Shown here piece after piece: positions 1 to 37,939 of a DNA stretch of 37,939 bases. The notes under the pieces were generated by a model. It was not told the origin of the DNA. It saw only the letters and a program-made list of their open reading frames with translations, and searched no databases. The position numbers and the translations under genes were made by a program. Position 1 is the first letter of the stretch. Every line of letters begins with the position of its first letter. Source of the stretch: Microcoleus sp. FACHB-DQ6. Its GTDB lineage: Bacteria > Cyanobacteriota > Cyanobacteriia > Cyanobacteriales > Microcoleaceae. Location: the NCBI GenBank assembly GCA_014695175.1, contig JACJNV010000101.1:1-37939 (forward strand), written 5' to 3'.

Positions 1-1100
1 GTACCTGTAAATACAAAGTCCGCCGTTCCCAGATTGCTAGCAGCCGTACCCAGATTCGCAATAAGCGTCGAACCAGCGGCTACGGTACCGTTCGAGTCAA
101 AATACAACACCGTCTCGTTCGAGGCATTAGTAAATGCGAAGAAACCAGCAGTTGTAGAATTGCCCAGGGCTTTAGCTTGTGCATCTTCCAAAGAGGCATA
201 ACTGCCGCCTGTGAAAATCACTAACTCTTTGCCAGTAATGTCCGGATTTGAACCGCTGGAGGCGTCAAAGTTAGTCGTCGTCAAATTACCGAAAGCACCG
301 CTGACAAACTGGAATTTGTCTACCCCAACAGTAAAGTCGGTAATCGTATCGCCGCCTTCGCCTGCTGCTTTGTAAACAAACAGATCCGCACCAGAACCGC
401 CAGCGAGAACATCTGCACCAGAACCGCCGCTGAAGATGTCAGCAAACTCAGTACCTGTGACGCTGTTAGCATTAGCATCTCCGGTAAATAAGACAGGAGT
501 AGTGAAGTTGTAACCGCCAACACCTGAACCGAAATTGTTAAAGTCGCTCGGGTAAGTGTTCCCAGCAGCAGTTAAATCAACAATGCTGCCTGAGTTGGTA
601 GTAGTCGCATTATCAGAAGAGGCGATCGTACCTGTAAATACAAAGTCCGCCGTTCCCAGATTGCTAGCAGCAGTACCCAAATTCGCAATCAAGGTAGAAC
701 CACCGGCCACGGTACCGTTCGAGTCAAAATACAACACTGTTTCGTTCGAGGCATTAGTAAATGCGAAGAAACCAGCAGTTGTAGAATTGCCCAGGGCTTT
801 AGCTTGTGCAGCTTCCAAAGAGGCATAACTGCCGCCTGTGAAAATCACTAACTCTTTGCCAGTAATGTCAGGAGAAACCCCGCTAACACCGTCAAAGTTA
901 GTCGTAGTCAAATTGCCGAAAGCGCTCGCGCTAAACTCGAATTTGTCTACCCCAACAGTAAAGTCGGAAATTTTATCGCCGCCTTCTTTAGTTGTCCTGT
1001 AAACAAACAGATCCGAACCAGTGCCGCCGCTTATGACATCCAAACCGAGGCCGCCGGTGATGGTATCGTTGCCATCGCCGCCCTTGAGGCTATCGTTAAA
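1..1100 (-). repeat. Direct repeat of period 627 bp (209 codons) inside the RTX gene
   Basis: Bases 1-247 and 628-874 are almost identical, and flanking segments also align at the same offset (AATTTGTC at 313 and at 940). The period is exactly 627 bp, so the duplication keeps frame. The best conserved part encodes a segment around KELVIFTGGSYASLE. The leftmost copy is cut by the window edge, so more copies may lie beyond it. Confidence 0.85.
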
Positions 1101-3983
1101 GTTGCTGCCGACAATCTTGTCATCACCTGCTAAACCATCGTAATTAACTGGCGCCGGAGAAGTGGTGAAATCCACATTGTCAGGGCCGACAGTACCGACA
1201 GGAATATTTAGTGGCGGGCCCGTGAAGACAAAGTTACTGACTTGCAGGCGAATACTCGCCGAGAAACTGGCCACAATTTCAAAGCGCGCCCCAACAGCAA
1301 ATACCAGCACAGAACGGCCGGTCTCGGCATCTAGAAACTGACAGAAAATAGGCACGTCTGGGTTGCCGCCCAACTGTGCAAAGCGCGCTTGCAAAGTCGC
1401 GATGCTGCGAACAGTGATATCCGTGGTGAAGTCGAGCAAATTAGCGCTGCCGATCGACCCAACAGCAGTAGTAGCAGTAATATCCAGTCGGGTCAAGCTA
1501 GAAACGGTGAGATTAGCAAAAGCTGCTGTAGAAAGCTGTAAAACATCGTCAGTGACATTAAAGTCAGTAATAAAGTCAGCTTCTGCAACTGTTTGAATCT
1601 CTTGGCGGGAAGTCAGGTAAATAAAGCTATCCTTTCCAGCACCCCCAGTGAGAATATTGGTTCCTAGACCACCTTCGATCGAGTCATCATCATCGCCGCC
1701 TTTAATTTTGTCGTTGCCCAAGCCTCCTTTTATTTTGTTTTTGCCTTTACCGACTTCGATATCGTCATCGTCATCGCCACTGTCGATATCGTTATCGCCA
1801 TCGCCGACTTTAATTTTGTCCTTGCCTTTGCCGCTGATGATTTTGTTTTTGCCTTTACCGACTTCGATCTCATCATCGCCATCGCCGCCGTCGATATCGT
1901 TATCGCCATCGAGGCCTTTAATTTTGTCGTTGCCTTTGCCGCCGATGATTTTGTCTTTGGCGTTGCCGGCTGTAATGTCATCGTCACCATCGCTGCCTTC
2001 GATGTCGTTATCCAGCGTCGCAGAACCGACAATAACTTGAGATTGTGTAGTGTTAGCAAAGTTAAAGACATTTTGCTCGACTATCAAGCTAAAACGCTGG
2101 CCGGAGAACTCATTTCTGCCGTTGCTAACTTTAAAACGAAAACCAGCCTCACCCTTATAACCTACTGTCGCTTTGAAACTTACAAAGCCTTCGTTAATGT
2201 CTGCTTGAGTGAAGGTCGAACCGGGTTGTACGGGGACTCCCTTAAAGAATAGTTGGCCGGTTGTAGGATCGGGCAGCTCGGTTATCGTGTAGACTATGCC
2301 GCCAGGACCTTGCTGGTCATCGACATACTCCAACGACTCACGATTAATTTTTTGCTCGCCGCCGCTGGAACCAGCAACGCCGTTCTTATTAGCTCCGACT
2401 CGCGGAGGGTTAAAAATCGGGTTCGCAGTTGGAGTTGGAGTTTGAGTTGGAGTTTGATTTGGAGTTTGAGTTTGAGGATCAACTCCTAAAAAGTCGCTAG
2501 CATCGATCTGCGTTGCGTTGACATTCGACAATCGCACCAGCGTCCTGTTATTGACCCGAATTTCAGTATTGGCCTCGACTTGTACAAAGCTCAAGCTGTT
2601 AAAGTTCAAGCCGCCAGCCAGCACAAACTTGTCTCCGCCGTCTTGGTAGTCAGTGATGACTGCACTTCCCCCAGACTGGTCACTCATGGCAAAAACGTCA
2701 TTTCCCTCACCGCCGACACAGGTATGGTTGCCAGTACCGCCCATCAGCGTATCGTTGCCGTTGCCGCCCATCAGCGTATCCTCGCCGTCGCCGCCGCCGC
2801 TAACGCTGTCGTCGCCGTCGCCGCCGTCTGCCATGTCATTGCCGTCGCCAGTCACGAGGGTATCGGTGCCGCCACCGCCCATCACACTGTCGTCGCCAGC
2901 ACCGCCCATCACACTGTCGTCGCCGTCGTCGCCACTGCAAAGGTCGCTGCCGTCGCCGCCCATCACGGTATCGTCGCCGATGCCGCCACTAACGCTGTCG
3001 TCGCCCTCGTCGCCTGCACACTGGTCGCTGCCGCCACCGCCCATCACGGTATCGTCGCCGGTGCCGCCGCTAACGCTGTCGTCGCCGTCGTCGCCGCTAA
3101 CGTTGTCGCTGTCGCCACCGCCCATCACGGTATCGTCGCCGATGCCGCCGCTAACGCTGTCGTCGCCGTCGTCGCCACTGCAAACGTCGCTGTCGGCATC
3201 GCCGGCCACGATATCGTTATCTTTGCCGCCGTTAACGGTATCGTTGCCAGCGCCGCCCTTAACGTTATCCTTGCCTCGATCGCCCCTGACGTTATCGTTG
3301 CCTTCGCCGCCCTCGCAATCGTCGTTGCCTTTGCCACCGTAGACGCTATCGTTGCCGGCGCCGCCCTTAACGTCATCATCTCCTTCGTTGCCGTGGGCCG
3401 AGTCATCGCCGTCATCGCCTTCGCAGGCGTCGTTACCTTCGCCGCCCATCACGGTATCGTTATCTTTACCGCCGTTAAGGGTGTCGTTGCCTTTGCCGCC
3501 CTTAACGTTGTCGTTATTGAGATCGCCTCTTATTCGATCGTCATCATCGCCGCCCTCGCAATCATCGTCACTTTTACCCCCGTACATTTCATTTTTTTTG
3601 CCAGGGTTTCCTATGAGTTTGTCTTCGCCTTTTTGGCCGAATATCTTCTCGTTAGCGCCAGTGGCGACAATTAGGTCATCGTTATCGGTACCGATGACGG
3701 TTGGGCTGCGACCGATGCCGTTGCCATCATCTAAGTCATCGTCATCATCGTCATCATTACCTCCAAAAGTCTGGAAAGCGATGCCGCTGTCATCAGCGTC
3801 GTCGCCCGCACCTTCTTCGGGTGTCGTAACTTGGTCGTTATCGGCCAAGGTGCCAAGCTCTCTTGCGATCGCTTCCTCAGCGGAAATTTGAGGGGTGTTA
3901 TTGTCTAAACCCCCGTCAGGATTTTGTGTTTCTTCTTGATTGGGAAAAAGTGTTCCCGTTTGTAACAACCGTTCGTTTTCCAT
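1..3983 (-). CDS. Giant RTX-type calcium-binding surface protein, partial (C-terminus beyond left edge)
   Basis: The minus-strand frame is open from ATG at 3983 to base 1 (1327 residues, no stop), so the C-terminal secretion signal is not visible. Residues about 1-100 are acidic. Residues about 105-427 are nonapeptide RTX repeats of the GGxGNDxUx type, which in this family bind Ca2+ as a beta-roll. A T/Q/P-rich linker (about 498-525) is followed by a domain resembling the cadherin-like CSPG repeat (about 528-641). A second, Lys-rich RTX block (about 650-785) and a non-repeat region follow. From about residue 960 there are two copies of a 209-residue module combining short RTX motifs with a DxFVY...DFTVGVDKF segment. 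No Sec signal is seen, which fits type I secretion. A weak SD-like GGGAAA precedes the ATG. Seven Cys in the first block sit at the usual hydrophobic RTX position. Adhesin or sheath function is inference. Confidence 0.9.
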   Translation of the reverse strand, partial: MENERLLQTGTLFPNQEETQNPDGGLDNNTPQISAEEAIARELGTLADNDQVTTPEEGAGDDADDSGIAFQTFGGNDDDDDDDLDDGNGIGRSPTVIGTDNDDLIVATGANEKIFGQKGEDKLIGNPGKKNEMYGGKSDDDCEGGDDDDRIRGDLNNDNVKGGKGNDTLNGGKDNDTVMGGEGNDACEGDDGDDSAHGNEGDDDVKGGAGNDSVYGGKGNDDCEGGEGNDNVRGDRGKDNVKGGAGNDTVNGGKDNDIVAGDADSDVCSGDDGDDSVSGGIGDDTVMGGGDSDNVSGDDGDDSVSGGTGDDTVMGGGGSDQCAGDEGDDSVSGGIGDDTVMGGDGSDLCSGDDGDDSVMGGAGDDSVMGGGGTDTLVTGDGNDMADGGDGDDSVSGGGDGEDTLMGGNGNDTLMGGTGNHTCVGGEGNDVFAMSDQSGGSAVITDYQDGGDKFVLAGGLNFNSLSFVQVEANTEIRVNNRTLVRLSNVNATQIDASDFLGVDPQTQTPNQTPTQTPTPTANPIFNPPRVGANKNGVAGSSGGEQKINRESLEYVDDQQGPGGIVYTITELPDPTTGQLFFKGVPVQPGSTFTQADINEGFVSFKATVGYKGEAGFRFKVSNGRNEFSGQRFSLIVEQNVFNFANTTQSQVIVGSATLDNDIEGSDGDDDITAGNAKDKIIGGKGNDKIKGLDGDNDIDGGDGDDEIEVGKGKNKIISGKGKDKIKVGDGDNDIDSGDDDDDIEVGKGKNKIKGGLGNDKIKGGDDDDSIEGGLGTNILTGGAGKDSFIYLTSRQEIQTVAEADFITDFNVTDDVLQLSTAAFANLTVSSLTRLDITATTAVGSIGSANLLDFTTDITVRSIATLQARFAQLGGNPDVPIFCQFLDAETGRSVLVFAVGARFEIVASFSASIRLQVSNFVFTGPPLNIPVGTVGPDNVDFTTSPAPVNYDGLAGDDKIVGSNFNDSLKGGDGNDTITGGLGLDVISGGTGSDLFVYRTTKEGGDKISDFTVGVDKFEFSASAFGNLTTTNFDGVSGVSPDITGKELVIFTGGSYASLEAAQAKALGNSTTAGFFAFTNASNETVLYFDSNGTVAGGSTLIANLGTAASNLGTADFVFTGTIASSDNATTTNSGSIVDLTAAGNTYPSDFNNFGSGVGGYNFTTPVLFTGDANANSVTGTEFADIFSGGSGADVLAGGSGADLFVYKAAGEGGDTITDFTVGVDKFQFVSGAFGNLTTTNFDASSGSNPDITGKELVIFTGGSYASLEDAQAKALGNSTTAGFFAFTNASNETVLYFDSNGTVAAGSTLIANLGTAASNLGTADFVFTG

Positions 3984-4210
3984 CGTTGATATTTCCCAAA
4001 AAATGGTAAGCTTCTTAGAATCAATTTATCAGCAAACAGGAGGCCGCCGAAGAAAAAAATCTAACTTCATGCTTTCGCCTGCTAGAGGAGCTGTTTTCCT
4101 CATCTTTACTATTATAGATGCCACTTAAACTGCAAGGGTTTTTTTCACTATGTTGTGAGTTTTATCTTCTGCCATTGCGAACCCAAATTAATTGATCCGC
4201 CACCTACACC

Positions 4211-4316
4211 GTAAGCGCTGCGCCGAAGCGCCGAGCTGTTTAGATGTTCTCCGTAGTTTCTACAGTAAGCTGCACCGAAGGGCCCCTAATTGTAGATTCT
4301 CTACGTAATTTCTACA
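4211..4316. repeat. Degenerate tandem repeat, two units of about 54 bp
   Basis: Unit 1 (about 4211-4264) and unit 2 (about 4265-4316) share GTAAGC, GCnCCGAAG, TAGATnnTCT and GTAnTTTCTACAGT in the same order. It lies 0.25 kb upstream of the RTX gene start. Its role is unknown; it may be a dispersed cyanobacterial repeat. Confidence 0.5.
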
Positions 4317-5086
4317 GTGAAATAGCTGATTTTACCTCGCAACTTACAACTCCCAAATAACTACCCAAAACCTGTATCCCCAAAATTTTACCCTTGCTTT
4401 TGTTGCGAGCTCGGCTGAGTGCATTGAATTTTTATAACACTCCCAGCTTTGACAAATCCTTCCCTGACTTAGGATTTGAATCTCTTGACTAAACGACGGC
4501 ACGCTTCTAATTTTAGTTCCCGATGAGTAATTAGAAATTTAGATAATTCGCCCGGGTAAATATTTGTTCTAATTTTTGGTTGCACAATTTTCTCTCGATT
4601 CGAGGAAACCTCGCGAACTGAGAAAAAATTTTTTTTTCGGATCAATACTAATAGTTAGGTTAAAATATCTCTATCTCAAGACAGATTGCCAAATTTGTCA
4701 AAAAGTAGTATATGGCAGAAGTCGTTTTTGGTGCAAGTTGCAAGCTCGATCGGCATTTTGAGCGGGAATGACCACGGCGAGGCTGCGAAACCCTATTGTT
4801 TTGTAGAGGCTTCGCTACCAAATCAAATAATTCTCCGAGAAACCGGCCTGATGAGGCGTAATCCTCTAGATGCCAAAAATGATGGTTGCTTGAGAGTACC
4901 GGAATAATTTGATTGCCATTGTATTGTTGAGAGTTCTTGGCTGCTTACGTTTATTTTTGCTGCTTAACTTTAACTAGATTAAGAGAGTTAAATAAAAAGT
5001 TTTCTATATCATGAAAGGGGTAAATTAGCAATAAGTTATTAGCAATTATCGACGGTCAAGTATCGATTACCGATCGCCACTGAGGT

Positions 5087-5128
5087 CTTAAGGATGAGGG
5101 CGGAGGGCTTACGGATGAGAACCCAGGG
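5087..5128. repeat. 21-bp direct repeat, two abutting copies
   Basis: Copies at 5087-5107 and 5108-5128 match at 16 of 21 positions, with shared CTTA, GGATGAG and AGGG. No function is apparent. Confidence 0.45.
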
Positions 5129-5400
5129 CTGACCAATTAATTAATTGACACAAAATCTAGATTACACGTGGGGGGTTGGTGGTAGAGGATAAGCGGTAAA
5201 GACCGCTCGACCGATAGCCAAAAAAAATAAAATACTCAACTTTGCCTGCGATATTGCCCTGAAACCGGTTGGCGTGAGCCGAAGTAATTTTAATAAGAAC
5301 TAGAGATCCGCCTGGTAAAGTGCCTCCAATTTAACTTTACTCAGCAATGAGAAACTCAAGTTCACGACGAATCTAAAGGGGTCTGCGGTAGAGGTGCAAA

Positions 5401-5655
5401 ATGTTAAAGATAGGAAGATTGGAGAAAATTCGGCTTTCACCGAGCCACAGGGCAATCAAAACTAATAAACTGTTATTAAAGTACAACTTTTATATTCTCA
5501 AAGTGTTTGAACAAATATATATGACCCTAGCGATCGCCCGATCGGGGGAAGCGCATTCAGAAACTTTGATAGAAAGAGTAAAAAATATGTTGCCGAGTGC
5601 TATTGCTAGCCACAAAAACGCAGGCAAATTCAGAATTAAGGCGGGAGGGCGCTAA
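5401..5655 (+). CDS. Possible small hypothetical protein upstream of the CHAT gene
   Basis: An 84-residue frame opens with ATG after a reasonable ribosome site (AGAGG about 7 nt upstream) and stops 4 nt before the GTG start proposed for the CHAT gene, so it could be a leader gene of the same transcript. The product is basic, has no recognisable domain, membrane segment or signal peptide, and its composition is not clearly gene-like. It may be a chance frame. Confidence 0.22.
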   Translation: MLKIGRLEKIRLSPSHRAIKTNKLLLKYNFYILKVFEQIYMTLAIARSGEAHSETLIERVKNMLPSAIASHKNAGKFRIKAGGR

Positions 5656-5659
5656 ATCC

Positions 5660-7360
5660 GTGAGCCAGGAATTTCAACTCTCAGTCACCCCTGTTGGGGA
5701 CGACGAATATCTAGTGCGGACAGAAAGGGTTGCACCCGGTGTACCCTTAGCCGAACAACAAGTCCGCTGGCCGATCGACGAATGGCTTGCACTGTCTGCT
5801 CAACTGATGAACGACCCGCTGGTGGGCTTGCTCCAGGGAAAAGTAGTACAGGGAAGCAATTTGGCTGGTCGCGGCCTCTCCCGTTCGGGAAACAACTCAG
5901 CGCCCAATTTAGTAGCCCTGGGGCAACAATTATACAGCGGGCTGTTTCAAGGAAACTTGCGCGATAGCTGGACTTGCGCTCAAGGCATCGCCCAGCACCG
6001 CCGAGAAGTGCTGCAACTGCGACTCGGACTCAAAGGCCGGCGCTTGCCGCGGCTGCCGTGGGAAGTTCTGCACGCCGGCGATCGCCCTTTGGCAACCGGC
6101 ACCGATGTCGTGTTTTCTCGCTACCAACCAGGTACAAGTTTGTTCAAACAAACCCGGATAGTGCCTAGTAGCGGGCCACTAAAAATTTTAATGGCGATCG
6201 CCTCTCCGAGCGATCGAGACAGCTTGCAGCTCAAGCGAGAAGTGCTCCACCTGCAACAAGAACTCCAAAACCGCAGCGCTAATCCTCTCAAAAACAGCCC
6301 CCATTCCCCGGAAATTCAACTGACTATTCTCGAACAGCCCGATCGAGAACAACTTACCCAAGCCCTAGAACAAGGACACTACCAAGTCCTGCACTACGCA
6401 GGCCACAGCAACTTAGGTTCCAGAGGTGGCGAACTCTACCTAGTCAGCAGCCGCACCGGCTTAACCGAAACCTTGAGTGGCGACGACTTAGCTGGATTGC
6501 TTGTTAACAACGGTATTCAGATGGCCGTGTTCAACTCCTGCCGCGGCGCCTACGGCGATCCCTCAGACCTCGCGGACGACAGCCCGGAACGGAACTTAAC
6601 CGAAGCTCTAGTGAAGCGGGGCATTCCGGCAGTGCTAGCAATGGCAGAAAGCATCCCCGACGATGTAGCCCTAACTCTGACGCGGTTGTTTTACCGCAAC
6701 CTCAATCAAGGCTATCCAGTCGATCTGAGCCTGAGCCGGGCCAGAGCTGGGCTAATTTCTGCCTACGGTTCTCACCAGCTATACTGGGCTTTGCCCATTC
6801 TCTACCAGCACCCGGACTTTGACGGCTATCTGATCGGTGGCCCCGCCCACAGCGCGACATCGGGGTCTCGGGTGCAAATAATCGCGTCGGGAACGCCCCC
6901 GGCTCTGGCGGGTACAGAATGGAGTGCGCCACCTTCACTCTCGGCGATCGCCCAATACCCCCCAATCCCAGCCAATCGATCGCATGAGTCAGACAGTTCT
7001 GACGGCGAAGTCTGGGAATATTTTCCCGACCAATTAAAAGATCGCAGGGATTGGGTTCACCAGAACGATCGATTCGATGCCACTAATTCACCGAACTCAC
7101 CGACGGCTTCGCCGTCCTCTATTCCTAATTCTGAGTCTTCGGCGATCCAAGCAACTCGCGCCGCTGCACCGACTCAGAAACCGTTAAAAAAACCGGGGTT
7201 GAAAACATCTGTCGCCCTAATGCTTTGCTTGTTGCCCGTTGCTTTGAGTGCTGGCTTTTTTGGGTGGCGCTACTCGCACCAGCGAGACACGAAACCTGAA
7301 GAGTTACTACCGGCGGTACGGACTCCCCTGTCGCAAAATTACCTGCAACAACGCCACTAA
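5660..7360 (+). CDS. CHAT-domain (caspase-like) protein with C-terminal membrane segment; C-terminus probably frameshifted
   Basis: The 566-residue product belongs to the CHAT family of clan CD cysteine-peptidase-like proteins. The catalytic pair is visible: His249 in HYAGHSN and Cys294 in FNSCRGA. The CHAT domain spans about residues 130-400, preceded by LPRLPWEVLH. A Ser/Pro-rich linker follows, then one hydrophobic segment (about 518-537), suggesting membrane anchoring. GTG at 5660 is chosen because GGGAGGG lies upstream and the N-terminus MSQEFQLSV looks natural; an in-frame ATG at 5597 would add 21 unconvincing residues. The frame stops 23 residues after the membrane segment, but the +1 frame continues at 7327 with PVAKLPATTPLKAIA, which resembles the continuation I recall for related proteins. 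A frameshift at CCCC (7325-7328) is therefore likely. The substrate is unknown. Confidence 0.85.
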   Translation: MSQEFQLSVTPVGDDEYLVRTERVAPGVPLAEQQVRWPIDEWLALSAQLMNDPLVGLLQGKVVQGSNLAGRGLSRSGNNSAPNLVALGQQLYSGLFQGNLRDSWTCAQGIAQHRREVLQLRLGLKGRRLPRLPWEVLHAGDRPLATGTDVVFSRYQPGTSLFKQTRIVPSSGPLKILMAIASPSDRDSLQLKREVLHLQQELQNRSANPLKNSPHSPEIQLTILEQPDREQLTQALEQGHYQVLHYAGHSNLGSRGGELYLVSSRTGLTETLSGDDLAGLLVNNGIQMAVFNSCRGAYGDPSDLADDSPERNLTEALVKRGIPAVLAMAESIPDDVALTLTRLFYRNLNQGYPVDLSLSRARAGLISAYGSHQLYWALPILYQHPDFDGYLIGGPAHSATSGSRVQIIASGTPPALAGTEWSAPPSLSAIAQYPPIPANRSHESDSSDGEVWEYFPDQLKDRRDWVHQNDRFDATNSPNSPTASPSSIPNSESSAIQATRAAAPTQKPLKKPGLKTSVALMLCLLPVALSAGFFGWRYSHQRDTKPEELLPAVRTPLSQNYLQQRH

Positions 7361-7602
7361 AAGCGATCGCCCACTGCGATGCGGAATTTAGACCCTCTTG
7401 GCCTAGCTCCAAACTGGGTGGGGTTTTTGCTGGCCATTCGCGATCGGCTGCCGGTGGAAAAGCGATCGAAAGTATGCTGCTCGATCGAATCTCGGACTTA
7501 CCTTCATCAAGCCGGTTTTTACCGAAAATAAGCAGCAGCGCAACCAAGCATCTAGGAAGAAACCGGGTTTCTCGTCGAGAGAGTAAGTCCGGGACTGCTT
7601 GA
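7327..7602 (+). pseudogene. Out-of-frame remnant of the CHAT protein C-terminal region
   Basis: From 7327 the frame one base away from the CHAT frame stays open for 91 codons to TGA at 7600-7602. It begins PVAKLPATTPLKAIA and contains KAIESMLLDRISDLPSS, reminiscent of the post-membrane helical region of cyanobacterial CHAT proteins (from memory, not an alignment). The last part runs into a dispersed palindrome (near 7557), so even the restored frame looks truncated. It could be a sequencing error in CCCC, a real frameshift or chance. Confidence 0.4.
7557..7572. repeat. Dispersed palindromic repeat with core AGAAACCGGGTTTCT
   Basis: This short palindrome has a close relative at 11143-11158 (AGAAAAACCCGGTTTCT) and a half-copy near 4838. 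Such elements are scattered between genes in Oscillatoria-like genomes (general knowledge). Confidence 0.5.
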
Positions 7603-8254
7603 TATAGAATTCGTCAGTCGATTGTAGATTTTCGACTTCGGCTTGAGCCCGGAGTCGAAGGATTTGAGATTTTAGATTTACTCCACAGATGAATCTGGAA
7701 GCTTGAACAAGAGTCTAAAATTTTGATCTCTCCACGACAGGAGTCGGTGGCTTGTATGCGTTTTTGGGCGGGCTGATTCGGCAGCAGCAGCATTCGTCAT
7801 TCGGCACAAGACAATAAAAGCCAGAGTTGCAACAATTAAGAACGTCCTCACCGTCAGTGCGGTTGGTATATTTCACAATAATTAAGTATGGAAGCGGCTG
7901 TGAGTTTGACGCGCCCCTCCACTTGGTGCATAAATTTTGAGAGTCTGGCAGTTTACAGGCAACGAGTGGAAACCAAGACATTTCCATCGAAAGTCCATGT
8001 CGGGAACCGCTGCTAATTTGTAGTGCATCAAACATTTAAGCAGTTGTGCATTTAACTCGGTCTTTTTCAATTCCCCTGTGGAAATAACCTCAAATTCTCT
8101 GGCTTGTGGCCGGAGGAGGAAGATTTTTCCGAGTTCTCCCTAGACATCTACTGATTCGTGGCGCAGTGTTAAGAGTCGCGAAGCAATCTCGCCCGATCAA
8201 AACTATTCCCCTCTTAGTGGCTGCCGGATGTTTCTGCCGCCGCGCCCATTGAGT

Positions 8255-8291
8255 CGGGTTTTAGCTTAAACCCGTTCACCGAAGAGGTGAA
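8255..8291. other. Two directly abutting hairpins
   Basis: Stem CGGGTTT (8255-8261) pairs with AAACCCG (8268-8274) around a 6-nt loop. Immediately after, TTCACC (8275-8280) pairs with GGTGAA (8286-8291) around a 5-nt loop. No base separates the two stems. No clean T-run follows, so a simple terminator is unlikely. Confidence 0.45.
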
Positions 8292-8437
8292 ATTTCCTTC
8301 AATTTTTACCGGATTGCCTTCCCCAGACTGCGTTCTGTGCAAGTTATATGCCCAACACCTTAATAGAAGATTGCTCGTTGGTATTTGGGGTTTTGAGGGG
8401 ATTTCCCGCCCGAAAAATAGGGTTTATACTATTTTGG

Positions 8438-8462
8438 ATTTTAGATTTTAGATTTTAGATTG
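8438..8462. repeat. STRR heptamer array (GATTTTA)n
   Basis: Three to four head-to-tail copies of the 7-mer GATTTTA. The same heptamer family recurs near 7670, 13222, 14068 and 15900. Confidence 0.65.
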
Positions 8463-8909
8463 AAGAATTGGGAATGACTTATTCCATAAGGGTTTGGAGC
8501 ACGGGCCTACAGTTGGATTCTTTTTGTAAAGTGATTTTGCAAGTAGCTGGCAGGGGCATCCAGAACAAGTGCTGCCTCCCCTTGTTGAGGTAAAAGTTAA
8601 CCCCGGCGGGTAAATGCTGTCGGCAGATTTGCAGTGGCCGCGCTCTAGGTATTTCGATTCATGGCTGTCTTGTTTTTACCTTGACCGCAGACTCGATCGG
8701 GGATTGGTGAATGCAGGGAACAGACTTTACTGTAACAAAGTAAAGCATTTAATTTGCGACAATAATTCCTCGCGCGATCGCTCAGAGGCTTACACAAGCA
8801 TTTGGGCCGCGAGGAGCAAATTGATCGCCCTTCGAGCATCCTTACTTGCACCCCCGGTCTTGAGGCGGCAAAAATTTATCCAGAATCTTAATATTCAGAA
8901 TTATTAGTA

Positions 8910-8938
8910 TTGACAGTGAAACAAAGTTAATCTAATGT
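8910..8938 (+). promoter_or_regulatory. Candidate sigma-70-type promoter of cyAbrB
   Basis: A perfect TTGACA at 8910-8915 is followed by TCTAAT (8931-8936, 15-nt spacer) or TAATGT (8933-8938, 17-nt spacer). The ATG lies 45-50 nt downstream and has GAGG at 8971-8974 as ribosome site. Confidence 0.5.
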
Positions 8939-8982
8939 GTTGTAATTGATATAAGTAAAGTCCAATAAGCGAGGTACGGTCA

Positions 8983-9393
8983 ATGGCAGAAACAGCTACA
9001 GCACCCTTAACAGGAAAAGGTCTGCTTCAAAAAATCAAAGGCAGTGATTTGCCGCGCAGAGAACTTGCAAAGCTTTGCGGCTACTTCACTGTCAGCAAAA
9101 GTGGAGAAACCCGGATTAATCTGGCTGAGTTTTACGATGCCGTGTTAGCTGCTAAGGGCATTGAGCTAGAGAAGTCGAAAGCAGACGGACGCGGGCGAGA
9201 AGCGAGTTATCGAGCTAGCGTTCACAAGAATGGTTCGATCGTGATTGGGGCAAATTATACCCAAGAAATGGGATTAAAGCCGGGAGACGAGTTTGAAATT
9301 AAACTCGGATACAAGCACATTCGCTTGATTCAGATCGATGTGGACAGACCGGATGTGGATGTGGATGATGAAGAGGAGGATACAGAAGAATAG
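8983..9393 (+). CDS. cyAbrB-family transcriptional regulator
   Basis: The 136-residue protein matches the cyanobacterial AbrB-like family: PLTGKGLLQKIK, LCGYFTVSKSGETRINLAEFYDAVLAA, a GRGREASYRASVH segment and the C-terminal MGLKPGDEFEIKLGYKHIRL. The AbrB-like DNA-binding part is at the C-terminus in this family, unlike in Bacillus AbrB. The proteins are known as global regulators of carbon/nitrogen metabolism in model cyanobacteria. The sequence is closer in my reading to the cyAbrB2 than the cyAbrB1 type, which is tentative. The last 20 residues form a highly acidic tail. The start is supported by GAGG 8 nt upstream. The recX gene follows 90 nt downstream on the same strand. Confidence 0.88.
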   Translation: MAETATAPLTGKGLLQKIKGSDLPRRELAKLCGYFTVSKSGETRINLAEFYDAVLAAKGIELEKSKADGRGREASYRASVHKNGSIVIGANYTQEMGLKPGDEFEIKLGYKHIRLIQIDVDRPDVDVDDEEEDTEE

Positions 9394-9483
9394 AGGCGAT
9401 CGCGAGGCAGTCAGCCGATAGCAAGGCGACTGGATTTGGCATTCGCTACACGAGTATTTGCGCGCCACCCTTCGATTTAACTG

Positions 9484-9951
9484 ATGAGCTGTCTTGACTA
9501 TTTCTATTTTCTCTTGTCCCGCAAAGACTACAGTGCCTCTGAACTTCGCAAAAAGGGGCAAGAGAAAGGTTTTGGCAATGAGGAAATATTGGAGGCGATC
9601 GCGCAAATTCAAGACCGCGGCTATCAGTCCGACACTCGCTTGGTGGCAAACTCGATCGCCTCTGCAGCAGGCAAATACGGGAAGTCGGCCATCAAGCGCA
9701 AGTGCCTGCAAAAAGGAATTACCAACGATTTGTTCGAGCAAGTCTGGGAAGAAGAAATTGCCGAAAATCAGGACTCCGAAGCAGAAAAACTGGCCGAATT
9801 AAAAGCCAAAGTCATGCGGAAATACAAGATCGATACTTGGGGTAAAGCAGATCCGAAAACCAAGGGCAAAGTCTTGAATTACCTGCAATACAGGGGCTTT
9901 AATGCCTTTGAAATTTGGCGGCAGTGGCAAACAGAAGAAGATGACGACTAA
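9484..9951 (+). CDS. recX: RecX family regulatory protein
   Basis: The 155-residue product shows the RecX pattern of three-helix repeats: CLDYFYFLLSRKDYSASELRKKG, then EEILEAIAQIQDRGYQSDTRLV, then GKSAIKRKCLQKGIT and a C-terminal YLQYRGFNAFEIW. RecX modulates RecA filament activity in DNA repair. Length is normal for the family and the C-terminus is acidic. No RecA gene is in the window. It may share the cyAbrB transcript. Confidence 0.88.
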   Translation: MSCLDYFYFLLSRKDYSASELRKKGQEKGFGNEEILEAIAQIQDRGYQSDTRLVANSIASAAGKYGKSAIKRKCLQKGITNDLFEQVWEEEIAENQDSEAEKLAELKAKVMRKYKIDTWGKADPKTKGKVLNYLQYRGFNAFEIWRQWQTEEDDD

Positions 9952-9957
9952 ATAGTA

Positions 9958-9981
9958 GGGCCACGCAAATAGGTGCGGCCC
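9958..9981. terminator. Possible hairpin between convergent recX and DUF4385 genes
   Basis: GGGCC (9958-9962) pairs with GGCCC (9977-9981) around a 14-nt loop. No T-run follows on either strand, so a termination role is uncertain. Confidence 0.25.
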
Positions 9982-10052
9982 AGATAGGCAAGCACAACTA
10001 CACTGCTGCCGACGGGGCTAAAGTGTAAGTTCTGAGTTTTTGTAAATGTATG

Positions 10053-10568
10053 TCAATCCTCAGCGTTGACTAAATAAGATTCGTACATCTGCCGGTGTCT
10101 GGCTAAAAGCTCGAGATATTTCTCGTTGATTTTGGCCAGCATCCATTTTTCTTGAAAAATGGCGGCGGATTCTGCTTTCACCGGATCTGCTTCTAGCGGC
10201 AAAATATCTTTTCGAGCAGCGGTTTGCTCTGCCACAGACTTCAGCTTCTGAGGGTTTTGCTGGTATTTTCGACCGCTTTTGTGGTTGGCGTAGCGACGCG
10301 ATCGAGTATACCCCATCTGCAAGAACTTGCGGGCCATGTCGGCTCCCACAAAATCTTCGCGATCGAGATACTCTAAAAACAAGGAGTAAATTTTGCTGCT
10401 GGACTCTCTGGCAATTTCAGGAGTCTTAAATCTCCAGAAAGGCAGAATTTCTCCTTTGTAGGGTTCCACCAACAGCACTCCCTGTTCTCCTTTCCCTACG
10501 CGATAAAGTTCCGGGTGCTGTCGAAAGTCGATGTTCTTAAAATCCAAAGAGTAGTCGAACTGCTTCAT
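10053..10568 (-). CDS. DUF4385-like conserved protein
   Basis: This 171-residue soluble protein resembles the DUF4385 family: N-terminal FDYSLDFKNIDFRQHPELYRVGKGEQGVLLVEPYK, then ILPFWRFKTPEIA and ADMARKFLQMGYTRSRRYANHKSGRKY. No catalytic motif or membrane segment is evident and the function is not known. Its ATG overlaps the TGA of the upstream DoxX gene (ATGA at 10565-10568), indicating translational coupling. Family assignment is from memory. Confidence 0.75.
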   Translation of the reverse strand: MKQFDYSLDFKNIDFRQHPELYRVGKGEQGVLLVEPYKGEILPFWRFKTPEIARESSSKIYSLFLEYLDREDFVGADMARKFLQMGYTRSRRYANHKSGRKYQQNPQKLKSVAEQTAARKDILPLEADPVKAESAAIFQEKWMLAKINEKYLELLARHRQMYESYLVNAED

Positions 10569-10990
10569 TGGGCATTTTCTGTTCTATCTGGAACTATAGA
10601 AGCCCGGGGTTTACCTTCGTCTGGTTGGGTATAAACCCAGGCCCAAGCAATGAAGACAGCTTGAAAAGGCAGCCTGAACCAATACAGTAATTGGTTGTGG
10701 GGAATCCCTTCTATCGGAATGTTGTTGACGGCTTGATTGATATTAGCTGGAAACACGGCAATAAACAAGGCAATTAATCCCCATGCCGCCGCCCTGCTGA
10801 CAGGAGGAACTAACAGCCCAATGCCACCCAAAATCTCGAAAAAACCGCTGATATAAACCAAGGCTTCTGGGTAAGGAAGCTGGGGCGGCACGATTCGGAT
10901 AAAAGGTGTCGGCACTGCAAAGTGCAGCACGCCTACAATACAGAGAGCTACTGCGAGGATAACTCGCCAAATTTCTTTTTGACTTTTCAT
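10565..10990 (-). CDS. DoxX-family small membrane protein
   Basis: From ATG at 10990 the product has 141 residues with four hydrophobic segments in the DoxX arrangement: WRVILAVALCIVGVLHFAVP, YPEALVYISGFFEILGGIGLLV, AAWGLIALFIAVFPANI and LLYWFRLPFQAVFIAWAWV. The frame can be extended to 11080, but the extra 30 residues are unlike the family, so M31 is preferred; no strong ribosome site was found for it. The protein should lie in the inner or thylakoid membrane. Members are linked to redox or quinone-related processes, but no specific role can be assigned. It overlaps the DUF4385 gene by 4 nt. Confidence 0.82.
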   Translation of the reverse strand: MKSQKEIWRVILAVALCIVGVLHFAVPTPFIRIVPPQLPYPEALVYISGFFEILGGIGLLVPPVSRAAAWGLIALFIAVFPANINQAVNNIPIEGIPHNQLLYWFRLPFQAVFIAWAWVYTQPDEGKPRASIVPDRTENAQ

Positions 10991-11142
10991 GGGCAATGGG
11001 TAATTAATAATTGTTAAATTGCTGCGATAAGGCTTGCCAAAATTCGCTGTCTGGGATCTAGAAGGCCATAAAACTGACATCCAAAAATTCCAGCTTTCCG
11101 GGTTTGTCTGCTCTTGCTGGTGGCTGTAACGATTTTATTGCG

Positions 11143-11158
11143 TAGAAAAACCCGGTTT
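11143..11158. repeat. Dispersed palindromic repeat AGAAAAACCCGGTTTCT
   Basis: A variant of the 7557 element; arms AGAAA and TTTCT surround ACCCGGT. Confidence 0.45.
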
Positions 11159-11468
11159 CTGGGTAACTCCCAGACAAGTTTTCACAGCCCCAAACAGGAG
11201 GTAGCGAGAACTGGAATCGAAGGTCTGGGCGTTGCCTGGCAAAAACAGATAGCGCGCATTTTGATAACAAGATTTTAATGTCTAGTTCCCTGCTGCTGTC
11301 TCTATCTTCGGGTAGTAAAACAGGATTTTTGTTCCGGCTCTGGCTGCGTTAGCGGCCAAACCAGCGGGGGATTTTCTCGATTGACAAATGAGCCACAGCC
11401 TAACATTAAATAAATTATCGCGGGAATTGATGAGTGCGATGACTGTTAATTTTGACCTTGCTTTGCAG

Positions 11469-11526
11469 GCGATTTCCTACCCTTCACCGAAGGCACGCGC
11501 ATTCGGGATAGCTTCGCTCGCGCGTA
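11469..11526. repeat. Dispersed GC-rich cyanobacterial repeat
   Basis: Contains GCGATTTCCTA and GGGATAGCTTCGC (11505-11517). The second motif occurs as an exact inverted copy (GCGAAGCTATCCC) at 13688-13700 inside ureF, followed there by GGGAATCGC, which matches the first motif in reverse orientation. Confidence 0.55.
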
Positions 11527-11864
11527 CCTGGATTAGACTAAATAATGCGAGTAATTTGTCAATAACTTTTAGAATTATTTAAGATGGGCGCTTTGAGAAT
11601 TATTGGGAGAGGCAATTCCAGAACGCTCTGTAATTAAAATTCCCGTCTAAAGTAAGGGTTTTGTCAACTTCCCACAGATGTTATAATGAATGAAATTATT
11701 GAATTTGCTAAAAAGCCGATCGTCGTAGCAACTCCCCAACCATCCTGCTGGAATTCAAAATAGTCGCCAACGGCAGGAACTTTTTAGCCACCACATTATT
11801 CAAAAAGATTGAGCCTCCAAGCGCTGTGTCATTTTTATCTACACGCAATCAATCACCGACGACC

Positions 11865-12356
11865 ATGAACACCTCAATAAACACCTCTAAATTTGGCATA
11901 AACCGGATGCTGCGACAAGGGCTGTTGCTTGGCATCTTTTCTGCAGCAGCTTTAGCTAGCGGATGGGCGCCCGGTTTGTACACACAATCCCCAAACCTCG
12001 TTTTCGGAGCTGCAGCCCAAGCTCAAGAAATTAGCAGCGAGGAAATTACTAGCTACGCTCGTGCTGTGTTGGCAATAGAACCCAGACGGGTGGAAGCTTA
12101 TAACGAAATTAAAAGAATGGCTGGAGGCTCGGTTCCCAGAGTAGTGTGCAACGAAACTCAGGAAATTAATAGGCTGTCTGGAAATTTTCGTGGCATCGCA
12201 GTGAATTACTGCCAACAAGCTAAAAAAGCAATCGAAACCTATGGTTTGACAGTTAGTCGCTTCAACCAGCTTACTTTGCTCCAGCAAGCGGACCCGGCAG
12301 TCAAACAGCGAATTCAAGCCGAGCTCCTGCGACTGCAACAAGCGGGCAATCAATAA
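11865..12356 (+). CDS. Secreted DUF4168-like protein
   Basis: From ATG at 11865 the product has 163 residues. A basic N-terminus, hydrophobic stretch LLLGIFSAAALASG and AAAQAQ/E define a probable signal peptide, so the mature protein is extracytoplasmic. The mature part, beginning EISSEEITSYARAVLAIEPRRVEAYNEIKRM and ending QRIQAELLRLQQ, matches the helical DUF4168 family, of unknown function. Two Cys may form a disulfide. An in-frame GTG at 11826 would add 13 residues; neither start has a clear ribosome site, so the start is uncertain. Confidence 0.8.
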   Translation: MNTSINTSKFGINRMLRQGLLLGIFSAAALASGWAPGLYTQSPNLVFGAAAQAQEISSEEITSYARAVLAIEPRRVEAYNEIKRMAGGSVPRVVCNETQEINRLSGNFRGIAVNYCQQAKKAIETYGLTVSRFNQLTLLQQADPAVKQRIQAELLRLQQAGNQ

Positions 12357-12786
12357 GCTTGATGGTTTGAGTCTTTCTTCCTCTCCCGTTCTATTAGACT
12401 TCTCCATAAAAGCTTGTTAAGGGCAGGCAGGATGCCTAACCGCTACCTCCCCCCAACAATATATTGGAGATTTAAATTGTTCGAGTTCCTAGACGGTAGG
12501 CAAAATTTTTTGAAAAAAAAGCGATCGTCTGCGATCCAGTGCTTGACAAAATAAGATAAATTTGGTACTAAGAGCAGAACGGGAGCGGTTAGAGAGATGA
12601 ATATTTTTCAACTTGCTGTAAATCGGAACGAGATATAGCGATAGCCAACACGATTAAGACGTTTTTAAGTTCTGAAACATGAGCTGAAGATTGGAACTTC
12701 AGTCTTCCTTATTCCTTCGGCTATAAAAAAGATATTCCTCAAAAACTCAAGTTCAAGTGAATTGCTCTGAGGAATATAATATAAAA
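12357..12786. other. Upstream region of ureE
   Basis: No gene is seen in this 430-nt stretch. It holds a candidate promoter (TTGACA at 12543) and AT-rich leader sequence before ureE. Confidence 0.45.
12543..12571 (+). promoter_or_regulatory. Candidate promoter upstream of ureE
   Basis: A perfect TTGACA (12543-12548) with a 17-nt spacer to TACTAA (12566-12571), a weak -10 match. The resulting ureE leader would be about 210 nt. Confidence 0.3.
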
Positions 12787-13224
12787 ATGCTAACCTTCAC
12801 AAAACATTTACCTGCAAATCCCGATGCTATTGTCAGCTTTACTTTACAAATGACATCAGACGATCGCACTCGCAGCCGCCACAGATTCGAGACGGAAACG
12901 GGGGAAAGGTTGCACCTGAGTTTGCCCAGAGGTACGGTACTGCGCGATCGAGATTTATTGCAGTCGGAAGACGGTAGCTTTTTGGTACTGGTAAGTGCAA
13001 AACCCGAACCGGTGCTGACAGCGCGGGCATCAAGTCCGCTGCTACTGATGCGGGCGGCTTATCATTTAGGAAACCGTCACGTAGCTTTAGAAATTGCCGA
13101 TAATTATTTAAGACTTTCTCCCGACTCTGTGTTGCACGGAATGCTCGAAAAAATGGGTTTGGAAGTAACAGAGGAAATTGTGCCGTTTCAGCCGGAAATG
13201 GGCGCTTACGGGCACAGCCATTAG
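12787..13224 (+). CDS. ureE: Urease accessory protein UreE (nickel metallochaperone)
   Basis: From ATG at 12787 the product has 145 residues. It delivers Ni2+ to the urease active site via the UreDFG complex. Family signs are the [27 protein letters not shown]-terminal half, [17 protein letters not shown] in the metal-binding domain, [20 protein letters not shown], and a short C-terminal GHSH. The His-rich tail is much shorter than in Klebsiella UreE. A GTG at 12757 would add 10 residues; M11 matches the family start better. ureF and ureG follow, while structural ureABC and ureD are not in the window. Confidence 0.92.
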
Positions 13225-13257
13225 ATTTGAGATTTGAGATTTTAGATTTTAGATTTA
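13222..13257. repeat. STRR heptamer array between ureE and ureF
   Basis: Copies of GATTTGA and GATTTTA head to tail, starting within the ureE stop codon region (TAGATTTGA). Confidence 0.7.
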
Positions 13258-13317
13258 CTCCCACCTTGGAATCCGAGGGCTTATAACCAAATTAGTTTCG
13301 GTTCTTCAAGAAGGAAG

Positions 13318-13362
13318 AAGTCAACAGTCAACAGTCAACAGTCAACAGTCAACAGTGAACAA
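13318..13362. repeat. STRR heptamer array (AGTCAAC)n overlapping the ureF start
   Basis: About five copies of AGTCAAC end in the variant AGTGAACAATCAAC, in which the T-to-... change TCA to TGA context creates the GTG used as the ureF start (13355). The same heptamer lies before the SDR gene at 17301. Confidence 0.8.
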
Positions 13363-14068
13363 TCAACTTTTATGTTTGTTACAGCTAGCTTTTGCACCTG
13401 TGGGAGCTTATAGTTATTCTGAGGGAATCGAAAGTCTGGTAGAAACCGGTGCGATCGACAGCGAGATTACTTTGAGAAATTGGTTAGAAAATTCGCTGCA
13501 ATTCGGGGCTGTTCGAGTAGAAGCCGCAGTGGTGGTAAGGGCTTTGAGGGCGGCAAAGATAGGGGATTTGACAGCTTTGAATTACTGGAATGCTTGGGCG
13601 ACTGCTACTAAGGAAACAGAAGAGTTGCGCTTGCAAAGTTGGCAAATGGGGCGGACTTTGGTCAGGTTGCTGCTGGATTTGCGTGAAGCGAAGCTATCCC
13701 GCAGGGAATCGCCCGTTGCTTCTGGCTTAACCACAATTGTAAAAGAATTTGTGGAATCTGCCAGCAATCAGTGCAATTTTGCGATCGGCTTTGGCATTGC
13801 CGCCGCAAGTTGGCAGATTGAAGAGGAAGCGGCCGTGTTAGGATATTTGTACAGTTGGGCTGCCAATTTGGCGAGTGCGGGCGTGAAACTGATTCCCGTC
13901 GGTCAAACAGCCGGTCAACAGTTACTGTTAGATTTGCAGTCTCAAATTAGCTGTACTGCCCAAGAAGTTTTAAAATTAGAAGATGATGATATTGCTAGTT
14001 GCAGTTGGGGGTTAGCCCTAGCTAGTATGGCGCACGAAACTCAGTACACTCGGTTATTTCGGAGTTAA
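13355..14068 (+). CDS. ureF: Urease accessory protein UreF
   Basis: The 237-residue product is UreF, which acts with UreD and UreG in GTP-dependent nickel insertion into urease. Family signs are [27 protein letters not shown], an [15 protein letters not shown] helix, [52 protein letters not shown] and the C-terminal [13 protein letters not shown]. The start is GTG at 13355; codons 1-3 lie in a heptamer repeat and there is no SD. Bases 13681-13714 match a dispersed repeat and encode [14 protein letters not shown] after LLDL, probably an in-frame insertion in a loop. Confidence 0.92.
13681..13714 (+). repeat. Dispersed repeat inserted in frame in ureF
   Basis: GCGAAGCTATCCC (13688-13700) followed by GCAGGGAATCGC is the inverted form of motifs at 11469-11526. 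It encodes about 11 residues of UreF. The surrounding sequence is normal for the family. Confidence 0.6.
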
Positions 14069-14109
14069 AAATCAGAAAATCTAAAATCTAAAACCTAAAA
14101 TCTAAAATC
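14068..14109. repeat. STRR heptamer array between ureF and ureG
   Basis: Five to six head-to-tail copies of AAAATCT, the complement type of the GATTTTA arrays, fill the whole 44-nt spacer. No SD remains before the ureG ATG at 14113. Confidence 0.75.
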
Positions 14110-14112
14110 GCT

Positions 14113-14709
14113 ATGGGTGCTTTTCGTCTAGGAATTGCTGGGCCGGTTGGTTCGGGAAAAACTGCTTTACTTGATGCTTTGTGCAAGGCGCTGCGGCAGC
14201 AATACCAGATTGCTGTAGTTACTAATGATATCTATACTCAGGAAGATGCCCAGTTTTTGGTTCGGAGTCAAGCTTTGGAGAGCGATCGAATTTTGGGCGT
14301 AGAAACGGGAGGCTGTCCCCACACAGCCATCCGCGAAGATGCTTCCATTAACTTAGTAGCTATAGAAGAGTTAGAGCACAAATTCACTGATTTAGATTTA
14401 GTCTTTGTAGAAAGCGGCGGCGATAACTTGGCGGCAACTTTTAGCCCGGAGTTAGTAGATTTAACAATTTACGTAATCGATGTGGCTGCGGGCGATAAAA
14501 TTCCGCGCAAAGGCGGGCCGGGAATTACTAAGTCGGATTTATTAGTAATTAATAAAACAGACCTCGCACCTTATGTAGGAGCAGATTTAGGCGTGATGGA
14601 ACGGGATACGAAAAAAATGCGAGGCGATAAACCTTTTGTTTTTACTAACTTGAAGACCAAAGAAGGATTAGAATCAGTAGTTAAATTCATCCACTCCCAC
14701 GTCGTGTAA
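14113..14709 (+). CDS. ureG: Urease accessory GTPase UreG
   Basis: The 198-residue SIMIBI-class GTPase drives nickel transfer to urease. Motifs are complete: P-loop GPVGSGKT (residues 10-17), [13 protein letters not shown], the metal-binding CPH in [35 protein letters not shown], and the guanine-specificity motif [13 protein letters not shown]. Length is normal. It ends the ureEFG cluster; murG follows on the opposite strand. With an upstream STRR and no SD, translation may rely on a weak or leaderless-type start. Confidence 0.96.
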
Positions 14710-14718
14710 CACATCAGT

Positions 14719-14763
14719 CTTCATCTGCGTTCATCTGGGTTTATCGGCCTTCATCTGCGGTTA
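14719..14763. repeat. Short direct repeats TTCATCTGCG between ureG and murG
   Basis: TTCATCTG occurs three times (near 14719, 14729 and 14750) between the convergent ureG and murG genes. It looks like a dispersed intergenic repeat. Confidence 0.45.
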
Positions 14764-14779
14764 AAACCCCTAAAAAATA

Positions 14780-15880
14780 TCACCTCACCACCAATTCTTT
14801 GACCAAATTAGCCAAACGTTCTGTACTGTCTCTGACTGCTAATTCAGAAGCTGCTTGAGACATTTTTTCCAAATATTCGGAATCTCTTAACAAATACAAC
14901 ACTTTGCTTTGCAACACATCTGCTGTCAGTTCGCTTTGACGGAATACCACGGCGGCGCCGGCTTTAGCAAATACTTCCGCATTAAATCTTTGGTGGTCGT
15001 CAGCGGCGTGAGGAAAAGGAATTAAAATAGAAGGTACTCCCGTCACTGCTAATTCTGTCAGAGCACTCGCGCCCGATCGACTAATTGCTAAATTTGCTCG
15101 CTGCAACAAACTCGCCACATTGTCGTAAAATGGCATTGACAAATATTGCTCGTGTTTCAAACTTTCAGCATCCGGGTCATTATTTCCGGTGAGGTGAACT
15201 ACCCAAGCACCGGCATCAAACCAAGCAGGAGCACACTCGCGCACTAACTTATTGACTGCGACAGCACCTTGAGAGCCGCCCATAACTAAAATTACAGGTA
15301 CACTCTCAGGAATTGGCAAATTTAGAGGTTGGCGGGCGAGGAATTGCGATCGCACCGGTGTACCAGCAACCACGGTTTTCGCGCGGGGTAAATGCTGGGC
15401 TGCTGCTTCAAATCCGATCGCCACAGCAGTGCACAAAGGACTAAACCAGCGCGTCACCTTCCCGGGAATTGCATTAGATTCATGGAGAATTACCGGCAAA
15501 CCCAAAGAACGGGCCGCTAGAATTGCCGGTGCTGCGATGTAACCCCCGGTAGTAAAGACTCCCTGAAAATTTCCCGCTTTGAGCAACTTCCGCACCTCAA
15601 GGATCGAGCCGGCGAGTCCGCCCAAAATTCGCAGTGTACCGAGCCCAAATCCCTGCTGAAAGCCTTCAACGGCGATCGTGTGGAGGGGGTAAAGGGATGA
15701 AACTAACTGGGTTTCCATGCGGTCTGGGACTCCTAGCCATTCGATCTGACAGTCGTTCAACTGCCCAGCGGTGGCGATGGCGGGAAATAAATGTCCACCA
15801 GTGCCGCTAGCTGCAACCAACAACCGGAGGGGGGCTTTTGTCAAGGTATTTGTTTCTTTTTTTACAAGTACAAGTTCCAC
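14780..15880 (-). CDS. murG: UDP-GlcNAc : undecaprenyl-PP-MurNAc-pentapeptide GlcNAc transferase MurG
   Basis: The 366-residue GT28 enzyme makes lipid II from lipid I on the cytoplasmic face of the membrane. Signature motifs are AASGTGGHLFPAIATA near the N-terminus, GFGLGTLRILGG, GVFTTGGYIAAPAILAA, HESNAIPGKVTRW, VMGGSQGA, ISRSGASALTELAVTGVPSILIPFPHAADDHQ, which carry the membrane-loop and UDP-GlcNAc binding residues. The start is GTG at 15880; a TTG at 15844 would give a shorter N-terminus closer to the glycine motif. No mur or fts gene neighbours it, so it is outside the usual division cluster. Confidence 0.95.
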   Translation of the reverse strand: MELVLVKKETNTLTKAPLRLLVAASGTGGHLFPAIATAGQLNDCQIEWLGVPDRMETQLVSSLYPLHTIAVEGFQQGFGLGTLRILGGLAGSILEVRKLLKAGNFQGVFTTGGYIAAPAILAARSLGLPVILHESNAIPGKVTRWFSPLCTAVAIGFEAAAQHLPRAKTVVAGTPVRSQFLARQPLNLPIPESVPVILVMGGSQGAVAVNKLVRECAPAWFDAGAWVVHLTGNNDPDAESLKHEQYLSMPFYDNVASLLQRANLAISRSGASALTELAVTGVPSILIPFPHAADDHQRFNAEVFAKAGAAVVFRQSELTADVLQSKVLYLLRDSEYLEKMSQAASELAVRDSTERLANLVKELVVR

Positions 15881-16065
15881 AGGTCGATCAATTTTATATT
15901 TGAGGTTTTAGATTATTATGCTTATTATTCCGGCAGTTTCAGCCAATTTTGAATCAGCCATCTAAAATTAGATTGTGCCGTGTCCCTGCTTCCGTTGTCA
16001 GTTTTCGTTGCAGGCGAACAGTTGCCCAAGCTACGACCCCTGACAAATAACCAAATTATCATCTA

Positions 16066-16971
16066 ATGCGTAATTTTTTGAATTTAATGCCAAGTGCATC
16101 TCAGTATTTTTCCAGCCGTCGGGACGAAAAAGCCGCTCGGGCGATCGTTTTTGGCTTTAACTGCGGGCAGTCGATCGCTCAAATGTTGTTATGTTTAACA
16201 GTGGTAAGTGCTGGCGTGCTGCATCCTAGTGCGGCAAGAGCGATCGGCGCGATCGCGGCGACTCCCCAAACGATCGCCCAAACCCCTGCAAATGCCCCTG
16301 CCCCACTCACAAAAGTGCTAACACAAATTGACGCAGCGGCCAACCGGCGCGATGTCAAAGCAGTCATGGCATTTTACAGCCCGAGTTTCACTCATTCTGA
16401 CGGCTTAAACAGCCAAAGCATGGCCAAAGCCCTCACCCAACTCTGGGCTCGATATCCGAGTTTAAATTACCGCACCGAGATCAAATCTTGGAAAACCGAA
16501 GGTAGCGCGATTCTCGCAGAAACCATAACTACAATTTCCGGCACTCAAAAAAAGGATGGCAGAGAATTAACTCTCAAAGCTACCATCCGTTCCCAGCAGC
16601 GCTTTGAAGGTGAAAAAATAGTTAGTCAAGAGATTTTAGCAGAACAAACTCAGCTTAGTTCTGGGCAAAATCCTCCCACAATTCAAGTGAATTTTCCGGA
16701 TCAAGTTAAGGTGGGCGAAGAGTACCATTTTGATGCCATTGTGCGAGAGCCGATCGGCGATGATATTTTAATAGGGACTGTTTTGGAGGAACCCATTACC
16801 GAAAAAACCTTTTTTAATCCCTCAGAAGTCGAGCTGGAGTTGCTAAATTCCGGGGGGATTTTTAAAGTAGGTAAAGCTCCGGCTACGCCCGAAAATCGGT
16901 GGGTTTCAGCAGTTTTGATGCGACAAGGCGGAATTGCAACAGTTAGTGTGCGATTGCGGGTTGTCAAATAA
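16066..16971 (+). CDS. Secreted or membrane-anchored NTF2-like domain protein
   Basis: The 301-residue product has a hydrophobic segment (about residues 38-60) that could be a signal or anchor, then an Ala/Pro-rich linker. Residues about 80-195 resemble the NTF2/SnoaL-like fold: LTKVLTQIDAAANRRDVKAVMAFYSPSFTHSDG, YPSLNYRTEIKSW and a beta-rich end. A C-terminal beta-rich part (IQVNFPDQVKVGEEYHFDAIVREPIGDDILIG) looks Ig-like. No catalytic residues can be assigned. It is transcribed divergently from murG with 185 nt between them. Confidence 0.7.
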   Translation: MRNFLNLMPSASQYFSSRRDEKAARAIVFGFNCGQSIAQMLLCLTVVSAGVLHPSAARAIGAIAATPQTIAQTPANAPAPLTKVLTQIDAAANRRDVKAVMAFYSPSFTHSDGLNSQSMAKALTQLWARYPSLNYRTEIKSWKTEGSAILAETITTISGTQKKDGRELTLKATIRSQQRFEGEKIVSQEILAEQTQLSSGQNPPTIQVNFPDQVKVGEEYHFDAIVREPIGDDILIGTVLEEPITEKTFFNPSEVELELLNSGGIFKVGKAPATPENRWVSAVLMRQGGIATVSVRLRVVK

Positions 16972-16984
16972 TAAAATAGGTGTT

Positions 16985-17030
16985 ATGGGCATGGGGCATG
17001 GGGCATGGGGCATGGGGCATGGGGCATGGG
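16985..17030. repeat. STRR heptamer array (ATGGGGC)n
   Basis: About six head-to-tail copies of ATGGGGC, starting 14 nt after the NTF2-like gene stop. Confidence 0.85.
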
Positions 17031-17133
17031 TAATGGGTGATTGGTGATTAGTAAGTTGTATAGCGGTTATTAGTCACACGAGGTACATATTTGAAGATAA
17101 AAAATCTCATTAAAGGAATTAAACATACCTCAC

Positions 17134-17235
17134 TATAGCAATCCTAAATGAGTCGTAAATTTTTGACCCCACCCCAACCCTCCCCTTATCAAGGGGAGAA
17201 AGTAAGAAATTCACACATGATTTAGGATGGCTATA
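17134..17235. mobile_element. MITE-like element, 102 bp
   Basis: Terminal inverted repeats of 16 bp match at 15 of 16 positions: TATAGCAATCCTAAAT (17134-17149) and ATTTAGGATGGCTATA (17220-17235). Inside is a strong hairpin, CTCCCCTT (17180-17187) with AAGGGGAG (17191-17198), around a 3-nt loop. There is no coding capacity. The ends start and finish with TATA, so a TA target duplication is possible. Which transposase mobilises it is unknown. Confidence 0.75.
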
Positions 17236-17300
17236 TAGCGATAAAGGCTAGAGAAAATAACAACTAACAAATAAAAAAACTAACAAATAACCAATGACGA

Positions 17301-17347
17301 CAGTCAACAGTCAACAGTCAACAAACAGTCAACAGCCAACAGTCAAC
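17301..17347. repeat. STRR heptamer array (AGTCAAC)n upstream of the SDR gene
   Basis: Copies of AGTCAAC, some degenerate (AACAAAC, AGCCAAC), end about 17 nt before the SDR start. Same heptamer as before ureF. Confidence 0.75.
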
Positions 17348-17363
17348 TAACAACTGACAAAAA

Positions 17364-18152
17364 ATGATTTCTATCCAAAACCAAATTGTTTTCATTACAG
17401 GTGCGAGTAGCGGTATCGGAGCAGCCTGTGCCAAGATATTCGCCAAAGGAGGAGCCAAACTAATTTTAGCAGCCCGCCGCCTTGAAAAGCTCGATCGACT
17501 GGCAAAGGAACTTGTAGAAACAAAATCCATCGCATCGGCGAACGAGATTTATTTACTAGAATTGGACGTGCGCGATCGCCCGCAAGTGGAATCGGCGATA
17601 ACGGCGCTTCCCGATGCCTGGAAAAGCATCGATATTCTGATTAACAATGCGGGATTGAGCCGTGGTTTAGACAAACTGCACGAAGGCAACTTCCAAGATT
17701 GGGAAGAAATGATTGATACCAATGTTAAAGGCTTGCTTTACATGACTCGCGCGATCGTGCCGGGAATGGTAAGCCGAGGCCGCGGCCACGTAGTGAATAT
17801 CGGCTCAATAGCAGGCCGCCAAGCTTATCCGAAAGGTAATGTTTATTGCGCTTCCAAAGCAGCAGTGAGAGCTATTTCCGAAGGGTTGAAACAAGACCTT
17901 TTGGGAACGCCGGTGCGGGTGACGGAAATAGAGCCCGGTTTGGTAGAAACAGAATTTAGCAATGTCCGATTTCACGGCGATTCAGAAAAAGCAAAAAATG
18001 TCTATCAAGGATTAACACCTCTGACTGCGGACGATGTAGCCGATGTCGTGTATTTTTGTGCGACGCGATCGCCCCACGTCAATATTAGCGAAGTGTTGCT
18101 AGTTCCGACAGACCAAGCTAGTGCAACTCTGGTTCACCGAAAAGAGTTGTGA
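17364..18152 (+). CDS. Short-chain dehydrogenase/reductase, YdfG-like
   Basis: The 262-residue classical SDR has the nucleotide-binding GASSGIGA (residues 14-21), the NADP-preferring basic segment AARRLEKL, NNAG, the catalytic Ser in NIGSIAG and Tyr/Lys in YCASK. The later motifs EPGLVETEFSNVRFHGD and DDVADVVYFCATRSPHVNISEVLLVPTDQAS resemble the YdfG 3-hydroxy-acid (serine/allo-threonine) dehydrogenase subgroup. Substrate is inferred only. There is no SD; an STRR array lies directly upstream. Confidence 0.88.
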   Translation: MISIQNQIVFITGASSGIGAACAKIFAKGGAKLILAARRLEKLDRLAKELVETKSIASANEIYLLELDVRDRPQVESAITALPDAWKSIDILINNAGLSRGLDKLHEGNFQDWEEMIDTNVKGLLYMTRAIVPGMVSRGRGHVVNIGSIAGRQAYPKGNVYCASKAAVRAISEGLKQDLLGTPVRVTEIEPGLVETEFSNVRFHGDSEKAKNVYQGLTPLTADDVADVVYFCATRSPHVNISEVLLVPTDQASATLVHRKEL

Positions 18153-18735
18153 GCAGTCTGTAGTGAGACAAAATCCGACTTAAATAACCCTTTTATTTCT
18201 GAGTTTATATATGCTCAGACTTCGTTTGTTTAGGAAAAGTTCCCACCGAGGGTTAGCAGGGATTTATAACCAGGACTTGCTATAAATTGTGAAGCCAATA
18301 GTTCTGGATAGTTAAATAGTTTATGGTTGCCTCAGTATTTCTTTAAGATAAAAAAAATAAATAAATAATTTGCATTTTTTGACTAATTTCACATACAACC
18401 ATTCCGGACATCAGGATTGTAGCGAGTAAGTATCACCAGAGAGATAAAGGCTCTCGATAGATATTCCCCGATTCGAGATGACAGGCTATGTCCGATGTAA
18501 CAAATCCCACTCAACCCTTAAGCGTTGAACAGAACGCTGTCTTAATAGTTGGGTTAACAGGACGATCCAACAGACAGGCAACCACTTGACCGATCATCGA
18601 TCGGCCTGTCAATCAGTTGCGATTTCTAGGTTGATTTGCTTAAAAGCTTGATTGATTGCTTTCTTTAGCTGGTTGGTCATCTCGCTAGGGTGCAGATACT
18701 GCACATAAATCACTATCCTCAACAAAGGATTTACC
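18153..18735. other. Long leader region upstream of the small RTX gene
   Basis: No gene was found in 583 nt. The part 18500-18720 contains many partial inverted repeats (for example GATCATCGATCG near 18593, and related TTGATT motifs), and probably carries the promoter and a long 5' leader of the RTX gene. A weak hairpin CTGAG/CTCAG lies near 18209-18228. Confidence 0.4.
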
Positions 18736-19863
18736 ATGTCTCAAATCGTAATTCCTAGTCCACCACCCAGTACAGGCTCAGATGACTGTGATGGTTTGAT
18801 TATCATAGGCTCCAACGGTCAACCCAGGCCCACCACTAGACCCGGTATCCCCCAACTAACCCTCACTGCTGTGGACGACATTGCCTATGGCAGTAACCAA
18901 CATGAAGAATTGGCTGCTCTAGAAGGTAACGATCTAGTCGGTGGAGGCGGTGGCAGTGATGTCATCCAAGGCAACCAGGGAGAAGATACTCTCTCTGGGG
19001 GCGAGGACGATGATACTGTCATGGGCGGTAAAGGCAATGACATCGTTGAGGGCAATGCTGGCAATGATGTCCTTTACGGCGATCGCGGCAACGACATCCT
19101 CGACGGCGGCGACGGCAACGACTATATCGAAGGCAACCAGGGAAATGATTATGTTAGAGCAGGCGCTGGCAACGATACGGTGTTCGGCGGTAAATGCGAT
19201 GACGTTCTTTATGGCGACGACGGCGATGACATCCTTTCTGGCGATCGTGGCAATGACTTCCTCGACGGCGGTCAAGGCAACGATACCCTTTTTGGAGGCA
19301 AGGGCGAGGATGTCGCCGTCGGTGGCGATGGCAACGACTCTATCTTCGGCGGTAAAGGCGATGACTGGCTATTTGGCGGCGCTGGCAACGACTTCGTAAG
19401 TGGCAACTTAGGAAATGATACTGTCAGAGGCGGCGATGGCAACGATATGTTGTACGGCGGTAAAGGCAATGACATCGTTATGGGTGATGCTGGTAACGAC
19501 CTTGTTTCTGGCGACAGAGGAAATGACACCCTCACAGGTGGTGCGGGGGCGGATACCTTCCGCTTCGAGTTCCTCGGCATAGATAATATGGATACTCTTA
19601 CCGACTTTAATCCTACAGAAGATAAAATTCAGCTTGATAAAGCTGTGTTTAATGCTTTAATACCGGGCAATCTAACTGGCAACCAATTTATTACCGACCC
19701 CAATTTCAATCCCAACTCTCCTGGGGCTGCAGGCGCGGCTAATCTGATCTACAACCCGGTTGACGGTTCGCTGTACTACCGCAATCAAAACGGTCAAATA
19801 TCGATCGTGGCTCAAGTAGGTAATAACCTGAATCTTGGGTCGAATAACTTTGAAATAATTTAA
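18736..19863 (+). CDS. RTX calcium-binding protein, candidate surface or S-layer-type protein
   Basis: The 375-residue acidic protein has a short N-terminal part (about 1-58), then about 24 nonapeptide repeats of GGxGNDxUx type (about 59-275), and a C-terminal RTX-associated domain containing GADTFRF, DTLTDFNPTEDKIQLDKAVF and LIYNPVDGSLYYRNQNG, as in type I secreted proteins. No Sec signal is present. The start is supported by AAAGGA 6 nt upstream. Three genes for TPR-glycosyltransferases follow on the same strand; known RTX glycoproteins of gliding filaments (oscillin of Phormidium) make it a plausible glycosylation acceptor, but this is inference. Confidence 0.9.
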   Translation: MSQIVIPSPPPSTGSDDCDGLIIIGSNGQPRPTTRPGIPQLTLTAVDDIAYGSNQHEELAALEGNDLVGGGGGSDVIQGNQGEDTLSGGEDDDTVMGGKGNDIVEGNAGNDVLYGDRGNDILDGGDGNDYIEGNQGNDYVRAGAGNDTVFGGKCDDVLYGDDGDDILSGDRGNDFLDGGQGNDTLFGGKGEDVAVGGDGNDSIFGGKGDDWLFGGAGNDFVSGNLGNDTVRGGDGNDMLYGGKGNDIVMGDAGNDLVSGDRGNDTLTGGAGADTFRFEFLGIDNMDTLTDFNPTEDKIQLDKAVFNALIPGNLTGNQFITDPNFNPNSPGAAGAANLIYNPVDGSLYYRNQNGQISIVAQVGNNLNLGSNNFEII

Positions 19864-19927
19864 AGTTTATCCCGATTTAGGGTGGATCTATCATTAATAT
19901 AATTTAAACATTATCGGCTGGCTCAAA

Positions 19928-19945
19928 GCTGATAAAAAAATCAGC
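19928..19945. terminator. Weak hairpin after the small RTX gene
   Basis: GCTGAT (19928-19933) pairs with ATCAGC (19940-19945). No T-run follows, so it may instead be a processing or stability element. Confidence 0.25.
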
Positions 19946-20050
19946 GATCCGGGTTCAAAACTCAGAAAGCTTGTTAATAACTTGAGCCCCTGATGTCAGT
20001 TACGGCTAGCGGTTGCAATTTACCTTTTAAAATCACTAATTTAATTAACT

Positions 20051-23000
20051 ATGCTCAGCACCCAAGGGAAGGAACACAATTCCAATTTAGTAGAAGCTTT
20101 TGCCAAAATGGGTTTGCTGTGCGATCGCGCGGGAAAGATAGAAGATGCTGCTTTTCACTACCAGCAGGCACTGGCTCTCGGAAAAAACACCCCCGAATTG
20201 CAGCACAATTTGGGTAGAGTTCTGCAAGAGCAGGGGGATTTTACAGGGGCGATTGGCAGCTACAGGCAGGCACTGGCTGTCAATCCAGATGACGTTAAAG
20301 CTCACTACAATATCGGCGTTGCCGTTCACCAGCAACTCAGGATAGAAGCAGCGATTTACAGTTACCAGCAAGCGATATCTTGTTGGAAAAAAAGCTCTCA
20401 ACCAGCTCTTTTATCCTACGCGATAAATGCCTATAACAATTGGGGCTGCATTCTGATGCAGGAGGGCAAAGTTGACGAAGCAATTGTGGTTTTTAAAGCG
20501 GGAATAGCTGTGGCTCCGGATGATGCTGGTCTGTACAATAATTTAGGTATTGCTCAGTTACAACTGGGGAAGCCAGAGGAAGCGATCGCCCTTTGCCGCC
20601 GCGCGATCGAGTTGCAGCCAGAATTAGTCAAGGCCCGTTACAATTTGGGGAAAGCATTCCAAAGATTGGGGCTGCATGCTTTTGCAATAGAATGTTTTGA
20701 GTTAGTAATTAGCAAAGATCCCGATCTGGTTTCGGCATACGGCGATCGGGCTTTTTCTTTGATGGCACAAGGCAAATTAGCTGAGGCAATGCTATGTTGG
20801 CAAAAGGCAATTGCTCTGCAAAGCGAGTTTGTTGATGGTTTTTGCTGCCAAGTAGAGATGCGGTTGACTTCCGTACAAGAACTTAATGAACTCGATCGCT
20901 CTCAAATAGCCTGTGTCCGATTTCTGAAGCAACTTCAACGAAAAGACGGCTCGGGTTGCGCCATTTCTAGTCTTGCTAACAATCTGCTTCATCCTTCATC
21001 ATTGCTCCTCGATTTAGCAGAGACTTACATCCATTTGGGAAACGCCTTATTCGAGTACGGCGGGTACGAACAAGCGGAAAGCTATTATCAAAAAGCTTTA
21101 CAAATTCAACCTAAGAATGCGGATATTTACTTGCGGCTGGCTGATTGCTTGAGTCAGCAAAAACGATTTTCGGCAGCGATTGTAGTTTACCACATGGTGC
21201 TGGTAATGGCGGGCGATCGCTCGGATGTTTCCGAACAGTTGCAGGCTGTATTGAAAAAACAGCAGGAGTTGATTCATTCTCCCGTAGCCCGCCAAGGGTT
21301 TCAACCCCTGTCGGACTCTGATGTTGAAACAATTAATCACCCATCCCTTATTGACGGGAATCAAAAGCAAAAATCGGAATGTCAGGGCTTAGATTGTCAG
21401 CGGTGTCTCAAGCGGATTTTCAGGCAGTTTGAGCCTGTGCATTTAGGTAATGGCGTATATTCTTGTACCCAGCAGGGAGAGACTGCTTTTGAGTCGCCGG
21501 AAACGTTTGTTACTTCGCTCCCAAACGGGCGGGCTTGGATTGTACCGCAGAAAAATTCTTGGATGATTTGCAATGCTATTGCTATTATCGATTCTGGCGA
21601 TCGGCTTTTACCCGAACTTTCCCGCCAATATCCGGGAGAGTTGCCGGGATGCGAAAATCAACATTCTACTCAGCACAGGTTTCTAAATTTAAAACCGGAA
21701 GAATTGCCACCTTTAGAAAAGATAGACGGTACGGTGGCGGTATTGGCTGGACTTTCGGGCAATGTCTATTTTCACTGGATGGTGGATATTTTGCCCCGCA
21801 TACAAGTTCTGCAGGATTGGGGGATAAATCTGGAAGAGATAGATCGGTTTTTGGTTAATAGCTGCCAGCAGCCTTTTCAGCGAGAAACCCTGAAAGCATT
21901 AGGAATTCCTGAATATAAAATTATAGAGAGCGATCGCCATCCTTATATTCAAGCCAAACAATTAATTGTTCCCTCTTTTTCCGGATATTTGGGCTGGCTG
22001 TCGCCGCAGGGGCTTGAGTTTTTGAGACGAGTTTTTTTAAATCAAAAATTTCAAAAGCTCTGTAGTGCGAACATTTTTCTCCCTAAAGGTACACAGCTAA
22101 GCGAGCCAGACGATCGCAAATATCTTTATCCAGAACGCATCTATGTCAGCCGCAGCAAATCCAGCTATCGCCGAGTCATCAATGAAGAACAGGTAATCGA
22201 ATTTTTAAGCAGATTTGGCTTTGTCTCAGTGCTACTAGAATCTATGACTTTGGAGGAGCAAATAGCCTTATTTTCTCGTGCAAAAGCTATCGTAGCGCCT
22301 CACGGCAGCGGTCTAACAAATATTATCTTTTGTGGTGCAGGAACAAAAGTAATTGAGCTAGTCTCTCCCAATTATATCAGGCAATACTATTGGGCGATCT
22401 CTCAGCAGCTAAATTTTCCACATTATTATGTAATAGGAGAAAGTTTTAATTGTTACCCAATTCGACAGTTAATGTATCAAAACCCATTGACTGAAGATAT
22501 TTTAGTTAATTTGAACTCTCTCCAAAAAATCCTGGAAGCAACTAATCTCTTTACTTCAAAAAATACCCCCAATTTAATTTTTCTTGAAAACCCTAAAAAA
22601 ACTACCCCAATCATGAATCAAGAATCAGCAGATTATTTCCACAAAAGGGCAGAATTTTATTTAGAACAAGGCAAGTTAAGCGATGCTGTAGCTGCTTGCG
22701 AGCAAGCCCTGAAGCAGAAACCTGATTTTGCACCAGCTTACAAAACCTTGGGCAATATCAGTCAAGTACAAGGTAACTTAGCCAAAGCAAAGGATTGGTA
22801 CGTGAAAGCTCTGGAAATTCAGCCTGACTTTGCAGAGGTTTATACTAATCTTGCTACTCTGTACACCCAAGAGAAAAATTGGGAGCGGGCTTTAATCTGT
22901 TACCAAAAAGCCAATTCTGCTCCAATGAAAGAGCCAACGACTAATAGCCTTCAAGGTGTTTTAGCCTTCAAAGCTGACGATATAGAAGTCTACATTCAAG

Positions 23001-25684
23001 GTGCCGAAGCATTTTATAGTCAAAGGAAATTCGAGCAGGCGGCGGCGGCTTGCCAGCGAGTTATCCAAGTTAAACCGGATGCGAGGGCTTATAAAATTTG
23101 GGGTAATGCTAGGCAAGCTCAAGGCAAGGTAGAGGAGGCGAAAAATTGCTACGCTAAGGCGATTGAACTCGATCCTGATTTTGCTGAAGCTTATACTAAT
23201 TTGGGGACGCTTTACGCTCAGGAGCAGCAGTGGCAATCTGCGATCGCATTTTACCAAAAAGCGATCGGCCTGCAACCCAATTTAGCATCAACTTACCGAA
23301 ATTTAGCTCGCGTGTGGACGCAAATGGGGCAGCTATCGGAGGCTGACGAGTGCTGGTTTAAAGCGTATTCTCTGGAACCTGCCAAGGCAACTCCTGAAGA
23401 ACACATTCATCTAGGCGATAACTTTTTGAGGCAGAATCAGGTAACGCAGGCTATACGCTGCTACTGCCATGCTATCGAGTTAAACCCCAATTCAAACGAA
23501 GCTTACCAACAGTTAGGAAATGCTCTCAAAGCTCAAAAAAAGGTGCAGGAAGAAGTAGCTAGTTATCGAAAGATAATGGAACGACCTCCTAACATTTTTG
23601 GGGATTTGTTCAAGACAGTAGTTGTGAGTTTGAATCCAAAATCTGAGTTACCTCAGAATCCCCAAACATCTACTTTGCAGGCCAATGTTGCAGCTAATTC
23701 CCTGCAACTCGATTCTGCAATCTCCGCTGAAAAACCTCGCGTACAGTTGCAGCAGCCGACAACAATTCCTGCTGTACCGCAACAGTTAAATACGATCGCC
23801 ATTTCGGAAAATTCTGCACCTGTTACTCAAAACTCGGCTGAGGTTTTGTCGGCTGTGACAGTTGTTGATAGCGGTTTTACGGCCGATTTTCGGCAACCAG
23901 AAACTGCTGATGACTCCATTCAGCGGGCAGAATCTTATTACGCTCAAAAACAATTCGAGCCGGCTATTGCTGAGTGCAAGCGAGCTATTGAAATCAAACC
24001 AGATGCGGTGGCTGCTTACAAACTGTGGGGCAAGATTTTGCAAGTGCAAGGGAATACAGGAGCTGCGATCGAGTGCTATAAAAAAGCCGTCCAAATTAAT
24101 TCTAACGAGGCAGATATTTACGTAAATCTTGGCACTTTGTATGCTATGGGAAAACAGCTATCGCCGGCAATTGCTTGCTACCAAAGAGCGATTGCTATTC
24201 AACCGAATTTAGCACCAGCTTACCGGAATTTGGCTAGGGTGTGGAGGCAGCAGGGAAAACAGGAAGAGGCGAACGAGTGCTGGTACGAAGCTTATTCTTT
24301 GGAACCGGAAAAGGTATCGCCCGAGCAGCATTTTAAATTGGGCAATCTTTTGTTTAAGCAAGGTCAAATTACTTATGCGATTGCGTGTTACCGCCGCGCG
24401 ATCGAGTTAAATCCAAACTTAACTGCTGCTTACCAAAATCTGGCGATAGCGTTAAAAAAGCAAGGAAAATTACATGAAGCTGCTGTCTGTTTGGAGAAAG
24501 CTGCGGCACTTAACAACAGCGGTTTGGTAGCCGACCATCTAGCAAGTGATACTGTTGCCCCTGCGACGCGGGTAAAGGGCGATCGAAACACTCACAAACC
24601 TGCTGCCGCTGTGGAGGTTGGGGATGCGATCGCTTCTGCGGCACCAGCAAACAATCTGAATAACAGTCATTCAAAATCTGCCGAAAGTTTAACATTATCT
24701 GCACTTGATAGCGCTAGTAGTAACAGTGGCAAACCTGTGGCGATCGTCAATTCTGTCAGTGCAGAAACATACATCAAAAAGGCAGAATCTTATTATGATC
24801 AGGGGAAATTTGAAGAGGCGATCGCGGAGTGCAAGCGAGCTATTGAAATCAAACCGGAGGCGGCGGTTGCTTACAAGATTGCGGGGAATGCTACCCAAGC
24901 AATGGGCAAGGTAGATGCGGCTCGGTATTGGTACGCTCAAGCTTTGGAAATAGCTCCAAATTTTGCTGAAATTCATGCCAACTTAGGCAGCCTTTACGCT
25001 CAGCAGAAACAGTGGCCAAAGTCAATAGCTTGTTACCAAGAAGCAATTAAAATTAAACCAAATTTAGCCGCGGCTTACCGGAATTTAGCGAGGGTATTTG
25101 TGCAGTCCGGTCAGCCGCAAGCAGGGGCAGAATGCTGGTATGAAGCTCTCACTCTCGATATCAATTGGGCCAAGCCTGATGAACACTTTACTCTGGGCAA
25201 TACTTTGTTAGAACTGGGTCAGTTGGAGCGGGCTATTTCGTGTTACCGGCGGGCGATTCAGTTGCAGCCGAGTTATGCGGATGCTTATCACAATTTAGGG
25301 GAGGCTTTGAGCGTTATGGGACAGTGCGAAGAGGCGATCGCGGCTTACCAAAAAGCGATCGATCTGAACCCAAGTTTCGATGCACCTCATTACGGTTTGG
25401 GGAAAGCTTGGGCAAGTCTCGATCGGCGCGAAGAGGCGATCGCCTGTTATCGGAGGGCGATCGAGTTAAACCCCAATTTGGTTCAAGCTTATCAAAGTTT
25501 GGGCGATGTTTTGGACAGTTGGGGTCAGTTGGATGAGGCGATCGGATGTTATGAAAAAACCATTGAATTGAAACCGGACATCTGGGAGGTGCACCAAAAG
25601 TTAGGGGATGCTTTGCAAGAAAAAGGCGACATTGATGAGGCGATAGAGGCTTACAATCGCGCTATTGAACTAGCAAAAGTTTAG
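20051..25684 (+). CDS. TPR-GT61-TPR giant protein (1877 residues)
   Basis: The protein begins with TPR repeats (about 1-420), then a Cys-rich motif (C444-x4-C449-x2-C452) and a GT61/DUF563-like glycosyltransferase (about 480-830). Visible GT61 signs are NVYFHWMVDILPR (His575), the YVSR segment and APHGSGLTNIIFC (His751). A Met at 855 opens a second part, MNQESADYFHKRAEFYLEQGK, identical in style to starts of independent TPR proteins. Three related TPR supermodules follow (about 857-1180, 1290-1487, 1573-1877), separated by Ser/Ala/Pro-rich linkers and marked by AYRNLARV and ECWY motifs. No signal peptide or membrane helix is seen, so it is probably cytoplasmic. ATG 20051 has no strong SD. Acceptor and sugar are unknown. 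Confidence 0.88.
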   Translation: MLSTQGKEHNSNLVEAFAKMGLLCDRAGKIEDAAFHYQQALALGKNTPELQHNLGRVLQEQGDFTGAIGSYRQALAVNPDDVKAHYNIGVAVHQQLRIEAAIYSYQQAISCWKKSSQPALLSYAINAYNNWGCILMQEGKVDEAIVVFKAGIAVAPDDAGLYNNLGIAQLQLGKPEEAIALCRRAIELQPELVKARYNLGKAFQRLGLHAFAIECFELVISKDPDLVSAYGDRAFSLMAQGKLAEAMLCWQKAIALQSEFVDGFCCQVEMRLTSVQELNELDRSQIACVRFLKQLQRKDGSGCAISSLANNLLHPSSLLLDLAETYIHLGNALFEYGGYEQAESYYQKALQIQPKNADIYLRLADCLSQQKRFSAAIVVYHMVLVMAGDRSDVSEQLQAVLKKQQELIHSPVARQGFQPLSDSDVETINHPSLIDGNQKQKSECQGLDCQRCLKRIFRQFEPVHLGNGVYSCTQQGETAFESPETFVTSLPNGRAWIVPQKNSWMICNAIAIIDSGDRLLPELSRQYPGELPGCENQHSTQHRFLNLKPEELPPLEKIDGTVAVLAGLSGNVYFHWMVDILPRIQVLQDWGINLEEIDRFLVNSCQQPFQRETLKALGIPEYKIIESDRHPYIQAKQLIVPSFSGYLGWLSPQGLEFLRRVFLNQKFQKLCSANIFLPKGTQLSEPDDRKYLYPERIYVSRSKSSYRRVINEEQVIEFLSRFGFVSVLLESMTLEEQIALFSRAKAIVAPHGSGLTNIIFCGAGTKVIELVSPNYIRQYYWAISQQLNFPHYYVIGESFNCYPIRQLMYQNPLTEDILVNLNSLQKILEATNLFTSKNTPNLIFLENPKKTTPIMNQESADYFHKRAEFYLEQGKLSDAVAACEQALKQKPDFAPAYKTLGNISQVQGNLAKAKDWYVKALEIQPDFAEVYTNLATLYTQEKNWERALICYQKANSAPMKEPTTNSLQGVLAFKADDIEVYIQGAEAFYSQRKFEQAAAACQRVIQVKPDARAYKIWGNARQAQGKVEEAKNCYAKAIELDPDFAEAYTNLGTLYAQEQQWQSAIAFYQKAIGLQPNLASTYRNLARVWTQMGQLSEADECWFKAYSLEPAKATPEEHIHLGDNFLRQNQVTQAIRCYCHAIELNPNSNEAYQQLGNALKAQKKVQEEVASYRKIMERPPNIFGDLFKTVVVSLNPKSELPQNPQTSTLQANVAANSLQLDSAISAEKPRVQLQQPTTIPAVPQQLNTIAISENSAPVTQNSAEVLSAVTVVDSGFTADFRQPETADDSIQRAESYYAQKQFEPAIAECKRAIEIKPDAVAAYKLWGKILQVQGNTGAAIECYKKAVQINSNEADIYVNLGTLYAMGKQLSPAIACYQRAIAIQPNLAPAYRNLARVWRQQGKQEEANECWYEAYSLEPEKVSPEQHFKLGNLLFKQGQITYAIACYRRAIELNPNLTAAYQNLAIALKKQGKLHEAAVCLEKAAALNNSGLVADHLASDTVAPATRVKGDRNTHKPAAAVEVGDAIASAAPANNLNNSHSKSAESLTLSALDSASSNSGKPVAIVNSVSAETYIKKAESYYDQGKFEEAIAECKRAIEIKPEAAVAYKIAGNATQAMGKVDAARYWYAQALEIAPNFAEIHANLGSLYAQQKQWPKSIACYQEAIKIKPNLAAAYRNLARVFVQSGQPQAGAECWYEALTLDINWAKPDEHFTLGNTLLELGQLERAISCYRRAIQLQPSYADAYHNLGEALSVMGQCEEAIAAYQKAIDLNPSFDAPHYGLGKAWASLDRREEAIACYRRAIELNPNLVQAYQSLGDVLDSWGQLDEAIGCYEKTIELKPDIWEVHQKLGDALQEKGDIDEAIEAYNRAIELAKV

Positions 25685-25764
25685 CAATTTTCCGGATACC
25701 TCGCTAGGTAGATGAAAAATAAATTCAACTGATTCAAGGATCTCAAGTTACACAGGTAAAGCGT

Positions 25765-27762
25765 ATGAGCAGCCAATCCAACATCATTGCCTTCCCAGTA
25801 AAAAACTCTTCAGATTTATCCGTATTATCGCACCAAGAACCTCCGGATTTTTGGCCTCCAAAAGTGGTTTTGTCAAAAAGGGCGGTCTCGGAATCTGGGG
25901 AACAGGATAGAAAGCAAAACAAGCATTCTGACCAAAGTGTGGGTGCTAACTTCAATGCTGCCAAACCTCACTACAGCTTAGGTAAGGCTTTGGCTAAAAA
26001 GGGGGAATGGGAAAAAGCTATTTCTTCCTATCAAAAAGCCTTAAATGTAGATTCTAACTCAGCCGAAATTTATCACTATTTGGGGGAGGCTCTTGTTAAA
26101 AATGGTGATTTGGAGGAAGCCGTAAGAGTTTATCAAAAAGCTATCGAACTTCAGCCTAATCTGTGGGAAGTTCACCACAATTTAGGGGATATGTGGCAAG
26201 GACAAGGAAGGTTAGAGGAGGCGATCGCTGCATATCGTCTGGCGATCGAATTTAACCCAGACTTTTCTTGGTCGCACAATAATTTAGGGGATAGTCTGAT
26301 TAAGCAGGAGAAGTGGGAAGAGGCGACGGTGGCGTATGGAAAGGCGATCGAGCTAAATCCCGACTTCCATTGGTCTTACTATAATTTGGGCGAAGCTTTG
26401 GTGAAGTTGCAGAGATGGGAGGAGGCCGTTGTTGCTTATCGGCGTGCAATTCAGTTAAAGTCAGATCTGCCATTCGTGTATGAAAAGTTGGGGGATGCGC
26501 TGCGAAATCACAGCCCATTATCTGCAAAAGAAGCTATTAGTTATTACAATCAAGCTATTCAAGAAAATCCCGATAATATCAAGCTCTATCACAAGGCTCT
26601 GGATGTTAACCCAAAAGATCCGAAACTCTATTTGGGCTTGGGTAATGCTTTGATTAAACAAGGCCAAAGGGATGGAGCGATCGTATTTTATCAAATGGGG
26701 CTGCAACTTAAGCCTGATGACTTTGAAATTTATTTGCAGCTATGGAAAGCCATGCTCCAGATTAATGATGGCTTTGAAGATGTCGCTGTACAGTCGCAAG
26801 CGGATTTGATTGATTTTTGTGAAGAACAGAAGGTTAATAATAAATATTCACAAATTCCCTTGTCATTTAAATTTTCGCCTGTCTCAAAATCTACAGTTGA
26901 TCGAGTTGATATTGTTCTCTGCGTTCACAATGCTTTCGAGGATGTAAAAGAGTGTCTGACTTCCATTAGATTACACACAAAGGTTGACTATCGCTTGCTG
27001 ATTGTAGATGACGGTTCTCAAGCAGAAACTAGAGACTTTCTTAAGTCGTGGGTTCAAGAGCATTCTGTAGCCACTTTGTTTAGAAATGAGACGGCTGGCG
27101 GTTATACCAAAGCAGCTAACATTGGTCTGCGCGCCAGCAAGGGTGACTACATTATTTTATTAAACAGTGACACAATTGTTACTCCTGGGTGGCTTGAAAA
27201 ATTAATTGAATGTGCTAATTCTCGAAAAAATATTGGCATAGTTGGACCTCTGTCCAATTGTGCATCTTGGCAATCTATTCCGGAAATATTTGACAAAAAC
27301 GGTGGCTGGATGATTAACAATATTCCTGAAGGATACTCCCTGGAAAGCCTGAGTGATATAGTGGCTAATGTTTCCGACAAAGCATTTCCTTGTGTGAATT
27401 TTGTTAATGGTTTTTGTTACATGATTAAGAGAGCTGTAATCGATGCCATAGGTTGCCTGGATGAAGAAAGCTTTCCCTACGGTTATGGAGAAGAGAATGA
27501 TTTTTCAATTCGAGCTCGCAAAGCTGGGTTCAAACTCGCAATAGCCGATCATGCCTACGTCTATCACTCTAAATCTAAAAGTTTCGGACACGAACGCCGT
27601 CAAGAGCTTTCTAAACAAGGTTCGGCCGCCTTCAAATCCAAGCATCCTGATATTAATGTCAAAGCTTTGACAGAGGAAATTAAAAATAATCAAGCTCTCG
27701 AACGTTTGCGTCTTAAACTACGCGAACATATCGTGCCACTAGGAATCACTACTAATAATTAG
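25765..27762 (+). CDS. TPR protein with C-terminal GT2-family glycosyltransferase
   Basis: The 665-residue protein has an N-terminal region of about 60 residues without clear repeats, six to eight TPR units (about 65-330), and a GT-A fold glycosyltransferase domain (about 385-640). GT2 motifs are DIVLCVHNAFEDVKECL, IVDDGS (Asp415-Asp416), AGGYTKAANIGL, LLNSDTIVTPGW with the metal-binding Asp469, FVNGFCYMIKR and GYGEENDFSIRARKAGF. It starts 80 nt after the TPR-GT61 gene. No membrane segment is seen. Nucleotide-sugar donor is unknown. Confidence 0.9.
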   Translation: MSSQSNIIAFPVKNSSDLSVLSHQEPPDFWPPKVVLSKRAVSESGEQDRKQNKHSDQSVGANFNAAKPHYSLGKALAKKGEWEKAISSYQKALNVDSNSAEIYHYLGEALVKNGDLEEAVRVYQKAIELQPNLWEVHHNLGDMWQGQGRLEEAIAAYRLAIEFNPDFSWSHNNLGDSLIKQEKWEEATVAYGKAIELNPDFHWSYYNLGEALVKLQRWEEAVVAYRRAIQLKSDLPFVYEKLGDALRNHSPLSAKEAISYYNQAIQENPDNIKLYHKALDVNPKDPKLYLGLGNALIKQGQRDGAIVFYQMGLQLKPDDFEIYLQLWKAMLQINDGFEDVAVQSQADLIDFCEEQKVNNKYSQIPLSFKFSPVSKSTVDRVDIVLCVHNAFEDVKECLTSIRLHTKVDYRLLIVDDGSQAETRDFLKSWVQEHSVATLFRNETAGGYTKAANIGLRASKGDYIILLNSDTIVTPGWLEKLIECANSRKNIGIVGPLSNCASWQSIPEIFDKNGGWMINNIPEGYSLESLSDIVANVSDKAFPCVNFVNGFCYMIKRAVIDAIGCLDEESFPYGYGEENDFSIRARKAGFKLAIADHAYVYHSKSKSFGHERRQELSKQGSAAFKSKHPDINVKALTEEIKNNQALERLRLKLREHIVPLGITTNN

Positions 27763-27794
27763 CGCTAAAAACAAGATCGAACAGAGGTTTGTAT

Positions 27795-30443
27795 ATGTCA
27801 ACAAAAACTAACCAAGAAACGGCTGAAACCAATTTCCAAACAGGCAAACAGTTGGCAGGGGAAGGTAAACTAGACGAGGCGATCGCTATCTACCGTCAAG
27901 CTATTGAACTCCACCCCCATAACTCTGAGTTTCACCGCAGTTTGGGAGAGGTTTTGCAACGAGTGGGGCAACACGAAGAAGCGATCGCCTGTTATCGTCA
28001 AACAATAGAGTTGCAACCGAAATTTTCTAAGGCTTACCATAACCTAGGAAATGCCCTGGGCCAACTCAAACAATGGCCCGAAGCGATCGCCTCTTATCGT
28101 CAGGCGCTCGAACTTAATCCTAATTTTCCTACTGCTTGCTATCGTTTAGCCGAAGCTCTAAAACAGTTTGGAGAAACTGAAGAAGCGATCGCCGCCTACC
28201 GTCAAGCTATTGAACTCAACCCAAATAACCCTGAGTGTCACCACAGTTTAGGGGAACTTTGCCAACAACAAGGACAATATGAGGATGCGATCGCCTGTTA
28301 TCGTCGAGCAATTGACCTGCAACCAAAGCTTTTCAAAGCTCACAATAACTTAGGAAATATTTTCGTAAAACTTAAACAAGTGCCTGAAGCGATCGCATCT
28401 TACCGTCGAGCTATCGAACTTAATCCAAATACTCCTGAGTTACACTTCAGCTTAGGAGAGCTGTCGCAACAACAAGAAAAACATGAAGAGGCGATCGCCT
28501 CTTATCGTCAAGCAATTAAGCTACAACCAAAGTTTTTTAAAGCTTATCATAACTTAGGAAATTCCCTTGTTCAAGTCAAGCAATTCGAGGAAGCGATCGT
28601 CTGTTACCGTCAAGCAATTGAGCTGCAACCCAAGTTTTTTAAAGCTCATAATAATTTAGGAAATGTCCTCCTACAACTCAAAAAGTGGCCCGAAGCGATC
28701 GCCTCTTATCGTCAGGCGATCGAACTTAATCCCGATTTCCCTACCGCCTATTATCGTTTAGGTGAAGCTCTGCAACAACAAGGATTAATAGAAGAGGCGA
28801 TTGCAACCTACCGTCAAGCTATTGAACTCAACCCAAACCACCCTGAGTGTCACCACAGTTTAGGGGAACTTTGGCGGCAACAAGGGAAATATGAGGATGC
28901 GATCGCATCTTACCGTCAAGCAATTGAGCTGCAACCGGATTTGCCTAAAGCTCACCATCACTTAGGAAATGCCCTCAGTCAACTCAAGCAATGGAAGGAA
29001 GCGAGCAACTCTTACCGTAGGGCGATCGAACTCAACCCTAATTTCCCTACTGCCTACTATCGTTTAGGCGAAGCTCTCCAACAACTTGAATTTACTGAAG
29101 AGGCGATCGCTGCCTACCGTCAAGCTATTGAAATCCAACCCGATTTTTCGGTCAAAGTTTACCACAATTTAGGAGAACTTCTCAGCAAAAAAGACCAGTG
29201 GGAAGAGGCAATTAGCTGTTATCGTCAAGCGTTTGAGCTTGACCCCAACTTTTCTCCAGCTTATCACAAATTAAAGGAAGCTTTAGCCCAGAATGGTCAG
29301 CTAGATAGAGCTAAATCTATTCCCTATTATCAACCTACTGTCAAGTTAAATGTTAATGATGAATTCCCCAAACTTTTATTTATTCTCCCCGTCAGAGGCG
29401 GTGGAGGTGGCGCTCATTCAGTCGTGCAAGAAGCCTTAGCACTTTATCGCTGCGGCATCCCTGTCAAAATAGCTGTCAATCAATCTAACTTTACTGACTT
29501 TTTAAAGAGTTACACAACCGAAATTCCCGAGATCGATCAAATTGCTATCTCTTATCAAACTTTAACAGACCTAAAAAACTTAGCTAAAAATTTCTCTGTT
29601 GTCTGTGCAACGACTTATAGCTCAGTAAAAATGCTGGAAATGCTAGTCAGAGACAATCACCAGATTTTGCCGGCTTACTATATACAAGATTACGAACCCT
29701 TATTTTCTTGTATAGATACCCCTGAGTGGGAAGAAGCACGAGAATCGTATACACTAATTCCCCATGCTGTCCGGTTTGCCAAAACCAACTGGTTGTGTCA
29801 TATTGTCGATCGCAATCATGCCGTTAAGGTTCACAAAGTCCAAGCCAGCATCGATCATCAAGTTTACTACCCTCATTTAAAGAGTGAAAACTCTCGTATA
29901 GAGATTTCTATGATGGTAAGATTCACCACAGCCAGACGCGCTCCCCGTCGCACATTAGCTGTAGCTAAAATTTTATCAGAATTGTTTCCAAATCAAGTGC
30001 ATTTTACCATCTTTGGCTCTGACCGGAGTCTGATTGAATCTGCTGGGATACCGATTCCCAAAAATACTACGATCTTTCCTCATCTGAGTCGCTCCGAAGT
30101 GGCTGCCCTGCTGCGGAACTCAGATATATTTCTAGATCTTTCTGATTTCCAGGCTTTTGGGCGTACAGCTATAGAAGCAATGGCTTCTGGCTGCATTCCA
30201 GTTGTTCCGAATAAAGGAGGAACGGATGAATTTGCTATCCCGGATTTTAACTCTGTCGTCGTTGATACAACGTCGATTGAGGATTGCATCAAGGGTATTG
30301 GCAAACTGATCCAAGCCGACCGCAATGTGTTATTGCAACTCAAGTTAAATGCTATTGAAACAGCAGCAAAATATTCACCCAAACGCGCTGCTCTGAGCAT
30401 TTACAATCTTTTTTACACTCAGCTAGTTCAACTTGCTTCATAG
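27795..30443 (+). CDS. TPR protein with C-terminal GT4-like glycosyltransferase
   Basis: From ATG at 27795 (ACAGAGG lies 7 nt upstream) the product has 882 residues. Residues about 5-500 are about 14 very regular 34-residue TPRs with a higher-order period of about four units (SLGEL, NLGN, YRLGEAL). Residues about 520-880 are a GT-B fold glycosyltransferase: LPVRGGGGGAHSVVQEALALYR, AYYIQDYEPLF, then SDIFLDLSDFQAFGRTAIEAMASGCIPVVPNKGGTDEFA, with the family Glu at about 794. HIP1 octamers recur in the EAIA codons every 102 bp. A TTG at 27789 would add two residues. It lies 32 nt after the GT2 gene, so the three genes are probably cotranscribed. Confidence 0.9.
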   Translation: MSTKTNQETAETNFQTGKQLAGEGKLDEAIAIYRQAIELHPHNSEFHRSLGEVLQRVGQHEEAIACYRQTIELQPKFSKAYHNLGNALGQLKQWPEAIASYRQALELNPNFPTACYRLAEALKQFGETEEAIAAYRQAIELNPNNPECHHSLGELCQQQGQYEDAIACYRRAIDLQPKLFKAHNNLGNIFVKLKQVPEAIASYRRAIELNPNTPELHFSLGELSQQQEKHEEAIASYRQAIKLQPKFFKAYHNLGNSLVQVKQFEEAIVCYRQAIELQPKFFKAHNNLGNVLLQLKKWPEAIASYRQAIELNPDFPTAYYRLGEALQQQGLIEEAIATYRQAIELNPNHPECHHSLGELWRQQGKYEDAIASYRQAIELQPDLPKAHHHLGNALSQLKQWKEASNSYRRAIELNPNFPTAYYRLGEALQQLEFTEEAIAAYRQAIEIQPDFSVKVYHNLGELLSKKDQWEEAISCYRQAFELDPNFSPAYHKLKEALAQNGQLDRAKSIPYYQPTVKLNVNDEFPKLLFILPVRGGGGGAHSVVQEALALYRCGIPVKIAVNQSNFTDFLKSYTTEIPEIDQIAISYQTLTDLKNLAKNFSVVCATTYSSVKMLEMLVRDNHQILPAYYIQDYEPLFSCIDTPEWEEARESYTLIPHAVRFAKTNWLCHIVDRNHAVKVHKVQASIDHQVYYPHLKSENSRIEISMMVRFTTARRAPRRTLAVAKILSELFPNQVHFTIFGSDRSLIESAGIPIPKNTTIFPHLSRSEVAALLRNSDIFLDLSDFQAFGRTAIEAMASGCIPVVPNKGGTDEFAIPDFNSVVVDTTSIEDCIKGIGKLIQADRNVLLQLKLNAIETAAKYSPKRAALSIYNLFYTQLVQLAS
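27879..29110 (+). repeat. 102-bp TPR-coding tandem repeat with phased HIP1 octamers
   Basis: GCGATCGC starts at 27879, 27981, 28083, 28185, 28287, 28389, 28491, 28695, 28899 and 29103, all on a strict 102-bp grid. The three other grid positions hold degenerate forms: GCGATCGT (28593), GCGATTGC (28797) and GCGAGCAA (29001). The octamer encodes the AIA part of the TPR motif. Confidence 0.95.
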
Positions 30444-30464
30444 TTATTTTAGGATGTTAAAGTG

Positions 30465-31226
30465 ATGCTCGTGTTAGATTCTGTTCTTCAAAAGCGATAT
30501 CTTCATAAGGTTCAAATCCAGTTAATGGTGCGAAAGCGGTGGGCTTATCTGCGCTATATTCAGGTACGTGAAGGATTAATCGAAGCCTTAAAAGCAGCCG
30601 GAGAGATTAATTCTTTTCTGAGTGTGGGTTGTGGTTCTGGATTAACTGAAATAGCCCTATCTCTAGAATTTCCTGAAATTAACTTTCATCTCACGGATAT
30701 TGATACTAATACCAATATTCAACAGCGACTAGGGGTTCGCATGAGCACCGAATGGGCTATTCCCAATGTCAGCTTTGGCACTTATGATACTTTAACCCCC
30801 TCACCAGAATCCTACGATCTAGTCGCCTCGATTGAAGTCCTAGAACATATTGAAGCTGACAAAATAGCAGCGATTAATATGCGTGCAGCGTCCCGAAAGT
30901 ATGTATTTGCACTTGTTCCATTTGCTACTCATGAAACTAACCTGAACCCAAAGATGCGAGAAAGTGTATGGAAAAATCATCAGCATTATCGCGTCGGTTA
31001 CAATGCAGATAGCATCCAAGAAATCTTCCCAGATATTACAATCTTACGTGGGTGTTACTGGAATGATGCTGGCATTAAACTGCGCCAAAAACTTGAACAC
31101 TTGTCTGATGAAGAAATCAAGGCTTTATTTCCCCATTTAACTCAGCTAGCTACAACAGATATTCGTAACAGTATCCCTAGCGCTGATGGAAAGTGTCATG
31201 GAATGTGGATATTGTCAAAAGCCTGA
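30465..31226 (+). CDS. Class I SAM-dependent methyltransferase
   Basis: The 253-residue protein has SAM-binding motif I in FLSVGCGSGLTEIAL, an acidic motif II in FHLTDIDT and a motif IV region SYDLVASIEVLEHIE. The C-terminal part is rich in aromatic residues and has no clear assignment. ATG at 30465 has AGGA 10 nt upstream; a GTG at 30462 is also possible. It follows the TPR-GT4 gene by 21 nt and probably belongs to the same transcript, so a glycan or peptide substrate is suggested only by context. Confidence 0.82.
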   Translation: MLVLDSVLQKRYLHKVQIQLMVRKRWAYLRYIQVREGLIEALKAAGEINSFLSVGCGSGLTEIALSLEFPEINFHLTDIDTNTNIQQRLGVRMSTEWAIPNVSFGTYDTLTPSPESYDLVASIEVLEHIEADKIAAINMRAASRKYVFALVPFATHETNLNPKMRESVWKNHQHYRVGYNADSIQEIFPDITILRGCYWNDAGIKLRQKLEHLSDEEIKALFPHLTQLATTDIRNSIPSADGKCHGMWILSKA

Positions 31227-31234
31227 ATAAAAAC

Positions 31235-31271
31235 CTCCTCAAAAAATACAATGCTGCACTAAATTGAGGAG
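31235..31271. terminator. Bidirectional terminator between convergent methyltransferase genes
   Basis: CTCCTCAA (31235-31242) pairs with TTGAGGAG (31264-31271) around a 21-nt loop. On the minus strand the stem is followed by GTTTTTATT, and on the plus strand by TTTAAA. It serves the minus-strand gene best. Confidence 0.55.
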
Positions 31272-31371
31272 TTTAAACCGCATAAAAAGCAGAGAGTCAA
31301 GGTGAATAATGAGGAATGGGAATAAATTAAGCTCCGATGGCTTAACTTATTACCATTCCACAGGTAACTGA

Positions 31372-32073
31372 CTATAAAGAATAAAGTGTCCCTTTTTGAT
31401 ATAGCAAATGTTTATGTGACAGATTTCGGACATCACATACACTTACATTCTCAGCTAACCAAATAATGCCACAAAATTCTCTATAAACTGGTTGACTGAG
31501 TGTCAATATTGGTTTTACTCCATGTTTTTCCAGCTCCCAATGATGTTGGTTTTTAAGTGATGATAGTGGGTGAATAGTTGCATCGATCGAAGAATTCAGC
31601 AGGAATCTTCCATAGATTTCATAGTTGGGTGCGTTTATATCTTCAAGAATGTTCCTTACCTGCTCAGCTTTCAGATGCAAAGTATGACCCGTCCAGTCAG
31701 ACCAATAGAATTTTAGACCTAAACCTTTCAAGTAGTCATCGGCATCGAAAAAAGGACCTCTAATAAAAACGAACTTTCGGGAAATTCGGATAGCATTTTT
31801 TATTGCTTCTTTGGCACAATCTAATGTCGGTAAATGCTCTAAAGTATGGCTGAGAATTGTAAAATCTACGCAACCATCTGGGAGATCGAGATTGCAAAAA
31901 TCTCCTTTGATTGCATCATATCCAGCAGCTTTAGCTGATGCTACCTTCTTCGGATCGATATCGATGCCGAATCCCTTACGCCCTTTGAGTACCTTGATTC
32001 CAAATTGAAGTGAGCTACCGTTAGAACAGCCAAAGTCGGCAAAATCAAAACTTGTAATATCGATATCATTCAT
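31372..32073 (-). CDS. SAM-dependent methyltransferase-like protein
   Basis: The 233-residue product has motif I DFADFGCSNGSSLQFGI, an acidic motif II KGFGIDIDPKK, a GDFCNLDLPDGCVDF segment and the post-motif SHTLEHLP. The C-terminal third (HHWELEKHGVKPILTLSQPVYREF) is unlike common families. It points toward the preceding methyltransferase gene, so it is a separate transcription unit. Function in the glycosyltransferase block is inferred from position only. Confidence 0.75.
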   Translation of the reverse strand: MNDIDITSFDFADFGCSNGSSLQFGIKVLKGRKGFGIDIDPKKVASAKAAGYDAIKGDFCNLDLPDGCVDFTILSHTLEHLPTLDCAKEAIKNAIRISRKFVFIRGPFFDADDYLKGLGLKFYWSDWTGHTLHLKAEQVRNILEDINAPNYEIYGRFLLNSSIDATIHPLSSLKNQHHWELEKHGVKPILTLSQPVYREFCGIIWLAENVSVCDVRNLSHKHLLYQKGTLYSL

Positions 32074-32329
32074 AATTCTCTTCCCATCAAGCTTAAATGT
32101 CTTGTAACTAAAGATAATTACTTAATACATCATTGGGGTAAGCTCTTCAGGAAAATAGATGTAGAGCTGCTAATAGAATAGATTTATGCTGGGAGATGTA
32201 GAAGCGCAATTCACCCTATGTATTATATACCACAAACTTCTCATCTACATCCTTCCCAGATTCCATCCGGATTAAATAGCAAACTCCAGAAAAAATAATT
32301 ATCAACGAACATATCCCCCATACTACGAT

Positions 32330-32647
32330 ATGCCTAGTCAAAAACCCTTGGTACCTCCTTCACAGCGTTTAGGTTCATCTAAAAATCACTACAACTTTCA
32401 AGGAAAACCTTACAAACATCTTGAAATAGACATTAAATTAACTTCCTTAAAAACTCTAGCTACTGCTATTTTGTTAGGGGTTCCTTATTTGGGGTTGATT
32501 TACGTATTTTTATCGGGAGGCGCTAAAGTAATAGCTATTAGTCTAGTAGTAGTAGGTATCTTGATAGGGGGATCGATCGCGCTTTTATACTACTTAAACA
32601 GACAAGAGCCTGTCAAAGCGCCTTCCAATCAAAAAAAACGGCACTAA
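32330..32647 (+). CDS. Small membrane protein with two hydrophobic segments
   Basis: The 105-residue product has a polar N-terminus (MPSQKPLVPPSQRLGSSKN), two adjacent hydrophobic segments (about 45-66 and 69-90) and a basic tail ending QKKRH. No family was recognised with certainty. It looks like a conserved cyanobacterial hypothetical. The tandem array begins within about 60-100 nt of its stop and could provide its terminator. Confidence 0.6.
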   Translation: MPSQKPLVPPSQRLGSSKNHYNFQGKPYKHLEIDIKLTSLKTLATAILLGVPYLGLIYVFLSGGAKVIAISLVVVGILIGGSIALLYYLNRQEPVKAPSNQKKRH

Positions 32648-32823
32648 TAGACACTCTATCGCCCTACTCAATCCCGGATCAGACTCGGCTTGGTCAATCC
32701 ATCCGAAATACGATCGCCCTACAACTCTGTAATTCAGATTTTGCCTATCCTCAAGCGATCGCCCTGTTGAAAAATTCGATGCGACTGTCCGGATTGCGAG
32801 CGAATTCTCAGAAAGCTTAATTG

Positions 32824-32877
32824 GTAGATGCACCCTGATTAATTAACTCCCGACCAATTTTGGCCGGGTTTTTTTTT
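32824..32877 (+). ncRNA. Array unit 1: candidate small RNA with terminator
   Basis: GTAG-ATG core, then CCCGACCAA/TTGGCCGGG hairpin and nine T (32869-32877). Preceded by TTAATT at the expected -10 position. Type B upstream spacer. Confidence 0.5.
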
Positions 32878-32961
32878 GTCGATCGCACCCTTAGCCACAC
32901 ATTCTCCTAAATTCTGCCAAAGTGTCCTGAAAGAGGTGCTGTGAGGCCGGAGACTAAATTG

Positions 32962-33014
32962 GTAGATGCACCCTGATTAATTAACTCCCGACCAATTTTG
33001 GCCGGGTTTTTTTT
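32962..33014 (+). ncRNA. Array unit 2: candidate small RNA with terminator
   Basis: Hairpin identical to unit 1; eight T (33007-33014), followed by a HIP1 octamer. Preceded by TAAATT. Type A spacer. Confidence 0.5.
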
Positions 33015-33099
33015 GGCGATCGCCCGCCCTCGCCAGAAATTCTCCTAAATTCTCCCAAAGTGTCCTGAAAGAGGTGCTGTGAGACAGGAGACTAAATTA

Positions 33100-33155
33100 G
33101 TAGATGCACCCTGATTAAATAACTCCCGACCAATTTTGGTCTGGGGTTTTTTTTT
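33100..33155 (+). ncRNA. Array unit 3: candidate small RNA with terminator
   Basis: Stem CCCGACC pairs with GGTC(T)GGG: A-T replaces the A-C mismatch of unit 1, with a bulged T. Nine T (33147-33155). The core has ATTAAATAA instead of ATTAATTAA. Confidence 0.5.
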
Positions 33156-33228
33156 GCGGTATCGACGGTGATGCTGAAAAAGTTTGAGGTTGTCCGGATA
33201 GCGCTCGAATTCTCAGGAAGCTTAATTG

Positions 33229-33285
33229 GTAGATGCACCCTGATTAATTAACTCCCCGCCAATTTTGGTCTGGGGTTTTTTTTTT
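33229..33285 (+). ncRNA. Array unit 4: candidate small RNA with terminator
   Basis: Stem CCCCGCC/GGTCTGGGG with outer CCCC-GGGG; ten T (33276-33285). Type B spacer with TTAATT before the core. Confidence 0.5.
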
Positions 33286-33358
33286 CGGTATCGACGGTGA
33301 TGCTGAGTAAAGTTTGAGGTTGTCCGGATAGCGCTCGAATTCTCAGGAAGCTTAATTG

Positions 33359-33414
33359 GTAGATGCACCCTGATTAATTAACTCCCCGCCAATTTTGGTT
33401 TGGGGTTTTTTTTT
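33359..33414 (+). ncRNA. Array unit 5: candidate small RNA with terminator
   Basis: Stem CCCCGCC/GGTTTGGGG; nine T (33406-33414). Its upstream spacer is nearly identical to that of unit 4, indicating a recent duplication. Confidence 0.5.
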
Positions 33415-33498
33415 GCCGATCGCACCCCAAACCACAAATTTTCCCAAATTTTCCCAAACTGTCCGGAACAGGTGTACCTCGAACCGGAGACTCAATTA

Positions 33499-33553
33499 GT
33501 AGATGCACCCTGATTAATTAACTCCCGACCAATTTTGGCCGGGGTTTTTTTTT
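33499..33553 (+). ncRNA. Array unit 6: candidate small RNA with terminator
   Basis: Stem as unit 1 with an extra G (GGCCGGGG); nine T (33545-33553), then HIP1. Type A spacer with GTCCGGAACAGG variant. Confidence 0.5.
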
Positions 33554-33626
33554 GCGATCGCACCCCAAACCACAAATTTTCCCAAACTGTCCGGAACAGG
33601 TACGCCTCGAACCGGAGACTAAATTA

Positions 33627-33680
33627 GTAGATGCACCCTGATTAATTAACTCCCGACCAATTTAGGTGGGGTTTTTTTTT
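33627..33680 (+). ncRNA. Array unit 7: candidate small RNA with terminator
   Basis: Stem CCC(G)ACC/GGTGGGG with a bulged G; nine T (33672-33680), then HIP1. Confidence 0.5.
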
Positions 33681-33765
33681 GAGCGATCGCAGGCTAAGCC
33701 ACAAATTCTCGCAAATTCTGCCACACTGTCCTGAAAGAGGTGCTGTGAGGCGGGATATTAAATTA

Positions 33766-33821
33766 GTAGATGCACCCTGATTAATTAACTCCCGACCAAT
33801 TTAGGTTTGGGGTTTTTTTTT
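33766..33821 (+). ncRNA. Array unit 8: candidate small RNA with terminator
   Basis: Stem CCCGACC/GGTTTGGGG; nine T (33813-33821), then HIP1. Confidence 0.5.
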
Positions 33822-33906
33822 GAGCGATCGCAGGCTGATCCACAAATTATAGGAAATTCTGCCAAAATGTCCTGAAAGAGGTGCTGTGAGGGGGGAGATT
33901 AAATTA

Positions 33907-33959
33907 GTAGATGCACCCTGATTAATAAACCCCAGCCAATTAAGGCCGGGGTTTTTTTT
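33907..33959 (+). ncRNA. Array unit 9: candidate small RNA with terminator, last unit
   Basis: Stem CCCCAGCC/GGCCGGGG with a 6-nt AATTAA loop; eight T (33952-33959). On the minus strand the same stem is followed by TTTATT, so this unit may also terminate the DUF5818-like/protease transcript. Confidence 0.5.
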
Positions 33960-33986
33960 GCTCGAAAGCTGGATTAGTCGATCGAC

Positions 33987-34208
33987 CTACAACACATCAA
34001 AAGACTGCACCTCAAGAACCGGGCCGATCATAGCAAAAGTCATCACATCCTTGCGGACTTCACCTTTAACACTGACTTTCAAACCAGCTTTTTTCAACTC
34101 AGAAGAAGCATCCTTAAGTTCATAAGTTTCGCCATCTTCGCCCACCAAAGCCCAAGTACCCGGGCCAAATCCTTTGCGTTCAATTACACCCTTGACAGTA
34201 ATACTCAT
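33987..34208 (-). CDS. DUF5818-like small OB-fold protein
   Basis: The 73-residue product, MSITVKGVIERKGFGPGTW..., is beta-rich (GTWALVGEDGETYELKDA, LKVSVKGEVRKDVMTFAMIGPVLEV) and resembles the small DUF5818 family, whose function is unknown. There is no signal peptide. Its ATG overlaps the TGA of the protease gene (ATGA, 34205-34208), so the two are translationally coupled and probably work together. Family assignment is tentative. Confidence 0.65.
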   Translation of the reverse strand: MSITVKGVIERKGFGPGTWALVGEDGETYELKDASSELKKAGLKVSVKGEVRKDVMTFAMIGPVLEVQSFDVL

Positions 34209-35974
34209 GCCGATCGCACCTCTGTTTTAATTGCTAAACGCGCCAGTCCGAAACACAGAAAAGCATTGACTATCAAAAATGTTTGTGCTACCAAACCAGT
34301 GCCCAATCCCCAGACTGCGGGAGACACAAAAGCATTCACCGCTAAACTGCTGGCAAAACCGATCGAAATTGCGATCGCGATCCACTTCCACTGTTGATGT
34401 CCCAACAGCAAAGCAATCAAAATCCCAGGAATCAAAACGCTAGCAAAAAAGGGATTCAGCATACTGCTGCCATTAATTGCACCGCCGAGCTCGGGAATAG
34501 AACTGCCCATCACCCGCATCGGCCACTGCGGCAAGTCAAATACAAACAAGTTCCGCAGGAAAAAGAACCCAGAACTACCAGCCATCAAGCCGCCGGAAAA
34601 GCCCCAAGTCCACTGGAACGGAAAATAATTCCGCATAAAGAAAGCCAGCAGGTAAGAACCGAGCACCATTGCAATTTTAGGCAACAGGGCGACTGCACCG
34701 CCGTCAATCCAAAAGCGGGGGTTGAGATAGTCGTTATCGCGCAGCCAGCGGAAGAAATCGCGGAAGTTGATTTGTCCGCGCTGGGCTAGCTGAACTGCTG
34801 CGGCTGCGTCTAGGTGTCCCGAACCAAAATGGTTTAACGGATCTTCAGTGACCTTTCGCGAGGACTGCAAGAGTACGCTGCGAATTTCGTCTGGTTCTGT
34901 GATGCCGGACGCCTTGACAAGGGCTGCAACGGCTGCAACGTGGGGAGAAGCCATGCTAGTGCCTTGGTAGCCTTCAAAGACTTCGGCGCCGGTTTCCGGG
35001 TCGATCGTACTTTGCAGGATTTTGCCCATTTCAGAACCGCCGGGGGCTGCAATGTCAACCCCTGCGCCGAAATTGGAATAAGTGGCTTTTTCGTCGTCGG
35101 GGCCGAGGGCGGAAACGCCGATGACGTGGGGATAGCGGGCGGGATAGGAAGCGGAACTGTCGCCGGAGTTGCCGGCGGCTGCGATGATGACAACGCCTTT
35201 AGAGTGGGCGTAGTCGATCGCCTCTTCCATTAACTGACTTTCGCCACCGCCACCTAAACTCATGTTAATGACATCTGCGCCGTTGTCAGCAGCAAATTTA
35301 ATTGCTTCGGCGATGTCGGAAACCGTGCCGCCACCGCTGCCGCTTAACACTTTTAGCGGCATTAAAGCTGCTTCGTAGGCGATGCCCGCAACGCCGTAAT
35401 TGTTGTTAGTTGATTGGGCGACAGTACCTGCGACGTGAGTGCCGTGGCCGTTGTCATCGTAGGCTTCGGCGCGATCGTTTACAAAGTCGTAGCCCGGTAC
35501 AAATTTGGTTTCTTTTAAGTCAGCGACTGGAGTAATACCCGTGTCAATTATCGCTACTGTTGTGCCGCTGCCTTTGGTTTCGTTCCAGGCAGATTCTACG
35601 TTGATACTGCGGAGATTCCACTGCTTGGTATACATGGGGTCGTTGGGAATCTCGAAAGCGCTGTAGACGTAGTTCGGTTCAATGTATTCGGTATCTTTAG
35701 CCAAATTTGATTTTTTCAGGGCGTTTAGCAAAGTGCGATCGCCCTTAACTACATATACATTGTCGCCCGCTGAGAATTCGCTGTTGAGTTGGGGTGCGAC
35801 TTGGTACTGTTGGGCGATCGCATTTACTTCTTTCGCAATCTCAGCAGCACCCAAATCTTCGCGGAAATCCAGCACAATCGAGTCGTAAGTGCCTTGAGTA
35901 GCAAGTCCTGGGAAATTAGAAATCGCCCAGCCGAGCCCGATTAAAAATAAGCACAGAAGGAAAAACTTTTTCAT
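34205..35974 (-). CDS. Membrane-anchored subtilisin-like (S8) serine protease with multi-TM C-terminal domain
   Basis: From ATG at 35974 the product has 589 residues. A signal or anchor segment (FFLLCLFLIGLGWAIS, about 4-19) and an inhibitor-I9-like prosegment precede the S8 domain. The catalytic triad is visible: Asp144 in AIIDTGI, His177 in NGHGTHVAG and Ser340 in GTSMASPHVA, with oxyanion Asn269 in AAAGNSG. After about residue 395 a further domain contains four to five hydrophobic segments (about 430-447, 456-476, 508-525, 530-555, 557-580), unusual for this family. The frame extends to 36115, but those 47 extra residues precede the obvious signal and are rejected. The substrate is unknown. 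Confidence 0.9.
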   Translation of the reverse strand: MKKFFLLCLFLIGLGWAISNFPGLATQGTYDSIVLDFREDLGAAEIAKEVNAIAQQYQVAPQLNSEFSAGDNVYVVKGDRTLLNALKKSNLAKDTEYIEPNYVYSAFEIPNDPMYTKQWNLRSINVESAWNETKGSGTTVAIIDTGITPVADLKETKFVPGYDFVNDRAEAYDDNGHGTHVAGTVAQSTNNNYGVAGIAYEAALMPLKVLSGSGGGTVSDIAEAIKFAADNGADVINMSLGGGGESQLMEEAIDYAHSKGVVIIAAAGNSGDSSASYPARYPHVIGVSALGPDDEKATYSNFGAGVDIAAPGGSEMGKILQSTIDPETGAEVFEGYQGTSMASPHVAAVAALVKASGITEPDEIRSVLLQSSRKVTEDPLNHFGSGHLDAAAAVQLAQRGQINFRDFFRWLRDNDYLNPRFWIDGGAVALLPKIAMVLGSYLLAFFMRNYFPFQWTWGFSGGLMAGSSGFFFLRNLFVFDLPQWPMRVMGSSIPELGGAINGSSMLNPFFASVLIPGILIALLLGHQQWKWIAIAISIGFASSLAVNAFVSPAVWGLGTGLVAQTFLIVNAFLCFGLARLAIKTEVRSA

Positions 35975-36228
35975 GGCCGATCGTCCGTTTAGGGAAGGCT
36001 TGTTCACCACAATAACCCAATTTTCACCGCCAGCGCCAGTTTTCCTTGCTGCGACTTGTGGGGATCTCGCACGAGGGCGTTTGGTATTTTTCGGCGGTGG
36101 CTGTTGCTCAATCAAAAATTGCTCTAATTTCTAGTTTAAATTGCAGAGCAAGTTTTAGGACTTCAATTAATTGTATCATTAGAGAAGATGACAAACAGAA
36201 CCTGGACTATTTTCAACAAGGGTATTGC

Positions 36229-36645
36229 ATGGAAAGAGGTTTAATGTGGCTGCCGCTGCTGGCAATTTTTATTTTTCTAGCTTGGGCTGGATGGAACGAG
36301 TATCAAAAGCTGGAAGCGTATCGCGTCTGGGCAGAACAATTCGCTAAAGCCAAGTACGATATTTATGCTGTACTCGGTCAGCAAGAAGACAGTTTAACTT
36401 GGGGAAAACCTACTCGCAGCGGGCCTGTGAATTTGCAAACTTTTTCTTTAAAAGACGTGCAATCGCTGCGGTTGTTAGTCAACTCTCAGGCAGTTGATTT
36501 AGAGTCGCCGCCGAGTTCTGGAAGTCCAATAGCCCTCGAATTTTTGTTGAAAGATGCTGCTGCGGTGCAGGTTCCTTTTACAGAAATTCCTCTAGCGACT
36601 AAATGGGCAAAACACTTGCAGCAAGAATTGCAGCGCTTTAGGTAA
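36229..36645 (+). CDS. Small membrane-anchored protein
   Basis: From ATG at 36229 (AAGGG lies 6 nt upstream) the product has 138 residues. An N-terminal hydrophobic segment (MWLPLLAIFIFLAWAGW) is followed by a soluble domain of about 115 residues with LEAYRVWAEQFAKAKYDIYAVLGQQEDSLTWGKPTRSGP and an alpha/beta pattern. No family was recognised. It lies divergently from the protease gene with 254 nt between starts. A frame start at 36046 would add 61 residues before the anchor and is rejected. Confidence 0.65.
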   Translation: MERGLMWLPLLAIFIFLAWAGWNEYQKLEAYRVWAEQFAKAKYDIYAVLGQQEDSLTWGKPTRSGPVNLQTFSLKDVQSLRLLVNSQAVDLESPPSSGSPIALEFLLKDAAAVQVPFTEIPLATKWAKHLQQELQRFR

Positions 36646-36932
36646 AAGCAGTCTCCGGCGGGGCAGCGTATCAGATATTAACTCGGCTACTTGAAGTTAC
36701 AAAAGTCTGTAAAACTGGTAGTAGAAATAGAACTTACGCAACAAATCCTTTGAACTGCCATCTATAGGAGTAAAGTACCCACGGATCGCCCGGAGGACAT
36801 GAATTCTTGCAGTAAGTAGTAGAAGTAGTGTCCCCGTGCCTAGCCCGCTCGTGTTCCGTGCGTACCTTACAGTTAAAGTTATTGACCAGCGCGTCCTAAA
36901 ACAGCTAAATTGCCAGCCCCCCAATCTGCGGA

Positions 36933-37939
36933 ATGCAAACACAAGAATTTTTACAGCGCTATCAACAGGGAGAGCGCAACTTTGGTCACATTGACCTCAG
37001 CGGCGCTAGTTTAAGCGGTGTTAACCTGCGAGATATAGACCTCACTGGTGCTAACTTGACCGGCGCTAATTTAAGCTGGTCTTTTTTGAGCAATGCCCAG
37101 TTGATAGGGGCTTGTTTGCGCCGCGCGGATCTCCGCAGTGCGGGGCTGGCTGGGGCGAATCTGAGCGGGGCAAATGTGAGCGGGGCAAATCTTGCTAAAG
37201 CGGATTTGCGCCTTGCTTGTTTGGAAGCAGCAGAACTCAATTGGGCCGCGTTCCCCGAAGCGGATTTGGGCGGTGCTAATCTTCAAGGAGTTAAATCTGA
37301 CCAGATTAATTTTGCCGGGGCTAAACTCGACGGCGCGAAGTTGATGGCGGCGGAATTGATGGAGGCGAATCTCAACCGCGCCAGTCTTGTTGGTGCTAAT
37401 TTAACGGGCGCTAATTTGCGGGAAGCGCATTTAGTGGAAGCGAATTTGCGATCGGCAATTTTAATCGGTGTAAATTTGATTGAATCTGACTTGAATGGCG
37501 CTCAAATGCGATCGGCAAATCTGACGGGCGCTGACTTGCACCGAGCTGTGCTGGCGGGGGCGGATTTGACTGAGGCTGTGCTGGATAACGCTGATTTGAG
37601 TCGAGCTAATCTGGCGGGTTCTTATTTATTGAAAGCGAGTTTTAAGAAGGCGCTTTTGCTGCGAGCTAACCTGCAAGGAGTGTATTTGTTGCGGGCGGAT
37701 TTGAGCGAAGCTAATTTGCGTAATGCTGATTTGCAAAAAGCTGATTTGAGCGGCGCTTATTTGATGGATGCGATGTTGGGTGAGGCGGATTTAAGAGAGG
37801 CTTGTTTGATTGAGTGCCGTTTGATTCGGACGAATTTGGAGGGGGCGCAGCTTACGGGCTGCTGCATTCAAAATTGGCAAGTTCAAGATGTCGATCTGTC
37901 GAAAGTTGACTGTCGCTATGTTTTTACTCAGTTTGATTA
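36933..37939 (+). CDS. Pentapeptide-repeat protein, partial at right edge
   Basis: The frame from ATG at 36933 is open to the window end (335 complete codons, then TA). About 55 tandem A(D/N)LxX pentapeptides fill residues 20-310, predicting a right-handed quadrilateral beta-helix. The N-terminus MQTQEFLQRYQQGERNFGHIDL is typical of cyanobacterial members, which lack known enzymatic activity. The end, VDLSKVDCRYVFTQFD, resembles the start of the C-terminal tail of this family, so the protein probably continues beyond the edge. Confidence 0.85.
   Translation, partial: MQTQEFLQRYQQGERNFGHIDLSGASLSGVNLRDIDLTGANLTGANLSWSFLSNAQLIGACLRRADLRSAGLAGANLSGANVSGANLAKADLRLACLEAAELNWAAFPEADLGGANLQGVKSDQINFAGAKLDGAKLMAAELMEANLNRASLVGANLTGANLREAHLVEANLRSAILIGVNLIESDLNGAQMRSANLTGADLHRAVLAGADLTEAVLDNADLSRANLAGSYLLKASFKKALLLRANLQGVYLLRADLSEANLRNADLQKADLSGAYLMDAMLGEADLREACLIECRLIRTNLEGAQLTGCCIQNWQVQDVDLSKVDCRYVFTQFD

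Follow-up and report, generated by a model that had tools for sequence, protein, structure and literature searches.

How does a tandem series of nine similar short units, each with a predicted hairpin and a T-run, come to stand in the genome of a Microcoleus, and what could it encode there? The units lie on the + strand at 32822-33960 of the window, by which we mean the whole stretch of 37,939 nt analysed here, and are spaced 128-141 bp apart (Table 1).

The units of the array belong to the NsiR1 family by sequence

Tandem Repeats Finder independently placed the array at 32819-33960. An earlier sequence-only reading had described nine tandem units at this spacing, with a near-invariant core and all T-runs on one strand; our recount gave the same number and spacing, the core GTAGATGCACCCTG is present in nine of nine units, and all nine T-runs are on the + strand. 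That reading had seen no sequence relation to NsiR1, which is contradicted by a covariance model search: all nine units exceed the gathering threshold of the Rfam family RF02399, with full-model matches of 46.8-54.2 bits against a threshold of 39. The matches are 55-58 nt long with the T-run as their 3' end, and represent predicted transcripts. Judged by these scores, the nine units are NsiR1, a new member of the family in an unexpected host. The earlier proposal of nine copies of a short transcript finds good support in this homology, each unit probably giving an RNA of ~55 nt from its own promoter and ending at its own terminator. The window also holds tandem repeats of period 7, at 8431-8461, 13319-13367, 14076-14109, 16987-17030 and 17300-17347.

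Table 1. Features of the window discussed in the text. Unit starts are the family 5' ends from the RF02399 search; DIF1 offsets are given relative to them.
Feature	Positions	Strand	Remarks
hetF homologue, N-terminal part	5597..7360	+	~25 kb from array, same strand
DIF1 unit 1	32788..32793	+	TCCGGA, -34
NsiR1 unit 1	32822..32877	+	RF02399 50.4 bits; predicted sRNA, 3' terminator hairpin and T-run
DIF1 unit 2	32925..32930	+	TCCTGA, -35
NsiR1 unit 2	32960..33014	+	RF02399 48.5 bits; folding
DIF1 unit 3	33063..33068	+	TCCTGA, -35
NsiR1 unit 3	33098..33155	+	RF02399 54.0 bits; folding
DIF1 unit 4	33193..33198	+	TCCGGA, -34
NsiR1 unit 4	33227..33283	+	RF02399 53.5 bits; folding
DIF1 unit 5	33323..33328	+	TCCGGA, -34
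NsiR1 unit 5	33357..33413	+	RF02399 54.2 bits; folding
DIF1 unit 6	33462..33467	+	TCCGGA, -35
NsiR1 unit 6	33497..33553	+	RF02399 49.6 bits; folding
DIF1 unit 7	33590..33595	+	TCCGGA, -35
NsiR1 unit 7	33625..33680	+	RF02399 46.8 bits; folding
DIF1 unit 8	33729..33734	+	TCCTGA, -35
NsiR1 unit 8	33764..33820	+	RF02399 50.8 bits; folding
DIF1 unit 9	33870..33875	+	TCCTGA, -35
NsiR1 unit 9	33905..33960	+	RF02399 52.0 bits; folding

Folding predicted a hairpin in all nine units, with energies of -10.4 to -16.2 kcal/mol and z values of -0.3 to -2.7 against shuffles, so that the hairpins are individually only moderately stable. The sequence-only reading had the arms varying while keeping their pairing. 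The hairpins themselves stand in nine of nine units, and maintained pairing is clear across distant lineages, but inside the array the signal is weak: the arms are largely invariant among the units and in closely related arrays, and of the five consensus pairs a single one changes on both sides and fails to pair in 7 of 29 sequences.

A search with the neighbouring peptidase gene gave 31 loci, 26 of them with relatives at 81-98% identity and five with distant matches; the taxa of the 26 are Microcoleus, Tychonema, Kamptonema, Lyngbya, Oscillatoriales and related bins. Microcoleus and this group of relatives do not form heterocysts. One bin (L022) is labelled Richelia, yet has a 90% peptidase match, which is probably a labelling problem. 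At least one exact unit, with a maximum of 11, stands at the syntenic place by the peptidase gene in 21 of the 26 Microcoleus/Tychonema/Kamptonema-group loci. The five without a unit are L022, where only 528 bases follow the match, and L023, L026, L028 and L034, which offer 6 kb each; the latter four therefore indicate that loss or divergence of the array does occur.

Each unit lies behind a DIF1 motif

DIF1 is the motif of NsiR1 promoters in Anabaena, described in work that itself accepted one mismatch (PMC6133370). We found it at -34/-35 of the family 5' end in all nine units, as TCCGGA in five and TCCTGA in four. The sequence-only reading had instead proposed a TTAATT or TAAATT directly before each core as a -10-like element. 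Such a hexamer precedes the core in eight of the nine units (unit 6 has TCAATT), but it covers -5 to +1 relative to the family 5' end, and in an alignment of 22 genomes from other families it shows no conservation. What is conserved in the promoter is TCCGGA/TCCTGA at -34/-35, not the proposed -10.

The same arrangement holds beyond the window. Our promoter sample comprised 84 units in 31 genomes, namely the nine window units and 75 among the matches listed, in the regions examined. The exact core GTAGATGCACCCTG is present in 83 of the 84; homologous arrays with unrelated cores, a possibility that the sequence-only reading had raised against itself, were not seen. Allowing one mismatch, DIF1 occurs between -40 and -29 in 80 of the 84 units, compared with 4.6% in mononucleotide shuffles, and exact TCCGGA in 47, compared with 0.3%. 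The four units that lack DIF1 represent one gene, alike in sequence, in four Microcoleus genomes. Generic scans hardly detect the array: a sigma-70 scan gave three promoter-like sites where 2.6 were expected, and no unit start was among them; a terminator scan gave one terminator-like site, in unit 3 (2.5 expected). The hairpins contain mismatches, and the promoters are of another type.

With a 105-aa ORF on the + strand to one side and - strand genes to the other, the array puts nine terminators in series between genes, and might act mainly locally, as a battery of terminators or through DNA structure or recombination, rather than through RNAs acting in trans. We consider this very improbable, since the most conserved parts are the seed at the 5' end and the -35 motif, not the hairpin, and since solitary copies with the same seed stand at unrelated loci.

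NsiR1 occurs with hetR in and beyond heterocyst-forming lineages

The same 386 cyanobacterial genomes were searched for RF02399 and for hetR (PF03574). All 80 hetR-positive genomes have an NsiR1 match (E <= 1e-3), whereas any match was found in only 15 of the 306 hetR-negative genomes, 13 of these being weak (best E 2.6e-5 or worse); the Fisher p value of 6e-68 is given without correction for relatedness. Weak matches carry little meaning, as an E. coli search control also gave weak matches below the cut-off. Above the Rfam cut-off are 80 genomes, made up of two hetR-negative ones, G229 (11 matches) and G308 (one), and, by subtraction, 78 hetR-positive ones; the 13 weak hetR-negative genomes were taken as sub-cut-off from their E-values. 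The hetR-positive genomes with only sub-cut-off matches are G058 and, judged by its E-value of 1.5e-4, G083.

Eleven genomes with both hetR and NsiR1 come from orders other than that of the window. Heterocyst formers are described as monophyletic (PMC11298460). Since family f6 includes one or more of them, these 11 genomes should not be heterocyst formers. The distribution of NsiR1 follows HetR, not heterocysts. The window's own genome likewise carries hetR (PF03574), with a patX-like gene for an RGSGR protein ~1.5 kb upstream on the same strand, and a HetP-family gene. In two Microcoleus genomes (loci L111 and L075), TCCTGA, the one-mismatch DIF1 also used by array units, lies ~60 nt before the patX start.

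In Nostoc, NsiR1.1 is antisense in the hetF leader (PMC9045159, PMC8406250). The window has a hetF homologue (Table 1) that is 65% identical, over residues 2-404, to the gene adjoining an NsiR1 array at locus L074; it matches the model NF045509 (CellDiv_HetF) at E 8e-191, with 636 bits against a cut-off of 1200. Its ORF covers only the first 387 of 836 HetF model positions, and in six Microcoleus relatives the hetF match is likewise confined to the N-terminal half. Upstream of it, in 4300-5800, we found no NsiR1 copy down to E 10, and the NsiR1.1 arrangement of Nostoc has no counterpart in the window. Among 32 genomes searched for both genes, 30 have a hetF match at E <= 1e-60. Divergent NsiR1 and hetF, ~150-360 nt from the hetF start, were found in at least seven genomes among the matches listed: G008, G027, G033, G060 and G135, outside families f6 and f10, and G062 and G360 in f10. 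In a further genome (G099) the array is ~11 kb from hetF, on the same strand. These data suggest that the divergent geometry predates heterocysts and was lost in the window's lineage.

A history in which the array is a relic from a heterocyst-forming ancestor, now unregulated or decaying, would accord with a host genus without heterocysts, with the missing hetF-antisense copy and with a genome in which nifD is not found above the cut-off (one match, of 47 bits against 653.55). We nevertheless regard it as very unlikely. The promoter motif and the seed are intact in nine of nine units and in most relatives, and the same RNAs occur in hetR-positive lineages outside the order, which do not descend from heterocyst formers if those are monophyletic.

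A sibling class carries a HetR-operator-like palindrome

At two further loci of the window's genome (C186 and C62), and in like sequences of relatives, the common seed is combined with a GGGGTN3ACCCC palindrome, a TATANT-like box and a terminator of its own. Genes of this class have GGGGN5CCCC in place of DIF1 and share the 5' seed with NsiR1. HetR requires GGGnnnnnCCC, and its hetP site in Anabaena is GAGGGGTCTAACCCCTC (PMC4192349). The gatB-linked genes of the class scored 28.6-29.3 bits with RF02399 in all three loci scanned (L123, L125, L127) and the C62-type loci 24.6-25.2 bits in all four scanned, in each case below the cut-off; by these scores both are siblings of NsiR1 and not members of RF02399. 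Other operator-class copies pass the cut-off, namely those in G129, G320 and G002 and a serS-linked copy of the window's genome, at 48.3 bits. The latter (G000:C199:1956-2013, + strand; L070) has serS on one side and a gene for an iron-uptake porin on the other, and carries GGGTGACACCCC and TATACT in place of DIF1. Together with like copies in three other Microcoleus genomes it makes up the four units without DIF1 noted above, in which the box reads TATACT or TATAGT; within the operator of these copies, GTGACA resembles an ordinary -35 box.

A strict operator-plus-seed pattern (GGGTNNNACCC, 15-45 letters, TAGATGCACCCT) was found at 78 places in 45 of the 386 genomes, and its reversed control at none. 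hetR is present in 44 of the 45. The exception, G229, has 11 NsiR1 matches and five operator-class siblings with no hetR found, through either an assembly gap or a loss of hetR with the RNAs kept. By family, the strict pattern occurs in 14 of 42 hetR-positive f6 genomes compared with 30 of 38 other hetR-positive genomes. A looser pattern, in which the seed was reduced to GTA beside the operator and TATANT, gave seven places in 12 genomes, each at a sibling gene already located by the strict pattern. In some lineages the operator-class siblings are tandemly duplicated (L158:1190-1558 in G306, L157 in G320, L138 in G360).

The operator class includes an old locus, beside gatB. In 20 of the 38 operator-class loci examined, tblastn places gatB (TIGR00133) upstream in the same orientation, one locus per genome in 20 genomes of eight families; the other 18 include lineage-specific serS- and C62-type copies, and some are on stretches too short to judge. 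From the gatB stop to the operator there are 35-315 nt in the 13 loci measured. We aligned 19 sibling sequences, four of them not shown to adjoin gatB. All rows agree in GGGG, CCCC and the seed and differ in the palindrome centre and the spacer, though all were chosen by the seed, 10 of them by a pattern holding GGG and CCC and nine by the seed alone. The hairpin stem, which lies outside all patterns, pairs in 94% of cells and shows 12 two-sided changes; slid versions of the stem pair in 50-79%. Its covariation is 0.41 compared with 0.29 in shuffles that keep relatedness, 0 of 500 being as high. Compensatory changes maintain the pairing of the sibling hairpin. The mean folding z is -2.2 for the 19 siblings; for NsiR1, sampled as one unit per genome in 26 genomes, it is -2.6.

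We also surveyed the promoter types of the seed by itself, taking exact occurrences of TAGATGCACCCTG in 14 hetR-positive genomes (the 11 outside the order, G002, G008 and the window's own). There were 76 places, with none for the reversed control in each of the 14 genomes; removal of two array units with contexts identical to others left 74 distinct contexts. DIF1, with one mismatch allowed, accounts for 56 of these and the operator for 17, and one has neither; in shuffled upstream sequence, DIF1 appears at 7.7% and the operator at 0.24% of sites. One DIF1 assignment, in G027, is doubtful by position, and that context has no T-run under the rule used; the context with neither type, in G011, also lacks a T-run. 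A T-run follows the seed in 70 of the 74. With 73 of 74 contexts having DIF1 or the operator, nearly all uses of the seed therefore sit behind two promoter types. At least one operator copy is present in 13 of the 14 genomes, with one in ten of them, two each in G002 and G008, and three in the window's genome; the seed-only search found no operator-class copy in the hetR-positive G286.

The GGGGN5CCCC of the siblings could belong to another regulator or form part of a sigma-70 promoter, with HetR not bound at all. The GTGACA of the serS-linked copies, which resembles TTGACA and stands 15-16 nt from TATACT, points in this direction, and the link to HetR draws on a consensus from Anabaena (PMC4192349). 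We consider this alternative somewhat unlikely. Both arms, of G and of C, are retained around a centre whose five letters differ (GGG/CCC being preset in 10 of the 19 rows), GGGnnnnnCCC is the stated requirement of HetR (PMC4192349), and the class follows hetR in 44 of 45 genomes.

Candidate targets of the seed

In Nostoc, NsiR1 is reported to repress hetF and the hetP-like gene alr3234. We compared duplexes of the seed with gene leaders with those of 200 dinucleotide shuffles. The leaders of the hetP-like gene (157 shuffles as good), hetR (133), hetF (83), serS (46) and the porin gene (132) did no better than shuffles, and the patX leader was marginal, with 16 of 200 as good in the window's genome and 26 of 200 in G099. 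Neither these duplexes nor near-complements of the seed gave a convincing NsiR1 target in Microcoleus. For cobM, 0 of 200 shuffles were as good, but trivially so: a solitary NsiR1 copy is antisense to the region before this gene. The copy (G000:C296:923-979, - strand; L072:923-979) has an exact DIF1 TCCGGA at -34 and stands directly after lgt; cobM encodes a precorrin-4 methyltransferase. Near-identical counterparts are found in G099, G039 and G336 (L100, L112, L133).

Near-complements of the seed with up to two mismatches were sought in four genomes; among the matches listed, the exact place and several one-mismatch places examined are NsiR1 or sibling genes themselves. One two-mismatch place, in the G000:C393:21060 region (L213:700-950), is conserved across four Microcoleus genomes; the surrounding stretch lacks long ORFs and has repeated CCATCAGGG words.

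A proposed RNA arm of the HetR circuit

We put at roughly 85% the probability that the window contains a nine-copy NsiR1 array which, in a non-heterocystous host of the Microcoleus group, forms part of a HetR-linked RNA circuit together with the sibling class. Each unit would be a complete gene: a DIF1 promoter and an RNA of ~55 nt that exposes an invariant seed at its 5' end (GUAGAUGCACCCUGAU) and has its own intrinsic terminator. Following the Nostoc papers, the DIF1 promoters would be activated by HetZ, itself under HetR, and the array may in this way deliver a high dose of a trans-acting base-pairing RNA that depends on the HetR network. The operator-class sibling, often downstream of gatB, would be activated directly by HetR through GGGGN5CCCC. 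HetR would then switch on the operator sibling at once and the DIF1 array one step later, both presenting the same 5' seed. The slightly different units of the array may have partly different partners, by analogy with NsiR1.1 and NsiR1.4 of Nostoc.

It is tempting to regard both classes as the RNA arm of an ancestral HetR circuit older than heterocysts. We lean towards a broader reading, in which NsiR1 is no RNA of heterocysts as such but the amplified half of an ancient two-class HetR module. A direct operator gene, in most cases single and frequently placed after gatB, and HetZ/DIF1 copies that differ in number and at times form arrays would act on the same targets, in most filamentous cyanobacteria that bear HetR, whether or not they form heterocysts. 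The role of hetR and patX in cyanobacteria without heterocysts has been called a mystery in print (PMC11298460). A seed that stays invariant behind two HetR-linked types of promoter would be a concrete, measurable output of HetR in such organisms and a handle on its targets. If the proposal is true, NsiR1, hitherto titled heterocyst-specific, moves back to before the evolution of heterocysts.

Comparison with known systems

NsiR1 is known as a regulatory RNA of nitrogen-fixing heterocysts, with expression that depends on HetR and is specific to these cells. Nostoc/Anabaena PCC 7120 has 12 tandem copies of NsiR1 (RF02399) upstream of hetF (PMC9045159, PMC8406250). Like the window's units, they belong to the same covariance family, are ~60 nt long and tandem, have individual DIF1 promoters and diverge slightly from copy to copy. 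Unlike them, the window's array stands in a non-heterocystous host; hetF shares its strand at a distance of ~25 kb, and no copy antisense to hetF was found. An NsiR1-like RNA in a non-heterocystous species is already known from Limnospira: RNA162 of L. indica PCC 8005, 57 nt long, in a filamentous host with hetR, whose expression was measured under gamma radiation (PMC8400943). In its accessible text that account concerns one annotated RNA, and an array, a promoter class and a distribution are not mentioned there.

Small RNAs dependent on HetR are also known in PCC 7120, where NsiR8 and NsiR9 measure 171 nt and 122 nt (PMC4734099). The same report, which maps homologues of Nostoc small RNAs, NsiR1 possibly among them, over non-heterocystous genomes, includes the RNA 4547237r. 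At 51 nt it is similar in length to the sibling class, but it is reported as exclusive to heterocystous strains, unlike that class; compared by length and description only, the two may be the same. We found no description of an operator-driven sibling class or of the co-occurrence of hetR and NsiR1 in a literature search that lacked key NsiR1 and HetR papers, which leaves priority uncertain. With that reservation, what is new here is the operator-driven class with its common seed and gatB-linked locus. Its closest counterparts are the HetR sites of hetP and hetZ in Anabaena, which are GGGnnnnnCCC inverted repeats, that of hetP (GAGGGGTCTAACCCCTC) resembling the GGGGTN3ACCCC of the siblings (PMC4192349); unlike those sites, the predicted operator of the siblings precedes a small RNA gene.
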